A stretch of 64,000 bases of DNA, taken from assembly GCF_017908595.1 (NCBI RefSeq), contig NZ_JAGKTL010000001.1, forward strand, positions 434,001 to 498,000, given 5' to 3'. The translations under genes were made by a program, and so were the position numbers. A model generated the notes under the pieces. It made no database searches, had not been told where the DNA came from, and saw only the letters and a list, made by a program, of their open reading frames with translations. Shown here one piece after another: positions 1 to 64,000 of this stretch; position 1 is the first letter of the stretch; the number at the start of each line of letters is the position of its first letter. The DNA comes from Rhodothermus bifroesti (GTDB lineage: Bacteria > Bacteroidota > Rhodothermia > Rhodothermales > Rhodothermaceae).

Positions 1-1455
1 GAACTGCTTGAGGCCATCCGCCGCAGGTTACGCTACTTAGACGAGGTAGGGCTCAATTACCTAACGCTCGATCGGCTCAGTCATACGCTTTCAGGTGGTG
101 AGGCGCAACGTATCCACCTGGCCACTTCACTGGGATCGACCCTAGTGGGAGCCCTGTATGTGCTCGACGAGCCGTCCATCGGCCTTCATCCACGGGACAC
201 CGATCGACTTATCCGCATCTTAAAGGGGTTACGCGATCTAGGAAATACGGTGATCGTTGTCGAACACGACGCAGCAACTATTCGCCATGCTGACCACATC
301 GTGGACCTAGGGCCCGGAAGTGGTCACCTGGGCGGAGAGGTCGTCTTTCAAGGCACCTTTGAGGAGCTGCTACGTGCTGAACGCTCGCTGACCGGGGCCT
401 ATTTAAGCGGCCGAAGGCGCATCGAGGTACCATCGCAGCGCCGTCCGGTTGACCCAGAGAACGTGATCGTTGTGGAAAATGCCCGCCAGCACAACTTAAA
501 ACGCTTGACTGTCCGCTTCCCCTTGGGCCTGCTGGTGTGCGTAACCGGCGTTTCCGGCTCAGGCAAATCAACACTCGTGCACGATACGCTCTATCAGGGA
601 CTAGCCCGCATTAAAGGCACGCACGACGGCGAATCGAAGGTGGGACTGCACGATGCCATCCGTGGCCATCATCTGGTTGACCGTGTCGAAATGGTCGATC
701 AGAGCCCAATTGGCCGCTCGCCGCGCTCTAATCCAGCCACCTATACCAAGGTTTTTGACACAATTCGCGAACTGCTAGCCTCCACACCTCAGGCCCGTCT
801 ACGTGGCCTCAAGCCAGGCTACTTTTCGTTTAACGTGCCCGGCGGCCGTTGTGAAGTGTGCCAAGGGGAGGGCTTTGTGCGCGTCGAGATGCAGTTTCTG
901 GCTGATTTGTACTTAGAATGCGAGGCCTGCCACGGCACACGCTATAAGCAGGACGTGCTCGAAATCCACTACCGTGGCAAAAACGTACATGACATCCTCA
1001 ACCTAACCGTAGATGAAGCCCTGGTGTTTTTTGCCGATGTGCCCGAGATTGCCAACCGCCTCCGGGTGCTCGAGGAAATCGGTCTAGGGTACTTGAAACT
1101 AGGGCAGCCAGCAACCACGCTCTCTGGCGGCGAGGCGCAGCGCATTAAACTGGCGGCCCATCTGGACAGCGCCAACCGCGAACGCGTGCTGTACATCCTC
1201 GATGAGCCTACCACCGGGCTGCACTTTGACGACGTGCGCAAGCTGCTGGTTGCTTTAAACCGCCTTGTTGATGCCGGGCACTCGGTGATTGTCGTAGAGC
1301 ATAACCTAGATGTCATCAAATGTGCCGACTGGGTGATCGACTTGGGACCTGAAGGAGGCCACCGAGGAGGCTTTATTGTGGCCGAAGGCACACCCGAGCA
1401 AATCGCCAGCCATCCCGAAAGCCACACCGGCCGCTTCCTGCGCGAAGTGCTGTAA
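1..1455 (+). CDS. uvrA: UvrA, excision-repair ATPase (C-terminal part, 5' end outside window)
   Basis: UvrA scans DNA for bulky lesions and loads UvrB in nucleotide excision repair. The frame is already open at base 1, so only the last ~484 codons of a protein usually near 950 residues are present. In order one sees the first ABC signature [12 protein letters not shown] with LDEPS, the second Walker [10 protein letters not shown], the zinc finger CEVC...CEAC, the second signature [12 protein letters not shown] and the [11 protein letters not shown] Walker B. It ends at a TAA and no defect is visible. The family assignment is firm. The start and any upstream partner cannot be seen. A convergent thioredoxin-like gene follows after ~145 bases. 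Confidence 0.97.
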
Positions 1456-1527
1456 ACGCCAATAACCACGCGCTGTGCGATAGGTCGAGAAAAGCTCAAA
1501 ACCAATCGATTCCTTTTCTCAAAGCTA

Positions 1528-1563
1528 CTGGGCATGCACCCCGCTTGCGCATGAAATGCCCAG
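1528..1563. terminator. possible bidirectional terminator hairpin
   Basis: An 8-bp inverted repeat CTGGGCAT / ATGCCCAG with a 20-base loop lies between the convergent uvrA and thioredoxin-like genes. No clear T-tract follows on the plus strand, so a terminator role is inferred mainly from position. Confidence 0.3.
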
Positions 1564-1599
1564 GTTTGACCAACGCACGCGTTTCGCCGGCCGCCGATG

Positions 1600-2184
1600 C
1601 TAGCCAAATGGCGGAGGATCGCTCCAGGGCCAGCGACGCGCTTCTGGGCTATTTGGGTAGCGCCTCAGCAAGGCAGACAGGTCTTGGCGAAACTGCCTGC
1701 TGTCGCCACCGGAGTTCAAGTACCGGGCTATGGCCCACCAAAGCATAGCTTGGGCAGCCAAGGGGTGATCCGGAAAGCGCTCCAGTGCTTCGTTAAGCAG
1801 CGCAATCGCCTCTGGGTAACGGCCGCGAGGTACAAGCTCTTTAGCCCTACCCAAGCGTAATACAAGCCAAAAGTCCTCTGGGGGCAGATAGCCCAGCTCT
1901 ACATGGTGCGCTGCGCCACGCACATCGAGCACATAAAACGAAGGCGTCCAGACAGCCGCATACCGCACACGCACCAACCGATCTCGCTGAATGTCCTGCC
2001 GTAACAAGATAAATCCTTCGGTCAGCTCAGCCTGCACGGCAGCGTCGCGGTAGGTAATGGCCTCCATTTTCGCACAGCCTGCGCATTCTTCCCGTACGAA
2101 CATTAGCAGCACAGGCTGGCGCCTTTGGCGCGCTGCAACTAAGGCCTGCTCGAAGTCTTCTAACCAAAAAAGCGATTCACTCAT
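1600..2184 (-). CDS. thioredoxin-fold protein with C-terminal TPR-like repeat
   Basis: A 194-residue protein with an N-terminal thioredoxin fold: the redox motif CAGC (after FVREE, near residues 34-37) and a Thr-Pro pair in WTPSFYVLD that fits the cis-proline loop. From about residue 110 it becomes helical with a tetratricopeptide-like pattern (YPEAIALLNEALERFPDHPLA). No signal peptide is visible, so it is probably cytoplasmic. It resembles thioredoxin-like/YbbN-type proteins that couple a redox or chaperone domain to TPRs. It is divergent from msrA, with 84 bases between the starts, and both could serve in oxidative protein damage. Substrate unknown. Confidence 0.85.
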   Translation of the reverse strand: MSESLFWLEDFEQALVAARQRRQPVLLMFVREECAGCAKMEAITYRDAAVQAELTEGFILLRQDIQRDRLVRVRYAAVWTPSFYVLDVRGAAHHVELGYLPPEDFWLVLRLGRAKELVPRGRYPEAIALLNEALERFPDHPLAAQAMLWWAIARYLNSGGDSRQFRQDLSALLRRYPNSPEARRWPWSDPPPFG

Positions 2185-2268
2185 CCTGTAGCCCGCTTTT
2201 GGGGAGCTTGAAGCCTCTTAGATCGTTTGTGGGTTGACGTCCGCTTTTTGTAGGCACAGCTTCAAAAT

Positions 2269-2820
2269 ATGAAACGGTTGCAAGAAAAAGCGACGCTAGG
2301 TGGGGGATGCTTCTGGTGCCTAGAGGCTGCCTTTTTGGAGCTGCGTGGTGTAATCGATGTAGTGCCCGGCTATGCCGGTGGCCACGTGCCTAATCCTACC
2401 TATGAACAAGTGTGCACAGGTACGACGGGTCATGCCGAGGTGGTACAGATTACGTTCGACCCTGAGGAGCTTTCCTATGCAGATCTGCTGCACATTTTTT
2501 TTGCCCTGCACGATCCAACCACACCCAATCGACAGGGAAACGACGTTGGTCCCCAATACCGCTCCATCATCCTTTATCATGACGCAATTCAGCACCAAAC
2601 TGCTCAGGCGCTCATTCAAGAGCTAGAAAACTCCAGGACCTATGCTTTGCCTATCGTAACCGAAGTGCGGCCTTTTACGGCCTTTTATCCAGCCGAGCCT
2701 TATCACCATCGGTACTACCAGCGCCATCCTTGGCAACCCTACTGTCAAGTCGTGATTGCCCCAAAGCTGGCCAAGCTGCGTCGCCAATTTGCCCAGCGTC
2801 TTGCCAAGCCTTTCTCCTAA
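2269..2820 (+). CDS. msrA: peptide methionine-S-sulfoxide reductase MsrA
   Basis: MsrA reduces the S-epimer of methionine sulfoxide in proteins. The 183-residue product has the family hallmark GGCFWC near the N-terminus, with the first Cys catalytic, the conserved VxxGYAGG segment, GHAEVVQ, and a C-terminal [14 protein letters not shown] segment. The only other cysteines are at CTGT and near the end, and either could resolve the sulfenic acid. The length is normal for a single-domain MsrA, and no fused MsrB domain is present. It is divergent from a thioredoxin-fold gene, a natural reductant partner, and is followed by a terminator-like hairpin. Confidence 0.95.
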
Positions 2821-2859
2821 CGCGTCCGTGTTACTTTTGCGCTTCTTGCAGCGGCTTTT

Positions 2860-2895
2860 CTCAAGCCCCTTGTATCCCGAAGGGGTGAGCTTTTG
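2860..2895 (+). terminator. rho-independent terminator after msrA
   Basis: CTCAAGCCCCTT and AAGGGGTGAG form a stem around an 8-base loop and are followed by CTTTT. The core CCCCTT/AAGGGG pairing is perfect. It is positioned 40 bases after the msrA stop. Confidence 0.7.
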
Positions 2896-3034
2896 GTGAA
2901 TTCACGATTTTAGCCAGCTTTGAGGGGGAGGGTTACTGAATCTACGCTCGGATCGATCCGTTTGGTGTCCGATGTGGCCAGAGGGGATTTAGGCAGTGGC
3001 AAGCTGGCCAGAAAATAAGGGTTTGGAAGCGTTC

Positions 3035-4291
3035 ATGGTCTATATGCCCACGTACCTAACGCGCCCATACAAAAAACAGGTGCACGTCGATGCTCCGCGG
3101 ATTGCCCTTTTCACGGGTGCTTACAACCATATTGCTGACGGCGTTTCGCGTACACTGAACCGGCTGGTTGCTTATCTCGAACGTCGCGGGGCCTCGGTAT
3201 TCGTTTTTGCACCGACGATCCCCAACCCTCCAGTAAAACATGCCGGGACGTTGGTCCCCGTGCCTTCTATTCCGGTGCCCGGCCGCTCAGAGTATCGCAT
3301 CAGTCTTGGGCTTACTGCCCGCCACCGCCGTCTGCTGAAAACATTTCAGCCCGACCTTATCCATATTGCAACACCTGACTTTCTTGGTTTTCAGGCGCTT
3401 TGGTGGGCTCGGCGGCAGCAAATCCCTGTTGTAGCCTCTTACCACACCCATTTTAATGCTTATTTGCGGTATTACCATCTCAACTGGTCGGAGCAGTTGT
3501 TGTGGGCTTATTTGCGGTGGTTTTATCGTCAGTGTCGCCAAGTTTACGTGCCCTCTACGTCGATCTTGGAAATTCTTCAGGCCCAAGGCTTAAGCCAGAA
3601 TTTACTTTTGTGGGAGCGCGGCGTAGATACGCAACTGTTTCACCCTGGGCAGCGCTCGCTATCCTGGCGGCGTAATGTGCTTAACGTTGGTGACGACGAG
3701 GTCGTGGTGGCTTATGTGGGTCGCTTGGTATGGGAAAAAGGGTTGGGAGTTTTTGCGGACACAATCGAACAGCTGCGTGCGCGCCAGGTGCCGCATCGCT
3801 GCCTAATCGTGGGAGATGGGCCCGCGCGGAGTCGGTTAGAGGCACGTTTGCCTGGGGCCATTTTTACAGGATACTTGGAAGGGAAAGCGCTGGCCCGAGC
3901 TTATGCTTCAGCCGACGTGTTTTTCTTTCCCAGCGATACAGAGACTTTCGGCAACGTAACGCTTGAAGCCATGGCTTCGGGGTTAGCGGCCGTTTGTGCC
4001 GATGCTCCTGGCAGCAACATGCTGATTGAGCACGGCCGCACCGGTTTTTTAGCCACGCCGGGACGCGTAGCAGAATTTGCTGCGTACTTGGAGCGTCTGA
4101 TTCTCGACACCGAGCTTCGCCAAAGCATGGGGCGGCGTGCCTTAGAGCGGGCCCAACATTTCGACTGGCAGGCGGTTTTAGACCGGCTCTACAGCTACTA
4201 CTTAGAGGTGCTTATGCCCTCTGCCATTCCAACAGGTGACGGTGCAGCAACCGAGCTGCCCGAGCTCTTGCCGTCGGTCTCAGCTGCTTGA
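3035..4291 (+). CDS. GT4 glycosyltransferase, MgtA/SQD2-like
   Basis: A retaining GT-B glycosyltransferase of family GT4. The N-terminus (RIALFTGAYNHIADGVSRTL) and the C-terminal nucleotide-sugar site (SADVFFFPSDTETFGNVTLEAMASG, with the EX7E-type motif) resemble GDP-mannose-dependent alpha-mannosyltransferases and sulfoquinovosyl-diacylglycerol synthases that glycosylate lipids. The frame is open from a GTG at 2996, but the ATG at 3035 has GGAAG five bases upstream and is the preferred start (418 residues). The TGA stop overlaps the ATG of the next glycosyltransferase, so the two are translationally coupled. Donor and acceptor cannot be told from sequence. A glycolipid or exopolysaccharide role is inferred from the neighbouring exporter. 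Confidence 0.85.
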   Translation: MVYMPTYLTRPYKKQVHVDAPRIALFTGAYNHIADGVSRTLNRLVAYLERRGASVFVFAPTIPNPPVKHAGTLVPVPSIPVPGRSEYRISLGLTARHRRLLKTFQPDLIHIATPDFLGFQALWWARRQQIPVVASYHTHFNAYLRYYHLNWSEQLLWAYLRWFYRQCRQVYVPSTSILEILQAQGLSQNLLLWERGVDTQLFHPGQRSLSWRRNVLNVGDDEVVVAYVGRLVWEKGLGVFADTIEQLRARQVPHRCLIVGDGPARSRLEARLPGAIFTGYLEGKALARAYASADVFFFPSDTETFGNVTLEAMASGLAAVCADAPGSNMLIEHGRTGFLATPGRVAEFAAYLERLILDTELRQSMGRRALERAQHFDWQAVLDRLYSYYLEVLMPSAIPTGDGAATELPELLPSVSAA

Positions 4292-5460
4292 TGGAGAGGA
4301 TGGCGTCACCGCTACGCCTGTTATTTGTTTCACACTCTTTTCCCCCTGCCAGCAATCCCCTAGCTAACATAGGGGGCATGCAACGCGTAGCAACAGAATT
4401 GGACGCGGTCCTAAAAACCCATCCCGACGTGGCCTACCATCACCTGGTCTTACGCACTTCTTGGCGATGGACGCACGTACGCGTTGTGCCTTTTTTCGTA
4501 CGGTTGCTGGCGCAGCTTCCCCGTTACGTTGCCCAGCACCACATTGACGTGGTCCTGTTTTCTTCGATGGTTACAGCTTCGGTAGCGCTGCTGCTACGGC
4601 GCCATCCCAAGATGCATGCTACGCGTCTGGTAGCTATTGCTCACGGTCGCGATGTGACACTACCGGTAGCCGCCTACCAGCAACTGGTACCTCGTGTATT
4701 GCAACGGCTTGATGCTGTGCTACCGGTTAGCCGGGCTACTGCCCAGGCCTGCCTCGAACGCGGCATGCCGCCATCGCGGGTGCACATTGTGCCCAACGGT
4801 ATCGATCCAGGCCGCTTCACGCATTTGCCGGATCGTCAGCAGGCCCGTGCAGCACTGGAGGAAGCATTAGGCCTGGAATTACCTGAAGGGGCCTTGCTAC
4901 TTTGCAGCGTAGGCCGCCAGGTCCGGCGCAAAGGCTTTGCTTGGTTTGTTGATGCCGTTTTGCCTCGGCTGCCTGAGCAGGTGCACTACTGGCTGGCAGG
5001 CGACGGTCCCGATGCTGCTGCCATTCAAGCCGCAATTGCCCGCCATGGGCTTCAAAAGCGCGTTCGCCGACTGGGTCGCGTGCCCGACCCTATCCTCCAG
5101 CTGCTCTATCGGGCAGCCGATTTGTTCATTATGCCCAACATCCCTGTTGCTGGAGACTTAGAAGGCTTTGGGGTCGTTTTGCTTGAAGCTAACCTGTGCG
5201 GCACACCTACGCTGGCTGCTCAGCTGGACGGCATCCAAGATGTGATTACCGAAGGCCAAAACGGTCACCTCATCGAAAGCAGGAATGCCGAGGGTTTTGT
5301 CCGGTGGATTCTGTACTATATGCACAACCCTGATGCCCTAGAGGAGCTATCGGAACGCGCGGCAGCCTACGTTCGCCAGCATTTTACATGGGAAATCATT
5401 GGCCAGCATTATGTACAAACGCTAAAGGCTATTTGTCAGCAGCCACCGGTGATGGCGTAG
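4291..5460 (+). CDS. GT4 glycosyltransferase
   Basis: A second GT4 glycosyltransferase (about 389 residues). Visible features are a glycine-rich N-terminal loop with GGMQRV, the inter-domain segment VHIVPNGIDPGRF, the donor-binding stretch SVGRQVRRKGF, and a C-terminal FIMPN...EGFGVVLLEANLCGTP motif carrying the EX7E glutamates. The ATG at 4291 overlaps the preceding stop as TGATG. An alternative ATG at 4300 follows a GGAGAGG directly and would lack spacing. The 3' end overlaps the convergent RND exporter gene by 32 bases. No signal peptide; probably a peripheral cytoplasmic enzyme. Substrate unknown. Confidence 0.85.
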   Translation: MERMASPLRLLFVSHSFPPASNPLANIGGMQRVATELDAVLKTHPDVAYHHLVLRTSWRWTHVRVVPFFVRLLAQLPRYVAQHHIDVVLFSSMVTASVALLLRRHPKMHATRLVAIAHGRDVTLPVAAYQQLVPRVLQRLDAVLPVSRATAQACLERGMPPSRVHIVPNGIDPGRFTHLPDRQQARAALEEALGLELPEGALLLCSVGRQVRRKGFAWFVDAVLPRLPEQVHYWLAGDGPDAAAIQAAIARHGLQKRVRRLGRVPDPILQLLYRAADLFIMPNIPVAGDLEGFGVVLLEANLCGTPTLAAQLDGIQDVITEGQNGHLIESRNAEGFVRWILYYMHNPDALEELSERAAAYVRQHFTWEIIGQHYVQTLKAICQQPPVMA

Positions 5461-7951
5461 CCGAAACGCGCGCGGTGCGGTCCTCCAGCCATTGGAGCAA
5501 AGCCGGCAAGAAAAGCAGCGCAGCAAGAAGCGTTGTTCCAACACCTACAACAGCCAGTTCACCAAGAGAACGCAATCCTGGATGAAAGCTCAAAAGCTGA
5601 CCGCCAAAGCCCATCATTGTGGTAAGCGAGGCCATTGTTACCGCCTCACCCGTAGAACGCAGCACTTGCCGCAGACTACCCGCCCCATGTTCCCGATAGC
5701 GATGCACTAGATGTGCACCAGCATCGTTGCCAATGCCCAACACGGCTGGTAGCACCACCATGTTGTAGAAATTGAGCTTCATGCCCAAAAGCTCCATGAT
5801 CAGGAGCATCCAGAGCACGCCGACCACCAGTGGCAGGAGGGCCAGCAAGGTCCACCGTAACGTCCGAAAGTTGAGCCACATAACCAATACCACAGCAGTA
5901 AATGTAAGCAGCACCATCCAGGGCGCTTCTTGGAGCATCAACCGAAGCATGTCGGCAGCTACCAACGAGGTTGACCCGGCATAATAAACCTTCCCGTTAA
6001 CCTTAACCTGGCCCACATCTTCAGCAAAAGCAATAGAGTTGCGTCCATCAGCTAAGCGAACCGAAGGATACACCAGCACAAAGTTACCTACTTCGCCGGT
6101 TTTAGACGTAAAGCGTTCTTTGAGAAACTCAGGGACTTCTTCCAAAGCAATGGGACGCTCAGTTTGCGCGGCTTCACGCAGACGCTGCATGGCTTCAGAA
6201 GTGTCGGTGCGCAAAAAAGGATCTTCTAGCAGCGTGCGAATATGAGCAATACGGGCTAATTTGGCCTGCTGGGCTTCCGGCAGAATAGGGAAACGCTCCT
6301 GCAGGCTTTCTACCGCCAAAATAGTTGGGGAAAGCGTATCCTGGGCTGCCCGTTCCTTTAGCGCCGCAACGACAACAGGCACCTCTGCTGGATCGTCCAC
6401 CACAATATAGGCGGGGTTGCGTCGGCCACCGGTTTGATAAACACGCTCCACATAATCCTGCCGGGCTTCATAGTCCTCGTAGCGCGGCTCGAGTTTTCCG
6501 AAATCCCACTCAAAAGAAACGCGTGGAAGAAAAACCAGGGCTAAAACTACCGCTACCACACTACCGATCAGGATCGGACGTGCCCCTGGGAAGCGTCCTG
6601 GGGCTACCCGATGTGCTGGGGCTGCATGGTCAGCGTCTAAGTTGAGCAGCCGGTAGCGCTCAGCGAGCACTAGCAACGCTGGCATCACGGTGAGCATGGC
6701 CAGCAAGGCAAGCAGAATACCGCTGCCCGCAATAAACCCAAACTCACTAAAGCCCTTAAAGTCGGCCAGCATCAACACATAAAGCGCAATAGCCGTAGTC
6801 AGCGCCCCTACTGTGATGGCTTGTCCGGTACTTAGGAACGTTATCTCAGCCGCCTCCGCCACCGAACGTCCTTCGGCCCGTTCTTCAGCATAGCGCGCAT
6901 AGAAGTGAATGCCATAGTCAATACCCAAACCAAACAGCACCAGTCCCAGCGTCGAGGTCATCAGGTTCAGCGTTTTAAACGCCACGTAGGCCAGCCCAAA
7001 CGACCACGATAGGCTCATCAGCAGCGGCAAGCCAATAAGCACTGCCATCACCGGCATGCGCCCTAGCTCCGAGAGCAACACCCGTCGATTAAAATGACGC
7101 CCCACACGGGCCCGATACGACTTGTAGCTAAAATACAAAACTACCGTGAGCAGCACGGCGGTTACACCTGCTCCAAAAGAACCAAACACGTCATTGGTGA
7201 TCGCCCGCACTTCGACGAGCTGCCGAAGCAACCGGCCCGCCAATACCACCTGCATCTCGGGGTGGTAGCGGCTGGGTTGCATTTCTGCCACAAGTCGATC
7301 TAGGTCCCGGTAGAGGTCTTCGATATAGCCAATGTTGGTCTGCGACTGCGTGGGATAAAAACGCACTACCAGCGTGGTGCTATCCTCCGAAATGGGATAC
7401 TCCTTCCCCACCAGCTCTTCATAAACCGCCTGCAAAGCAGCAGCGGTGGTGTCCTCCGGCTCCTCTTCCTCGAGCTCAAAGAAAAACGGATTGACACGCA
7501 GCCGGGCTTCTTCGATTTTGTCTTGCAGATATTGTTCCAGACGGTCTAGTTCATCGTCTGTAGCAAAATAAAGTGCATTTTTGCGTAAAAACTCGGTATC
7601 TCGGCGGTACTCTACGCGCCCCAAGTACGGCTCGGCATATTCCTTTCCTTGGAGCGCCAAAGCCCGTGGAATCAGGTCTTCAGCAAAACGCCGATTGGCC
7701 TCAAATGAGGGGCTAACGATGGCTACATCCACCGTACTTTCGCCGCCAACCATTTCGCGCAAGCGCTCCAGCGCCTGAACGCTGGGATAAGACCTCGGGA
7801 TGAGCTTGGCAAAGTCGGTATCAATGCGCAGCTGCATAACCAGCGATACACCGAGTACCGACAAGGCCAAAGCCACACCGAGCACCCGGCCGGGATGCCG
7901 AACTACGGTACGAATAATAGGTCTCAGCCGCTGAAATAAACTTTCTATCAT
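5429..7951 (-). CDS. RND/MMPL-family exporter
   Basis: An 840-residue two-fold repeated RND permease of the MMPL/HAE3 type. It has an N-terminal membrane helix (VLGVALALSVLGVSLVMQL), a first large periplasmic domain (~residues 40-230), a block of five or six helices with the LFGLGIDYGIHFYARYAEE motif of TM4, a second helix at about residue 455 (ILIGSVVAVVLALVFL), a second periplasmic loop, and a closing helix block with LGIGNDAGAHLVHRYREHG. Family members move lipids, glycolipids or hopanoids, usually without an outer-membrane channel. It is the last gene of a minus-strand run with one- to two-base gaps to DUF3047 and the polytopic protein, so export of an envelope lipid is likely. The cargo is not known. 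Confidence 0.88.
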   Translation of the reverse strand: MIESLFQRLRPIIRTVVRHPGRVLGVALALSVLGVSLVMQLRIDTDFAKLIPRSYPSVQALERLREMVGGESTVDVAIVSPSFEANRRFAEDLIPRALALQGKEYAEPYLGRVEYRRDTEFLRKNALYFATDDELDRLEQYLQDKIEEARLRVNPFFFELEEEEPEDTTAAALQAVYEELVGKEYPISEDSTTLVVRFYPTQSQTNIGYIEDLYRDLDRLVAEMQPSRYHPEMQVVLAGRLLRQLVEVRAITNDVFGSFGAGVTAVLLTVVLYFSYKSYRARVGRHFNRRVLLSELGRMPVMAVLIGLPLLMSLSWSFGLAYVAFKTLNLMTSTLGLVLFGLGIDYGIHFYARYAEERAEGRSVAEAAEITFLSTGQAITVGALTTAIALYVLMLADFKGFSEFGFIAGSGILLALLAMLTVMPALLVLAERYRLLNLDADHAAPAHRVAPGRFPGARPILIGSVVAVVLALVFLPRVSFEWDFGKLEPRYEDYEARQDYVERVYQTGGRRNPAYIVVDDPAEVPVVVAALKERAAQDTLSPTILAVESLQERFPILPEAQQAKLARIAHIRTLLEDPFLRTDTSEAMQRLREAAQTERPIALEEVPEFLKERFTSKTGEVGNFVLVYPSVRLADGRNSIAFAEDVGQVKVNGKVYYAGSTSLVAADMLRLMLQEAPWMVLLTFTAVVLVMWLNFRTLRWTLLALLPLVVGVLWMLLIMELLGMKLNFYNMVVLPAVLGIGNDAGAHLVHRYREHGAGSLRQVLRSTGEAVTMASLTTMMGFGGQLLSFHPGLRSLGELAVVGVGTTLLAALLFLPALLQWLEDRTARVSATPSPVAADK

Positions 7952-7953
7952 GT

Positions 7954-8682
7954 TTACCGAATCGCTGCTATAGCCGGAAGCAGTTCAAAGTCGTCAAAGT
8001 CTACGATCGCGTAGTCTTTGGTATTGTCTGAGTCACTCCAAATCGTAAGGGAAAGCGGCCGGCTAGGCGGTTCTTTTCCAAACAATCGCTGGTAGTCGGC
8101 CATTACATCCCGTTCTACGGACACCCAAGGCCCCATGCCGTCGATGCCTGAACTGACCACAAGCACCTTTAACGGTCCGTAATCCACTACGGTCTCAGCA
8201 GGCAACAACGAGCTATAGGTGTATTTGATGCTTATAGGCCGGCCTAGCCAGTCCGTGCCAAAGGTTACGTAAACGGCCCCACCGCTATCGTTCCAATGGC
8301 GACGGTCCTCTCGAGCACTAGCAGGCAGGTGCACCGCACGCCAGCGCCAACGCAGTCGAGGATGCTGGCGCAGATCCCAATCCAGCGCAAAGTCCTCCCG
8401 ATTGACCAGCGTAATGCGCAGGGCTTCTCCGCGTGTAACGCAGCGCAAAAATTTATTTTGCGCTTCTTGCCGTACCCGGCATTCTTTCCGCTCATTCATC
8501 ACCGCCGAAAGTGGTAAAAATTCTCGGCTGCTTGTCAGAAAACGCCATCGGTCGGGATAGGCCCCTGTCGGATAACGCTCAAAATTCTCAATACCTACGC
8601 GCTGTGGTTCCGACGCGGGCAGCGGTGCCAACTCTGGAAGCAATACTCCAAAAACCAGAAAAAATGCAAACCATCGCCCCAT
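7954..8682 (-). CDS. DUF3047 family protein, exported
   Basis: A 242-residue protein with an N-terminal signal peptide (hydrophobic FAFFLVFGVLLPELAPL then PASEP). The rest matches the DUF3047 pattern as I know it: WRWRAVHLP, a ND.GGAVYVTFG segment, IKYTYSS, SGIDGMGPWVSVERDV, DYQRLFG and a terminal SDSDNTKDYAIVDFDDFEL. The family is a predicted periplasmic beta-sandwich of unknown function, often near lipid or glycan export genes. It sits tightly between a polytopic membrane protein and the RND exporter on the same strand, so it may be an accessory subunit of that exporter. Confidence 0.8.
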   Translation of the reverse strand: MGRWFAFFLVFGVLLPELAPLPASEPQRVGIENFERYPTGAYPDRWRFLTSSREFLPLSAVMNERKECRVRQEAQNKFLRCVTRGEALRITLVNREDFALDWDLRQHPRLRWRWRAVHLPASAREDRRHWNDSGGAVYVTFGTDWLGRPISIKYTYSSLLPAETVVDYGPLKVLVVSSGIDGMGPWVSVERDVMADYQRLFGKEPPSRPLSLTIWSDSDNTKDYAIVDFDDFELLPAIAAIR

Positions 8683-8683
8683 G

Positions 8684-9643
8684 TCATTCCAAAGACGTTA
8701 CCGAACGTTCCTTACCGTCTAGCCGCTGCTCAAGCCAGGTGGTTAGGCCAAACAGCACGGCATTTAGAACCCGATCCAGCACGCTACGGACAACAAGCAT
8801 GCCAGCAATGACCGCTGCAGAAGCTTCAAAGAGTGAGGTCATGCCCAGCACTGCCCCCATAGCCAACAAGTCGGTAGCGGGAAGAAATGGGATGCGATTG
8901 GTTACCGTACCCACCACCAGAATAGTTGCCCACACGCGAAACGGCGCCTCTGGCAGCACAACCCACCACTGGAGCACCTGAAGAACGTACATAGCAAAAA
9001 AGCGCAACACATGAACGCTCAGGAGCGTCACGACCAAGTGCTCAGGCAGATGAAAAATAGCCCTGCGGAACCGTATGCCCAGAACCCCTAGCGTCCCTAC
9101 CGCCAACGTACCGGTAGCTACGTACAGAGGGTCAGCTGTTGCCCCAAGCCACTCAATCAGTGCAAACTGCCCGGTCAGAATTACAACGGCCACCAGCAAA
9201 ATCACCGCAACGGTCGAAGCCACCGAGGAAAGGATGGTGTTGTCCTTGATGGTGCGCAGTAGATGCCCATCGGGCTGGTCAGTGTGGCGACGTGCCCACA
9301 GGTAGAGGTACACTTCCCCCGAATAGCCCAACACATCGGTATTCAACACACGCTTGCGCACCAAAACAGGGAAAACCTGCCCCCAGCGGATTTGCCAAAG
9401 CGCGCGATAAATGCCAGCCTCGGTAGCTGGAAGCAAAAAGTACAGCACTAGCCAAAGCACATAAAACCATGGCGTACGCGGCAAACTGGCATAGACCTCC
9501 TTCCAGCCAATATGGCTTAGCTGGTATACCAGCCAGGCAAGTACGCCAGCTACAAACAGCCCTCGGAGTGCTTTTTGAACCTGCCTCCCCAATGGCGTAC
9601 GCAACCACCTAATCACCCACTGTAAAAGGCCTGGGGCCCGCAT
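8684..9643 (-). CDS. polytopic membrane protein (LPG-synthase TM-region / UPF0104-like)
   Basis: A 319-residue integral membrane protein with about seven or eight hydrophobic helices, for example GLFVAGVLAWLVYQL, PWFYVLWLVLYFLLPATEAG, VASTVAVILLVAVVIL and ATGTLAVGTLGVLGI. The arrangement, with a basic N-terminus and a glycine-rich last third, resembles the flippase-like transmembrane part of lysylphosphatidylglycerol synthase and UPF0104 proteins. No catalytic domain is attached. It is the upstream neighbour of DUF3047 with a one-base gap, so it probably belongs to the same lipid-export operon. The family placement is moderate and the function is inferred. Confidence 0.65.
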   Translation of the reverse strand: MRAPGLLQWVIRWLRTPLGRQVQKALRGLFVAGVLAWLVYQLSHIGWKEVYASLPRTPWFYVLWLVLYFLLPATEAGIYRALWQIRWGQVFPVLVRKRVLNTDVLGYSGEVYLYLWARRHTDQPDGHLLRTIKDNTILSSVASTVAVILLVAVVILTGQFALIEWLGATADPLYVATGTLAVGTLGVLGIRFRRAIFHLPEHLVVTLLSVHVLRFFAMYVLQVLQWWVVLPEAPFRVWATILVVGTVTNRIPFLPATDLLAMGAVLGMTSLFEASAAVIAGMLVVRSVLDRVLNAVLFGLTTWLEQRLDGKERSVTSLE

Positions 9644-9715
9644 TATCAGCCACCCTGTGGTTTTAACATCTGGAGGGCTAACGGCAAAGGCCGCTTCAGG
9701 TTGCCGTAGCGCCTT

Positions 9716-11176
9716 TCAAGGCAAAGGCCGATAGCGTACGCCCAGCCGTAGCCCTAAGTTATCGGGGTAAAGCTGCCCCACATCTGCCCCTAGGGCTGCT
9801 AAAATGGCCAACGGACTTCCTCCAGAGCGCCACACCACCTCCAACAGTCCGGAAAGCTGCTCCGGTGGTGGCTCAAAGCGATAGGTTGTCCCCGGTTGCT
9901 GGAGCACGTCCCGCCCGTTATACGTCCCGTAGTTACGCGTGTAGGTCGCCAGCAGTCGATAGGACCAACCCTGTCCCAACTGCCCCATGAGCGCTACATG
10001 GTGGCCCACTACCCGATTGTTTTCCACCCCTTCGATCAAGCGTTGCTGCCGGTCCTCGGCCGCAAACATGAGCGGCGAGCCTACCGTGCGGCCATAGTGC
10101 GTCCACCCAGTCCGATACAGATAATGGTTGTAGTAATTATCCCGTCCCCCTGGCCCCCCCCGACCAGGACCTGGCGGCTCAGGGCCACTTTGGCGCTTTG
10201 TGTACAGAAACTCATAAACCACCCGCTGGACTAGCTTCCCTTGGCGATCCTGCAAGGATATCCCTAAAAGGCCGTCTTGGGGATTTTTAAACTTGAGCCC
10301 ATCGCGGTCTTCATACAAAAAGTGCCGGTAGACAAGCACGTCAAACCGCTCGCTATGCAGCGAGAACCCAAAGTCGTACACACCAAAGTGATCCCCCTGA
10401 ATGTAAATGCGCTCACCATAAGGAGCCCCTTCCCCCGCATTTAGGGCAAAGAAGGTTCGAAAGTAATCCTCTAAGCCTTGAGGCAGGCGACCGACATTGG
10501 GGTTGCGGGAAGTACCCCCCCAAAAGGCATCGTGCAACAAGCCGGCATAGATGCGCCACCGCGGAGATCCGACGCGCACGTAAAGGTATTTCTGGTGCAG
10601 ATAGGGATTTTCAATTTGCCGAAAGTCGCGCATCCAGCCATGCGCCCAGTAGCCATGAAATTGCACCCAGCCGCGCGTTCCAGGCACTGGGGTATAGCTT
10701 TTCGTGCGCACGACAATTTTAGGAATCGGCGTGGCATTCCCGCTTTCCACCAAAGAACCTGAAGAAAGCAGCGTGTCGACCGTGCCAAGCACTTCCCGCT
10801 GACGCCCTACATAAGCCTCTAAAAAACCTACGCGTAGCTGTGCGTAGGCTGCTACTGCATGCAACGAAGGACTCTGAGAACCACGTGCTAGCACCTCCCC
10901 ACCCAGTTGGTAGCTTAGCCAGCGTCGCGGCTGCCGCGTCCAAGCCCCCTGCAACACCAGGTAGGCATTCGACGACCGGGGATCAAACCGCCCCCATTGG
11001 TTGGCAACCAGCCAAAAAGGCTGTCGATCGGCTGAGGCACCTAGAAATCCTGCCTCCCCCTCTAGGCTCAACGGTGAAGCCTCCTGTGCTTGGAGGGGCA
11101 TCAAGCTTAGCCAACCCCAAACCCACAGTCCAATAGACCACTGAACTTTCCGCAAAACCCAACGGTTGATGTGCAT
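9716..11176 (-). CDS. Wzi-like capsule assembly / outer-membrane beta-barrel protein
   Basis: A 486-residue exported protein with signal peptide (SIGLWVWGWLSLMPLQAQ then EASPL). The body is made of alternating aromatic/polar strands ending in GVRYRPLP, typical of an outer-membrane barrel. Segments such as GFLGASADRQPFWLVANQWG, LLHDAFWGGTSRNPNVG and FGVYDFGFSLHSERFDVLVYRHFLYED recall the Bacteroidota capsule assembly Wzi family. Wzi in enterobacteria anchors capsular polysaccharide at the surface. The gene is 72 bases upstream of the polytopic-DUF3047-RND run and divergent from a GT4 gene with a 35-base gap, so a shared promoter region for surface glycan genes is likely. Confidence 0.75.
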   Translation of the reverse strand: MHINRWVLRKVQWSIGLWVWGWLSLMPLQAQEASPLSLEGEAGFLGASADRQPFWLVANQWGRFDPRSSNAYLVLQGAWTRQPRRWLSYQLGGEVLARGSQSPSLHAVAAYAQLRVGFLEAYVGRQREVLGTVDTLLSSGSLVESGNATPIPKIVVRTKSYTPVPGTRGWVQFHGYWAHGWMRDFRQIENPYLHQKYLYVRVGSPRWRIYAGLLHDAFWGGTSRNPNVGRLPQGLEDYFRTFFALNAGEGAPYGERIYIQGDHFGVYDFGFSLHSERFDVLVYRHFLYEDRDGLKFKNPQDGLLGISLQDRQGKLVQRVVYEFLYTKRQSGPEPPGPGRGGPGGRDNYYNHYLYRTGWTHYGRTVGSPLMFAAEDRQQRLIEGVENNRVVGHHVALMGQLGQGWSYRLLATYTRNYGTYNGRDVLQQPGTTYRFEPPPEQLSGLLEVVWRSGGSPLAILAALGADVGQLYPDNLGLRLGVRYRPLP

Positions 11177-11211
11177 ATGGCTGCCGCGATAAAACCCGAA
11201 GTCTGCTGAGC

Positions 11212-12321
11212 ATGCCTCCCCGCGTCCTCCACTTCAAATCGATCTATCTCAATCGCTCCGAAACATTTATTGATCGCCTGATACGCCACCTGCAACGCTA
11301 CGATCCCATCGTAGCCACCCTCTTCCCCAAGCATTATACCGAAAATCTCCCTATCTATACCCCTTCGGGTTGGTGGGCGTGGCGACGCGACTGCTGGCTC
11401 AAGCAACTCAACCGTACCCCTCGGTTTCTCTACGGGCTTTGTCGCCGGCTCCAACCTGCGCTCGTGCACGCCCATTTTGGCCTTGATGGCTACCGGCTTA
11501 TCGGCCTAGCGCGAAAGACTGGGCTTCCTCTCGTAGTCAGCTTTTACGGACACGACGTTTCCCGCCTGCCTGATGCTGCTGGATGGCAACGCCGCTACCA
11601 ACGTTTGGCGCTGCAAGGCACGCGGTTCATTGCGGCGACCGAAGCCATGAAGCAACAGCTTCTCAGGCTAGGCTTTCCCGAAACCCGTATCGCTGTGGTG
11701 CGCTTCGGCCTTGACCTACACCAGTTTGCTTTTCAGGCGCGCCATCAAGCAGGTCCCCGATTGCTTCTGGTAGGGCGGCTGGTCGAGAAAAAAGGTCATG
11801 CTGTAGCCCTTGAAGCCGTAGCACGACTCCATGCACTGGGGATTGAAGCGCGCCTAAGCTGCCTAGGCGACGGCCCCCTCCGGAACGCCTTGAAAGAAAA
11901 AGCGCAAAAGCTTGGCATTGCTGATCGGGTGCTATTTTACGGCGAGGTTACAAACGAACAGGTCCACGACGCGTACTACACGCACGATGTGCTACTAGTG
12001 CCTAGTCAAACGGCTACGGATGGTGATCAAGAAGGATTACCCAACGTGTTGATTGAGGGACTGGCTTGTGGCATTCCGGTTATCGCTACGCGACATGCAG
12101 GCATCCCCGAGCTCGTGCAGCATGAAAGCACAGGCCTATTGGTGCCCGAAGGCGACGCAGAAGCGCTGGCAGCAGCCATCCTGCGACTTATGGAAACTCC
12201 TGGACTGGTTGCTCGGCTAAGCTATGCGGGACGCCTTGCTGTTGAACAGCTGCATAGCCTGGAACGCATGGTGGGTGATGTCGAAGCCGTATATGACGAT
12301 GTCTTAAAATGCATCCCATAA
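11212..12321 (+). CDS. GT4 glycosyltransferase, WcaL-like
   Basis: A 369-residue GT4 enzyme. The N-terminus HFKSIYLNRSETFIDRLIRHL and the segment LVHAHFGLDGYRLIGLARKTGLPLVVSFYGHD match the colanic-acid-type glycosyltransferase subgroup (WcaL/AmsK). The donor site is LLLVGRLVEKKGH, and the C-terminal motif is DGDQEGLPNVLIEGLACGIPV, with the conserved glutamates. Its own 3' end overlaps the ATG of a broken membrane-protein gene by 13 bases, indicating they once formed one operon. It probably acts at the cytoplasmic membrane on an exopolysaccharide repeat unit; the exact linkage is unknown. Confidence 0.85.
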   Translation: MPPRVLHFKSIYLNRSETFIDRLIRHLQRYDPIVATLFPKHYTENLPIYTPSGWWAWRRDCWLKQLNRTPRFLYGLCRRLQPALVHAHFGLDGYRLIGLARKTGLPLVVSFYGHDVSRLPDAAGWQRRYQRLALQGTRFIAATEAMKQQLLRLGFPETRIAVVRFGLDLHQFAFQARHQAGPRLLLVGRLVEKKGHAVALEAVARLHALGIEARLSCLGDGPLRNALKEKAQKLGIADRVLFYGEVTNEQVHDAYYTHDVLLVPSQTATDGDQEGLPNVLIEGLACGIPVIATRHAGIPELVQHESTGLLVPEGDAEALAAAILRLMETPGLVARLSYAGRLAVEQLHSLERMVGDVEAVYDDVLKCIP

Positions 12322-12770
12322 CTGTTCGCCGGCTGCTTTTTGCGGTTTTGATTTTTCTCCCCTTACAATACGGCACCGTGGGCTTGGTACAACTTGTCAC
12401 CGGACGCGAACCCTGGCCTGCGCTGGTTATGCCGGGCTTTAAAGCAACATGGGACGGCCGCGCACCACTCTTGGCTTCAAAGGTGAGCTTCGTTGCCTAC
12501 GATACCGATTTATTGCAGCAGCAATTGCTGCTGCAACCTGAACGGGCATTTGCTTAGCGGAGCGTTGCTTACGGCGCTGGCCTTCTCGACGTCTCTTATT
12601 GGTGGCGCTGGTGGCTATGCCTATCGGCATTTATGCCGTACTGCAAATTTCCTTTCACTTTGCCGCAGCGGAACTGCTGCTGTTGGTTTTGCCATTAGAC
12701 TTGTGGTTAAATCGCTTGCTTTCCATACTGGGGAAAACTTCTTTCCGCTGTTGCGGCATTGGAATCATAA
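12309..12770 (+). pseudogene. frameshifted small membrane-protein gene
   Basis: The frame beginning at the ATG at 12309 encodes a membrane helix (RRLLFAVLIFLPLQYGTVGLV) and a soluble part with GREPWPALVMPGFKATWDG, then stops at 12555-12557. Immediately downstream the plus-one-shifted frame encodes two clear hydrophobic segments (RRLLLVALVAMPIGIYAVL and AAAELLLLVLPLDLW). The original frame then resumes with a plausible C-terminus (WGKLLSAVAALES) ending at the TAA 12768-12770, which abuts the stop of the convergent GT2 gene. Two compensating shifts explain all three pieces. This is either decay or sequence error. Family not recognised; a ~150-residue protein with three helices is reconstructed. 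Confidence 0.55.
12513..12536. repeat. perfect 24-bp palindrome
   Basis: A fully self-complementary 24-base sequence made of two 12-base arms (TTGCAGCAGCAA then its complement, centred on AATT). It lies about 20 bases before the frameshift of the broken membrane-protein gene, where it encodes LQQQLLLQ-like residues. It could promote polymerase slippage or cruciform-related sequencing error. Confidence 0.8.
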
Positions 12771-13595
12771 ACGCACCTGAAGCACCTCGGGAGCAAAAAC
12801 ACCCGTCTGCACCGAATCCTGCAAATAGGCCATAAAAGCCGCACGGCCTTGCACGTCGAGCTGAAAACGTGGGTGCATAAACTCGTTGCCGCGTACGTAT
12901 CGGTACCAGAGATAGGCCAGGAAATCTTTTGGCGTATTGCGCATGCGCCGCAGAAAGTGCTCCTGCTCCCAAAGGTTTTCCCCGTGAAAGTAACGCAAAT
13001 AAAGGTACGATTCGGAGGCAGGGAGCATGACGTAGCGGCGCTGGGCGCGCCATGCCTCGAGGTAGTGCGTATCGCTCGTGCGGCGTAAGTCCGGATAGCG
13101 CATTTGCGCGTCACGACGATGCACCAGCGTTGGGGGAACGCCACGCCGCAGCAATCCTAAGAACGGATGGAAAAAGTAGACGGGATGATTCACGTGCATC
13201 AGGGTACCAGCCAAGGCACAAGCGTCATAGCCCCCTTCAAGCAACACCTGCATTTGCCGCATTAAGCGTTCAGGATGAGACCAGTCGTCGTCATCCCATT
13301 GGGGCGCGATGTATTCACCGCGGGCCAAAGCCAGGGCTTGGTTCCGCAAGGTACCAATAACCCGGCCAGGCTTGGGCTCCTGGCGTACATAGACCAGCTC
13401 ATCGGCTGGAATATCGGCCAGGAGCTTTTCGTCTAGGGGCTGTTGGCCGTTGTCTAGCACGATCAGCTCCCGATGAGGATAGGTCTGCTGTAGATAAGAC
13501 CGGATAGCCCTCCGCACCAAATGCGGCCGATCGGCTGTCACCATAAGGCAACTGACCCGAGGCCAACGCGATCGTGCGCTTGCAGCCTGTTCCAT
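12765..13595 (-). CDS. GT2 family glycosyltransferase (GT-A fold)
   Basis: A 276-residue inverting-type GT-A glycosyltransferase. The N-terminal nucleotide-binding strand is VSCLMVTADRPHLVRRAIRSYLQQTYPHRELIVLDNG, and the metal-binding DXD region is QWDDDDWSHPERL at about residues 95-110. The C-terminal half is less conserved (YLEAWRAQRRYVMLPASESYLYLRYFHGENLWEQEHF). No transmembrane segments, so it is a soluble transferase rather than a processive synthase. It converges on the broken membrane gene with directly abutting stop codons and belongs to the surface-glycan cluster. Substrate unknown. Confidence 0.85.
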   Translation of the reverse strand: MEQAASARSRWPRVSCLMVTADRPHLVRRAIRSYLQQTYPHRELIVLDNGQQPLDEKLLADIPADELVYVRQEPKPGRVIGTLRNQALALARGEYIAPQWDDDDWSHPERLMRQMQVLLEGGYDACALAGTLMHVNHPVYFFHPFLGLLRRGVPPTLVHRRDAQMRYPDLRRTSDTHYLEAWRAQRRYVMLPASESYLYLRYFHGENLWEQEHFLRRMRNTPKDFLAYLWYRYVRGNEFMHPRFQLDVQGRAAFMAYLQDSVQTGVFAPEVLQVRL

Positions 13596-13702
13596 CGTGC
13601 AGCTTACTTTGGGTTAGGTTTATGCACACGCAAACCCTTAAACTCCGTTCCTTGCGAAAAAAATGAAGGGCTGGCAGTGGGTTTCGTTTTTCAGAGCGCG
13701 TT

Positions 13703-13714
13703 CGTTAATTAACG
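13703..13714. promoter_or_regulatory. 12-bp palindrome upstream of the MaoC gene
   Basis: CGTTAATTAACG is a perfect palindrome about 30 bases before the MaoC start, in the 149-base gap between divergent genes. It may be an operator; no adjacent regulator gene supports this. Confidence 0.25.
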
Positions 13715-13744
13715 CCCTTCCCTTAGGAGTTTAGAAGATGCGCC

Positions 13745-14164
13745 ATGTATACCTACGAAACGCTTCAGGTAGGTGATCGCTTTATAGCCACCCGCCGCAT
13801 TACGGCCGAAGACGTGCGTGCCTTTGCCGAGCTAACCGGCGATGACAACCCCATCCATTTGGACCCAGCATACGCCCAAAAAACCCGCTTTGGACGTCCC
13901 ATTGTGCACGGGGTACTGTTACTGGGCATTATTTCTAAGGTCCTGGGCCGCGACTTTCCTGGCCATGGAAGCATTGCGGTAGCCCTCTCGTGCCGCTTTC
14001 TCCGACCGGTGCCGGTGGATTCCGAAATCACCATTGAAGTTAAAATTGCCGAAAAAATAGAAAAACACCGTCATATTCGAGCCAAAGTGTACATTTACCT
14101 CGAGGGCAAGATGGCGGTAGGTGGCGAAGCCACGCTCATTCCTCCCTCAAACGAGGGCCTATAG
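13745..14164 (+). CDS. MaoC-like (R)-specific enoyl-CoA hydratase
   Basis: A 139-residue single hot-dog-fold protein of the MaoC dehydratase family, similar to PhaJ. The catalytic Asp-His pair lies in TGDDNPIHLDPAYA, followed by the conserved FGRPIVHGVLLLGIISKVLG helix. Such enzymes hydrate trans-2-enoyl-CoA to (R)-3-hydroxyacyl-CoA, linking beta-oxidation to polyhydroxyalkanoate or lipid synthesis. Nothing nearby fixes the pathway. It is divergent from the GT2 gene and converges on the M48 protease with an eight-base gap. Confidence 0.88.
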   Translation: MYTYETLQVGDRFIATRRITAEDVRAFAELTGDDNPIHLDPAYAQKTRFGRPIVHGVLLLGIISKVLGRDFPGHGSIAVALSCRFLRPVPVDSEITIEVKIAEKIEKHRHIRAKVYIYLEGKMAVGGEATLIPPSNEGL

Positions 14165-14172
14165 CCTCTGGG

Positions 14173-15657
14173 TTATGGCTGGGGCAGTTTAAGCGGTGTA
14201 CCGGACGAAATGGGCGCCTCTAGCGTTACCTGGTTTAAGATCGCGACCGTCTCCGGTGTAAAGCCTCGAGGCAACTCCGGGAGCAAGACCCGAAAAGGCG
14301 CTGAACGTGCGGCCCGCACGACGCGTAGGCGAATGGGCTGCACGTTCAAACGTACGGGATCCCGAAGCGGAGCAAACCCACGAATGGCCTGCAAAAACGT
14401 GGGTTGATAGCGCGCGTAGTGTGCTTGAAGCGCATAGCCTGCAAAGCTATAAACGCGACCTTCGTGTTCGATAAAGTACCGCAGCACACGTATAAGCTGT
14501 CCGTCAGAAGTTTTTCCTTCAGCGACTACGTAGACCGCTGTTAGCCCGTTGATGCGCTCGCTCCCTTGATCGATTAAGGTCAGCCCTTGTTGCCCACGCC
14601 AGCGTTGTGCCGCTGCTGCAGCAGAGGTTTCTGAGGCGAGCGAGAGGACCAGCACGGCCTCCTGCCGGTGGTCGGTCAAAATCACCTGTGATGGCTGGTT
14701 GGTTACGTGAAATCCGGTAGGTACAGGAAACCAGAATCGCAACGTGGGATGGTAGAAGGCCTGACCGTCTAGGTACCCCTGACGCGGATCCTCGCCCAGC
14801 ACGAGGCCTTCGATGCGCGTGTAGTAGGCGGCCTGCAGGACCCGATCCATCGCTGGAAGTTCCGTGCGCCAGCGAGCTGCAAGCGCACGGATCGTCTGTT
14901 CCCGTTCACCGGGATCAGGATGGGTTGAAAGAAAAGACGGCAAATTAGCTCCGGCTTGTTCACTGAGCCGCTTGAGCGTGCTAAAGAACGCAGCGGCTTC
15001 GGCGGCATCATATCCGGCCCGCGCAGCGTATTCAACCCCTAACCGATCGGATTCGCGCTCGTCGTCCCGACTGTATTTCAGAAACAGGAGCTGAGCTACC
15101 GTGCCCCCTAGCTGAAGCACATCACCTCCTGGTAAACCAAGGACTTCTTGCCCCACGATTGCGCCACCCAAGAGGGCAACCTGCCCTAGCTGCAGTTCAA
15201 AGGCGCGCTGTGAGGCATGGCGTGCAGCCACATGTCCGATTTCATGGCCTAGCACCACCGCAAGCTGTGCTTCATTGTTTACGTGCGCCAGCAATCCCCG
15301 CGTCACATAAATGTATCCTCCCGGAAGTGCAAACGCGTTAACGATTGGGCTGTCGAGCACGCGAAACACAAAGGGCGTATTGCGAAACGCTGCAGGCGTC
15401 TCTGGTCGTCGCAAATGGCTATGCTGAAGGATCACCTGTCCTAGACTGTCCACATAAGCCGCCAGCTTGGGGTCTTCATAAAGCCCGTACTGAGCAACAA
15501 TCTGCCGATCGGCCTCCTGTCCTATGCGGCGTTCCTCCTCCCAGGAATAGCCATAAAGCCGACGGCGACCACTTACGGGGTTGGTTGAAACAGCGCATCC
15601 CTCTGCCAAAAGCACGGCGCCTACCAGCAAGCTGACGAATATCGCGGCACGCATCAT
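14173..15657 (-). CDS. M48 family metalloprotease, lipoprotein
   Basis: A 494-residue exported zinc protease. The N-terminus is a lipoprotein signal with lipobox LAEGC, giving Cys21 as acylation site. The zinc motif HEIGH is at residues 138-142 inside VVLGHEIGHVAARHASQRAFE, and a third ligand is probably the glutamate in SRDDERESDRLGVEYAARAGYD. The remainder (residues ~290-490) is a beta-rich domain of the kind found in BepA/YfgC-like or LoiP-like proteins. Family members degrade misassembled outer-membrane proteins in the periplasm. It lies head-to-tail after recF on the same strand with a 26-base gap. Confidence 0.9.
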   Translation of the reverse strand: MMRAAIFVSLLVGAVLLAEGCAVSTNPVSGRRRLYGYSWEEERRIGQEADRQIVAQYGLYEDPKLAAYVDSLGQVILQHSHLRRPETPAAFRNTPFVFRVLDSPIVNAFALPGGYIYVTRGLLAHVNNEAQLAVVLGHEIGHVAARHASQRAFELQLGQVALLGGAIVGQEVLGLPGGDVLQLGGTVAQLLFLKYSRDDERESDRLGVEYAARAGYDAAEAAAFFSTLKRLSEQAGANLPSFLSTHPDPGEREQTIRALAARWRTELPAMDRVLQAAYYTRIEGLVLGEDPRQGYLDGQAFYHPTLRFWFPVPTGFHVTNQPSQVILTDHRQEAVLVLSLASETSAAAAAQRWRGQQGLTLIDQGSERINGLTAVYVVAEGKTSDGQLIRVLRYFIEHEGRVYSFAGYALQAHYARYQPTFLQAIRGFAPLRDPVRLNVQPIRLRVVRAARSAPFRVLLPELPRGFTPETVAILNQVTLEAPISSGTPLKLPQP

Positions 15658-15683
15658 GGGCTTAAAGGTTGACCAGGGTTTAG

Positions 15684-16847
15684 TTATAGGGCAGATGGTG
15701 CAGGATGGGTTTCCACAACCTTTCCCTGCTGCACGCAGATCACGCGATGCGCCCGATCAGCAAAATTAATGGCCTCCTGAAACAGCTCCTGACGCACCGC
15801 CGTTAGGAAACTTTGCCCGATTACTGTTTCTTGCTGCAAGAGCCCTAAAATCCGTCGGGTTCGATAGGGGTCCAGCCCGTCGAACACATCGTCGAGCAGT
15901 AAAAGCGGCGTTTCTTCTAGCCTTGCCTGCAGGTAAAGAAACTGTGCCAGTTTTAAGGCCAATCCCATTATGCGGTGTTGCCCTTGTGAGGCATAGCGGC
16001 GCACTTCCATGCCGTTAAGCCGCAAGCGGAACTCGTCCCGATGGGGGCCAGCCAGCGTGCGGCCTTGCTCTCGCTCCTGGCGAGCAAGACGCCCAAGCCG
16101 ATCCCGAAACGCACAGCGAATGGACTCAAAGTCGGCCTCAGCTTCAAAGGCCGCAACAGTCACGTATTCAATCTGGGGCAGCTCAGCGCTCAGTCCAAGG
16201 TAGGTGTGGGCTTCTGCCAGGAATTGGGCAAATTCTTGTACCCAGCGCAAACGCCGTTGAATCAACCGACTGCCAAGCAAAACCAGTTCTTCCTGCCAGG
16301 AATCTAAAAGCGCCGGCTGAATGGTGGTCGGCTGGCGCCGCAATCGGGCAAGCAACTCATTGCGCTGCTGAAGGGCCCTTCGGTAGTGCAGCAGATCTTT
16401 TAGGTACGCTGGGTAAGCCTGACTGAGCAGGTTGTCCACAAAGCGCCGGCGCTCTTCTGGTGGACCAGCCGTTAACGCTTGATCTGTAGGCGAAAGCACC
16501 ACTACCGGCAACAGGCCCACAAGCTCGGCTAAGCGTTCCAGAGGAGCCCCATTTATAAAGACCCGCTTACCACCTTCTAGCGCGTAGACCAAGCGCACGG
16601 TTAGCTCTGGGCGACGGGCGCTAGAGAACTGTCCTTCCAATTCAAAAAAAGGCGCTCCCTGACGCAGAGCGTACGCATCCTGAGCGGTCAAAAAACTTTT
16701 GCCCAGGCAAAGATAATGAATTGCTTCTAACAGGTTGGTTTTGCCAGCCCCGTTAGGACCTACAATAAGGTTAATGCGGGGCGCAAAAGCAACGACCGTT
16801 TCTTGGTGCGCCCGAAAATTGTACACGCGGAGTGATCGAAGCGTCAT
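15684..16847 (-). CDS. recF: RecF, recombination mediator ATPase
   Basis: RecF is an SMC-like ATPase that works with RecO and RecR to load RecA at gapped DNA. The 387-residue product starts MTLRSLRVYNFRAH and has Walker A GPNGAGKT near residue 30, the signature-like region ASQGQHRIMGLALKLAQ, and Walker B LLLLDDVFDGLD. Length and motifs are normal. In many bacteria recF follows dnaA-dnaN, but those genes are not here. The gene upstream is a 36-codon frame and then the divergent CHAT gene; downstream is the M48 protease. Confidence 0.96.
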   Translation of the reverse strand: MTLRSLRVYNFRAHQETVVAFAPRINLIVGPNGAGKTNLLEAIHYLCLGKSFLTAQDAYALRQGAPFFELEGQFSSARRPELTVRLVYALEGGKRVFINGAPLERLAELVGLLPVVVLSPTDQALTAGPPEERRRFVDNLLSQAYPAYLKDLLHYRRALQQRNELLARLRRQPTTIQPALLDSWQEELVLLGSRLIQRRLRWVQEFAQFLAEAHTYLGLSAELPQIEYVTVAAFEAEADFESIRCAFRDRLGRLARQEREQGRTLAGPHRDEFRLRLNGMEVRRYASQGQHRIMGLALKLAQFLYLQARLEETPLLLLDDVFDGLDPYRTRRILGLLQQETVIGQSFLTAVRQELFQEAINFADRAHRVICVQQGKVVETHPAPSAL

Positions 16848-16906
16848 AGCCCAGGGTTCAATTCAACAGACGCCTTCTAGACACGGGAACCCGGGCCGTT
16901 CGTTCC

Positions 16907-17017
16907 TTACTTCGGGTCTTTGGGATTCTGCGGATCGTTGCCGCCCCCTCCATTTTGCCCTTCCTTTTCTTCCTCTTCGATCGTCTGCTTAAGGATCCAC
17001 GGAGAATTTGGTCTCAT
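16907..17017 (-). CDS. small hypothetical protein (36 aa) upstream of recF
   Basis: An ATG frame of 36 codons reading MRPNSPWILKQT, then a run of four glutamates, a GGGG turn and an NDPQNPKDPK tail. It is highly charged, with no membrane helix. The same strand carries recF 59 bases further on. No convincing Shine-Dalgarno is seen. The composition, unlike a random frame in GC-rich DNA, suggests it may be a real peptide. No family recognised. Confidence 0.35.
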   Translation of the reverse strand: MRPNSPWILKQTIEEEEKEGQNGGGGNDPQNPKDPK

Positions 17018-17128
17018 TGGGATTTGGGCTCAGGCGTTTGAGATTCATTTTAAGATACGCCCCACCCTTTCGTAACGCAACAGCGTTGTTTTGGCTTAAA
17101 TTTGTCAAATAAATCCGCTAAAAAGTTT

Positions 17129-19813
17129 ATGGGACTTTTGGCTTTTAGTTTTTGGGTCAGCTTAGTTCTTTGGGCACATCCAACTGTTTCTTGTGATTCC
17201 TTGCGAGAAGCTGTTGCTGCACTGCCCAATGATGCTCGCGCGGCTCCGGAAACGCTCCGTGCCCATGCTGTGCAACTCATCCGGGCCTACCGGCAGTGCG
17301 GCAACCTGACGCTTTCGCAGCAGGCGGCTTTATATGACCAAGAATTGAGCTACCTTAGTGCCCTAGGCCGCTATACCGAAGCGCTCCTGCTGGTCGATTC
17401 TTTTTTTGTGCGCTTTGCGCGGCAGCCCGATTCGATGCTTTTCTACCAAATGTATCGCTGGAGAGGCTACATTCACTATTTACGGGGAGATTTGCCTGCT
17501 GCGGTTGCAGATTTTGATCTTGCGCTGCAGCATGTACCTCCTCAAAATGCCCGTACGCGTGCGCTCCGCTTCGCTGATATTGGCACGATTCTGCAGCGCA
17601 TGCGCGCTTATGACGCAGCTTATACTTTCTATCAGCAGGCGTTGCGTCAGAGCTATCAGATTGCCCCCCGAGATTCGCTACGCCTTTGGACACGCTTAGT
17701 CATCTTAAGCGACCTAGCGAGCTTGTTTCTGGACTATCCCACGATAGCAGGCCGTTCTCCCAAGGAAAACTTGGAGGAAGCGCGACGTCTTAATGCAGAA
17801 GTGCTTCGCGTTTTACCGCAGCTGCACCACCCTGCGGCCCTTACGCGACAAAGCTTAGCGCTTACGACCGGTTTTAATCAGGTCCTGACCGAAAGTCAGT
17901 TAGGCCACACCAGTGTTGCTTTACACTTGTTAGATAGCCTAAAGCACCTTACGGCCGCTTCGCACGAGGAGCATTGGCATTTTTTATGGGCTTTCCGACG
18001 GGCTCAGGTTTTAGCACAGGCGGGGAGGATGCGTGAGGCCAAAGCCGCTTTTCAAGCAGCGCTGCAGCGCCAAGAGGATGCCCGCCATGATGATTACCGC
18101 AGAGCACTTATGGTAGAAATCGGTCGTTTTTACGAAGCTCAGGGTCAGCTGCAGCAAGCTGAAGCGTTTTATCGCCAGGCGATTCAGCTTTCAATAACCT
18201 ATCTTTCGGCCCTCCACACTACGGAATGGGCACGTTTACCGGGTGTTGACTGGTACCAACCCTACCGGCTGCTGGCCCGCGTACTGCTGCGCCAAAAACG
18301 CGTTGTCGAAGCCTTTTATTGGCTAGAAGCCGGTCGCGCGCTGAATTTACAGGCGCATCGGAAAGCCATCTTACAATTGCGCGAGTTACCCCCAGAGCAG
18401 CGCCGTCTGCAAGATAGCCTTTTGGCAGCGCTAGGCGCAACGCTGAATCGTTTGAGCTATCCTGCTTTGCCTGCAGAAGAACGTGCGGCCCTATGGCGTA
18501 CCCAAATCCATTTGGAAAAACAATTGCGTGACCTGATCGGCTTGCCTTTGGAACCTCAGGCTTTATCCCTTTCCAAGCTGCAGCGCTGGCTGGCTGCAGA
18601 GCGGACAGCAGTATTGTCTTACATGCTTGAAGATACGCTGGCAGGGGTCTTTTTGGTTACTTCGGACACGCTCCGATTTTTCCCGCTTAACGTTTCTTCC
18701 GATAGCTTAGGAGCGCTTTTGCGTCGTGTTTCACCCATATTGCATACAACCGTTACAGCTAACACTTTAGCGCATCGCTACTTTAACTTAAATGCTCTGC
18801 AGCAGCTTTATCGTTATCTTATAGCGCCGGTAGCGGCCTACATTCCGCCTGGCACGCGGTTGCGCATTGTCCCGGATGGCCTGCTTTTTCAAGTCCCTTT
18901 CGATGCCTTGGTTGTGGAAACCCCGGGGGCATATACGTATGCCCAAGCAACCTACCTAATGCATCGCTATCCGATTTCCATTGCGTTGAACGCATTCTTG
19001 TTTATCGACAGTGTTTCAGCGGCAGTGACTCCTGCTGCAATGGTAGCCCTTGGACGGTCGCGGTTTCTCGCTGATCCTAGGTTGGTGCTTCCTGTTTTTT
19101 ATCCTCACGATACGCTTCCAGATCTGCCTGGGGTGCAGCAAGAGCTGAGCCGTTTGCGGCAGCGGTTTCCCGCCGCACAGATTTTTCCAGAAAAACAGGC
19201 TACCGAAGCCCGTTTTCGTCAGGTAGTACCGCAAAGCCAGGTGCTTCACCTGGCCTCGCATGTTTTGCTTCACCCTACGTCCTCGGCCTATCATGCACTC
19301 ATCCTCTACCCTTCTTTACAAGTGCAGGATGACGGCATCCTTTTCTTGCACGAGCTGATTCGCCAGCCGCTTTCAGCCGCCCTTGTGGTGCTTAGCGGAT
19401 GCAATACAGCGAAAGGCCAGGTGCTTCCTGGGGAAGGGTTAGAAGGGCTTCAATATGCATTTCAGGCCAGTGGGGCTTCTAGTGTGGTGGCAACGCTTTG
19501 GTTGGTTGAAGATCAAGCCATAAGCCAGCTCATAGATCGTTTTTATGCTCGCGTCCAAGAAGGTTTGCCATTAGATCAGGCGCTGCGCCAGGCACGGATA
19601 GACTTTTTGGCTACCGCACCCCCTGCCTACCAGAGCCCTTTTTACTGGGCCGCCCCGGTACTTTTTGGTGCCCATCAAGCACTTACGTTTATCCCCTCCA
19701 ATGCTACGGTTCGGTTTTACCTCGGAATTTGGATCCTTCCGCTTCTTCTTGGGGTTGGGCTGGGCATCCTGTGGATATGGAGACGTCACCGCACAGCCAG
19801 GCTGTTAAAATGA
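17129..19813 (+). CDS. TPR-CHAT protease, secreted and membrane-anchored
   Basis: A large protein (894 residues from the ATG at 17129; an in-frame TTG lies nine codons upstream). It has an N-terminal signal sequence (GLLAFSFWVSLVLWAHPTVS) and a long region of tetratricopeptide repeats to about residue 400, with segments such as YTFYQQALRQSY and AKAAFQAALQRQED. A C-terminal CHAT domain follows, of the caspase-like clan. The presumed catalytic dyad is His711 in HLASH and Cys758 in LSGCNTAKG, followed by GEGLEGLQYAFQASGASSVVATLW. A final helix (GIWILPLLLGVGLGILWIW) and a basic tail would anchor it with the protease on the periplasmic side. Its TGA overlaps the murQ ATG, so the two genes are translationally coupled. 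Target unknown. Confidence 0.85.
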   Translation: MGLLAFSFWVSLVLWAHPTVSCDSLREAVAALPNDARAAPETLRAHAVQLIRAYRQCGNLTLSQQAALYDQELSYLSALGRYTEALLLVDSFFVRFARQPDSMLFYQMYRWRGYIHYLRGDLPAAVADFDLALQHVPPQNARTRALRFADIGTILQRMRAYDAAYTFYQQALRQSYQIAPRDSLRLWTRLVILSDLASLFLDYPTIAGRSPKENLEEARRLNAEVLRVLPQLHHPAALTRQSLALTTGFNQVLTESQLGHTSVALHLLDSLKHLTAASHEEHWHFLWAFRRAQVLAQAGRMREAKAAFQAALQRQEDARHDDYRRALMVEIGRFYEAQGQLQQAEAFYRQAIQLSITYLSALHTTEWARLPGVDWYQPYRLLARVLLRQKRVVEAFYWLEAGRALNLQAHRKAILQLRELPPEQRRLQDSLLAALGATLNRLSYPALPAEERAALWRTQIHLEKQLRDLIGLPLEPQALSLSKLQRWLAAERTAVLSYMLEDTLAGVFLVTSDTLRFFPLNVSSDSLGALLRRVSPILHTTVTANTLAHRYFNLNALQQLYRYLIAPVAAYIPPGTRLRIVPDGLLFQVPFDALVVETPGAYTYAQATYLMHRYPISIALNAFLFIDSVSAAVTPAAMVALGRSRFLADPRLVLPVFYPHDTLPDLPGVQQELSRLRQRFPAAQIFPEKQATEARFRQVVPQSQVLHLASHVLLHPTSSAYHALILYPSLQVQDDGILFLHELIRQPLSAALVVLSGCNTAKGQVLPGEGLEGLQYAFQASGASSVVATLWLVEDQAISQLIDRFYARVQEGLPLDQALRQARIDFLATAPPAYQSPFYWAAPVLFGAHQALTFIPSNATVRFYLGIWILPLLLGVGLGILWIWRRHRTARLLK

Positions 19814-20742
19814 AACGTCCTTCCTTGTTTGACGAGCTGCAAGCCCTAGCCACGGAGCAGCGCAATCCGCATTCCCGCCGGATCGACACGGCAACGGTTC
19901 GAGAGATTCTGGAGATCATCAACACCGAAGACCACCTGGTTCCGATAGCCGTTCGCCGCGAAATTCCCTACATCGAGCAGGCAGTGCACCTGATCGTCGA
20001 AGCCTTTCAGCAAGGAGGGCGGTTGTTTTACGTTGGCGCTGGGACAAGTGGCCGGTTGGGCATTCTGGATGCAGCCGAATGCCCTCCAACTTTTGGCACG
20101 CCGCCCGAAATGGTGCAGGGGCTCATTGCTGGCGGGCCAGCCGCTGTTTTTCAGGCGCAAGAAGGCGCCGAAGATCGGGAAGCAGATGGCGCACGTGACC
20201 TAGCGCAGGCAGGTGTTACGGCGAAAGACATCGTCTGTGGCCTAGCTGCAAGCCGCCGCACCCCTTACGTTATAGGCGCTATCCGCTATGCGCGTCGCAT
20301 AGGCTGCCGTACGATTTTGATTACCTGTACCCCCCGAGAAGAATTAACGCTGGAAGTCGACGTCGCGATCTGTCCTGTGGTAGGGCCTGAAGTCATTATG
20401 GGCTCAACACGCATGAAAAGCGGTACAGCCCAAAAGTTGGTGCTCAACATGCTTTCAACTGCGGCCATGATTCGGCTGGGCAAGGTCTACGAAAACATGA
20501 TGGTGGATTTGCAACTGACCAATCAAAAGTTGGTCGAACGGGCTAAACGCACAGTCATGACCGTAACTGGCCTCGACTACGAAGCGGCTTCCCAATTGCT
20601 CCAAGAAGCTGGTGGGCACGTCAAAACCGCCCTTGTGATGGCCTTAGCTGGCGTCTCTGCTGAAGAAGCCCGCCGACGCCTTGCGCAGGCAGGCGGCTTC
20701 GTCCGTGCAGCTATAGCTAACGAAGGACCTCCGCCTGCTTGA
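19810..20742 (+). CDS. murQ: MurQ, N-acetylmuramic acid 6-phosphate etherase
   Basis: MurQ cleaves the lactyl ether of MurNAc-6-phosphate to give GlcNAc-6-phosphate and lactate in cell-wall recycling. The 310-residue SIS-domain protein shows FYVGAGTSGRLGILDAAECPPTFG, the GLAASRRTPYVIGA loop, GPEVIMGSTRMKSGTAQKLVLNM and the C-terminal helical region. The ATG at 19810 overlaps the stop of the CHAT gene (ATGA) and gives the normal N-terminus; the open frame extends upstream without a better start. GlcNAc-6-phosphate could feed the amino-sugar genes near 55-58 kb. The first of three parS sites begins directly after its stop codon. Confidence 0.95.
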   Translation: MKRPSLFDELQALATEQRNPHSRRIDTATVREILEIINTEDHLVPIAVRREIPYIEQAVHLIVEAFQQGGRLFYVGAGTSGRLGILDAAECPPTFGTPPEMVQGLIAGGPAAVFQAQEGAEDREADGARDLAQAGVTAKDIVCGLAASRRTPYVIGAIRYARRIGCRTILITCTPREELTLEVDVAICPVVGPEVIMGSTRMKSGTAQKLVLNMLSTAAMIRLGKVYENMMVDLQLTNQKLVERAKRTVMTVTGLDYEAASQLLQEAGGHVKTALVMALAGVSAEEARRRLAQAGGFVRAAIANEGPPPA

Positions 20743-20758
20743 TGTTTCACGTGAAACA
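20743..20758. promoter_or_regulatory. parS site 1 (ParB-binding centromere)
   Basis: TGTTTCACGTGAAACA, a perfect 16-bp match to the widely conserved chromosomal parS palindrome. It starts at the base after the murQ stop codon. Confidence 0.95.
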
Positions 20759-20788
20759 TTTGCGTTTGCTTTAGGGATACCCTTCTGG

Positions 20789-20804
20789 TGTTTCACGTGA
20801 AACA
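20789..20804. promoter_or_regulatory. parS site 2
   Basis: A second perfect TGTTTCACGTGAAACA, 46 bases after the first, in the murQ-mfd gap. Confidence 0.95.
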
Positions 20805-20841
20805 CGCGCTGCTGCCTTGGTCCATGTATATGAGGCTTTAA

Positions 20842-20857
20842 TGTTTCACGTGAAACT
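20842..20857. promoter_or_regulatory. parS site 3
   Basis: TGTTTCACGTGAAACT, one mismatch from the parS consensus at the last base, 53 bases after site 2 and ~100 bases before mfd. Confidence 0.9.
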
Positions 20858-20953
20858 TTTGCCGAACCTCTCCAAGGCCACTTCGTTTCATCGCCAGCAT
20901 CGCCACGGTCCACACGGATCGGGGCTTTCTGCGTTTGTACCCGCTTTTAGCCT

Positions 20954-23900
20954 ATGAGACACGAAGCCGTTGGAACCTTGCAGGAGCTTTTCTTTCGCTT
21001 AGAACGCGCCGCCTTTTTTGAGCCCGTGCACGCCTGGCTAAGCGCCACGGCATCAGCAGAGCCCGCACGCTGCCATCTGCGAGGACTGACGGGCTCGCTG
21101 CCCGCTTTTTTAGCCTATAGCCTGCATCGCCACTGCGCTTGCCCTATTGTTTGCCTGCTTCCTAACGAAGAGGCAGCAGCTTACTTCTATAGTGATTTGG
21201 AGCAGCTCCTTGGTCCCTCAAGCCAACTTTTACGTTTTCCCACTACCGGCCAAAAACCCTATGACTCGGAACAGATCGCAGACCCGGCACCGCTCATAGA
21301 ACGCTCCGATGTGCTGCGTCGCCTCACCGAAGGGTTTACGGGCCTTTTGGTTACCAGTGCCGAAGCACTCCTAGAGCGCGTCCCTCCCTCGCAGCAAGTC
21401 CTAGAACAAACCATAGAGCTCCACCTAGGGCTTTCACTTGCCCCTGAGACCTTACTGGCCCGCTTAATCGAACAAGGTTTTGAGCGCGTCGAATTCGTTG
21501 AATCCCCTGGAGAAGTGGCCCTGCGTGGCGGGATTTTGGACGTATATCCTTTTGCCGGTACCTATCCGATCCGTATCGAATTTTTTGGCGACGAGATCGA
21601 CTCCATCCGTGAATTCGATCCTCGCACCCAACGCTCTGTTAGCCGCCTGCATATGGCCCACCTGGTGCCTAACTTGGCAACAGCGGATACCCCTGGAAAG
21701 GCCCAGGCGTTGACCGAATACTTCCCCCCGGAAACCTTGGTGCTCCTTGTGGAGGAAGGCGCTGTGCTGGACGTAGCCCGCGAGGTCTTTGCTAAAGCGG
21801 AAGCGGCTTGGCATAACTTAGAAAACCCCTCTAACGTCCCTCCTCCCACCCATCGATACCTCCCTCCCGAAGCACTCCACGCACAGCTTGGCCACTTTCG
21901 AACGCTGCTTTTAGGTGCACTGGCGGAAACCACGTGCGCACTTTCCTTTGAAGCACACCCCCAGCCTTCCTTCCACAGCAACTTGCACTTGCTACGCGAA
22001 CGCCTGCAACAAAACGCCCGCTCGGGCTGGAACACCTACATTTTGTGCGACAGCCGAAGCCAACAAGCCCGCTTGCAGGATCTGCTCCAAGAGGAAGTCG
22101 CTTCCGGCACCGTCCACCTGCTTGTTGAATCTCTGCACGAAGGCTTTGAAGTCCCTTCAGCCCGCTTGGCCGTCTACACCGACCACCAGATTTTTGGTCG
22201 CTACCACGGACCCACCACCCGCAAACAACGCCGACGCTTGGGAGGGCTCTCCCTTCGCACCTTGCAGCACCTGCAACCAGGCGACTACGTGGTGCACGTC
22301 GACTTTGGCATTGGACAGTTTGCAGGCCTGCAGCGGATTACCGTTCGCGGGAAGCAACAGGAAGTCGTCCGCCTGCACTATGCCGACGGAGACGTCCTCT
22401 ACGTTAGCGTGGGGGCCTTGCACAAACTGCACCGCTATACCGGCAAAGAAGGCCACCAACCTACGCTGACCAAACTCGGCTCAGGCCAGTGGGAAAAGGT
22501 TAAAGCCCGCACAAAGAAACGCGTTAAGGATATTGCCCGTGACCTGATTCTGCTTTATGCCAAGCGCAAAGCTTCGCGCGGCTACGCCTTCTCACCCGAT
22601 ACGGTTTGGCAGCGCGAAATGGAAGCGGCTTTTGAATACGAAGACACCCCCGACCAAGCTGCTGCTGCCGAAGCTGTCAAGCGCGACATGGAGCAACCGT
22701 TCCCCATGGATCGCCTGGTGTGCGGCGACGTGGGCTTTGGGAAAACCGAAATTGCTATCCGTGCGGCCTTTAAAGCGGTGCAAGACGGAAAGCAAGTGGC
22801 GGTGCTGGTTCCCACCACCATTCTCGCTGCTCAGCATTATGAAACCTTCTGCCGCCGTTTGGCGCCTTATCCAGTGCGCATCGAGATGCTTTCGCGCTTT
22901 CGCTCGGCTGCGCAGCAACGCGCCGTGCTCAACGACCTGGCTGCAGGCAAAGTAGACATCCTCATCGGCACCCATCGTCTGCTTTCCAAGGATGTCCGAT
23001 TCAAAGACTTAGGCTTAGTGATTATCGACGAGGAACAACGCTTTGGCGTAGCTGCCAAAGAACGGCTGCGCCAGCTGCGTGTGGAGGTCGATACGCTTAC
23101 GCTTACAGCTACGCCGATCCCACGCACGCTCCAATTTGCCCTTATGGGAGCGCGTGATTTGTCTATCATTGCGACCCCCCCACCAAACCGCCAACCGATC
23201 GAAACCGAAATTCACACCTTTAACGAAACGCTTATCCGCAACGCCATCCACTACGAAGTCAGCCGCGGAGGACAGGTGTTTTTTATCCATAATCGGGTAC
23301 AAGGCATCTATGAAATGGCTGCCCGACTTCAGGCCATTGTGCCCGAGGTACGGATTGGCGTAGCGCACGGTCAAATGCGCGCCCATGAACTGGAACGGGT
23401 AATGCTAGACTTCATGGCACGCAAATTTGACGTGCTCGTCTCTACCAACATTATTGAAAGTGGCCTGGACATTCCTAACGCCAACACCATCATCATCAAC
23501 CACGCCGAGCAGTTCGGTTTGGCCGATTTGCACCAACTCCGCGGCCGCGTAGGCCGCTCCGATCGCAAGGCCTTCTGCTATCTGCTGGTTCCCTCTATCC
23601 ATGGCCTCACCCGTGAAGCCCGACAGCGTCTGCAGGCTATCGAAGAATTCAGCGCGCTGGGGAGCGGCTTTTCGATCGCAATGCGCGACCTGGACATTCG
23701 TGGTGCAGGCAACCTGTTAGGAGCTGAGCAAAGCGGCTTCATCGAAGAGATCGGCTTTGAAACCTACCAGCAGATTCTGGATGAAGCTATCCGTGAACTG
23801 CGTGAGGAAGAATTTGCAAGCGTGCTGGGTCCCCCTTCACCGCCCAAGCCTCCCGAAACCACCCTCGACATCGAAGCCGACGCGTTTATCCCTGAAACCT

Positions 23901-24328
23901 ACGTCGCTAGCTCGGTTGAACGCCTAAATCTGTACCGCCGCCTCAGCGAAGCCAGCGATGCGGCAGACCTTCAGGCTTTTCGCGAAGAGCTGATCGACCG
24001 CTTTGGGCCCATCCCCCTCGAGGTAGAAAACCTGCTTTGGGCCGCTCGAATCAAGCTCCTGGGGCAAGCCTTGCGGCTTCCTAAAGTCCTCTTTAAAAAT
24101 CAACGCCTCTTTCTTGAGCTGCCAGCGCAAGACGAAGACCCCTACTTCTATGCGCAGCACTTCCTGCCTTTGCTAGAACGGCTTGGCCAACTGGATCGGC
24201 GCTACGTGCTTAAGGAGCAAGGCCGAAAGCTACGCGCCGTTATCCAGGAAATACCAGACTTAGAAACAGCCTGGCAGGTAATGCGGCAGCTTGAACCGGT
24301 AGAGACGCTGGCCCCCAGCACCACTTGA
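20954..24328 (+). CDS. mfd: Mfd, transcription-repair coupling factor
   Basis: Mfd is a DNA translocase that removes RNA polymerase stalled at lesions and recruits UvrA. The 1124-residue protein has the full architecture: a UvrB-like N-terminal part (QKPYDSEQIADPAPLIERSDVL, GGILDVYPFAGTYPIRIEFFGDEIDSIREFD), a CarD-like RNA polymerase interaction domain near residue 445 (LQPGDYVVHVDFGIGQFAGLQ), and RecG-like helicase motors with Walker A GDVGFGKTE near residue 590 and DEEQRFG near 690. The TRG region (GRVGRSDRKAFCYLL) and a C-terminal UvrA-binding domain follow. It converges on the WYL regulator with a three-base gap. uvrA is also in this window. Confidence 0.97.
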   Translation: MRHEAVGTLQELFFRLERAAFFEPVHAWLSATASAEPARCHLRGLTGSLPAFLAYSLHRHCACPIVCLLPNEEAAAYFYSDLEQLLGPSSQLLRFPTTGQKPYDSEQIADPAPLIERSDVLRRLTEGFTGLLVTSAEALLERVPPSQQVLEQTIELHLGLSLAPETLLARLIEQGFERVEFVESPGEVALRGGILDVYPFAGTYPIRIEFFGDEIDSIREFDPRTQRSVSRLHMAHLVPNLATADTPGKAQALTEYFPPETLVLLVEEGAVLDVAREVFAKAEAAWHNLENPSNVPPPTHRYLPPEALHAQLGHFRTLLLGALAETTCALSFEAHPQPSFHSNLHLLRERLQQNARSGWNTYILCDSRSQQARLQDLLQEEVASGTVHLLVESLHEGFEVPSARLAVYTDHQIFGRYHGPTTRKQRRRLGGLSLRTLQHLQPGDYVVHVDFGIGQFAGLQRITVRGKQQEVVRLHYADGDVLYVSVGALHKLHRYTGKEGHQPTLTKLGSGQWEKVKARTKKRVKDIARDLILLYAKRKASRGYAFSPDTVWQREMEAAFEYEDTPDQAAAAEAVKRDMEQPFPMDRLVCGDVGFGKTEIAIRAAFKAVQDGKQVAVLVPTTILAAQHYETFCRRLAPYPVRIEMLSRFRSAAQQRAVLNDLAAGKVDILIGTHRLLSKDVRFKDLGLVIIDEEQRFGVAAKERLRQLRVEVDTLTLTATPIPRTLQFALMGARDLSIIATPPPNRQPIETEIHTFNETLIRNAIHYEVSRGGQVFFIHNRVQGIYEMAARLQAIVPEVRIGVAHGQMRAHELERVMLDFMARKFDVLVSTNIIESGLDIPNANTIIINHAEQFGLADLHQLRGRVGRSDRKAFCYLLVPSIHGLTREARQRLQAIEEFSALGSGFSIAMRDLDIRGAGNLLGAEQSGFIEEIGFETYQQILDEAIRELREEEFASVLGPPSPPKPPETTLDIEADAFIPETYVASSVERLNLYRRLSEASDAADLQAFREELIDRFGPIPLEVENLLWAARIKLLGQALRLPKVLFKNQRLFLELPAQDEDPYFYAQHFLPLLERLGQLDRRYVLKEQGRKLRAVIQEIPDLETAWQVMRQLEPVETLAPSTT

Positions 24329-24331
24329 GAC

Positions 24332-25306
24332 TCAGCTGTAGCGTGCTGCAAGCCCTAAAGCCAACTCCCGCATGCGCACCCGTAGTGCTGGAGGGTCAAG
24401 GACTTCTACCTCTGGACCATAGCGCAGTAACCAACGCGCTAAGTAATCCAAGTTATCAAACAAAAACGTAACCTCTACGCCTTCAGGCGTTTTGTGCTCG
24501 GTTTCCACGCGCGCAGGAATGCTGCGCCGCGCCCAACGGTAGGTGGCTTCCGAAAAGCGAAGCCGAATAGCATGGGCCTCGGGAGCAGCCCCTTTAGCTT
24601 CCAGATACGTTTTTAAGTTAAAGCCTACCGGTGGCGTAAACCGCTCGGAAAGAACCTCCAGGGCTTCAATGCGATCTAAACGGAAATTCCGAATATCCGC
24701 CCGCAGATGGTCGTAGGCAATCAGATTCCAGTGATCGCTGTAGTAGACCAGTCCCAAGGGGTTAACTTTGCGGCGCGTTAGTTCATTACGGCTAGGAACG
24801 TAGTAAGCCAGCTGTACCGATTGCTGATGCGCAATGGCTTCGCTGAGCGTATACCAATAACCGGTCTCTTCATCAGATCCTTGGATTGCCTGAAGCCAGT
24901 AAGGATCTATCGTAATGCGTTCTTGCAGCCGGTCGATATACTCCCGAATCGGCCTAGGAAGAACAGACTGAATTTTGAGGGCAACCGCATCCGCATCAGC
25001 CCGCAACGAGGCATCGGGCTGGCGCTTTATAAATGCCATACCAATAAGCAGCGTAGCCGCTTCCCGGGCCGTTAACATAAGCGGAGGGAGCTGATAGCCT
25101 TCCAGGATTTCATAGCCCCCTTTTTCGCTATACGTGAGCGGGACGTTGGCCTCGCTTAAAGCCCGAAGGTCGCGAAAGATCGTGCGGCGGCTTACGCCAA
25201 AGTGTTCGGCAAGCTGCCGCGCCGTCATTCCGGGCCGCGTTTGAAGAAGCAGCGTTAGCGCAAACAGGCGTTCTGTGCGGTTGCGTGTACGTTCAACGAG
25301 CTTCAT
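24332..25306 (-). CDS. WYL-domain transcriptional regulator
   Basis: A 324-residue regulator. The N-terminus is a winged helix-turn-helix of the HTH_11/DeoR-like type (MTARQLAEHFGVSRRTIFRDLRALSEANVPL). The central WYL domain (~residues 140-230) includes QSVQLAYYVPSRNELTRRKVNPLGLVYYSDHWNLIAYDHLRADIRNFRLDRIEAL, and a C-terminal WCX-like extension follows. WYL proteins sense ligands such as nucleic acids or cyclic nucleotides and often control DNA-damage or defence genes. Its neighbours (mfd, rsmG) do not identify a target. It is preceded by rsmG on the same strand with a 45-base gap. Confidence 0.88.
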   Translation of the reverse strand: MKLVERTRNRTERLFALTLLLQTRPGMTARQLAEHFGVSRRTIFRDLRALSEANVPLTYSEKGGYEILEGYQLPPLMLTAREAATLLIGMAFIKRQPDASLRADADAVALKIQSVLPRPIREYIDRLQERITIDPYWLQAIQGSDEETGYWYTLSEAIAHQQSVQLAYYVPSRNELTRRKVNPLGLVYYSDHWNLIAYDHLRADIRNFRLDRIEALEVLSERFTPPVGFNLKTYLEAKGAAPEAHAIRLRFSEATYRWARRSIPARVETEHKTPEGVEVTFLFDNLDYLARWLLRYGPEVEVLDPPALRVRMRELALGLAARYS

Positions 25307-25351
25307 GGCTGCCGCTGCGCCGCGTGCATAGCGATTCGCAGTTTAGCGAAC

Positions 25352-26029
25352 CTAAGCGTCCAAGCTCGGTTCCGGAGTGAGATGTACCAAATACTTGTCG
25401 GCAAAGTAACTATCACCCAGTAACGCGGCCAAAGGAATCAGAGAAACCGTTACCTGGGCATCCAGGCGCTCCAGCGCCGCCAGCTCTGCCGTGAGGTCTC
25501 CCCCTTTGAACGTAAGCACCCCAGCCTGCCAAGCCCCTGGCACCGGTGCGTGCGGCCGGGCAACGCGCCGGTGCCACTGCCACAGCTTGGCTAGGGGTGC
25601 CGCAGCACGCGAAACGCTGTAGTGTACCGCACCGCTCCAGGCCTCTGCCCGCGCATGATGCACCTGGACGTTATTTAGGCCTAGGCGACGGGCCATGGTG
25701 CGCACCGCCAAAACCTTTTTTTGTACCGCATCGACAGCGTGAACCGTTATATCAGGAAACGCAATGGCCAGTGGAATCGCTGGAAGCCCTCCGCCGGTCC
25801 CCCAGTCTACCACCACACTGCCTGGTGGGAAAGCGCGCCAGGCTAAGGCCAAGCAGTGCAGCAGATGACGCCGACGGACCTCAGGGAGTGTTTCACGTGA
25901 AACCAAGTTGTGTCGCTGGCCCAACGCCTGGAGCAGTTGGGCGTACTGCTCAAGCTGTGCCCGTTGCTGATGCGTTAGCCATTCCCAAGGATTCCATACA
26001 GCATTGGGGGTTTCACGTGAAACCTTCAT
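25352..26029 (-). CDS. rsmG: RsmG, 16S rRNA m7G527 methyltransferase
   Basis: RsmG (GidB) methylates N7 of G527 in 16S rRNA using S-adenosylmethionine. The 225-residue protein has HNLVSRETL, the SAM-binding VVDWGTGGGLPAIPLAIAFPD motif, and HAVDAVQKKVLAVRTMARRLGLNNVQVHHARAE. Two parS sites lie inside the coding sequence and are both read as Val-Ser-Arg-Glu-Thr, once at residues 3-7 and once near residue 43. The gene follows mnmG on the same strand with 36 bases between them, the classical gidA-gidB pairing. Confidence 0.95.
   Translation of the reverse strand: MKVSRETPNAVWNPWEWLTHQQRAQLEQYAQLLQALGQRHNLVSRETLPEVRRRHLLHCLALAWRAFPPGSVVVDWGTGGGLPAIPLAIAFPDITVHAVDAVQKKVLAVRTMARRLGLNNVQVHHARAEAWSGAVHYSVSRAAAPLAKLWQWHRRVARPHAPVPGAWQAGVLTFKGGDLTAELAALERLDAQVTVSLIPLAALLGDSYFADKYLVHLTPEPSLDA
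25889..25904. promoter_or_regulatory. parS site 4, inside rsmG
   Basis: TGTTTCACGTGAAACC, one mismatch from parS. It is translated as part of HNLVSRETL in rsmG. Confidence 0.9.
26009..26024. promoter_or_regulatory. parS site 5, at the start of rsmG
   Basis: GGTTTCACGTGAAACC is a perfect palindrome differing from parS only at the two outer bases. It encodes residues 3-7 (VSRET) of RsmG. Confidence 0.88.
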
Positions 26030-26048
26030 GGCCTAAAGCAAGAGCTTG

Positions 26049-26064
26049 TGTTTCACGTGAAACA
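26049..26064. promoter_or_regulatory. parS site 6, between mnmG and rsmG
   Basis: A perfect TGTTTCACGTGAAACA directly after the mnmG stop codon, 40 bases from site 5. Confidence 0.95.
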
Positions 26065-26065
26065 T

Positions 26066-27967
26066 TCAGGCGGCCTGTGAACGTCGATAGCGACGCAGCA
26101 ACACCATGAGTACAGCAATATCGGCGGCACGCACCCCACTGATCCGCGAAGCCTGCCCTAAGTTTTCGGGACGGATCTTACTGAGCTTTTCGCGGGCTTC
26201 TTTGGAAATGGTTTCCACAGCCTCGTAGTCAAAATCCGGCGGAATCCGCCAGTCTTCCAGCTCTTGCATCTTTTCAACCAGCTCCTGCTCGCGGTCCATG
26301 TAGCCCGCGTACTTCAACTCAATTTCCACCAAGAGCTCAGTGGGTTCCATGCCCGGTGCCGGCACCACCACCTGCGCATGCATTCCTGTGGCTTCCAACA
26401 ACTCTCGCAAGTTGACTTGAGGGCGCAGAGCTAGCCGAATCAGCCGTTCCGGTCGGTCGATCGGGGAAGTACCTACGCGCTCCAAGTAGCCATTCACCTG
26501 TTCTGGTTGCACAACCAACGTCTCCAGCGCTTGTCGCGTTCGCGCAATGGCTTCTTTCTTGCGCAGCATGCGCTCGTAACGCTCGCGCGAGGCTAGCCCT
26601 AACCGATAGCCCAACTCGGTCAGACGCAAATCGGCATTATCTTGACGCAGCAAAATCCGGTGCTCGGCCCGAGAAGTAAACATCCGGTAGGGCTCGTCCG
26701 TACCTTTGGCTACAAGGTCGTCGATGAGCACGCCAATGTAGGCTTCAGAACGCCGCAGCACAATCGGCTCAGCACCTCGAAGCTTTTGCACAGCATTGAT
26801 GCCTGCCATAAGCCCCTGGGCTGCCGCCTCTTCATACCCAGTTGTGCCATTGATTTGCCCTGCAAAAAAGAGCCCCTCAACCCGCTTGGTCTCCAAACTA
26901 TAGCGAATCTGATAGGGAGGAAAGTAATCGTACTCTATGGCATAGCCTGGACGCAACACATGGGCCCGCTCAAGTCCAGGAATGCACCGCAGTGCCGCCA
27001 CCTGCACCTCCTCAGGTAGACTGGTGGAAAACCCGTTCACGTAGACCTCGTAGGTATCCCAGCCTTCAGGCTCCAGAAAAATCTGATGCCGATCGCGTTC
27101 TGCAAAACGGAAAATTTTGTCCTCAATCGAGGGGCAGTACCGAGGGCCTCGGCCTTTAATACGACCAGTAAACATGGGGCTGCGGTCAAAACCCGTGCGT
27201 AAGATGGCATGCACTTCGGGCGTCGTGTAGGTAAGCCAGCAACTGAGTTGCTGCTTTGGAAGCTGATCGGTCATGTAAGAAAAGGGCAAGGGATCGGCAT
27301 CTCCAGGCTGCTCCTGAAGCTGACGGTAATCGATCGTGCGGCCATCCAAACGCGGCGGCGTTCCCGTCTTGAGCCGACCGCTTTCAAACCCTAACCGTTC
27401 CAGGCAAGCGGTCAATCCCGTAGCGGCCCGCTCCCCCATCCGCCCACCTCCCATTTGACGCTCCCCCACATGAATGACTCCGTTAAGAAAGGTGCCGTTG
27501 GTCAGAATTACACATGGGGCAAAAAATTCCTTTCCAAGCTGCGTGCGTACCCCACGTACCCGACCATCGGCCACCAGCACCTCAGTCACCGTATCAGCCC
27601 GCATCCACAGATTTGGGATGGATTCTAGCTCACGCCGCACCGCCTCGGCATACCGCTTGCGGTCGCACTGTGCGCGAGGGCCCCACACGGCCGGCCCTTT
27701 GCTTCGGTTGAGCATCCGAAACTGAACCCCCGTTTGATCGGCCATGCGTCCCATAATGCCCCCCAGCGCATCAATCTCGCGCACCAAGTGCCCCTTGCCA
27801 ATCCCCCCAATGGCCGGATTACACGACATGCGCCCAATCGCCTCTAGGCTCATCGTGATGAGCAACGTGCGCGCCCCCATACGCGCCGCAGCAGCCGCTG
27901 CTTCTGCACCCGCATGCCCACCCCCCACCACAATTACCTCATATCGATCCGATGGCAACGGTAGCAT
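26066..27967 (-). CDS. mnmG: MnmG (GidA), tRNA wobble-uridine modification enzyme
   Basis: MnmG is the FAD-dependent partner of MnmE in forming 5-carboxymethylaminomethyl-uridine at tRNA position 34. The 633-residue protein begins with the FAD Rossmann motif [19 protein letters not shown] and has [50 protein letters not shown] and the C-terminal [33 protein letters not shown] helix bundle. It ends two bases before parS site 6. Its partner mnmE lies at 33-34 kb, not adjacent. It is divergent from the first histidine kinase across a 157-base gap. Confidence 0.97.
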
Positions 27968-28124
27968 CGTTTTCCCTACACTTGTGCTAAATCCTACGAA
28001 CGGATTGCCTTAAACGAATAGATCTACGCCTGTTCCAAAAACCCCGCCTACTTTTGGGAGTAGTTTTACAATATCTTCAATACCCTACGCCTCCTAAGTT
28101 CCATGTAGCCAACCAAAGCAAGCC

Positions 28125-30686
28125 ATGGCCTCCGTCCCGATCTACTGCTGGCCCCTCCAACAGCAGACCGAGCCTCCCCCAATACCGGCTGGCTTGCTGC
28201 CCCCTGAAGCCTCTAGCTGGCTAGCAGCACAACGCGAACACCCACCAACCCAACCGCAAGCCTATCTTTGCTCGTCGGTCCCAGGGCTTGTGCTTGTTCT
28301 TCCAACCCATAGCACCACGCAGCCACTAGCCGCCTACGTTGACCTACACGCCTTGCAGCCCTCGGACGCTTTTTTCCGCACGTTGATCCACAGCCTGCAA
28401 GCCGTCGTCTGGGAAGCCGACGCCCGCACTTTCCGCTTCACCTACGTAAGCCCACAAGCCGAAGCGCTGCTGGGCTATCCACTGGCGCAGTGGCTGGAGC
28501 CCAACTTCTGGGTGGATCATATTCACCCCGACGACCGCGCACAAGCCGTGGCTTTCTGCCGAGAGACCAGCGAGCGCGGCGAAGACCACGACTTTACCTA
28601 TCGCATGCTCCGAGCTGACGGCCGAACCGTGTGGGTACGCGATATCGTCACCGTAATTCCAGATGCCCAAGGCCGTCCAGAGCGCTTGCGTGGCCTGCTG
28701 CTCAACGTAACCAGCGAACAAGAAACCCGACAGGCCTTAGAAGTTGCCTGGCAGCGTTATCAAGACCTGGTCGAGCATAACCCCGTTGCTACCGGCGTCT
28801 ACCATCACGGTCGCGTTGTCTTTGCCAATGCAGCCATGGCCCACCTCTTTGGGGCTGCACAACCAGAAGTACTGCTGGGGAAATCCGCCAACGAGCTCAT
28901 CCATCCCCACCACCTCGAAGCAGTACTCGAAAATCTTCGCCGCATCCTCGAACGCGGGGAGAAAATTTCCCAAACCCGAGGGGTCATCCAGCGCTTCGAC
29001 GGCTCCTCGGCGATTGTGGACTTCAGCGGCGTACCGATCTCCTGGGAAGGCGAGCCTGCTGTTTTGTTCTTTATGTGGGACGTCAGCGAGCAGGTCCGCA
29101 CCGCCCAGCGCCTAGCCGAACGCGAAGCCTTGTATCAAGCCATCTTTGAAAATGCCCCAGAGCCCATGTACGTGCGGCGCGATCGGCACTATCTGCTGGT
29201 AAACCCAGCCTTTGCACGACTCACCGGCTACACGGCTGAAGAGCTTACCGACCCACACTTTAACGCCGAGCAGCTGGCCGCGCCCCAGAGCCTACCCGTC
29301 GTGCGGGAACGCTTGCGCCGGCGACAGCAAGGCTTACCCGTGCCTTCACGCTATGAGCTCTGGATTCGCCGAAAGGATGGGAGCGAACGGCTCGTTGAAG
29401 CAACGTCGATCAATATCCAGTGGGAAGGCCAACCTGCAGTGCTAGGCATCTTTCGAGATCTCACCGCACAGCAAGCAGCCGAAGCTTACCTGCAACAAGC
29501 CCGCAAGAAAGCCCTGGAGGCCCATCAGCTCAAAAGTACCTTCCTGGAGCTTATCACGCACGAGATTCGCACCCCACTAAGCACCATTTTGGGATATGCG
29601 GAACTGCTGCACCAAGAGCTGGCCGGACATATCCCAGAGGAGCTGCTGGATTTTCTGTCCGCTATTCGCGCCAGCGGCCGACGACTTTTAGGTCTGCTCT
29701 CCGACATACTGGACTTAAGCCTGTTGGAAACGCAGCGCTACCAGCTTTCGCAACGTACCCTGCATCTTGAACACTTTGCCCAGCAGCTTGCGGAAGATTT
29801 TTCCGCAATGGCGGCCGAAAAAGGCTTGCGCCTTGTCTTTGAGCCACCAGCCATCCCTGTACGCATCCTGGCAGACGAGGAGGCCTTGTACCGAGCCCTG
29901 CGCAACGTCGTGCACAACGCGATTAAGTTCACTGAAAAAGGCGAGGTGCGGCTGCGCGTGGGGCAAACCGACGTCGAGGGCTGGATCCAGGTGAAGGATA
30001 CAGGCCCAGGCATGGATCCAGCATTTGTACGCAGTGGTCTGTTTGAACCCTTCCGGCAGGAATCGGAAGGCCTGGACCGCCGCCACGAAGGGGCTGGCCT
30101 AGGCATGGCCGTAACCCGAGGCTTAGTAGAAGCCATGCACGGCCGCATCCTCGTTGAAACCGCCCCAGGTCAAGGGACCACAGTTACGCTCTATTTCCCT
30201 CGCCCTGCCCCAAAAGCACAGCAACCCAGCGTTTCTGCTTTGCATCCTGAAGCCCAAGACCTTCGCACATTGCAAGAACGCCTGCAGCAAAAACATCTGC
30301 ACCTATTGGTTGTGGAAGACAACCCAGAAAATGCACGCTTTTTGGAGCTAGCCCTTAAACCCATCGCACAGGTTACGCTGGCCGCCGATGCCTACGAAGC
30401 CTTGCAACACATTGACGCCCTCCTCCAAGAAGGCCAAACCTTCGACCTCATCTTACTGGATCTCAATTTGCCTGGAAATTTTCCTGGGCAGGCCCTGCTG
30501 CACGAAATCCGCCGGCGCCCCGCCTACCACCATACGCCTATTGTAGCCCAAACGGCTTATGCTGAACCGTTTCGTCCGGAAGACTTTTTGCGAGAAGGTT
30601 TTGACGGCTACCTGGCCAAACCTATTGACCGATTAACCCTCTACCTAGAACTAGACCGGCTGTTATCCACACCGGCACCCTCATGA
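28125..30686 (+). CDS. hybrid sensor histidine kinase, three PAS domains plus receiver
   Basis: An 853-residue soluble hybrid kinase. Three PAS/PAC units occupy about residues 85-205, 205-330 and 335-450. A HisKA dimerisation helix has His479 as phosphoacceptor in LITHEIRTPLSTILGYAELL, then an HATPase with N-box VVHNAIKFTEKG and a G-box with GAGLGMAVTRGLVEAMHG. A C-terminal receiver (~residues 725-850) has phosphoacceptor Asp779 in LILLDLNLPG. No transmembrane helices, so the signal is cytoplasmic. Its TGA overlaps the ATG of the next kinase, so both are made together. No stand-alone response regulator with a DNA-binding domain is near. Ligand unknown. Confidence 0.9.
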   Translation: MASVPIYCWPLQQQTEPPPIPAGLLPPEASSWLAAQREHPPTQPQAYLCSSVPGLVLVLPTHSTTQPLAAYVDLHALQPSDAFFRTLIHSLQAVVWEADARTFRFTYVSPQAEALLGYPLAQWLEPNFWVDHIHPDDRAQAVAFCRETSERGEDHDFTYRMLRADGRTVWVRDIVTVIPDAQGRPERLRGLLLNVTSEQETRQALEVAWQRYQDLVEHNPVATGVYHHGRVVFANAAMAHLFGAAQPEVLLGKSANELIHPHHLEAVLENLRRILERGEKISQTRGVIQRFDGSSAIVDFSGVPISWEGEPAVLFFMWDVSEQVRTAQRLAEREALYQAIFENAPEPMYVRRDRHYLLVNPAFARLTGYTAEELTDPHFNAEQLAAPQSLPVVRERLRRRQQGLPVPSRYELWIRRKDGSERLVEATSINIQWEGQPAVLGIFRDLTAQQAAEAYLQQARKKALEAHQLKSTFLELITHEIRTPLSTILGYAELLHQELAGHIPEELLDFLSAIRASGRRLLGLLSDILDLSLLETQRYQLSQRTLHLEHFAQQLAEDFSAMAAEKGLRLVFEPPAIPVRILADEEALYRALRNVVHNAIKFTEKGEVRLRVGQTDVEGWIQVKDTGPGMDPAFVRSGLFEPFRQESEGLDRRHEGAGLGMAVTRGLVEAMHGRILVETAPGQGTTVTLYFPRPAPKAQQPSVSALHPEAQDLRTLQERLQQKHLHLLVVEDNPENARFLELALKPIAQVTLAADAYEALQHIDALLQEGQTFDLILLDLNLPGNFPGQALLHEIRRRPAYHHTPIVAQTAYAEPFRPEDFLREGFDGYLAKPIDRLTLYLELDRLLSTPAPS

Positions 30687-33004
30687 AAAAACGGTTCGTG
30701 CTTCCAGTGGAAGAAGACCTGCAGCTGCTGGGCACCACGCAAGATGCTCTGCTGGTGCTCGACCTCGAAACAGAACGCATCGTGGAGGCCAGTCCACAAG
30801 CCTGTGCGCTACTAGGCTATAGCCGAGCAACACTGTGCACCCAACCTCTCGACGCGTTGGTTCCTGCCAAAGAACGCACGCTGTTCCAATCCGTGCTTCT
30901 GGGAACAAAGGAAGCTGCCAACCCTCTGCATTTCCGCTTATCCAATGGGTCACTGCTCCCGGTCGAACTCCACAGCATCCGACTGCAGCATCAGGGCCGC
31001 AAACTGGGCATTCTCCTTTTTAGAGCGCTGCAGCTTTATCCTGAGACAGAACTTCTGTTACGCCTTTTGCACACGCAGGACTTTCTCGGACTTTTTGGGG
31101 TGCGTGCTGGACGGCTTGTACACGCTAATCCTCCTTTTGCAACCCTGTTGGGCTATGAACGCCCAGAGCTGTTATTAGGACGCCCTATCGACGAGCTGCT
31201 CTCGGCCGATGCACTGCGTCAGGTACAGCGGCTCACCGCACGGCGGCGATGGGGTCGTGTTGCAGCCGCTAAGATTACCTTCCGCCATCACCAAGGATAT
31301 ACCCTGGAGGCTGCCACCTTAATTACGACAACAGCAGAACCCCAACAGCCAACGCTGTGGGGACTGGTGCATTCTACTCAAGAAGCCCAGCAGCAATTTT
31401 ATGCGCGCGAGCGTCAGATTCTAGAGGGGCTTGTGCGCGGCGAACCCCAAGAAGCGCTGTTAGATGCCCTCTGCTATGCGCTTGAAGCCCGCATTCCTGG
31501 TGGAACCTGCACAGTTCTGCTGCTTCGGGAGGGGCGCCTCTGGCGCGGGGCTTCGCACATGCCTTCAGCATACGACGCGGCTATTGAAGGAATAGCCATT
31601 GGCCCAAACGTAGGTTCCTGTGGCACAGCGGCTTTTTTAGGTGAGCCCGTGTGGGCTCACGATGTGCAACGCGACGCGCGCTGGGCTGCCTATCGAGATC
31701 TAGCCGACACGTTTGGCTTTCAGGCATGCTGGTCCTATCCCATTTTGGACCGCCAAGGTACGGTTTTGGGCACATTTGCCATGTATTTTTCTACACCACG
31801 CGCACCTTTAAAAGAAGAGCAAGCGGCTCTAGCCCGCAGCGCAGCCTTGGCAGCGCTGATTCTGGAAACGTACCGACTTCAGCAAGAGCATAAGCTGCTG
31901 TCCCAGGTAGCACGCCAGACCACCAATGGTGTTGTCATTACCGATGCCCAGCGCCGCGTTGTTTGGGTCAATGAGGGCTTTACCCGTCTGACAGGCTACC
32001 AACTTGAGGAAGTTCGGGGTCAACCGCTTATATCTTACCTTCAGGGACCGCAAACCGATGCGCAAACCGTAGCTGAAATTCGTCGCGGTTTGCTTGAAGG
32101 TCATCCGGTACGCGTACGCATTTACAACTACCGGAAAGATGGCACGGGATTTTGGAACCACTTGAGCATCGACCCGCTTTGGGATTCGGAAGGTACCCTT
32201 GTAGGCTTCATTGGCATTGAAAACGACGTCACCGACCTCGTTACCCGAGAGCAGGAGTTGGAGCGTGCCCGAGCTGAAGCTGAAGCCGCTGCTCGTCTCA
32301 AATCTGCTTTCCTGGCTAACCTGAGTCACGAGGTCCGCACGCCCTTAAACAGCATTTTGGGGTTTACCGACCTGCTTGAGGAAGCTCTGGCCACGCACCA
32401 ACTGGAAGATTTGCTAGAATTTACGGGTATCATTCGCCGCGCTGGTCGGCGACTGCTTCAGCTGATTAACGATATGCTGGAGCTTAGTCGCCTGGAGGCC
32501 GATCGGCTGACTTTAGAGCAAGAGCCTTGCTCCTTAGCATCCATTGTGCAGGAAGCGGTGGCCGAGCTGCAACCCCTTGCCATGCGCAAAAAGCTACACC
32601 TGCATGCGCGCATAGAAGCCGTGCCGCCTATCCGTGGCGATGCTCGGCGTCTGCATCAAGTGCTGGTAAACTTAATCGGCAATGCCATAAAGTATACCGA
32701 CCAGGGAGAGGTTTGCGTAGAACTCACCGCCGAGACGTTACCTCACCCCCAGGTCGTGCTGCGGGTTATCGACACGGGACGCGGCATACCGCCTGAGTTT
32801 GTGTCCCGTATATTTGATCCTTTTTGGCAAGCCCCTTCTGAGGCAGCTCGCGGGGAAGGGAGTGGGCTAGGACTGACGATTACCAAGCGGCTGGTAGAGC
32901 AGATGCATGGGCAAATCACGGTAGACTCGATCCTAGGGAAGGGCACCACGTTTACCGTGACGTTTCCGGCGCTTCCGGACTTACTTTCCGATGCAAAATC
33001 GTGA
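30683..33004 (+). CDS. sensor histidine kinase with PAS-PAS-GAF-PAS input
   Basis: A 773-residue soluble kinase. Two N-terminal PAS-like units (DALLVLDLETERIVEASPQACALLGYS and GRLVHANPPFATLLGYERPELL) are followed by a GAF domain at ~245-395 with GPNVGSCGTAAFLGEPVWAHDV. A PAS near 405-530 has close LOV-like sequence (YLQGPQTDAQTVAEIRRGL, NYRKDGTGFWNHLSI), but the photoactive Cys position is occupied by Ile. The kinase core has His549 in LSHEVRTPLNSILGF, N-box LIGNAIKYTDQG and G-box GSGLGLTITKRLVEQMHG. There is no receiver; it could hand phosphate to the receiver of the upstream hybrid kinase. The 3' end overlaps mnmE by 24 bases. Confidence 0.9.
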   Translation: MKKRFVLPVEEDLQLLGTTQDALLVLDLETERIVEASPQACALLGYSRATLCTQPLDALVPAKERTLFQSVLLGTKEAANPLHFRLSNGSLLPVELHSIRLQHQGRKLGILLFRALQLYPETELLLRLLHTQDFLGLFGVRAGRLVHANPPFATLLGYERPELLLGRPIDELLSADALRQVQRLTARRRWGRVAAAKITFRHHQGYTLEAATLITTTAEPQQPTLWGLVHSTQEAQQQFYARERQILEGLVRGEPQEALLDALCYALEARIPGGTCTVLLLREGRLWRGASHMPSAYDAAIEGIAIGPNVGSCGTAAFLGEPVWAHDVQRDARWAAYRDLADTFGFQACWSYPILDRQGTVLGTFAMYFSTPRAPLKEEQAALARSAALAALILETYRLQQEHKLLSQVARQTTNGVVITDAQRRVVWVNEGFTRLTGYQLEEVRGQPLISYLQGPQTDAQTVAEIRRGLLEGHPVRVRIYNYRKDGTGFWNHLSIDPLWDSEGTLVGFIGIENDVTDLVTREQELERARAEAEAAARLKSAFLANLSHEVRTPLNSILGFTDLLEEALATHQLEDLLEFTGIIRRAGRRLLQLINDMLELSRLEADRLTLEQEPCSLASIVQEAVAELQPLAMRKKLHLHARIEAVPPIRGDARRLHQVLVNLIGNAIKYTDQGEVCVELTAETLPHPQVVLRVIDTGRGIPPEFVSRIFDPFWQAPSEAARGEGSGLGLTITKRLVEQMHGQITVDSILGKGTTFTVTFPALPDLLSDAKS

Positions 33005-34366
33005 AAAGATCTGATCCAGTACGTCTTCAGTAGTTATTTCGCCTGTGATCGCGCCCAGCTCATGAAGGGCTCGTCGCAGTTCTAAGGCCAATAGGTCGCT
33101 GCTAATTCGCTGGTTTAACACCGTGCCTGCAGCCTGAACCGCCTCAAGCGCACGGGCTAAGTGCTGCCGGTGGCGAAGATTCATCACAACAGCCGAGGCG
33201 TCCATGCTGCTCAAGTCTGCTGCTACCACATCGATTAGTTTCTGCAGGAGCGGTTTGAGCTCGGCGGGATGCGTCCGTGCGTGATGCGCCGAAAGCGCCA
33301 AAACGGGCCAGCGCAGCGGGGGCAATGCAGGCGAGGCTACAAGATCGCGCTTGTTCCCAATCACAAGGATCGGTAGGGTTGGGTGCGCCGCCGAAAGCGT
33401 GTTGAGAAACGCTTGCTCCTCTGCATCCAGACCCAACGTCAGGTCAAAGACGTACAGGAGCACATGTGCTGCTTCGATGGCTTGTTGCGCGCGGCGCACG
33501 CCTTCGCTTTCCACAAGATCTTCTGTGCTGCGCAACCCAGCCGTGTCTACAAAGCGAAACCGCAGGCCTTCAATTTCTGCTTCGGCCTCAATTTGGTCCC
33601 GTGTGGTGCCGGGCAGCGGACTTACAATTGCGCGGTCTTGCCCTAGCAGGGCGTTCAGTAGGGTCGACTTGCCGGCATTGGGACGACCGCCGATCACCAC
33701 GCGCACGCCATCCCGCAAAAGCTCTCCCAATCGATAAGAATTGAGCAAATCCTGCAAGAACTGTGCAGTACGGTCCAGCAAGGCACAAAGGCGCGCTCGG
33801 TCGGCAAACTCGACGTCTTCTTCTGAAAAATCCAGTTCCAGTTCCACATAAGCGCACAGCTCCAAAAGATCATCCCGCAAACGTCGGAGCTGTTCTGAAT
33901 ACCGTCCTTGCAGATGCGCCAGTGCGGTGCGATGCGCCCGCGTTGAGCCAGCATGAATTAGGTCTGCTACCGCTTCCGCTTGCGCCAAGTCGAGTTTGCC
34001 ATTAAGAAAAGCCCGTAGCGTAAACTCACCAGGTTCGGCCATCCGTGCGCCATGATGCAAGAGCGCCTCTAGGATAAGTTGCGGTGCCAAGTCGCCTCCA
34101 TGGCAGGTGAGCTCAACTACATCTTCACCCGTATAAGAACGTGGGGCGCGAAAAACCGTCGCCACTACTTGATCGATCGGCTCTCCTGTTGGACTGAGTA
34201 CATAGCCGAAATGGGCCGTGTGCGAAGGGACAGCTTCAAGGTTCGCTCCTCGAAAGCAAGAAGCTGCAATACGACAGGCCTCAGGTCCAGAAAGCCGCAC
34301 AATAGCCAGCGCGGCCCGGCCACGGGCCGTGGCAATGGCCGCAATCGTGTCGTCTCGTCCCGTCAT
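32981..34366 (-). CDS. mnmE: MnmE (TrmE), tRNA-modification GTPase
   Basis: MnmE is the GTPase partner of MnmG in wobble-uridine modification. The 461-residue protein has the N-terminal formyl-THF-binding domain (IAAIATARGRAALAIVRLSG), the helical domain, and an inserted G domain with G1 GRPNAGKST, G2 PLPGTTRDQ, G3 DTAGLR and G4 NKRD. The invariant C-terminal Cys motif CIGK is the last four residues. Length and motifs are normal. It is followed upstream by yidC, rnpA and rpmH on the same strand, the conserved origin-region order, with an 11-base gap to yidC. Confidence 0.97.
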   Translation of the reverse strand: MTGRDDTIAAIATARGRAALAIVRLSGPEACRIAASCFRGANLEAVPSHTAHFGYVLSPTGEPIDQVVATVFRAPRSYTGEDVVELTCHGGDLAPQLILEALLHHGARMAEPGEFTLRAFLNGKLDLAQAEAVADLIHAGSTRAHRTALAHLQGRYSEQLRRLRDDLLELCAYVELELDFSEEDVEFADRARLCALLDRTAQFLQDLLNSYRLGELLRDGVRVVIGGRPNAGKSTLLNALLGQDRAIVSPLPGTTRDQIEAEAEIEGLRFRFVDTAGLRSTEDLVESEGVRRAQQAIEAAHVLLYVFDLTLGLDAEEQAFLNTLSAAHPTLPILVIGNKRDLVASPALPPLRWPVLALSAHHARTHPAELKPLLQKLIDVVAADLSSMDASAVVMNLRHRQHLARALEAVQAAGTVLNQRISSDLLALELRRALHELGAITGEITTEDVLDQIFSRFCIGK

Positions 34367-34377
34367 TACCTGCGGCC

Positions 34378-36162
34378 TTAACGTCGCATGCGGGCATGCT
34401 TTCGACGGGCCTTAGCGGCTTGCACGGCCATTTTTGCCGCTGCTTTCCGGTCACCCTGCCCGTCGGTTTTCCCCTTTTGGCGTTCGATGGACCGGTTGAT
34501 AAAAAACTGCTGAATCGCCGAAAAGATGTTGTAGCAGAGATAGTAGAGGTTGAGGGCCGAGGAAAGCCGGTTAAAAATGGCAAAAATGAAGATCGGGAAA
34601 ATGTAGGTTAGAATTTTTGTCTGCGGGTTAGGGGGGGTTGAAGCAGACTGAATCCGCATTTGGAAGATCATCGAAATTCCCATTAGCAGCGTAAAGCCAG
34701 CCACAAAGTCGCCGTAGAGGGGAATTTTGAACGGAAGGTGCAAGATTGGATCTGGAGCAGAGAGGTCTTTGGCCCACAGGAAGGCTTGCTGCCGCACAAT
34801 CAGGGATTGTTGAAAGTACTGCCACAAGGCAATAAGCACGGGCCATTGCAAAAGCATCGGGAGACATCCCCCTAGTGGATTAATCTTTTTCTCCCGATAA
34901 AGCTTCAGCATAGCCTCCTGTTGCTTTTGTGGGTTATCGGCATATTTCTCCCGGATGGCTTCCAGCTCTGGTTGCAGTTCTCGCATTTGGGCGATGCTTC
35001 GGAAGGAGGCCCGGGTAAGTGGATAAAGCGCAATCTTAACCAGTAGGGCAAAAGCAATGATGGCCAGACCGTAGTTCCCTAACAAGCGTCCCAAAAACGT
35101 AAACAGCGGGATAAAGATGAACTTAGCTAGCGGCCGCGTCATCCACTCGAAGGCGTCCCAGCCGTAATCGACCATGTTATAAAGGTCGAGGTCGTAGCGG
35201 GCCAGCCGGAAGTACTCCATTGGGCCGAGGTAAAGCCGGAAGGTATCGACCTGTCCTGGCTCAGGCCGAGGCATCAGCAGGCGAGCAGCGTAGTCTTCCC
35301 AGTAATTTGGGTCTTCAACTGCCCCCAGACGTTCTCCAACCAATTCAGCCCCGCGGGTTGTGCCCGTGGGCATCAGAATGGCCGTGAAGAATTTGTTTTT
35401 GACCGCTACCCAGTCGACCTGTCCTGCAAGGCGTTTTTCTTCGGTCCGCTGGCGATCGAGCGTAACCTTTTCTACCTCGCCTCCACTGCGGGCAAAGACG
35501 CCACTATGGCGGGCCTCGTCATCCCGGTCGCGTTCAGCAAATGGCACGCCCCCGTTCCAAACCAGCTCGTAGCCTTCGATGGTACTAAACGTGGCTGCTT
35601 GCTCCTGCTCGATGCGCAGCAGGACCTCGTAGTCCTGAGGAGAAAACGTATATACTTGCCGGATACGCCCTGTGCCCAAAGGTGCTTCAAAAACCACCTC
35701 TACCGGAGCCTCGGTTACGTGCAGCGTGTCGGCCGTCGTGGCGGTTTCGAAGAGCAGCGTGCGCGTATCCACAAGATGGTTTGTAGGCGTGGTAAAAACC
35801 AAGCTAAGCGCACCCGGTTTTGTGGTATCGACCAACTGAACAGGCGTCTCAAAATCGTATTGTTTGTAGCGCTTGAGCTTTAGGGAAACAAGCGTAGCTC
35901 CTCGGGTAGAAAGTTGCGCCTGATAAAGATCGGTTTCAATCGTGAGGGTGCGTGCTTGGCCATTACGTGCGGCTAGGAGAAGCGTGTCGAGCAAGGGCGC
36001 TTGCTGCGCCAGCGCTGCGGTATCTGCAGGCGCCTCGGGCGTATCAAGATGGAGCGTATCGCGCGTGGAAGGGGTCGGCTGCGGCGGTGGGGCCAGCCAC
36101 CACAACCAGACAAACATGATTAGGGCAGTGAGTAGCGTAGCGATGACGACGTTACGGTCCAC
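34378..36162 (-). CDS. yidC: YidC, membrane protein insertase
   Basis: YidC inserts proteins into the inner membrane alone or with SecYEG. The 594-residue product has the N-terminal anchor MDRNVVIATLLTALIMFVWLWWL, a large periplasmic beta-sandwich domain (~residues 70-345), and the conserved Oxa1 core. This core includes LGNYGLAIIAFALLVKIALYPLTRASFRSIAQMRELQPELEAIREKY, the cytoplasmic hairpin with NPLGGCLPMLLQWPVLIALWQYF, and the last helices with FIFAIFNRLSSALNLYYLCYNI. It ends in a basic tail (KARRKHARMRR) that can bind ribosomes. It lies between rnpA and mnmE; no yidD is present in the 73-base gap to rnpA. Confidence 0.96.
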   Translation of the reverse strand: MDRNVVIATLLTALIMFVWLWWLAPPPQPTPSTRDTLHLDTPEAPADTAALAQQAPLLDTLLLAARNGQARTLTIETDLYQAQLSTRGATLVSLKLKRYKQYDFETPVQLVDTTKPGALSLVFTTPTNHLVDTRTLLFETATTADTLHVTEAPVEVVFEAPLGTGRIRQVYTFSPQDYEVLLRIEQEQAATFSTIEGYELVWNGGVPFAERDRDDEARHSGVFARSGGEVEKVTLDRQRTEEKRLAGQVDWVAVKNKFFTAILMPTGTTRGAELVGERLGAVEDPNYWEDYAARLLMPRPEPGQVDTFRLYLGPMEYFRLARYDLDLYNMVDYGWDAFEWMTRPLAKFIFIPLFTFLGRLLGNYGLAIIAFALLVKIALYPLTRASFRSIAQMRELQPELEAIREKYADNPQKQQEAMLKLYREKKINPLGGCLPMLLQWPVLIALWQYFQQSLIVRQQAFLWAKDLSAPDPILHLPFKIPLYGDFVAGFTLLMGISMIFQMRIQSASTPPNPQTKILTYIFPIFIFAIFNRLSSALNLYYLCYNIFSAIQQFFINRSIERQKGKTDGQGDRKAAAKMAVQAAKARRKHARMRR

Positions 36163-36235
36163 GGTAGGGGCTTTACACTAAAGTGGTCTAAAGCGAAACA
36201 GGATACAAAGCGTGCTAAGGGTAGTTCCCCTCGAC

Positions 36236-36664
36236 CTATAGCGTTTCCTGTAGGTGCATAGCAAGTCGATGCAGGGCCTCGGGCAGATCGCGACGGATCC
36301 TTTCCCGGGCTTGCGAAGGCTGTGCGCGATAAAGAATCATTAGCGTGAGCGCATCGGGGCGTGGACGAAACAGTTCCAGCAACGGCTGCTGGTGGAGGCG
36401 ATAGGTTTCGCGAAGCAAGCGGCGAATGCGATTGCGCTCAACGGCACGCCGCGCTTGCCGCCCAGCAGCAAATCCAACCTGCAGCGGCACATCCGCTCCC
36501 ACTTCTCGACGGGGTACAATGCGGTACAACAACCGAATACAGCCTTGGCTAAGCGTTCCCACGTCCGTGCGGGTGCGGTCAAACAGCGGCCGAATGAGCC
36601 GCTGGTGCCGCAACCGAAAAGCGCGGGGCAGCCGGTTCGTTCCACGTGCTTCCTCCGCGGTCAC
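36236..36664 (-). CDS. rnpA: RnpA, protein subunit of ribonuclease P
   Basis: RnpA binds the P RNA and helps 5' maturation of tRNAs. The 142-residue basic protein has the signature ERNRIRRLLRETYRLH and an N-terminal FRLRHQRLIRPLFDRTR segment. It starts with GTG at 36664; the same frame is closed upstream by the rpmH stop codon, so this is the only reasonable start. It follows rpmH with a 12-base gap. The RNase P RNA gene was not found in this window. Confidence 0.92.
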   Translation of the reverse strand: MTAEEARGTNRLPRAFRLRHQRLIRPLFDRTRTDVGTLSQGCIRLLYRIVPRREVGADVPLQVGFAAGRQARRAVERNRIRRLLRETYRLHQQPLLELFRPRPDALTLMILYRAQPSQARERIRRDLPEALHRLAMHLQETL

Positions 36665-36676
36665 GCTTTTGCCGCA

Positions 36677-36835
36677 CTATTTACCCGACATCCGGTCGCT
36701 CACGGTGAGGCTTTTACGCCCTTTCTTGCGGCGACGCGCTAAAACCTTGCGGCCGTCTTTGGTTTTCATCCTTGCCCGAAAACCATGGGTGTTCAAACGT
36801 TTACGACGGCTAGGCTGATAGGTACGCTTTGGCAT
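36677..36835 (-). CDS. rpmH: ribosomal protein L34
   Basis: A 52-residue, highly basic protein: [20 protein letters not shown], then [20 protein letters not shown] and a short extension ending SDRMSGK. The first 44 residues match L34 closely; the tail is slightly longer than the usual 44-46 residues. It heads the rpmH-rnpA-yidC-mnmE series. The gene is too short for many callers. In other bacteria dnaA lies upstream of rpmH; here a tRNA pair lies upstream instead. Confidence 0.96.
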
Positions 36836-36949
36836 AGCAAAAAGGAATTTGCTCGTTCCGGGGAAAACGGCTGCTGAAACGCTGGCCCAACATTTTGGTT
36901 GCGTGGAACCTATAGCCGCCCGTTGGCGGTTGAAAAGCGTGCAGGTAGC

Positions 36950-36978
36950 TTGACAGTAGCCTCAAGGTGGTGTAAAAT
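36950..36978 (+). promoter_or_regulatory. sigma-70-like promoter of tRNA-Gly
   Basis: TTGACA at 36950-36955 and TAAAAT at 36973-36978 are separated by 17 bases, ending 16 bases before the tRNA. This is a near-consensus housekeeping promoter. Confidence 0.75.
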
Positions 36979-36994
36979 TTAGGGGCACTCACAA

Positions 36995-37067
36995 GCGGAA
37001 GTAGCTCAGTTGGTAGAGCATCAGCTTCCCAAGCTGAGGGTCGCGGGTTCGAGTCCCGTCTTCCGCT
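36995..37067 (+). tRNA. tRNA-Gly (anticodon CCC)
   Basis: A 73-base cloverleaf. The acceptor arms GCGGAAG / CTTCCGC pair fully, the anticodon stem TCAGC / GCTGA encloses loop TTCCCAA with anticodon CCC, and the T arm is GCGGG-TTCGAGT-CCCGT, with one mismatch-free core GGG/CCC. Discriminator T. No encoded CCA. It reads GGG glycine codons. Confidence 0.95.
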
Positions 37068-37077
37068 CACCCAAAGA

Positions 37078-37117
37078 GGCGATTGCTACCTTAAGCCGCA
37101 AGGAGCAATCGCCGTTT
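37078..37117 (+). terminator. hairpin between the two tRNAs
   Basis: GGCGATTGCT and AGCAATCGCC form a perfect 10-bp stem around a 16-base loop and are followed by GTTTTC. It could be a terminator after tRNA-Gly or a processing signal in a tRNA-Gly/tRNA-Val transcript. Confidence 0.6.
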
Positions 37118-37125
37118 TCATCTAT

Positions 37126-37200
37126 GGGCGGTTAGCTCAGTTGGTTTAGAGCGCCTGCCTTACAAGCAGGAGGTCAGTGGTTCGAGTCCACTACCGCCCA
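37126..37200 (+). tRNA. tRNA-Val (anticodon TAC)
   Basis: A 75-base cloverleaf. Acceptor arms GGGCGGT / ACCGCCC pair fully, the anticodon stem CCTGC / GCAGG encloses CTTACAA with anticodon TAC, and the T loop has TTCGAGT. Discriminator A. No encoded CCA. It reads GTA/GTG valine codons. Confidence 0.95.
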
Positions 37201-37574
37201 CGGGTTACAGTGCTTTTCAGCCTGAATTTGCCGATCTCCAGGAGCCCGCGGTCGAAAAGACCTTTCAGGTCTTGGTAACGTTTGGGGCTACGTGGGTGGT
37301 TCGGGCCAGGAGAAGCCTCATGCACCTCACCAAGCAGTAGGGTGCGGAGACTACGATCTGCCTGAAGGACCGGTGAGCCTCAGCTACCCCCAAGGTGATC
37401 GACCTGGCAACGCCTGCGATACCGTAGGGGGTTGATCCCCGCCTGCGTCGGAGGGCCATAAAGCCAGACAGGCGCTTTGCGCAGCTGCGAGGAACAAGTT
37501 GTTCATTGGTCTCCCTTTATCAAGAGACAAACACCAGTTTTTCACAGCGAGCAAAGCTGGGAGGGAACCGGCAT
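37201..37574 (+). other. 374-base region without a gene, hairpin-rich
   Basis: No convincing coding frame is seen on either strand. Several local inverted repeats occur: AAGACC/GGTCTT (37257-37273), GCACC/GGTGC (37322-37345), and ACCCCC/GGGGGT (37386-37432) enclosing AGGT/ACCT. It lies between tRNA-Val and the mocA-like gene, so it could be a structured leader, a small RNA or a decayed gene. I do not recognise a known riboswitch, RNase P RNA, tmRNA, SRP RNA or 6S consensus. Confidence 0.35.
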
Positions 37575-38231
37575 ATGCAGCGAACGCTTCGCGTTGCGGC
37601 CATTGTGCTGGCTGCGGGGTCCTCTCAACGCATGGGCGGCCGCAACAAGCTGCTGCTGCCGGTAGGGGATCAACCTCTTGTACGCCACGTCGTTGCAACC
37701 ATCCTGCAAAGCCGTGCAGATCCAGTGCTTGTCGTCCTGGGCCATGAAGCCGAAGCTGTCGGCGCGGTGCTTGGCGGACTGCCCGTTCGGCTTGTCTATA
37801 ACGAACGGTATGCAGCAGGCATGACTACCTCCATCCAAGCAGGGGTTGCTGCAGCACCACAAGACGTAGCTGGCTACATGATTTGCTTGTCGGATCTGCC
37901 TCTGCTTGAAGTAGCAGAATATAACCGGCTACTTGAGGTCTTCCAGGAGGGGCTGCGCCGCGACCCAGCCTGCATTGTGGTGCCGGAATTTGAAGGGCAA
38001 CAGGGCAACCCGGTACTGTTTTCGGCCCATTACCGAGCATCCATTTTGGCTGAAACAGGCCTGGAAGGCTGCCGTGAGCTGGTTAGGCGCCACTTAGAAC
38101 ATGTGCTGCGTGTAGCCATGCCTACAGATCATATTTTGCGCGACGTTGATACTCCTGAGGCATTTATGGCCTTGCAGGCCTTTTACAAGACCGCATTCAA
38201 GGAGCAAGGCAAGGGGGAACGCTCGCCGTGA
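37575..38231 (+). CDS. MocA-like molybdenum cofactor cytidylyltransferase
   Basis: A 218-residue nucleotidyltransferase. The N-terminal pyrophosphorylase motif VLAAGSSQRMGGRNKLLL and the downstream LVIYNERYAAGMTTSIQAG-type region, GYMICLSDLPLL and QGNPVLFS match MocA/MobA-like enzymes that attach CMP (or GMP) to molybdopterin. The ATG at 37575 is preceded by GGGAGG at a good distance; the frame remains open further upstream but without support. It converges on an XdhC-family gene with a 49-base overlap, consistent with maturation of xanthine-dehydrogenase-type enzymes. No such enzyme is in this window; the nitrate reductase downstream would use the bis-MGD form instead. Confidence 0.85.
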   Translation: MQRTLRVAAIVLAAGSSQRMGGRNKLLLPVGDQPLVRHVVATILQSRADPVLVVLGHEAEAVGAVLGGLPVRLVYNERYAAGMTTSIQAGVAAAPQDVAGYMICLSDLPLLEVAEYNRLLEVFQEGLRRDPACIVVPEFEGQQGNPVLFSAHYRASILAETGLEGCRELVRRHLEHVLRVAMPTDHILRDVDTPEAFMALQAFYKTAFKEQGKGERSP

Positions 38232-39373
38232 ATGGGTGTGGGACGCTCACGCAACGGCCGCGCCGAGCGGCCATGCAGCACGGCTTGAATTTCTGCCAGC
38301 GCAGCCAATGCGATTTCTTCAGGGGTTTCCGTGCCTATGTCTAACCCCACGGGTCCGTAGATGCGGTAACGGTTGGCTTCTAAACGCTCTTGGCCATACG
38401 TTTGGGCCAATTCCGCAAGCATCCGCGCGGTGCGCTCTTTGGGTCCCAGCATGCCGATGTAGGGGATGTCGCTTTCAAAAAGGAGCGTTTCTAGCACCTG
38501 CCGATCTCGCAGATAGGTGTGGTTCATCACCAATGCGGCTGTGCGGGCGTCGGTTGCCACGTGCTGCGGCAGCTGTTCGGGATGCATCAAAAAGCGGCAA
38601 ACATCTGCCTCCGGGAAGCGCGCGGACAATGCCTCCTGAGGCCGTCGTCCAATCACTTCTACTTCCCAGCCCATGCCTCGGGCAAAACGTACCACAGGTA
38701 ACACGTCGTAGCCTTCCCCAAAGATCAATAGTCGCACGGGGGGGTAGAGCACTTCCAGGAAGAGTTCCATCCGCGCATTGTCTGCGGCATAACGCTGCAC
38801 GGCCCAGCTGCGCTCTTCATGCCCTGCTAGGGACCGGTTGAGCATCCGATAGGCCTCTTCTCGAATCCAGGCAGCTGGTGAAGCTTCAGGCAGATCCCCT
38901 TCCGCTAGACCTCCTTCGCAAAGCAGGTAATGGCGCCCAAGCCAGTCCTGTCCTGCTTCATGGGTCTCAATGACGGTGGCCAACACTGCCTGCCGACGGG
39001 CTTGCAGAAAGCGATCCAGAAGCACCAGAGGACTCATGCGTCCCGACGTTGGCACACGCTCCAACAGCACATGCACAACGCCATTGCAGCCGGTGCCAAA
39101 GCCGTAGAGCAGATCGTCTTCGGTCAGGTCAAAAGCAAGGAGGCAGGCTGGAAGGTCTTCTTGCAGCAGCTGCAGTGCCTGATGTGTGATCTCTCCTTCC
39201 AGGCATCCGCCACTAACTGCGCCATGGCTTGTGCCGTCGGGTTCCACAATCATACGCGCTCCTGGCCGGCGATAGGTTGATCCCCCAATCCGCACCACGG
39301 TAGCAACCACGTGAGCCGTGCCTTGAGCCCAAAGTCGGCGGGCTTCCGAAAGCAACATGCGCCATTCACGCAT
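38183..39373 (-). CDS. XdhC/CoxI family molybdoenzyme maturation factor
   Basis: XdhC-type proteins bind molybdenum cofactor and assist its sulfuration and insertion into xanthine-dehydrogenase-family enzymes. The ATG at 39373 (396 residues) gives the usual N-terminus REWRMLLSEARRLWAQGTAHVVATVVRIGGSTYRRPGARM; the open frame reaches 18 codons further upstream. The XdhC_CoxI domain has AVSGGCLEGEI and the conserved GFGTGCNGVVHVLLE, and the C-terminal Rossmann domain has LLIFGEGYDVLPVVRFARGMGWEVEVIGRR and IPYIGMLGPKERT. It is divergent from the nitrate operon and convergent with the MocA-like gene. The client enzyme is not seen. Confidence 0.88.
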   Translation of the reverse strand: MREWRMLLSEARRLWAQGTAHVVATVVRIGGSTYRRPGARMIVEPDGTSHGAVSGGCLEGEITHQALQLLQEDLPACLLAFDLTEDDLLYGFGTGCNGVVHVLLERVPTSGRMSPLVLLDRFLQARRQAVLATVIETHEAGQDWLGRHYLLCEGGLAEGDLPEASPAAWIREEAYRMLNRSLAGHEERSWAVQRYAADNARMELFLEVLYPPVRLLIFGEGYDVLPVVRFARGMGWEVEVIGRRPQEALSARFPEADVCRFLMHPEQLPQHVATDARTAALVMNHTYLRDRQVLETLLFESDIPYIGMLGPKERTARMLAELAQTYGQERLEANRYRIYGPVGLDIGTETPEEIALAALAEIQAVLHGRSARPLRERPTPIHGERSPLPCSLNAVL

Positions 39374-39448
39374 AGCCCTAACAAAGCGCTTTTTAGCAAA
39401 AAAAAGCAAAAAAGCCCCCGAAATCAAGGGAGCCAGTGCAGTAGCGCC

Positions 39449-39475
39449 GCGCTTTTGGAAGCGCTCCTCTTTTTA
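39449..39475 (+). terminator. hairpin with T-tract upstream of nitrate operon
   Basis: GCGCTT-TTGG-AAGCGC forms a 6-bp stem with a 4-base loop followed by TCCTCTTTTT. No plus-strand gene ends here, so if functional it may be a leader attenuator of the nitrate operon or a barrier to antisense transcription. Confidence 0.35.
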
Positions 39476-39614
39476 GATTCTTAACATGACGTCTATTCAC
39501 AAAATAAGGGTATATTAGTATTATAGCTGTTGTATTTAAGCTATTGATAGTTCTTATCTAACTTATTTAAATAAAAAATTCCTTTACATAAAATTTCTTC
39601 TATAGAAAAATTCA
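39476..39614 (+). promoter_or_regulatory. AT-rich control region of the nitrate assimilation operon
   Basis: About 130 bases of markedly AT-rich DNA in an otherwise GC-rich window, ending at the narK-like start. It contains several TATTAT-like stretches and GATA-N5-TATC at the TTGATAGTTCTTATC segment. This composition suggests promoter and activator binding sites, but no specific regulator motif is recognised. Confidence 0.45.
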
Positions 39615-40937
39615 ATGTCTGCTATGAAGCCTTTGCCGGTAGTTCAAAAAGCGACGCGGATCACGCTTTCTGATTTTCGCTCTCCTCAAATGCGGGCGTT
39701 TCACATGGCGTGGTTTGCCTTTTTTGTATGCTTTTTCGCCTGGTTTGGCATTGCTCCCCTCATGCCAGTGGTACGTGAAGAATTGCAGTTGACCCCGGCC
39801 CAAGTGGGAACTACGATTATTGCCTCCGTAGCCGTCACCATTTTAGCACGTCTGCTGGTAGGACGGCTGTGTGATCGGTTTGGACCGCGCCGCACCTACG
39901 CCGGGTTGCTCATCCTGGGAAGCTTGCCCGTTATGGGTATAGGTTTGGCCGATTCCTACGAAACGTTCCTGCTTTTCCGCCTGGCCATTGGCATGATTGG
40001 GGCAGCCTTTGTGACCACACAATACCACACTACGCTCATGTTTGCCCCCAACATTGTGGGCACGGCCAACGCTACCACCGCTGGCTGGGGGAATTTAGGT
40101 GGCGGAGTTACCCAAATGATCATGCCTCTGGTTTTCTCTGGTTTTTTGGCCTTGGGGTTCTCCGAGGCGGCAAGCTGGCGCTTGGCCATGTTCCTGGCTG
40201 GCATGATCGTTATGCTTACTGGGGTCGCCTATTATTTCCTCACCCAGGATACGCCAGAAGGCAACTTTGAAGACCTCCCCAAACATCCGCGCCTTAGCAG
40301 TAAAGGAAGTTTTCGGCTAGCAGCACGCGACTTTCGCGTCTGGGCGCTTTTTGCTCTCTACGCAGCCTGCTTTGGAATTGAGCTCACCATCAACAACATC
40401 GCAGCCCTCTATTTCACAGACTACTTTAAGCTCGATCTTAAAACAGCGGGCACAGTGGCCTCTCTTTTTGGGCTCATGAACATCTTTGCGCGCACGTTAG
40501 GTGGTGTTTTGGGTGATGCGTTTGGGGCCCGATGGGGGCTAAAGGGGCGTGTGCATTGGTTGTTTTTAAGCCTGCTCGGTGAAGGCTTGGCCTTGATGCT
40601 TTTTTCCCAAATGCAAACGCTGGGATTGGCCATAACAACCTTGGTGCTGTTCAGCCTGTTTGTACAGATGTCTGAGGGGGCTACGTTCGCCGTAGTGCCA
40701 TTTGTGAATCGGAAAGCGCTCGGGTCCGTGACAGGGATCGTGGGAGCAGGAGGCAATGTGGGAGCTGTCGCGGCCGGGTTTCTGTTTCAAGGAGCCCTTG
40801 CTTGGAATCAAGCCCTGTGGCTTTTGGGGCTTATCGTCACCGGACTTGCCTTTCTGGCCTTTACGGTCCGTTTCTCGCAGGCTGATGAAGCCGCCTTACA
40901 CGTAGCACGCCATCGTGAACCCGCCGTGCTCTCCTAA
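39615..40937 (+). CDS. NarK-type nitrate/nitrite transporter (MFS)
   Basis: A 440-residue major facilitator with 12 predicted helices. The nitrate signature is visible in TM5 and TM11 neighbourhoods as GWGNLGGGVTQMIMPLV and GIVGAGGNVGAVAAGFLF. Other features are the MFS loop motif GRLCDRFGPRRTYAG and the early helix FFVCFFAWFGIAPLMPVV. It brings nitrate in, or exchanges it with nitrite, for the reductases encoded by the following four genes. It is the first gene of the operon, with 12 bases to nirA and an AT-rich promoter region upstream. Confidence 0.93.
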   Translation: MSAMKPLPVVQKATRITLSDFRSPQMRAFHMAWFAFFVCFFAWFGIAPLMPVVREELQLTPAQVGTTIIASVAVTILARLLVGRLCDRFGPRRTYAGLLILGSLPVMGIGLADSYETFLLFRLAIGMIGAAFVTTQYHTTLMFAPNIVGTANATTAGWGNLGGGVTQMIMPLVFSGFLALGFSEAASWRLAMFLAGMIVMLTGVAYYFLTQDTPEGNFEDLPKHPRLSSKGSFRLAARDFRVWALFALYAACFGIELTINNIAALYFTDYFKLDLKTAGTVASLFGLMNIFARTLGGVLGDAFGARWGLKGRVHWLFLSLLGEGLALMLFSQMQTLGLAITTLVLFSLFVQMSEGATFAVVPFVNRKALGSVTGIVGAGGNVGAVAAGFLFQGALAWNQALWLLGLIVTGLAFLAFTVRFSQADEAALHVARHREPAVLS

Positions 40938-40949
40938 AAGACAACAGCC

Positions 40950-42749
40950 ATGCAGCCGCCTGATGCCATACCCAACTTGCCGTTCAGCGAAGAGCAAAAG
41001 CAGTATCTCCAAGGCTTTATGGCCGGAGTGCTGCAACGCGGAGGGTTGACCTTTGTAGGCCAAACAGCCGACGGCCGCTTTACGCACCAGCCCGAACAGG
41101 CCGTACGCGACCTGGCAGCAACACCGGCTGCAACGACTTTCTACGGCACTCCGGTCGATCGTCTTTGTAAGCAGGAGCATATTAAACTGGAGCTGCATCC
41201 GCTCGACATGTGGGACCGGGTGCTCGAAAACGCCGCGGCTGGCCGCTTCCCTGAGGGGGACGACGTCTTTCGGTATAAAACCCTAGGACTTTTTTACGTA
41301 GCCCCGGCTCAAAATGCCTTTATGCTACGCTGCCGCATTGCTGGAGGGCTGCTGTCTAGCCATCAGGCACGCGGCTTGGCCGAGCTGGCAATGCGTTACG
41401 GCGGCGGCTACCTGGACCTCACCACCCGGGCAAATATTCAGGTGCGAGAAATCCGGGCCCAGGATGCAGCCAACGTGCTTATGGCCCTGGCCGACTTGGG
41501 ACTGACTTCGCGCGGCGCTGGCGCAGACAATATCCGCAACATCACGGCTACACCCACCACTGGCTTTGATGTGCAGGAACTCTTCGACCTGAGGCCACTG
41601 GTACGCGCGCTCTACTACTACATCCTGCACAGCCGTGACCTTTACAACCTACCGCGAAAATTCAACGTGGCTTTTGACAGCGGTGGCGTTGTCACGGCCG
41701 CTGCTGAAACAAACGACCTGGGTTTTATCGCAGTCCGCGTAGAGGAAGGGCATGAGGTGGCCCCAGGCGTCTACTTTCGCATCGAGTTAGGTGGCGTAAC
41801 AGGGCATGGCTCGTTTGCCCAGGATACAGGCTATATGGTGCCGCCCGAGGCTTGCCTGGCCACAGCTGCTGCCATCATCCGCGTATATCTGGAGCATGGC
41901 GACCGTACCAATCGGAAAAAAGCTCGCCTGAAGTACTTACTGGAAGCTTGGGGGCCTGAGCGCTTCATGGAAGCTGTCCAAAAGCGACTGGCTTTCCCAC
42001 TTGTGAAGCTTCCTCGCACTGCCTGCTGGCGACCTTCACCTCGCCCCAACGCCCATGTAGGCATCCATCCACAAAAACCTGAGGGACATTATTACATCGG
42101 CATCGATGTTCCTGTGGGTCGCCTCCAAGCCGACCAGTTGCGGGCCTTGGCCGACATCGCCGATCGCTACGGCACCGGGGAGCTGCGGCTGACGGTTTTT
42201 CAGAACCTGCTGATCCCAGGCATTCCTGAAGCCGAGCTGAACGCTGCTTGCGATGCCCTTCATCGCATTGGCCTTTCGCCCACCGCTACTGCACTGCGCC
42301 AAGGACTGGTGGCCTGCACCGGCAACGCAGGGTGCCCCTATGCCCGTACGAACACCAAAGCCCATGCGCTGGAACTGGTACGTTACCTAGAAGAAACAGC
42401 CGGCATCCGCATCGATCAACCCCTGAACATTCACCTGACGGGCTGCCCGCACTCCTGCGCGCAGCATTACTGCGGCGACATCGGTCTACTTGGCGTCAAA
42501 GTGCAAACCCCAAACGGCGAGACCGTTGAAGGCTACGACATTGTGGTGGGCGGGGGACTGGAAGCTGAACAAGGGCTGGCCCGGCCGCTGGCCCGCAGCG
42601 TTCCTTTTGAAAACGTACCGCCGCTGATCGCCCACCTGCTCCGCACCTACCTGAACCAGCGTCAGGCAGGTGAATCCTTTGCCGCCTTTACCCGACGCTT
42701 GGATGAGGTCGCGTTGCAACAACTAACGCAGGAAGCCAAACCCGTTTAA
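40950..42749 (+). CDS. nirA: siroheme nitrite reductase (NirA type) with CysJ-like N-terminal extension
   Basis: Assimilatory nitrite reductase converting nitrite to ammonium with a [4Fe-4S]-siroheme centre. The 599 residues include two ferredoxin-like half domains (GYLDLTTRANIQVREI, GELRLTVFQNLLIPGI) and the cluster ligands Cys456 and Cys462 (CTGNAGC) and Cys499 and Cys503 (CPHSC). The protein is longer than plant/cyanobacterial NirA. Residues ~8-28 (PNLPFSEEQKQYLQGFMAGV) repeat a motif found at the start of the two downstream flavoproteins, suggesting that electrons come from them rather than from ferredoxin. Gaps to neighbours are 12 and 8 bases. Confidence 0.9.
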   Translation: MQPPDAIPNLPFSEEQKQYLQGFMAGVLQRGGLTFVGQTADGRFTHQPEQAVRDLAATPAATTFYGTPVDRLCKQEHIKLELHPLDMWDRVLENAAAGRFPEGDDVFRYKTLGLFYVAPAQNAFMLRCRIAGGLLSSHQARGLAELAMRYGGGYLDLTTRANIQVREIRAQDAANVLMALADLGLTSRGAGADNIRNITATPTTGFDVQELFDLRPLVRALYYYILHSRDLYNLPRKFNVAFDSGGVVTAAAETNDLGFIAVRVEEGHEVAPGVYFRIELGGVTGHGSFAQDTGYMVPPEACLATAAAIIRVYLEHGDRTNRKKARLKYLLEAWGPERFMEAVQKRLAFPLVKLPRTACWRPSPRPNAHVGIHPQKPEGHYYIGIDVPVGRLQADQLRALADIADRYGTGELRLTVFQNLLIPGIPEAELNAACDALHRIGLSPTATALRQGLVACTGNAGCPYARTNTKAHALELVRYLEETAGIRIDQPLNIHLTGCPHSCAQHYCGDIGLLGVKVQTPNGETVEGYDIVVGGGLEAEQGLARPLARSVPFENVPPLIAHLLRTYLNQRQAGESFAAFTRRLDEVALQQLTQEAKPV

Positions 42750-42757
42750 TCCGCACC

Positions 42758-43366
42758 ATGGTGCCCTATATCCCAGAAAATGCACCGTTTACACCGGCCC
42801 AACGGGCCTGGCTAAACGGCTTTCTGGCGGGCCTGTTCTCCACGCAGCCGTTGCCTTCCAATGCCTCAGCACCTACGGCCTCACCCCCTGGCCTTAAGGT
42901 GACCCTTTTGTTTGGCTCGCAAACCGGTACAGCCGAAGGCTTAGCCCGCGAAGCTGGCCGACGCCTCAATGCTGAGGGATTCACGGCCCGCGTCTGCAGC
43001 ATGGATGCTTACGACCCAGCCGATCTGGCCCAAGAACATGTACTGCTTGTGGTCACCAGTACCTATGGCGAGGGAGAAATGCCCGACAATGCGCAGCGCT
43101 TTTGGGCATTCCTTTCCAGCGATCAAGCCCCCCCGCTCAACCATGTGCACTACAGCGTGCTGGCCTTAGGGGATTCGAGCTATCCCACATTTTGCCAAGC
43201 AGGCAAGGCCTTTGATGCCCGACTTGAAGCCTTAGGCGCACACCGCCTACACCCACGCGTCGATTGTGATGTAGACGTAGAAGCCCCCTTTACCCAGTGG
43301 TACCAAGGGGTCTTAGAAGCCCTCAAAACCCTTTCTGTTGCTGAACCTTTACGTCAAGCTGCCTGA
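42758..43366 (+). CDS. flavodoxin-domain protein, split CysJ-like FMN subunit
   Basis: A 202-residue protein with one flavodoxin domain. FMN-binding signatures are LLFGSQTGTAEGLAREAGRRL, VVTSTYGEGEMPDNAQRFWAFL and VLALGDSSYPTFCQAGKAFDARL, as in the N-terminal half of sulfite reductase flavoprotein CysJ and cytochrome P450 reductase. Residues ~5-26 (PENAPFTPAQRAWLNGFLAG) carry the motif also present in NirA and the next protein. It should relay electrons one at a time from the FNR subunit to the nitrite reductase. Operon gaps are 8 bases on both sides. Confidence 0.88.
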   Translation: MVPYIPENAPFTPAQRAWLNGFLAGLFSTQPLPSNASAPTASPPGLKVTLLFGSQTGTAEGLAREAGRRLNAEGFTARVCSMDAYDPADLAQEHVLLVVTSTYGEGEMPDNAQRFWAFLSSDQAPPLNHVHYSVLALGDSSYPTFCQAGKAFDARLEALGAHRLHPRVDCDVDVEAPFTQWYQGVLEALKTLSVAEPLRQAA

Positions 43367-43374
43367 AACTGCTT

Positions 43375-44673
43375 ATGTACGCGCCTTACCTTCCAGAAAC
43401 CGCCCCTTTCTCGCCGGAGCAACGCGCTTGGCTCAACGCCTTCTTGGCCCAACTGGCAGTGACGCTGGGATCAGGGGATTCCGGCGGCGATGGTCAACCC
43501 GTGTCTACCTTACCCACCTTGCGCCCTGGAGATGGCCAAGCTACCCTCGAGCCCCCACTGCCACCGCGCTACGACCGCAAGCATCCCTTCCCAGCCTATC
43601 TGCTTCAGTCGCGCAAACTCACAGGGGAAGGTTCTAGCAAAGACATCCGTCATGTGATCTTCTCGCTCGAAGGCTCAGGCCTTACCTACGAAGTGGGCGA
43701 TGCGCTGGGCGTCTATCCGGAAAATGACCCAGAACTGGTCGCTATGCTGCTTGAAGTAGGGGGCTACACAGGGGAAGAGCCCGTAAAACGACCTGACGGC
43801 ACAGAAGTCTCCCTTCGAGAAGCGTTGCTGCGCCACTACGAACTAGGCAGGCCCTCGCGCCCGCTGCTGGAGGCGGCTGCGCCTTACCACGACACGCTTC
43901 CGGGATTGCTGCGGGAGGCTACAGCGCTTCAAACCTATCTGACAGGCCGCGATGTGCTCGACATCCTGCGCGAAAGCCCTGCTTTCCGCCCGGACCCGGA
44001 AACGTTCGTAGGGCTACTGCGGCCACTTGCACCCCGACTTTACTCAATCTCTTCTAGTCCCCGCGTGCATTCTGAGGCTGTACATCTCACCGTTGGCGTC
44101 GTACGCTACGAAGCCCATGGCCGCTTGCGCAAAGGCGTTTGCTCCACGTTTCTGGCCGAACGGGCTGCCCACTCTGTACCGGTTTTTGTCCATTCCAATC
44201 CCAACTTCCGTTTGCCACCCGATCCTGAAGCCCCTGTGATCATGATTGGGGCCGGCACAGGTATTGCCCCCTTCCGAGCTTTTTTGGAAGACCGCGAGGC
44301 CACAGGTGCACGTGGCGCTACCTGGCTATTTTTTGGTGAGCGTAACCGGGCAACCGATTTCCTCTACCAAGAAGAACTGGACCGATGGCAGCAACGCGGC
44401 GTGCTTACGCGACTAGACACGGCCTTTTCACGCGATCAGGCGCAAAAGTGCTACGTCCAGCACCGAATGCTGGAGCAGGCCCGCAGGCTTTATGCCTGGC
44501 TTGAGGAAGGGGCTTACGTGTACGTCTGTGGCGATGCTACACACATGGCTCGCGATGTGGAAGCAGCTCTCCTTACCATCCTGCGTCAAGAAGGAAAATG
44601 CTCGGAGGAGAACGCCTTGGAGAAGCTTAACAATCTAAAAAAATCCCGACGCTACCAACGCGACGTCTATTAA
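43375..44673 (+). CDS. FAD/NADPH reductase subunit, split CysJ-like C-terminal half
   Basis: A 432-residue protein with the same N-terminal motif (PETAPFSPEQRAWLNAFLA), then a linker and the ferredoxin-NADP reductase module of CysJ. It has an FAD-binding region with PRLYSISSSP and RKGVCSTFLAER, a connecting helical domain around residues 120-200, and NADPH-binding motifs GAGTGIAPFRAFLEDREA, FFGERNRATDFLYQEE and YVYVCGDATHMARDVE. It ends RDVY, close to the RDVY typical of this family. It would take a hydride from NADPH and pass electrons to the flavodoxin subunit encoded just upstream. Eight-base gap upstream, seven downstream. Confidence 0.9.
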   Translation: MYAPYLPETAPFSPEQRAWLNAFLAQLAVTLGSGDSGGDGQPVSTLPTLRPGDGQATLEPPLPPRYDRKHPFPAYLLQSRKLTGEGSSKDIRHVIFSLEGSGLTYEVGDALGVYPENDPELVAMLLEVGGYTGEEPVKRPDGTEVSLREALLRHYELGRPSRPLLEAAAPYHDTLPGLLREATALQTYLTGRDVLDILRESPAFRPDPETFVGLLRPLAPRLYSISSSPRVHSEAVHLTVGVVRYEAHGRLRKGVCSTFLAERAAHSVPVFVHSNPNFRLPPDPEAPVIMIGAGTGIAPFRAFLEDREATGARGATWLFFGERNRATDFLYQEELDRWQQRGVLTRLDTAFSRDQAQKCYVQHRMLEQARRLYAWLEEGAYVYVCGDATHMARDVEAALLTILRQEGKCSEENALEKLNNLKKSRRYQRDVY

Positions 44674-44680
44674 TCGCTGT

Positions 44681-47600
44681 ATGCCTCAGGAAAGCTTAAT
44701 CAAGACTACGTGCTGCTATTGTGGCGTTGGGTGCGGGATTGAAATTCGCCGCAACCTATGGGGTGAACTTTTGCTCGAGGGCGACCCCAATCATCCAGCT
44801 AACCGGGGTTTGCTGTGCAGCAAAGGGCGCTACCTCCTCCAGGTGGCCCTGGACCGCGATGACCGATTGCTGCATCCCCTACGCCGCGCCCACCGCAAAG
44901 CCCCTTTGAAGGCCACCGACTGGGATACCGCTCTTGACGAGGTAGCCACAACGCTGCGCCACATTCTCGATCATTACGGGCCCGATGCCCTTGGCGTTTA
45001 TGTGTCTGGTCAGCTTCTGACCGAAGAATATTACGTCATTACCAAGCTGGTTAAAGGGTTTATTGGCACCAACAACTTGGATTCCAATTCCCGGCTCTGC
45101 ATGAGCTCGGCCGTAGCCGCCTACAAACTCGCGCTAGGAGACGACCTTGTCCCTTGCTGTTACGATGACCTTGAGCATAGCCAGTGCATCCTCATTGCCG
45201 GCGCTAACCCAGCGTGGTGTCATCCTATTCTGTTTCGGCGCATTGAAGCCCACAAAGCCTCCCATCCTGAGGTGCGCATCATTGTCGTAGATCCCCGACG
45301 CACGCAAAGTGCAGCCATAGCTGATTTGCACCTTCCCATTCGTCCAGGCACCGACATTGTCCTTTTCAACGCTTGGGCAGCCTATCTCATTGAAAAGGGC
45401 TACATCGACACGAATTTCATTGCGCAGCATACAGAAGGTTTTGAAAAACTGCAGGAGCACTTGCAAGGGGCTTCTCTGGAACGGGCCGCTCAGATTTGTG
45501 AGGTCCCCCTGGCAGAGGTGCAACAAGCTGCAGAATGGATCGGCCAAAGTCCGGCGCTTTTGACGCTTTGGGCGATGGGTCTCAACCAAAGCACCGTGGG
45601 TGTTGCCAACAATTTGGCACTCATTAACCTTTCCTTGCTCAAAGGTCAAATCGGCCGACCGGGCATGGGGCCGTTTTCGCTCACCGGACAGCCCAACGCC
45701 ATGGGTGGACGCGAAGTGGGCGCCCTGGCCCATCTCCTCCCAGCCCACCGAGACGTAAACAACCCTGCTCATCGGGCTGAGGTAGCAGCCTATTGGGGCG
45801 TGCCGGCGCTCTCAGACCGCCCGGGACTGACCGCCACAGAGATGATCGATGCCCTGGCGGATGGCCGTCTGAAGGCAATTTGGATCATCGGCACCAACCC
45901 GGCTTTGAGCCAACCTGATATTGCCCGTGTGGAGCGGGCCTTTGCACAGGCGCACCTGGTCATTGTCCAAGATATCTCGACGCGAGCCACCACGCTCGCG
46001 TGGGCCGACGTGGTGTTCCCCGCGGCTACATGGCTGGAAAAACAAGGCACCATGACCAACTCCGAACGCCGCGTTACCTACCTACCCCGTCTGTTAGATC
46101 CCCCCGGGGAAGCCCGACCAGACGTATGGATCTTCTGTGAGGTAGCCCGTCGCATGGGCTGGGGACACGCTTTTGCTTATCGGGACGAAGCCGAAATCTT
46201 TGCGGAGTACGCTCGCCTAACGCATGGGACACCGGTGGACCTCTCGGGGGTAGATTATGATCGCCTTCGCCGCGAGCGCAGTATCCAATGGCCCTGTCCC
46301 GCGCCTGACCATCCTGGAACACCACGTTTGTTTACCGATCACTGGTTTGCTACCCCCTCGGGGCGCGCCCGCCTGCATGCCATTCCTGAGCCAGATCCGC
46401 CCGATGCCCCTGCGCCTGATCGGCCGCTGGTACTGATTAGTGGTCGGGTACGCGACCAGTGGCACACGCGCACCAAAACCGGAAAAATTGCCCGGCTTAA
46501 CCAACATGCACCGGAGCCTTATGTAGAAATGCACCCCGCCGATGCCTTAGCTCGAGGCCTAGGCGAAGGCGAAATTGCAGAGATCACCAGTCCTGCAGGA
46601 AGCCTCAAGCTGCGCGTGCACCTTTCAGACGATATCAAACGCGGCGTCGTCTTTGTGCCGATGCACTGGGCCCAGGAAGGGCCAACCGCCGATGGGCGGG
46701 TCAACCGTCTCTATCATTGCCGTGTAGATCCCATCTCCCGGCAGCCCGCGCTCAAGTTTGCTCGGGTGCAGGTAGCCCCTTTACTGCGTCAGCGGCAACG
46801 CATCGTGGTCATTGGTGCTGGCGCGGCAGCGCGTGCCTTCGTAGAAGCTTATCGCTCCCGTAACAAGAGCGATGAGCTGCTCCTGTTCGGTCGAGAACCC
46901 CACGGCTTTTACAACCGGGTGCGGCTGCCAGAATATCTCATTGGGACCTGTACTGCTGCTGAGCTCTGCACCCTGGCTAAAGAGCAGCTCGAGGCGCTGG
47001 AGGTAAAAGCACATTTTGACGTCGAGATTCAGCACCTCGATCGGGCACAACAGCAAGTCGTCGCTGCCGATGGTACAACGGTCAGCTACGACCGCCTGGT
47101 GCTTTGCACCGGTAGTCGCCCTGTGGTTCCCCCTGGTGTGCCTTTGGGACAGCCTGGGGTCTTTACGTTGCGCACCTTAGCCGATGCCGAAGCACTGCGG
47201 AAACATCTATCTAGCGCAGCGCGCGTACTCATCTTAGGGGGAGGCCTGTTAGGCTTGGAAGTGGCTGCTGCGCTAAACGCAGGGGGCTATCGGTGTACAA
47301 TTTTGGAGTTGGGAGAACGGCTCATGGCTCGGCAGCTCGACGAAACCGCTGCAACGTTGCTTAGCGAAGCACTCCAAGCGCGGGGCATTGCGGTTTGCTG
47401 TGGAGAGACAGCGGAGACGTTTTTGGGAACAGCGCGCTTTGAAGGCCTCCGCACACGAACAGGTCGCTTGATTCCAGCCGAGTTGCTTCTGGTAGCTGTA
47501 GGCACGCAGCCTGAGGTTCATTTGGCCCGACAAGCCGGTTTGCGGGTTCGACGTGGGATTGAGGTCGACGATCATCTCCGCACCAGCGATCCGGCCATTT

Positions 47601-48199
47601 ATGCGATAGGCGAAGTGGCTGAGCACCGAGGCATCCTTTACGGTACCACACCCGCTGCCGAAGCGCAGGCACGTGTGGCCGCCGCGCATATTGCAGGGGA
47701 CGTATGGGCCCGCTATACCGGCTCCGTGCCTTTCAATATCCTAAAAATTCCAGGGTTGGAACTGTGCACCATAGGACTATCGGTTCTGCCGCCAGAGGCC
47801 GAGGGTTACGAAGAAATCGTACTCCTTGATCGGCAACGCCGAGTGTACCAGAAGTGCGTGGTGCGCCATCGTCGGCTGGTCGGAGCGATCCTGCTGGGTG
47901 ACCAAAGTCGTTTTGCAGCATTCAGGCAGCTTATTGCTGAAGGGTTGGAGCTGGAGGACCCACCCCATCGGTTACTCCAAGGCGCCGAATTTTCTACTCA
48001 TGCCTTGCCTGAAGGCCCACTCGTGTGCAGTTGCTTTCAGGTAGGCCGCACCACCTTGGAAAGGCTCATAGCCGAAGGCTGCACTGATCTAGAGACGCTT
48101 ACCCAACGCAGCCGTGCAGGCACAGGATGTGGAAGCTGCAAGCCAGAACTTCAAGCACTGCTAAAAACGCGGGCGCACCGGACGCCGGTCCCTGCTTAA
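44681..48199 (+). CDS. assimilatory nitrate reductase fused to NirB-like FAD oxidoreductase and BFD domain
   Basis: A 1172-residue fusion. Residues 1-~690 are a periplasmic/assimilatory-type molybdopterin oxidoreductase: [4Fe-4S] ligands Cys11, Cys14, Cys18 and the Cys in GLLCSKGRY, a probable molybdenum ligand Cys140 in SRLCMSS, NPAWCHP and a C-terminal dinucleotide-binding domain (RDQWHTRTKTGKIARLN). From residue ~707 an FAD/NAD(P) pyridine-nucleotide oxidoreductase begins (VVIGAGAAARAFVEAY; NAD site VLILGGGLLGLEVAAAL). The end is a BFD-type [2Fe-2S] domain with Cys1116, Cys1118 and CGSC. It probably moves electrons from NAD(P)H through FAD and both clusters to the Mo site within one chain. 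No signal peptide, so it is cytoplasmic. Last gene of the operon. Confidence 0.92.
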   Translation: MPQESLIKTTCCYCGVGCGIEIRRNLWGELLLEGDPNHPANRGLLCSKGRYLLQVALDRDDRLLHPLRRAHRKAPLKATDWDTALDEVATTLRHILDHYGPDALGVYVSGQLLTEEYYVITKLVKGFIGTNNLDSNSRLCMSSAVAAYKLALGDDLVPCCYDDLEHSQCILIAGANPAWCHPILFRRIEAHKASHPEVRIIVVDPRRTQSAAIADLHLPIRPGTDIVLFNAWAAYLIEKGYIDTNFIAQHTEGFEKLQEHLQGASLERAAQICEVPLAEVQQAAEWIGQSPALLTLWAMGLNQSTVGVANNLALINLSLLKGQIGRPGMGPFSLTGQPNAMGGREVGALAHLLPAHRDVNNPAHRAEVAAYWGVPALSDRPGLTATEMIDALADGRLKAIWIIGTNPALSQPDIARVERAFAQAHLVIVQDISTRATTLAWADVVFPAATWLEKQGTMTNSERRVTYLPRLLDPPGEARPDVWIFCEVARRMGWGHAFAYRDEAEIFAEYARLTHGTPVDLSGVDYDRLRRERSIQWPCPAPDHPGTPRLFTDHWFATPSGRARLHAIPEPDPPDAPAPDRPLVLISGRVRDQWHTRTKTGKIARLNQHAPEPYVEMHPADALARGLGEGEIAEITSPAGSLKLRVHLSDDIKRGVVFVPMHWAQEGPTADGRVNRLYHCRVDPISRQPALKFARVQVAPLLRQRQRIVVIGAGAAARAFVEAYRSRNKSDELLLFGREPHGFYNRVRLPEYLIGTCTAAELCTLAKEQLEALEVKAHFDVEIQHLDRAQQQVVAADGTTVSYDRLVLCTGSRPVVPPGVPLGQPGVFTLRTLADAEALRKHLSSAARVLILGGGLLGLEVAAALNAGGYRCTILELGERLMARQLDETAATLLSEALQARGIAVCCGETAETFLGTARFEGLRTRTGRLIPAELLLVAVGTQPEVHLARQAGLRVRRGIEVDDHLRTSDPAIYAIGEVAEHRGILYGTTPAAEAQARVAAAHIAGDVWARYTGSVPFNILKIPGLELCTIGLSVLPPEAEGYEEIVLLDRQRRVYQKCVVRHRRLVGAILLGDQSRFAAFRQLIAEGLELEDPPHRLLQGAEFSTHALPEGPLVCSCFQVGRTTLERLIAEGCTDLETLTQRSRAGTGCGSCKPELQALLKTRAHRTPVPA

Positions 48200-48379
48200 A
48201 GCACGTGCCTTGGGCTCTGGATCGGCACCACGACGCGGCCCTCGAGGCCGACGAGCTCTGGGCAAACGATAGCCCCGGCCACCCGAAGACGCCTGCCGAT
48301 TGGCATAACGCAATAGCAGCCACGCAAAAAGGCTGCCTGCCACCATCAGCCCAAGGGCTACCCAGTAGACCCAACCCAT
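48161..48379 (-). CDS. small basic membrane protein
   Basis: A 72-residue frame with one clear N-terminal helix (WVYWVALGLMVAGSLFAWLLL) and a strongly basic, proline- and arginine-rich tail. The 3' end overlaps the end of the nitrate reductase gene by 39 bases. No Shine-Dalgarno is visible and no family is recognised. The clean helix with positive-inside tail makes a real gene plausible but not certain. Confidence 0.45.
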   Translation of the reverse strand: MGWVYWVALGLMVAGSLFAWLLLRYANRQASSGGRGYRLPRARRPRGPRRGADPEPKARALSRDRRPVRPRF

Positions 48380-48479
48380 GGTGTCATAAGGTTTTCTCTA
48401 ATGTGCAAAAGATAGCAAAAAAACTTTGCATGCTAAAAGACCTTATGGAATCTGCAAACCTTTGAATGAACGTGCACCT

Positions 48480-49421
48480 ATGACGCTCACGCAACTGGCC
48501 TACGCGGTTGCTGTCGACACGTACCGGCATTTTGGCCGGGCAGCTGAGCACTGCCACGTATCGCAACCGACGCTCAGCATGCAGCTCCAAAAGCTGGAAG
48601 AAGAACTAGGCGTGCAGCTTTTTGATCGGAGCCGTAAGCCCATCTTACCTACACCAGCAGGCGAACGCATTTTGGCGCAAGCCCGGGTCATCTTGCGGGA
48701 ATGCGAACGCCTTTACGAGCTGCTGCAAGAAGACCAAGGCACCCTTCGCGGAGAACTTAGGCTGGGCATTATCTCCACGCTTTCGCCTTACCTGTTGCCG
48801 CTTGTTGCCCCTCTTGTACAAGCGCGCTATCCAGAACTGACCGTACACCTCGAAGAGCTAACTCCAGAACAGATCCTGGAGGCGCTTTTGACGGATCAAC
48901 TGGATGCAGGACTGGTAGCTACCGAAGTAGACCGACCGAGCCTACGCCGACGTGCCCTGTTTCACGAGCCATTTGTGGTCTATCTCTGCCCTGGACATCC
49001 CCTGCTTCGAGAAACCTACCTAGACCCCTACCAGCTTCGCGTAGAAGAGCTTTGGTTGCTGCGCGAGGGGCATTGTTTTCGCGATCAAGTCCTGCAGCTA
49101 TGTGGCCGACCTCCGGAGGTTAGTCCAACACCCCAGTTTCGCTTCGAAAGTGGCAATCTGGAGACGCTTCGCCTACTGGTTGACGAGCTAGGTGGACTGA
49201 CGCTGCTTCCACTGCTAGCGACCCGCTACCTACCCGCTGAAGCGCAGCAGCGCGTGCGGCCCTTTCGCGAACCGGCACCGCACCGGACGATTTATCTGCT
49301 CTACGCGCGCACGCACCTGAAGCGCTCTTTGCTGGATGCTTACGTCAGCGTCCTGCAAGAAGCCGTACGTCCTCATCTCTTATCTGCAGCGCTGCTCCAT
49401 TCCTGCACCAACGCTTCATAG
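48480..49421 (+). CDS. oxyR: OxyR-type LysR regulator
   Basis: A 313-residue LysR-family regulator. The winged helix is MTLTQLAYAVAVDTYRHFGRAAEHCHVSQPTLSMQLQKLEEELGVQLFDRS. Using the ATG at 48480, the redox cysteines of the OxyR regulatory domain fall at residues 199 and 208 in GHCFRDQVLQLCG, the same numbers as in Escherichia coli OxyR. This supports both the assignment and the start (an upstream ATG at 48426 would add 18 residues). OxyR forms a Cys199-Cys208 disulfide on peroxide exposure and activates catalase and peroxiredoxin genes. None of those targets is adjacent. It follows the nitrate operon but is preceded by its own gap. Confidence 0.9.
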   Translation: MTLTQLAYAVAVDTYRHFGRAAEHCHVSQPTLSMQLQKLEEELGVQLFDRSRKPILPTPAGERILAQARVILRECERLYELLQEDQGTLRGELRLGIISTLSPYLLPLVAPLVQARYPELTVHLEELTPEQILEALLTDQLDAGLVATEVDRPSLRRRALFHEPFVVYLCPGHPLLRETYLDPYQLRVEELWLLREGHCFRDQVLQLCGRPPEVSPTPQFRFESGNLETLRLLVDELGGLTLLPLLATRYLPAEAQQRVRPFREPAPHRTIYLLYARTHLKRSLLDAYVSVLQEAVRPHLLSAALLHSCTNAS

Positions 49422-49668
49422 TTTTCTCCTATAACAGCCAGAGCCTAACTCCGCTGCGCCACGCTCGCACAGGGGTTACGTCACCGATCTTTTCACGGGA
49501 AGAGGAATTCTCTATAAACCCGAATCTTGGGCTCCCGAACACCACATTTTATATGTACAGCTTATCCCTTTAGGGTAACAAACCGGTTTCTTGCAATATC
49601 CCTCTTGGAAACTCTCCCAATGCGATTTATTTTTTTAAGCTTTTACGCGCAACGCGTCCCTTGAGCCT

Positions 49669-51060
49669 ATGATGCTGGCCCAGTTGCTCAAACCAGAAGT
49701 GCAGGAACTGATTCAAACGCGCAACTTGCGCGCTTTGCGCGATGTGCTTGTCGACTGGGAACCCCCCGAAATTGCGAGTCTGATTGACCATCTTCCTTCG
49801 CCAGACGACGTAGCTGTCTTTCGTCTACTGCCACGCGACGTGGCTACAGACGTTTTCGAGTACCTAAGCACTGAAAAGCAAGAAGAGCTTGTCGAAGCCC
49901 TTGCCCGGGAGAAAGAGCGGCTGGCCGAGCTGCTTAATGAACTTTCCGACGACGACCGAACGGCCCTGCTGGAAGAGCTTCCCGGTCCCGTAGCCCAGCG
50001 ACTGCTCAACATGCTTTCGCCTGAAGAGCGTGCGGTAGCCACCAAGCTGCTGGGCTATCCAGAGGAGAGCGTTGGACGGTTGATGACCACCGAATACGTG
50101 GCCGTCCGACCACACTGGACCGTCCAACAGGCCCTCGACCATATCCGACGCTACGGAAAAGACAGCGAAACGCTGAACGTCATCTATGTGGTCGACGACA
50201 ACTGGCGTCTGCTCGACGACCTGCGTATTCGTGAGCTCCTGCTGGCTGAGCCCAATACCAAGATCGAGGAGCTTATGGACGGCCGCTTTGTGGCCCTTAA
50301 AGCCACAGATGATCAAGAAATGGCCGTTCAAGTCTTCCGCGATTATGACCGCGTAGCGCTGCCCGTAACTGACTCAGAAGGCGTGCTCCTGGGCATTGTC
50401 ACCATCGACGATGTGCTCGACGTGGCCGAAGAAGAAGCCACCGAAGACATTCAAAAACTCGGTGGTATGGAAGCGCTCGAAGAGCCCTATCTTTCGGCCT
50501 CCATGGGCACGCTGCTTAAAAAGCGGGCGCGCTGGCTGGTTTTTCTCTTTTTGAGCGAAATGTTCACGGCCACTGCCATGGGCCGCTTTGAAGACGAAAT
50601 TGCCCGGGCAGTAGTCCTTGCCCTTTTTGTACCCCTTATCATTGCCAGTGGAGGGAACAGTGGTTCTCAGGCAGCTACGCTCATCATTCGGGCCATGGCC
50701 ATCGGTGAAGTGACGCTGCGCGACTGGTGGCGCGTTATGCGTCGCGAAATCTTTTCGGGATTAGGTCTTGGAGCAATTCTAGGGACCATAGGCTTCCTGC
50801 GGGTGTCCCTCTGGCAGCTGGTCGGTTTTTACGACTATGGCCCACATTGGTATCTTATTGGATTCACGGTCTTTCTGGCGCTCATTGGTGTGGTACTTTG
50901 GGGAACGCTTATCGGCTCTATGCTTCCCTTTGTATTGCGACGCCTCGGGTTTGACCCTGCCGTCTCTTCGGCGCCCTTTGTGGCCACCCTTGTGGATGTC
51001 ACGGGCATCATTATCTATTTCGAGGTAGCGCGGCTGATGCTAACGGGGACGCTTCTCTAA
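49669..51060 (+). CDS. mgtE: MgtE magnesium transporter
   Basis: A 463-residue Mg2+ channel/transporter. It has the N-terminal superhelical MgtE_N domain rich in leucine and acidic residues (LIDHLPSPDDVAVFRLLP ... LLEELP), two CBS domains (~residues 140-260, e.g. LMTTEYVAVRPHWTVQQALDHIR), then a plug helix and five membrane helices with the hallmark SGGNSGSQAATLIIRAMA. The CBS and N domains sense cytoplasmic Mg2+ and gate the pore. The start is a double ATG (49669 or 49672). The 247-base upstream gap shows no M-box riboswitch that I can recognise. Its 3' end overlaps the convergent TPR gene by 21 bases. Confidence 0.95.
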   Translation: MMLAQLLKPEVQELIQTRNLRALRDVLVDWEPPEIASLIDHLPSPDDVAVFRLLPRDVATDVFEYLSTEKQEELVEALAREKERLAELLNELSDDDRTALLEELPGPVAQRLLNMLSPEERAVATKLLGYPEESVGRLMTTEYVAVRPHWTVQQALDHIRRYGKDSETLNVIYVVDDNWRLLDDLRIRELLLAEPNTKIEELMDGRFVALKATDDQEMAVQVFRDYDRVALPVTDSEGVLLGIVTIDDVLDVAEEEATEDIQKLGGMEALEEPYLSASMGTLLKKRARWLVFLFLSEMFTATAMGRFEDEIARAVVLALFVPLIIASGGNSGSQAATLIIRAMAIGEVTLRDWWRVMRREIFSGLGLGAILGTIGFLRVSLWQLVGFYDYGPHWYLIGFTVFLALIGVVLWGTLIGSMLPFVLRRLGFDPAVSSAPFVATLVDVTGIIIYFEVARLMLTGTLL

Positions 51061-52137
51061 AGGCATACCCACAAGCCTTCCTGCAAGGTTTGCCAAAGCG
51101 GAGCTTTGGGGCTGCAGTGCGTAGGCTGCTTCGACGGCCTGGCGGGTCTCTGCTGCATAGCCTTGGGCCAAAAGACGCCGGGCTAGCTTAAGCAGGCTCA
51201 GCGCCTCGGCATGCCGTGCAACTTCAAGCTCGGCCTGCGTGAGCAGTGGCGCGAGACAGCGAATGGCCTCTGCTTGTTGTAAATGATACTGACCCTCCGC
51301 TGCGTCTCCTAGCGCGTTAAGCAGGCGCCCAAGCTGATAGTGCGCGGCAAGCTGCCAGGGACGCGCTGCCACTACGGCGCGCAACATTGCTACAGCTTCA
51401 GCAGTTTGGCCGGTGCGTGCCAGCAGCATTCCCAGGGCCAGCTGGTAGTCTACCTTTTCCGGGGCCCATCGAAGCGCTTTGCGCGCTGCTTGGAGCGCTT
51501 CAGGGTAGCGGCCTTCGGTTTCGTAAAGCTGGCGCAGCCCATCCCATGCTTCAGCCAGCGTACTGTCAAGACGCAGGGCTTCCAAAAAAGCTACAGCTGC
51601 ACTATCTGCCTGCCCAAGTGCTTGGTAGAGATGCCCAAGTCCAAGCCAAGCGGCCGCACGAAGCAATCCTTCGGCCTGGCGCAGTGCCTGATTGTAAAGA
51701 GACACCGCTTTGCGCAAATGCCCTTGTTGCTCCACTACGCGGGCCAGCAGCAAGCGGGCTTCAGGGTGCGCTGGGGCCCGCGCCAACGCTTCATAAAGCA
51801 GAGCTTCAGCTTGGCTGAGCTGTCCCAGTTCACGCAGCAGCGCTGCCTTCCATACGTAGCCTTCAGGCCTTTCTGGGGCGATTTGGCATAAACTATCGGC
51901 CAGCAGCAGCACCTGCGCTCGGTTTCCTGCACGATAAGCCTGCGCAAGCTGCGCTGTCAGTTGCTGCACCACATCCTGATCTGCAGGCTTGCGACAAGCC
52001 AGCAGCGATACAAGCAGCGTAAGGCTCAGGCCAAAGCACCACAGCTTGAGCGCACCACCAGTTCGGCCTGCAGATTGACCTGCACCGCAGGTCCACTGCG
52101 CCCCTCGATTTGGTCGATCAAAATATTGGCTGCCCAC
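51040..52137 (-). CDS. TPR-repeat lipoprotein
   Basis: A tetratricopeptide protein with repeats of about 34 residues through most of its length (for example AEALLYEALARAPAHPEARLLLARVVEQQGHL and AAVAFLEALRLDSTLAEAWDGLRQLYETEGRYPEAL). A lipoprotein signal is visible as KLWCFGLSLTLLVSLLAC, with the Cys as acylation site, but it lies 30 residues after the only upstream ATG (52137). The real start is therefore unclear: no ATG, GTG or TTG precedes the signal closely, and the nearest in-frame candidate is a CTG at 52044. The 5' part overlaps the end of the lacI-type gene by 112 bases from the ATG. It probably sits in the periplasm as a scaffold; partner unknown. Confidence 0.75.
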   Translation of the reverse strand: MGSQYFDRPNRGAQWTCGAGQSAGRTGGALKLWCFGLSLTLLVSLLACRKPADQDVVQQLTAQLAQAYRAGNRAQVLLLADSLCQIAPERPEGYVWKAALLRELGQLSQAEALLYEALARAPAHPEARLLLARVVEQQGHLRKAVSLYNQALRQAEGLLRAAAWLGLGHLYQALGQADSAAVAFLEALRLDSTLAEAWDGLRQLYETEGRYPEALQAARKALRWAPEKVDYQLALGMLLARTGQTAEAVAMLRAVVAARPWQLAAHYQLGRLLNALGDAAEGQYHLQQAEAIRCLAPLLTQAELEVARHAEALSLLKLARRLLAQGYAAETRQAVEAAYALQPQSSALANLAGRLVGMPLEKRPR

Positions 52138-53045
52138 TGGCCTTTTTCGTAGATCGGCTGGTGTACTGTGGTGAGCGGGGGACAGGTGTATTGGGCCACC
52201 GGCAAATCATCAAAGCCAACTACCGCCATCTCGCTAGGCACCCGCAGGCCTGCTTCGTAGAGCGCCAGCAGCGCCCCAATAGCCATCGTATCGCTGGTAC
52301 AAAAGACCGCGGAAAAATCTGGCCCTCGCGCCAGCCAACGTTTCATAAGTGCATAGCCCGCATGCTGAGAGTAATCTCCCTCTTCAATTAACCGCTCATC
52401 CAACTCAGCCCTAGCATCCCTCAGGGCCTGCAGGTAACCTGCCCGGCGGTCTCGCGACTCTTGCAAGGCCGCATTACCCAGCATGAGCGCAATGCGGCGG
52501 TGGCCTAAGCGGCACAAATGCCGCACAGCCCGATAGGCTCCAGCAAAGTTGTCTACATCGACAGAGTGCACGTGCGGGTGTGCCGGGTCGTGCCCTACCA
52601 GCACCACGGGCACCTCCCGAGCGCTAAGCGACTCGAGCACACAACTAGCCACCTCTTGCGTTAGCAGCACATAGCCATCAAACCGATGCTCGTAAAGAAT
52701 ACGCGAGGCCAGGGCTTCCTCGGCATCTGCAGAAAGCATCGACAAAGACACAAAATAGCCGCGCCGGATGCACTGCTCGAAAATGCCTAGGTGCAGCAGC
52801 GTCCAAAACCCGTTGGCCAAAGCTTCATCGCTGCGGCGCGGTGTGAGAATGCAAATTTCATAGGTGCGCTGCCGTGCCAGACTGCGGGCCACCGAACTGG
52901 GATGGTAATTGTACTTCCGGATCACTTCCAAAACGCGCCGCTTTGCCTCTTCACTCACGTTGGGATGGTTGTTCAGCACGCGCGAGACCACCGAACGTGA
53001 AACGCAGGCCAAACTGGCTACTTGGTCGATGGTTAGCTTTTCCAT
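52026..53045 (-). CDS. LacI-family transcriptional regulator
   Basis: A 339-residue LacI/GalR repressor. The N-terminal helix-turn-helix is LTIDQVASLACVSRSVVSRVLNNHPNVSEEAKRRVLEVIRKYNYHPSSVARSLA, including the hinge helix that inserts at a central CpG of the operator. The periplasmic-binding-like effector domain follows (FDGYVLLTQEVASCVLESLSAREVPVVLVGHD, FSAVFCTSDTMAIGALLALYEAGLRVPSEMAVVGFDDLPVAQYT). It is the third gene of the GMC-small subunit-lacI-TPR run. Palindromes GGGA-N-CG-N-TCCC near the SusC remnant and GH20 gene, and a weaker one near nagB, fit its expected operator type. The effector is probably an amino sugar (inferred). Confidence 0.9.
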   Translation of the reverse strand: MEKLTIDQVASLACVSRSVVSRVLNNHPNVSEEAKRRVLEVIRKYNYHPSSVARSLARQRTYEICILTPRRSDEALANGFWTLLHLGIFEQCIRRGYFVSLSMLSADAEEALASRILYEHRFDGYVLLTQEVASCVLESLSAREVPVVLVGHDPAHPHVHSVDVDNFAGAYRAVRHLCRLGHRRIALMLGNAALQESRDRRAGYLQALRDARAELDERLIEEGDYSQHAGYALMKRWLARGPDFSAVFCTSDTMAIGALLALYEAGLRVPSEMAVVGFDDLPVAQYTCPPLTTVHQPIYEKGQWAANILIDQIEGRSGPAVQVNLQAELVVRSSCGALA

Positions 53046-53058
53046 AGCAGCACCCTCC

Positions 53059-53074
53059 TTGGGCTATTACCCAA
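53059..53074. promoter_or_regulatory. palindrome upstream of lacI-type gene
   Basis: TTGGGCTATTACCCAA has perfect 5-bp arms with the same GGG-N6-CCC spacing as the putative LacI operators but lacks the central CG. It sits 14 bases before the lacI start, in the 34-base gap after the GMC small-subunit gene. Confidence 0.35.
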
Positions 53075-53079
53075 ACACG

Positions 53080-53691
53080 TTAGCCAAGCTTCAAGTGGGC
53101 CAGCACTTCTTCCGGACATCCCGTCCATTCTGGAACGGCAGTGTTGCCCTTGTAACCTAAGTCTTCCATCCCCATCTGGCTGGTCCAAAAACCCGAGGCA
53201 ACCAGGTCGCGCAAACTGTTAAAGAAGGCTACGCCTGGCTGCATCTCAGGCGGCGCAACCTCGGGATAGGCAATCTGCTCCAGCATTTCTTGCTGCTGGC
53301 TTGGGGTACAGGCCACAAAGGGTTCGCCATAGCGTTTGAGGCAATGGTAATCAAGCCAGGCTAAGCCTCCTCGGATGGCTGTCTGGCGCCGCTCCAGGCC
53401 TGGAATAAGCGGATCCGTCATGATGTAGTCGATAAAGGCCGGCACACCGGCGTCGCTGGCACTGCCTGAACGCTCGTCGGCTGGAATAATCCAGTCAGCC
53501 AAGACCGTAATCGTTCGGTACTCATGCTCTGTAAAAAACTGCGGTTTACGGTCTGGGCTTGGCTGGGTCTGGCCTTGCCGCTGGTGGGCTTGATGGATTT
53601 CTTCCGGGCGACAGCCAAAGCTAAACGTGGGTGCTGCGGCCATCAGCGCCAGCAGCTTAAGCGCATCACGCCGGCTGAGCTCGCTACTCAT
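53080..53691 (-). CDS. gluconate 2-dehydrogenase subunit 3-like protein, Tat-exported
   Basis: A 203-residue small subunit of a GMC-type membrane dehydrogenase. The N-terminus has the twin-arginine signal SRRDALKLLALMAAAPTFSFGC; the following Cys could also be lipidated. The body carries the family pattern EHEYRTITVLADWIIPADERSGSASDAGVPAFIDYIM and a C-terminal QPGVAFFNSLRDLVASGFWTSQMGMEDLGYKGN. Its ATG overlaps the TGA of the GMC catalytic gene by four bases, so the two are co-translated. It should carry its folded partner to the periplasm. No cytochrome c subunit is present. Confidence 0.9.
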   Translation of the reverse strand: MSSELSRRDALKLLALMAAAPTFSFGCRPEEIHQAHQRQGQTQPSPDRKPQFFTEHEYRTITVLADWIIPADERSGSASDAGVPAFIDYIMTDPLIPGLERRQTAIRGGLAWLDYHCLKRYGEPFVACTPSQQQEMLEQIAYPEVAPPEMQPGVAFFNSLRDLVASGFWTSQMGMEDLGYKGNTAVPEWTGCPEEVLAHLKLG

Positions 53692-55424
53692 AGGTTTCCT
53701 TGTTTACGCTGCTCGATAATGTACTCCGCTGTGCGCCAAGCCAGCGCCAGAATCGTCCAGGTTGGATTTTTGTGCGGCATCGAAACAAACGGTGCCGCAT
53801 CTACGACGAAAAGGTTTGGTACCTCGTGCGCTTGGCACTGCGGATTGAGCACCGACGTTTTGGGATCCTTGCCCATGCGTGTGGTGCCTGCTTCGTGGAT
53901 AATCTCGCCCGGCTTGGTAATGCCATAGCCGCGCTCTGGTCCGGGCATCTCGTCCAGCGGTTCTCCTCCCATAGCCCGAATGATTTCCCGAGCGGTTTCT
54001 TGCATGTGCCGCACCTGGCGTAGCTCCTCCTCACTCCATTGCACGTGAAAGCGCAGCACGGGAATGCCATAGCGGTCGACCACATTTGGATCCACCGTAC
54101 AGTAGTTTTCATAGCGGGCGATCATTTCGCCGCGTCCTGCAAAGCCTACAACGGCTCCGTAAAGCTTTCGGTAATCTTCCTTGAGCTGCAGCCCATATCC
54201 CCCACCGCCCTTAGGCCGTGGTTGGCCATCTGCGCCTGGCAGCCGACCATTGAGCCGGTGAATCCCTGCCCCAAAGCCATAAGCCGGCATGCGGCGACCA
54301 CCCCAAACCTCTAGATGATACCCCCTAGGGAAATCTAGCCGCTGGTTGTAGGCCCACCATGGAATGTAAATGTGCATGCCGCCCACGCCATCTTCGTTGT
54401 GGGGTGGGGTATTCACTAGGGCCGGGATAAAGCCGGCTACGCTAGTGCCTGTCGAATCCATCAGGTAGCGTCCCACCAATCCACTTCCATTGGCTAGGCC
54501 GTTTTCGTAGCGCGGTCCCTTCGAGTTGAGTAGCAATCGGGCGGTCTCACAAGCACTGGCGCCCAACACCACAATGCGTGCCCGTACCTGCCGCTCTTGG
54601 AGTGTCTCCTTATCGATGTAGGAAACCCCCCGTGCCCGCAAGTTCTCGTCGACCAAGATTTCTCGCGCCATGGCGTTCGGGATGATTGTCAACCGGCCCG
54701 TATCTAGTGCTGGAGGGAGCAGCACATAGGTGGAAGCAAAGTTCGCCCGAACTGTGCAGCCTCGGTTGCATTGGCCGCAGTAGTGACAGGCAGCACGGCC
54801 ATTAAGCGGCCGCGTTAGGATCGACAGGCGCGAAGCCAAAACCGGTATGCCCAGCTTTTCACAAGCCCGCGCTACCAGCAGCTCATAACAACGCGGCTTA
54901 GGCGGCGGCAAAAAGATTCCGTCTGGTTCGTTATAAAAATTATCCCTTGAACCAAACACCCCAATAAGCCGATCGACCTTGTCATAGTAGGGCGCCAGAT
55001 CTTCGTAGCTGATTGGCCAGTCGTCGCCATAGCCATCACGACTTTTGCCCTTAAAATCGTCTGGTCCAAAACGCAGTGAAATGCGTCCCCAGTGGTTAGT
55101 CCGCCCACCCAGCATACGGGCCCGAAACCACATCCAGTCGGTCCCTTCGTCCTTCAGGTACGGCTCGCCGGGGATCTCCCATCCCCCATAGCAGGCGTCA
55201 AATTCGCCAAAGGGCCGCTCCGTGGTTGACGCCCCACGCCGGGGCGAGGCATAGTTCCAGGTAAACATCGCCCCATCACGGGCTACATCCCACATCGGAC
55301 CGGCTTCGAGCATCACGACATTGGCCCCCGCCTGCGTAAGTACATAGGCAGCCATCCCCCCACCAGCGCCCGACCCAATAATGCATACATCGTATTCGGA
55401 AGCGCGCTGCAACACTTGAGGCAT
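53688..55424 (-). CDS. GMC-family FAD oxidoreductase (sugar or alcohol dehydrogenase)
   Basis: A 578-residue flavoprotein of the glucose-methanol-choline family, gluconate 2-dehydrogenase-like. It has the FAD motif DVCIIGSGAGGGMAAYVLTQAGANVVMLEAGP, a GGRTNHWGRISLRF segment, a cysteine-rich insert CHYCGQCNRGC that may hold structural thiols or a metal, and the C-terminal GMC domain with GTTRMGKDPKTSVLNPQ and MPHKNPTWTILALAWR. The start at 55424 gives the usual N-terminus; the open frame reaches 15 codons upstream. It has no signal peptide of its own and probably rides with the Tat-borne small subunit. The substrate is likely a sugar or sugar acid, unproven. Confidence 0.88.
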   Translation of the reverse strand: MPQVLQRASEYDVCIIGSGAGGGMAAYVLTQAGANVVMLEAGPMWDVARDGAMFTWNYASPRRGASTTERPFGEFDACYGGWEIPGEPYLKDEGTDWMWFRARMLGGRTNHWGRISLRFGPDDFKGKSRDGYGDDWPISYEDLAPYYDKVDRLIGVFGSRDNFYNEPDGIFLPPPKPRCYELLVARACEKLGIPVLASRLSILTRPLNGRAACHYCGQCNRGCTVRANFASTYVLLPPALDTGRLTIIPNAMAREILVDENLRARGVSYIDKETLQERQVRARIVVLGASACETARLLLNSKGPRYENGLANGSGLVGRYLMDSTGTSVAGFIPALVNTPPHNEDGVGGMHIYIPWWAYNQRLDFPRGYHLEVWGGRRMPAYGFGAGIHRLNGRLPGADGQPRPKGGGGYGLQLKEDYRKLYGAVVGFAGRGEMIARYENYCTVDPNVVDRYGIPVLRFHVQWSEEELRQVRHMQETAREIIRAMGGEPLDEMPGPERGYGITKPGEIIHEAGTTRMGKDPKTSVLNPQCQAHEVPNLFVVDAAPFVSMPHKNPTWTILALAWRTAEYIIEQRKQGNL

Positions 55425-55510
55425 AGCTTCTCTGCAAAGTGAATCGTTACCAAAGTATAGGCATAGCAAAACTCAGCCTCAAGCCCATGTTTGGGTGAAA
55501 CGCGCATTTT

Positions 55511-55522
55511 GGAACCGCTACC
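55511..55522. promoter_or_regulatory. weak LacI-type operator between GMC and nagB genes
   Basis: GGAACCGCTACC matches the pattern GG-N-A-N-CG-N-T-N-CC seen more strongly at 58712, 58745 and 60274. It lies in the 176-base divergent promoter region and is flanked by TTT and AAA. Confidence 0.35.
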
Positions 55523-55600
55523 CAAATGCAATCCCCCTTGCATCGTAGGGCTATCGCTTAGATCATGTGCGTTTAAGTGGAAACCGAAGGGCCGTTGACC

Positions 55601-57526
55601 ATGCCGTACGTAAATGCAACGCCAACAGCTACATTTGTCCCTCCGACACGTACCGAAACCCAGCGGGAGCGTGTACCCGTTCGCATTTTCGACAATCCTG
55701 CCCAGATGGCCCGGGCTATAGCAGAACACATAGCCAACCTGATCCAACAGCGACGTGCAGAAGGGCGAAAGGCTGTCCTAGGACTGCCTACGGGCTCGAC
55801 CCCCATTGGGGTTTACCAAGAGCTTATCCGCATGCACCGCGAAGAAGGGCTCGACTTTTCGAACGTGGTCACCTTCAATCTGGATGAATACTACCCTATG
55901 CATCCAGAAAGCCTGCAAAGCTATCACCGGTTCATGCGGGAAAATTTATTTGATCACCTCAATATTCCCCCCGAAAACATCCACATTCCCCGCGGTGACC
56001 TTCTACCAGAAGAAATCGAGGCTTATTGCCAAGCTTACGAAGAGGAAATCCGTAAAGCCGGGGGACTAGACCTAGTACTTCTAGGGATTGGCCGCAGTGG
56101 CCATATTGGCTTTAATGAACCAGGCTCTGGTCCAGAAACGCGCACGCGACTGGTCGTCCTGGATGAAATCACGCGCAAAGATGCGGCCAGTGACTTTTTT
56201 GGCGAAGAAAACGTGCCTCGCCAAGCCATCACCATGGGGATTGGGACCATCCTGGATGCCCGCGAAATTATCTTGATGGCCACCGGCGAACATAAAGCGC
56301 CTATTGTGCGCCAAGCGGTCGAAGAGCCCCCCAACCGTCAGGTCCCCGCCAGTTTTCTCCAGACCCATCCTAACGCTACGGTTTACCTGGATCGTGCCGC
56401 AGCAGGTGAACTCACCCGTGAAAAAACCCCTTGGCTTGTAGGCGAAGTAGTCTGGGACCGGCAGATGGCCAAGCGGGCGGTCATCTGGCTTTCGGAAAAG
56501 CTCGGGAAAGCTATTTTAAAGCTAGAGGCAGCCGACTTTTATCAGCATCACCTGCACAGCCTGGTGCATGCTTATCCTAGCGTCGATGCATTGTGCTTGG
56601 AAATTTTCGAGGACTTGCGCCAACGCATCATCTATCCGCACCAGCTTTTTAAGCACCAGCGCGTCATCGTCTTCAGCCCCCATCCCGACGACGACGTTAT
56701 CTCCATGGGCGGCATGCTCGACAAGCTGGTGGCCAATGAAAATCAGGTCACGGTAGCCTACATGACCAACGGCTCGGTAGCCGTTTTTGATGCCGACGTG
56801 CGGCGCTACCTGCGCTTCGTCGAGCTCAGTCATGAGATCCTCGGCCTCGAAGGGGAAGCACTGGCCCGCTTCCGAAAAAGCCAGCAAGAAATTTTGGACT
56901 TTTTGGCTCGTAAGCAGCCGGGGCAAGTGGACCTGGAGGTAATCCAAAAACTCAAAGCCCACATTCGCTATGCTGAAGCGGTAGCTGCTATTGAGGTTAT
57001 GGGGCTTTCGGCCAAGCATGCGCGCTTTTTGGATATGCCGTTCTACAAAACGGGAACGGTGCGCAAAGACCCTATTGGCGAGGCTGACATCCGGATTGTA
57101 CTCGAACTGCTCGAAGAGCTTCGACCGCAGCATCTTTTTGTGGCAGGAGATCTGTCGGATCCGCATGGCACCCACCGGATGTGCTACACAGCCATCGGAC
57201 AGGCGCTTGAACGCTACCACCAAAGGCATCCCCGCGAGGAATGGCCCTTGGTGTGGCTTTACCGTGGCGCCTGGCAGGAATGGGAAGTCCACCAGGCCGA
57301 TGTCTTTCTACCCCTGTCGAAAGCGGACCTGGACCGCAAAATCGAGGCCATCTTCAAGCACGAAAGCCAAAAGGACCGTGCGATGTTTCCAGGAGCCTAC
57401 GACGACAGGGAGTTTTGGCAGCGTGCCCGAGACCGCAACCGCGGCACGGCCGAAACCCTTAACCGCCTCGGCCTTCCTGAATTCTATGCCGCAGAGGCTT
57501 TCGTTACCACCTATGAGATGCCTTAA
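55601..57526 (+). CDS. NagB-like glucosamine-6-phosphate deaminase fused to PIG-L deacetylase
   Basis: A 641-residue fusion (ATG at 55601; an in-frame GTG lies eight codons upstream). Residues ~25-285 resemble NagB: GLPTGSTPIGVYQEL, VVTFNLDEYY with Asp95, and GIGRSGHIGFNEPGSG. The Asp of the usual NDGHIAFNEP motif (Asp141 of E. coli) is Ser166 here, while His168 and Glu173 remain. Residues ~355-600 are a PIG-L/LmbE zinc deacetylase with HPDD at 361-364 and DPHGTH. The domain order matches the long NagB-like proteins of Bacteroidota. It may combine GlcNAc-6-phosphate deacetylation and deamination, which would explain why no nagA is nearby (inference). It is divergent from the GMC operon. Confidence 0.9.
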   Translation: MPYVNATPTATFVPPTRTETQRERVPVRIFDNPAQMARAIAEHIANLIQQRRAEGRKAVLGLPTGSTPIGVYQELIRMHREEGLDFSNVVTFNLDEYYPMHPESLQSYHRFMRENLFDHLNIPPENIHIPRGDLLPEEIEAYCQAYEEEIRKAGGLDLVLLGIGRSGHIGFNEPGSGPETRTRLVVLDEITRKDAASDFFGEENVPRQAITMGIGTILDAREIILMATGEHKAPIVRQAVEEPPNRQVPASFLQTHPNATVYLDRAAAGELTREKTPWLVGEVVWDRQMAKRAVIWLSEKLGKAILKLEAADFYQHHLHSLVHAYPSVDALCLEIFEDLRQRIIYPHQLFKHQRVIVFSPHPDDDVISMGGMLDKLVANENQVTVAYMTNGSVAVFDADVRRYLRFVELSHEILGLEGEALARFRKSQQEILDFLARKQPGQVDLEVIQKLKAHIRYAEAVAAIEVMGLSAKHARFLDMPFYKTGTVRKDPIGEADIRIVLELLEELRPQHLFVAGDLSDPHGTHRMCYTAIGQALERYHQRHPREEWPLVWLYRGAWQEWEVHQADVFLPLSKADLDRKIEAIFKHESQKDRAMFPGAYDDREFWQRARDRNRGTAETLNRLGLPEFYAAEAFVTTYEMP

Positions 57527-57662
57527 GTTCTGGAGCTTGGCCGGCTGCTAAGCGGGCTGGTTTTGGAGCTTCCTCCGGCTGCGGCTTCACCCACGCCGAC
57601 GATCACGCGGCCGGCCACGGCTCCAGAGACTTGCACCCCTCCACATGCCCAACGCAAAGCAT

Positions 57663-58595
57663 TCAGACTTTAGCAGATGCTTCTGCCAGCATGCGCCGAG
57701 CCAACAGCAACGCACCTTCAACAGGCCGCCGCTGCTCGACTTCGACAGACCAATCCGGCAAAACGCTTTGCAGCTTTCGACACAGGCACTCAACGTAAAA
57801 CGGCTCTCTGGTTAGCCCCCCTGCCAACGCAATGCACGGCCTGACTGCTTCAAGCTTCCAGAGCAGCCAATCTACTTGGGCCACCAGTTGGGCCACTTGT
57901 TCTTCCACAATGCGCAAAGCTACGGCATCCCCTGCCCGAGCAGCCTCAAGCACCACGGGGGCAAACTCCTGCACCGGCCAGCGATCTTGGTAAACATGGT
58001 GAATAATCGCGTCACGCTCGCTAAGCCCAAAGCGTTCGGCTAGCAGCTCACGCAACCGCGTAGCCGGCCCCCCATCTAAGGCGTGGGCTACGGCCTGCAA
58101 CCCAGCCCGGCCAAGCGCAAACCCACTTCCTTCATCACCGAGCAAATAACCCCAGCCTCCGACCACCTCAATCTGACCGCTAAGCGAGCGACCCAAAAGC
58201 ACTGAACCAGTACCCGCAATAATCACCACGCCACTTTCGCCCTCAAAAGCGGCCTCCAGGGCGATCTCCGCGTCGTGCACAACGCGAACCTGGACACTCC
58301 GGCCACCATCGGAGAGCACCTGCTGTAGTCGCCGAGCAACCAGCTCCTGATCTTTTTTGCGCCCAGCCCCAGCAATCCCAGCACAAATAAAAAGACCTAT
58401 AGCACCTACATAGTGACGCAGCGCTTGCTCAATCAGCTCCTGAAGGACTGCAACCGTCTGCTCAAAACCTACCCGCTGCAAATTCGCCCCCGGGCCATAA
58501 AGATGGACGCGCGTCTGCGTTAAATCTGATTCAGCCAGCAGCTCTGTGGACGAACCGCCGACATCCAAGCCGATAAATAGCTGTTGCGTATCCAC
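57663..58595 (-). CDS. BadF/BadG/BcrA ATPase-fold amino-sugar kinase
   Basis: A 310-residue kinase of the ASKHA fold, similar to N-acetylglucosamine kinase. Phosphate motifs are FIGLDVGGSSTELL at the N-terminus and GESGVVIIAGTGSVLLGRS near residue 125; GGWGYLLGDEGSGFALGR follows, and IALAGGLTREPFY is the adenosine motif. It should phosphorylate GlcNAc (or GlcN) to the 6-phosphate, the substrate of the adjacent NagB-like fusion. It converges on that gene across a 136-base gap in which I see no gene, and it is divergent from the SusC remnant with two LacI-type operators between. Confidence 0.88.
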   Translation of the reverse strand: MDTQQLFIGLDVGGSSTELLAESDLTQTRVHLYGPGANLQRVGFEQTVAVLQELIEQALRHYVGAIGLFICAGIAGAGRKKDQELVARRLQQVLSDGGRSVQVRVVHDAEIALEAAFEGESGVVIIAGTGSVLLGRSLSGQIEVVGGWGYLLGDEGSGFALGRAGLQAVAHALDGGPATRLRELLAERFGLSERDAIIHHVYQDRWPVQEFAPVVLEAARAGDAVALRIVEEQVAQLVAQVDWLLWKLEAVRPCIALAGGLTREPFYVECLCRKLQSVLPDWSVEVEQRRPVEGALLLARRMLAEASAKV

Positions 58596-58710
58596 AAACG
58601 ACCAACTTTTTAAAGGTTAACCCCTTCGTTTTTTACCCCATCCGTCCTCCCCCCCACTTGATTTCATCCATTGTCCTGAAGAAACAGGTAGCCTCCTATT
58701 TGAGGCAAGA

Positions 58711-58724
58711 TGGGAACGATCCCA
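58711..58724. promoter_or_regulatory. LacI-type operator 1
   Basis: TGGGAACGATCCCA, a near-perfect palindrome with central CG, in the 245-base divergent region between the kinase and the SusC remnant. Its CG is 33 bases (about three helical turns) from that of operator 2. Confidence 0.6.
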
Positions 58725-58744
58725 AAAATACGCTCCTGCCTCTT

Positions 58745-58756
58745 GGAATCGATCCC
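58745..58756. promoter_or_regulatory. LacI-type operator 2
   Basis: GGAATCGATCCC, flanked as TT...TAAT. The extended sequence closely matches the operator before the GH20 gene (TTGG..A..CG..TCCCTAAT). Both operators 1 and 2 lie between 9-bp inverted repeats CAAGATGGG (58706) and CCCATCTTG (58767). Confidence 0.6.
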
Positions 58757-58840
58757 TAATTATCACCCCATCTTGTTCCCCCACAAGGGTTCCGCTATCA
58801 TGAAAATTGTGCACAAGTTCACAAACAAACAAAAAGCGCC

Positions 58841-59602
58841 ATGCAACACCGCTACCCTAAGAACTACAAAAGGTGGTTATGCCTAGGCATGCTGCTTTTC
58901 GGAGCCACCTCTGCACAGGCACAGGTAGCCGTGCGCGGTATTGTCCGCTCTGCAGATGATGACAGTCCGCTCCCTGGGGTCAACATTGTGGAAGTGGGCA
59001 CAATGACCGGGACCACGACCGACGCCGACGGCAACTTTGCACTCACGGTCAGCTCTGCTCAGGCTACGTTACGGTTCTCGTTTGTAGGCTTTGAGACGCT
59101 AGAGCTTTCACTAAACGGCCGTACCTATGTAGAAGTTTTGCTGCGGCCTTCAGTGGCCGTTTTGGGAGAAGTGGTCGTAACAGCACTAGGGATTGAGCAC
59201 CAAAGCCGCGCTGTCGGCTATGCGGTAAGCCAGGTCAATGCCCGAGATCTCGTTGCGGGCACCGAAACGAACTTCGGTAACCTGCTGCAAGGCAAAGTGG
59301 CGGGCCTAGAGATCAGCCCAACCGCAGGAGGCACAGGGGCTTCAACAAGGATTGTGATTCGCGGCGTTTCGTCGCTCACCGGCGACAACCAGCCGCTCAT
59401 TGTGGTCGATGGTGTCCCTATCGACAATACTACGATCGGCTCGGCCGGAATGTGGGGCGGCTTCGATGGCGGGGACGGAATTTCAAGCCTGAACCCAAAC
59501 GACGTGGAAAGCATCTCGGTACTTAAGGGTGCAGCAGCCGCAGCCCTCTATGGAACGCGCGCCCGCAACGGCGTGATCTTGATCAACACGCGCTCCAAAA
59601 AG
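58841..59602 (+). pseudogene. SusC/RagA TonB-dependent receptor, N-terminal remnant
   Basis: The first ~254 residues of a SusC-type outer-membrane sugar importer. It has a signal peptide (CLGMLLFGATSAQAQ), a carboxypeptidase-regulatory-like domain (VRGIVRSADDDSPLPGVNIVEVGTMTGTTTDADGNFAL), the link EVVVTALGIEHQSRAVGYAVS, and the plug domain with LQGKVAGLEISPTAGGTGASTRIVIRGVSSL and ARNGVILINTRSKK. The whole barrel (~700 residues) is missing; the sequence jumps into a SusD C-terminus in another frame and stops at 59695. Remaining codons show no decay, so the deletion is recent or an assembly join. Confidence 0.88.
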
Positions 59603-60216
59603 GCATGCCCAGTGGCTACAATGCCACCACAATCCAGAACCATCCAAGCTGGACCGGAGACTTGGCCGACTACTCACGGGTTAATCCCTTGCTAACCGAT
59701 TTCGACGATCCGGTCTTCTTCTTGACCTATGCCCAAACGGCCTTGCTACGGGCCGAAGCGGCCGTGCGCGGGTGGACCAGTGAAAACCCGGCAACACTGT
59801 ATGCCGAAGGCGTGCGCGCTGCTATGAAACAACTCTCCCTCTACGACGCAGGTGGGAGAGCCGACATCTCGGACGCTGCGATTAATGCTTACCTAGCTGC
59901 AAATCCTCTCAGCAACGACCCCAACGAGGCCTTGCGTCAAATCAACGAGCAGTACTGGGTAGCTTCTTTTCTCGATGGCATCGAAGCTTGGGCTAACTGG
60001 CGACGCAGCGGCTATCCCATACTCGAACCTGCCCCCGTGGATGATCCTAACCCGTATCCCGGCAACGTGACCAACGGCCAAATTCCACGGCGCCTCCCCT
60101 ATCCGGTCACCGAAGGCGTGCTCAATAAGGCAAACTATGAAGAAGCCCTTAGCCGTCAAGGCTTGCGGGGAGACCCCAGTGACATGGCCGTTCCCGTCTG
60201 GTGGGACCGACCCTAA
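59603..60216 (+). pseudogene. SusD-like lipoprotein, C-terminal remnant
   Basis: About 203 residues matching the C-terminal half of SusD/RagB-like starch-binding lipoproteins: SWTGDLADYSRVNPLL, FFLTYAQTALLRAEAAVRGW, EALRQINEQYWVASFLDGIEAWANWRRSGYP, and the terminal IPRRLPYPVTEGVLNKANY and VWWDRP. The N-terminal ~300 residues with the lipobox are absent, and it is out of frame with the SusC piece. An ATG at 59605 exists but nothing suggests expression of a useful product. It is followed by a strong terminator and the GH20 gene. Confidence 0.88.
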
Positions 60217-60231
60217 CCTGTTAGGTACTTT

Positions 60232-60265
60232 AAGGCCCGCAGCCTCGCGGCTGCGGGCCTTTGAC
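60232..60265 (+). terminator. rho-independent terminator after SusC/SusD remnant
   Basis: AAGGCCCGCAGCC and GGCTGCGGGCCTT form a perfect 13-bp stem with loop TCGC, followed by TGACTTT. It is 15 bases after the SusD stop and marks the original end of the susCD operon. Confidence 0.9.
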
Positions 60266-60273
60266 TTTATGTT

Positions 60274-60285
60274 GGGAGCGGTCCC
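60274..60285. promoter_or_regulatory. LacI-type operator 3, upstream of GH20 gene
   Basis: GGGAGCGGTCCC, within TTGGGAGCGGTCCCTAAT. It is a palindrome with central CG matching operators 1 and 2. It lies 76 bases before the hexosaminidase start and just after the terminator. Confidence 0.6.
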
Positions 60286-60360
60286 TAATCGATCTGCAGC
60301 TTGTTTTTCCTGCATAGCGCGGTGTATCCTTAAAAAAGGAATGCAAATACCTACGCTGCC

Positions 60361-62958
60361 ATGGACCCGCTGAAGTCGTTTATCTACGGGGCTTTGCTCC
60401 TTACTGCCCCCGCCTTTGCCCAGTACCCTGCAGCCGAGCGCATAACGCTCTATTGGGGCCTTTCGGCCAATCAAGAAAACGGCCGCGCACGCTGGGAGCT
60501 GACCTTGGTCAACCAAGACACGGTGGCACTGCCAGCTTCAGGCTGGACGCTCTTTTTTAACTTTATGCGCCCCATCGACGCCCAAAGCGTCTCGCCTATG
60601 GTGCGGCTTACGCATATAAACGGTGATTTTTACCGACTAGAGCCTACCGAAACGTTCACCCCTCTTCCAGCTGGCGCGCGCCGTACGCTAACGTTTGAAT
60701 CTTTGGGTCCCATCCTTAAAGCCATTGATGCCCCAACGGGCTTTTATTTTGTATTTCGCGATACCGAAGGCCAAGCGTTGCCGCCCGCGCCAGTACGCGA
60801 CGTGCGCATTTTACCCTTTGTCTCCGCCTTTCAAACGCAGAGCCATCCGGCAGATCAGCGCCCTAGTCCTACCCCAGCGCTCGATTACTACCAAAATGCC
60901 TACCTCCACCTGCTTCCATCTGAAACCTTGATTCCCGTTATTCCTACCCCCTACCACCTTTCCCGTCAAGCGGGCAGTTGCCAACTCGATCGCGCGACAA
61001 CCATCACCTATGAGCCTGCTTTGGCCCGCGAAGCGGACTTCTTAGCCCAAGCATTGACGCCCCTTTTAGGCACGCGCCCGCACCTGGTCGAAGGCGGTGA
61101 GGTTCAAAAAGGCATTCGGCTTCAGCTGGGCACTGTGCGCCTTCCGGATACGGGTCAACAAGTCTCCAGCGAAGCCTATCACCTCCTTATTCACCCCGCT
61201 ACCGGCGTCACGATCACCGGCAGCGATCCAAGCGGTGTATTCTATGGCATCCAAACGCTCCGGCAACTCATCGATCCGAGCCAATATCGCCAAGCCAGTG
61301 GGGCCTTCTCGTTGCCTGCGGTAGAGATCATCGATGCACCCCGCTTTGGCTACCGTGGGTTACATCTGGACGTAGCCCGCAACTTCCAGCCTAAAGACGT
61401 GGTGCTCCGGTTGCTCGACGTCATGGCCCTTTACAAACTCAACCGGTTTCATTTTCACCTGACCGACGACGAAGGCTGGCGGCTGGCGATTGATGGCCTG
61501 CCTGAGCTAACTGAAATCGGGGGTTGCCGAGGACACACGGAAACCGAGTTGGACTGCCTCATCCCTTCTTACGGCTCAGGCCCTGAGGCCGGACGGCTAC
61601 CCGGAAGCGGCTACTACACCCGTGAAGACTTTATCGAAATCCTTCGCTATGCCACAGCCCGGCACATCGAGGTGATTCCGGAGATCGACATGCCCGGCCA
61701 CGCGCGTGCTGCTATTAAAGCTATGGAAGCCCGCTACGCGCGCTTAAAGGCGAAAGGACTCTCTGAGTCCGAAGCCGCTGCCTACCGCCTGATTGATCCG
61801 GCGGACACGTCCACTTACCGCTCTGTACAAGGCTGGGACGACAATGTGATCAACGTTTGCCTGCCTTCGACCTATCACTTTTTAGAAAAAGTGATAACAG
61901 AGCTCCAACGGCTGTATGCCGAGGCCGGGGCCCCACTGCGCGTGGTACATACCGGTGGCGACGAAGTGCCTCACGGCGCTTGGAGCGGCTCTCCAGCCTG
62001 CCAAGCGCTGATGCGGTCCGAAGGGATCCAGGATCCGGCCGAGCTACAGCCATATTTTCTGCAACGGTTTCATCAGATCTTGAGGCAGCGGGGTTTGCGC
62101 ACAGCAGGATGGGAAGAAATCGCCCTTGTTAGTACCGAAGAAAACCATCGGCGCGTCCATCGCCCTAATCCACGCTTCCGCAACGAAGGCTTTCTGGTTT
62201 ATGCCTGGAACAACATTTGGGGTAGTGGCGCCGAAGATCATGCCTATCGGCTGGCCAATGCCGGCTATGACGTGGTGCTTTCTCTGGCCTCAAACCTATA
62301 CTTTGACTTGGCCTACACCAAACACCCCGAGGAAGCGGGGCTCTACTGGGCAGGATTTGTGGACAACGATACACCCTATCGCTTGGAACCTTTCGAGCTG
62401 TTTCTAGGCCCCCTCTATGACTGGCTGGGCCGGCCGCTGCCGCCGGAAAGATTTGCGCACCATGAACGGCTGACGCCAGAAGGCCAGCGCCACATTGTCG
62501 GCATTCAAGGACAGCTCTGGGGGGAAACGCTGCGCACGCCTGACCGCGTCTTCTACATGGCCCTACCACGCCTGCTCGCACTGGCCGAACGGGCCTGGGC
62601 CCGGCAACCCGAATGGAGCCAAATTCAGGACTCCGACGCCCGCCGTCAGGCTTTCGAGAAAGCATGGAATGAATTTGCTAATCGCCTAGGCCAGCGCGAG
62701 CTGCCCCGCCTAGATGTGGTGTATCCTGACGCCTCCTACCGCCTACCTCCGCCAGGAGCTGTGGTCGAAAACGGCTATCTAAAAGCCAATGTGGCCCTAC
62801 CTGGCCTAGCCATCCACTACACGCTCGACGGCAGCGAGCCCACACCAGCCTCACCCCGCTACACCACGCCCGTTCGGCTCGAAGGCCACGGCGAAGTGCG
62901 GCTGCGCACATTCGACACCCGCGGCCGCGGCAGCCGTAGCGTACGCGTTGTTTATTAA
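60361..62958 (+). CDS. GH20 beta-N-acetylhexosaminidase, exported
   Basis: An 865-residue glycosidase that removes terminal beta-GlcNAc/GalNAc from chitooligosaccharides or glycans by substrate-assisted catalysis. It has a signal peptide (YGALLLTAPAFAQ), an N-terminal carbohydrate-binding domain (~30-165), a GH20b domain (~190-320), and the GH20 barrel from GYRGLHLDVARNFQPKDVVLRLLDVMALYKLNRFHFHLTDDEGWRL. The catalytic Asp534-Glu535 are in HTGGDEVPHGAW. A C-terminal CHB_HEX_C-like domain (IHYTLDGSEPTPASPRYTTPVRL) closes it. It would release GlcNAc for the kinase and NagB-like enzyme of the locus. Its stop overlaps the convergent amidotransferase gene by four bases. Confidence 0.95.
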   Translation: MDPLKSFIYGALLLTAPAFAQYPAAERITLYWGLSANQENGRARWELTLVNQDTVALPASGWTLFFNFMRPIDAQSVSPMVRLTHINGDFYRLEPTETFTPLPAGARRTLTFESLGPILKAIDAPTGFYFVFRDTEGQALPPAPVRDVRILPFVSAFQTQSHPADQRPSPTPALDYYQNAYLHLLPSETLIPVIPTPYHLSRQAGSCQLDRATTITYEPALAREADFLAQALTPLLGTRPHLVEGGEVQKGIRLQLGTVRLPDTGQQVSSEAYHLLIHPATGVTITGSDPSGVFYGIQTLRQLIDPSQYRQASGAFSLPAVEIIDAPRFGYRGLHLDVARNFQPKDVVLRLLDVMALYKLNRFHFHLTDDEGWRLAIDGLPELTEIGGCRGHTETELDCLIPSYGSGPEAGRLPGSGYYTREDFIEILRYATARHIEVIPEIDMPGHARAAIKAMEARYARLKAKGLSESEAAAYRLIDPADTSTYRSVQGWDDNVINVCLPSTYHFLEKVITELQRLYAEAGAPLRVVHTGGDEVPHGAWSGSPACQALMRSEGIQDPAELQPYFLQRFHQILRQRGLRTAGWEEIALVSTEENHRRVHRPNPRFRNEGFLVYAWNNIWGSGAEDHAYRLANAGYDVVLSLASNLYFDLAYTKHPEEAGLYWAGFVDNDTPYRLEPFELFLGPLYDWLGRPLPPERFAHHERLTPEGQRHIVGIQGQLWGETLRTPDRVFYMALPRLLALAERAWARQPEWSQIQDSDARRQAFEKAWNEFANRLGQRELPRLDVVYPDASYRLPPPGAVVENGYLKANVALPGLAIHYTLDGSEPTPASPRYTTPVRLEGHGEVRLRTFDTRGRGSRSVRVVY

Positions 62959-63662
62959 GTACGAAAAAGGCGATCCAAAAGCTGCTCCAAAACGGCATGC
63001 AAAGGCTTATAGGCCTCAAGGGGCTGGGCCAGAAGGGTCTCTGCAGGCTGCACGTAGGCCGAACGCTGCCGGGCAGCATCGAGCTCGGCTCCCCCAGCCT
63101 GGACCAGTGCGGCCACGCTCTCAGGCGTCATTTCCAAGTGAAATTGTAAACCTAAGGCCTGATCGTTCCAGAGAAAAGCCTGGTGGGCATAAGCTGCACT
63201 TTCCATAAGATGCACTGCCCCTGGCGGTAGGTCGAACGTGTCCCCGTGCCAATGAAAAACCATTAGCTGATCCGGAAGATCAACCAGAAACGGACAGGAG
63301 CGACCTTGCGGCGTACGCCATACGGGAAACCAGCCGATTTCGGGCTGCGGGCCGGGATAAACGCGCCCACCCAACACCTCAGCCAACAGCTGTGCTCCTA
63401 GGCATATCCCGAGCACGGGTTTACCAGCCTCAAGCACAGCACGTAAAAATGCTTTTTCTGCACGAAGCCAGCTGTAGCGGTCTTCATCGTAGACCCCCAT
63501 AGGTCCCCCCATGACAATCACCCCGTCGACAGTATCGGGAGCGGGCAAGACATCCCCGGCAAAAAAACGCGTAAACGCAAGGCTATAGCCGCGCTGCTGT
63601 GCCCAAGGAGCAATCTGCGCTGGCCCTTCGAAGGCAACATGCTGAAGCACGTGAAGCTGCAT
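62955..63662 (-). CDS. class I glutamine amidotransferase-like protein
   Basis: A 235-residue stand-alone GATase1 domain (ATG at 63662; the frame is open nine codons further upstream). The segments DGVIVMGGPMGVYDEDRYSWLRAEKAFL, the nucleophile Cys in GICLGAQLLAEVLGG, and the His in LGLQFHLEMTPES give the catalytic Cys-His(-Glu) set. Such proteins are often annotated GMP synthase-like or gamma-glutamyl-amine hydrolases. Without a synthase partner the true acceptor is unknown. It overlaps the GH20 stop. Confidence 0.88.
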   Translation of the reverse strand: MQLHVLQHVAFEGPAQIAPWAQQRGYSLAFTRFFAGDVLPAPDTVDGVIVMGGPMGVYDEDRYSWLRAEKAFLRAVLEAGKPVLGICLGAQLLAEVLGGRVYPGPQPEIGWFPVWRTPQGRSCPFLVDLPDQLMVFHWHGDTFDLPPGAVHLMESAAYAHQAFLWNDQALGLQFHLEMTPESVAALVQAGGAELDAARQRSAYVQPAETLLAQPLEAYKPLHAVLEQLLDRLFRT

Positions 63663-63752
63663 TGTTTCACAGCTAAGGCCTAGGATCAAGGTTAGAAGAT
63701 ACGTTTTTTAGCATCGCTGCGCCGAATTACAGATCCCAAAGGATCGATTGCT

Positions 63753-64000
63753 TCAATGACCCAAAGGCGTTAGCCATACAAAGTCGCCCAATCCCCCATG
63801 CACTTGAGGATCGAAGCGAGAAGGATCGGCAGCGGGCCGCCAGATCAGGACAAGCCCTCGGGTCCCGGGTCGATAGCGCGCAAGCATTTCTGGCGTACCC
63901 AACCCTCCCGCTACATGAAAGGCACCTGTTAGGTGTACTATGAGGGCCTCAGGCTGGCGCATCAGGTGCTTGGCCAAGGTATAGGCCATCATGGCATCTC
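63753..64000 (-). CDS. ChaN-like haem-binding/TraB-fold protein (C-terminal part)
   Basis: The frame is open to the window edge (…DAMMAYTLAKHL) and ends at 63753. The visible ~81 residues contain ALIVHLTGAFHVAGGLGTPEMLARYRPG and LVLIWRPAADPSRF, matching the C-terminal end of the ChaN/cofactor haem-binding family (PF04187), whose conserved His lies in GxFH. ChaN-type lipoproteins are linked to iron uptake. The N-terminus with any lipobox is outside the window. Confidence 0.7.
   Translation of the reverse strand, partial: DAMMAYTLAKHLMRQPEALIVHLTGAFHVAGGLGTPEMLARYRPGTRGLVLIWRPAADPSRFDPQVHGGLGDFVWLTPLGH

Follow-up and report, generated by a model that had tools for sequence, protein, structure and literature searches.

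In E. coli, the acetyl group is removed by NagA, an amidohydrolase that is separate from and unrelated to the GlcN-6P deaminase NagB (1dea). Within E. coli NagB, Asp141 forms part of a proposed Asp-His-Glu triad, and Arg172 makes what we take to be the contact to the substrate phosphate. B. subtilis relies on a monomeric GlcN-6P deaminase, also termed NagB (2bkv/2bkx). Zinc deacetylases of the PIG-L/LmbE type, such as BshB and the archaeal diacetylchitobiose deacetylase, are stand-alone enzymes whose substrates are GlcNAc-malate or diacetylchitobiose. Proteins that join the NagB and PIG-L folds in a single chain are already catalogued as family NF002557/PRK02122, ‘glucosamine-6-phosphate deaminase-like protein’, and we found no biochemical study of this fusion in the literature searched. 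For a possible relative of the fusion, the chitin-locus NagB Fjoh_4557 of F. johnsoniae, the authors’ attempt at expression failed and deletion left growth on chitin unaffected (PMC5127042).

We analysed a stretch of 64,000 nucleotides from Rhodothermus bifroesti (hereafter the window) that encodes such a fusion. Its open reading frame of 641 amino acids starts at ATG 55601, with an in-frame GTG 5′ of it at 55577, and contains the following features.

55601..57526, plus strand: NagB-PIG-L fusion protein, family NF002557 (PRK02122), from the profile match (969.7 bits), PF01182 plus PF02585 and AlphaFold
55673..56431, plus strand: NagB (GlcN-6P deaminase fold) domain, about residues 25-277, from structural match and alignment columns
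56096..56098, plus strand: codon AGT of Ser166, the equivalent of E. coli Asp141 by alignment, a position that is Thr/Ser across the family
56189..56194, plus strand: Ser197-Asp198, replacing Arg172-Phe173 of canonical NagB, from column comparison of stand-alone NagBs and fusions
56654..57523, plus strand: PIG-L zinc N-deacetylase domain, about residues 352-641, from PF02585, structural match and motif

The NF002557 profile spans residues 16-639 (E 6e-292; cut-off 384), and a full-length match of this strength (970 bits) means that the fusion is not a matter of chance. Pfam placed Glucosamine_iso (PF01182) at residues 32-258 and PIG-L (PF02585) at 356-535, and both folds are present in the AlphaFold model (mean pLDDT 90.4). 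Against the NagB profile TIGR00502, the protein scored 268 bits (cut-off 236.9). Its NagB half superposes on the deaminases 1ne7, 1dea and 2bkv (Z ~38, rmsd 1.1-1.6), B. subtilis NagB being the closest fold by rmsd (1.1 Å, 41% identity). Asp95, His168, Glu173 and Lys232 correspond to the catalytic residues Asp72, His143, Glu148 and Lys208, which the fusion has in common with E. coli NagB, whereas Asp141 and Arg172 are replaced. In an alignment of 79 fusions from Bacteroidota, Rhodothermota, Gemmatimonadota, Planctomycetota and a few other groups, D72, H143, E148 and K208 are each retained in at least 78 members, and the TGxTP phosphate loop is kept together with Lys208. The PIG-L half has the fold of BshB and the diacetylchitobiose deacetylases (Z ~21-22; 22.5 for BshB and ~21 for the latter) and their zinc motif HPDD...PHGTH, and differs from them in extra helices (~397-466). 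The first-pass annotation had described both zinc motifs, HPDD (residues 361-364, 56681-56692) and DPHGTH (residues 520-525, 57158-57175), as intact; they are, and both are invariant across a 52-member alignment of fusions.

Around the fusion, the window holds four further features of interest.

52026..53045, minus strand: LacI-family regulator, a conserved neighbour, from domain search and sister-species synteny
57663..58595, minus strand: BadF/BadG-family sugar kinase, a convergent neighbour, from PF01869 (93.6 bits) and synteny in four sister species
58841..60216, plus strand: SusC/SusD remnants (SusC N-terminal part, SusD C-terminal part), from domain search and sister-species comparison
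60361..62958, plus strand: GH20 beta-N-acetylhexosaminidase, from PF00728 (335.8 bits)

The gene order LacI, GMC/Gluconate_2-dh3, fusion, BadF kinase, SusC/D and GH20 is maintained in four sister species. The kinase, which scored 92 bits against the NagK_SO3507 model (cut-off 370), is a probable GlcNAc or GlcN kinase. In sister species L160, an additional 664-amino-acid open reading frame with a GHL10 domain (10605-12599) lies between fusion and kinase, an interval of ~137 bp in the window. Divergent from the fusion, a GMC oxidoreductase and its Gluconate_2-dh3 partner (53080-55469) resemble LacAB-type periplasmic glycoside 3-dehydrogenases, and a related locus (L165) has a 3-keto-disaccharide hydrolase close by. 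At 58841-60216, the N-terminal part of SusC continues straight into the C-terminal part of SusD. L160 encodes full-length SusC (1046 amino acids) and SusD (540 amino acids) at the same place, and most of the length of both was matched in L162 and L163; the window remnants reflect either an internal deletion of ~3 kb or an assembly collapse.

The absence of a nearby nagA, recorded in the first-pass annotation, extends to the whole window genome (2.88 Mb, 98.7% complete), in which nothing scored above the cut-off of 225.65 for NagA (TIGR00221). The top match, at 36.8 bits, covered only short ends of an amidohydrolase-like protein of 458 amino acids that probably carries a signal peptide. We also considered a divergent NagA elsewhere in this genome and rejected it, TIGR00221 matches being below cut-off; the Pfam amidohydrolase search gave other matches too. 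Among 31 genomes of the window’s order, 30 carry the fusion and none has NagA over the cut-off. Across the class (108 genomes), the fusion is present in 88 and a NagA-like match in 4, just 1 of them over the cut-off; in two of these four (G166 and G198), NagA adjoins a separate short NagB. The fusion is the sole NagB homologue in 50 class genomes that have no NagA, and of the 33 class genomes that lack NagA but encode a stand-alone NagB, 32 carry it. At the level of the phylum (296 genomes), the fusion was found in 125 and NagA in 44 (both in 24, fusion only in 101, NagA only in 20, neither in 151). We sought an anticorrelation across these genomes and found none (Fisher p 0.10), and we discarded phylum-wide avoidance. 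The argument for replacement thus comes from the class and from single genomes, and the fusion does not always replace NagA, since 24 of the 125 fusion-bearing genomes carry both.

Loci in other lineages place the fusion in similar company. In another genus of the order, the genes that come after it encode a ROK kinase, CBM9 and GHL10-like proteins and a GH18 chitinase. At five Gemmatimonadota loci, it is followed by an SSF symporter with a BadF kinase nearby (detected by tblastn only at L055 and L060, and as overlapping frames at L050). NagA is present in none of these five genomes and no other NagB in four of them; the genomes are metagenome-derived, so a single absence says little, yet all five concur. 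These loci would make up a complete set for import, phosphorylation, deacetylation and deamination only if the fusion performs both final steps. A Pfam tally of immediate neighbours over the named loci was diffuse, and targeted searches told more; the fusion is associated with a GlcNAc-polymer gene set, its neighbours including GH20, SusC/D, GH18, GHL10 and ROK.

From domains, residues, genome content and operons, we predict that the fusion is a bifunctional GlcNAc-6P deacetylase/GlcN-6P deaminase, a reading that we consider likely. Imported GlcNAc would be converted to GlcNAc-6-phosphate by a BadF or ROK kinase. The protein’s own C-terminal PIG-L zinc domain would then take the acetyl group off GlcNAc-6-phosphate, in the place of the separate NagA used by E. 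coli, and the N-terminal NagB domain would turn GlcN-6-phosphate into fructose-6-phosphate by deamination and isomerisation. Catalysis in the NagB half would proceed through Asp95, His168 and Glu173, with Thr or Ser at the Asp141 position. The two activities, their exact substrates and the order of the steps are predicted here. A bifunctional enzyme of this kind had been proposed in the first-pass annotation; genome content and operons now support that proposal, but not the altered mechanism or other substrate drawn from the loss of Asp141.

The window genome also encodes a second NagB, stand-alone, canonical and with Arg172, as do sister species, so most of the deamination need not fall to the window fusion. 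This stand-alone NagB lies beside an MFS transporter and a ROK kinase, and ~2 kb from these genes is a PIG-L protein that probably carries a signal peptide (L009:7255-8178). A second NagB would suit a reading in which the PIG-L half is the only part of importance to the window organism, acting on GlcNAc-6P or GlcNAc, while the canonical NagB deaminates and the fused NagB half has a regulatory or substrate-channelling role. The same reading is favoured by G299, where a stand-alone NagB, SusC, SusD, GH20 and the fusion all lie inside ~20 kb, and by two species of one genus (L182 and L183, from G229 and G237) whose fusions carry D72Y and H143N in the NagB half with intact zinc motifs. Both of these genomes lack NagA and encode a canonical NagB (419 bits), and their residue pattern suggests that, with a separate NagB available, the PIG-L half is the part retained. 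Because this dead NagB half is accompanied by a separate NagB and the zinc domain by no NagA, the two species count in favour of the bifunctional reading as well. As an account of the window organism, we nevertheless find a role for the PIG-L half alone doubtful, given that the fusion is the lone NagB homologue in the 50 class genomes and in at least four Gemmatimonadota genomes, and that elsewhere the NagB half keeps its catalytic residues almost without exception.

The Arg172 column bears most directly on the substrate. All 21 stand-alone NagBs compared have Arg or Lys there, whereas 77 of the 79 fusions lack Arg172 (Arg in 2), its usual replacement being Ser followed by a conserved Asp (73 of 79). 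Judged from the alignment, this loss, which the first-pass annotation did not mention, is more notable than the change at Asp141, and any hint of altered substrate binding would come from it. It is unexpected in a hexose-6-phosphate enzyme and to that extent counts against the bifunctional reading, and it is our best reason for treating the predicted substrate as tentative. The loss of Arg172 and the new adjoining Asp would be in keeping with a different amino sugar as substrate, for example unphosphorylated GlcNAc or GlcN or another 2-amino sugar derivative; BshB and diacetylchitobiose deacetylase are among the nearest PIG-L folds, and PIG-L enzymes often use unphosphorylated GlcNAc compounds. 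We think such a substrate unlikely in view of the retained TGxTP loop and Lys208, the sugar kinase within the operons, and Arg77, Arg110 and Arg/Lys165, basic residues conserved specifically in fusions that could make up for the missing Arg172. In the bifunctional reading, the phosphate would be held without Arg172, possibly by these residues. The corresponding view of the whole family, a NagA-independent route in which, within one polypeptide, PIG-L deacetylates and an Arg-less NagB fold removes the amino group from some other sugar that may carry no phosphate, also strikes us as improbable.

The replacement of Asp141 had been the emphasis of the first-pass annotation, which read RSGHIGFNEP in the window protein as Ser166 for Asp141 with His168 and Glu173 kept. 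Alignment agrees with those assignments (His143 and Glu148 in E. coli), but not with the step from the loss of Asp141 to an altered mechanism or another substrate. Once aligned with characterised NagBs and the long NagB-like proteins, Ser166 is no anomaly: the 79 fusions have Thr (64), Ser (11), Asn (3) or Asp (1) in this column. The sole Asp occurs in a Planctomycetota MAG (L118:1719-3545; GRDGHIAFNEP). The window protein shares both Thr/Ser at this position and the two-domain layout with NF002557, and on its sequence it is an ordinary member, among the minority with Ser. In B. subtilis NagB, which is a functional deaminase (PMC3648570), the residue is Asn (motif GIGRNGHIGFNEP), as it is in 17 of the 21 stand-alone NagBs compared. 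Asp141 is thus not a true defining feature of NagB, and its loss as a mark of altered chemistry was ruled out by the family-wide alignment and B. subtilis NagB. Like the window fusion, B. subtilis NagB lacks Asp141 and also Lys160, which in E. coli belongs to the allosteric site; unlike the fusion, B. subtilis NagB has no PIG-L domain and keeps Arg172. That Ser166 abolishes catalysis in the NagB half or gives it a new mechanism, a notion that draws on the place of Asp141 in the proposed E. coli triad, is very hard to credit with Thr or Ser in 75 of 79 members and Asn both in the functional B. subtilis enzyme and in most stand-alone relatives.

The joint replacement of Asp141 and Arg172 across a large family amounts to a natural experiment on the residues that the NagB active site requires. 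If the bifunctional reading is right, the fusion family would close the deacetylase gap of GlcNAc catabolism in chitin and peptidoglycan eaters that lack NagA, among them Bacteroidota, Rhodothermota, Gemmatimonadota and possibly Planctomycetota. The label ‘GlcN-6P deaminase-like’ would then conceal a second catalytic activity, and the annotation would be corrected.
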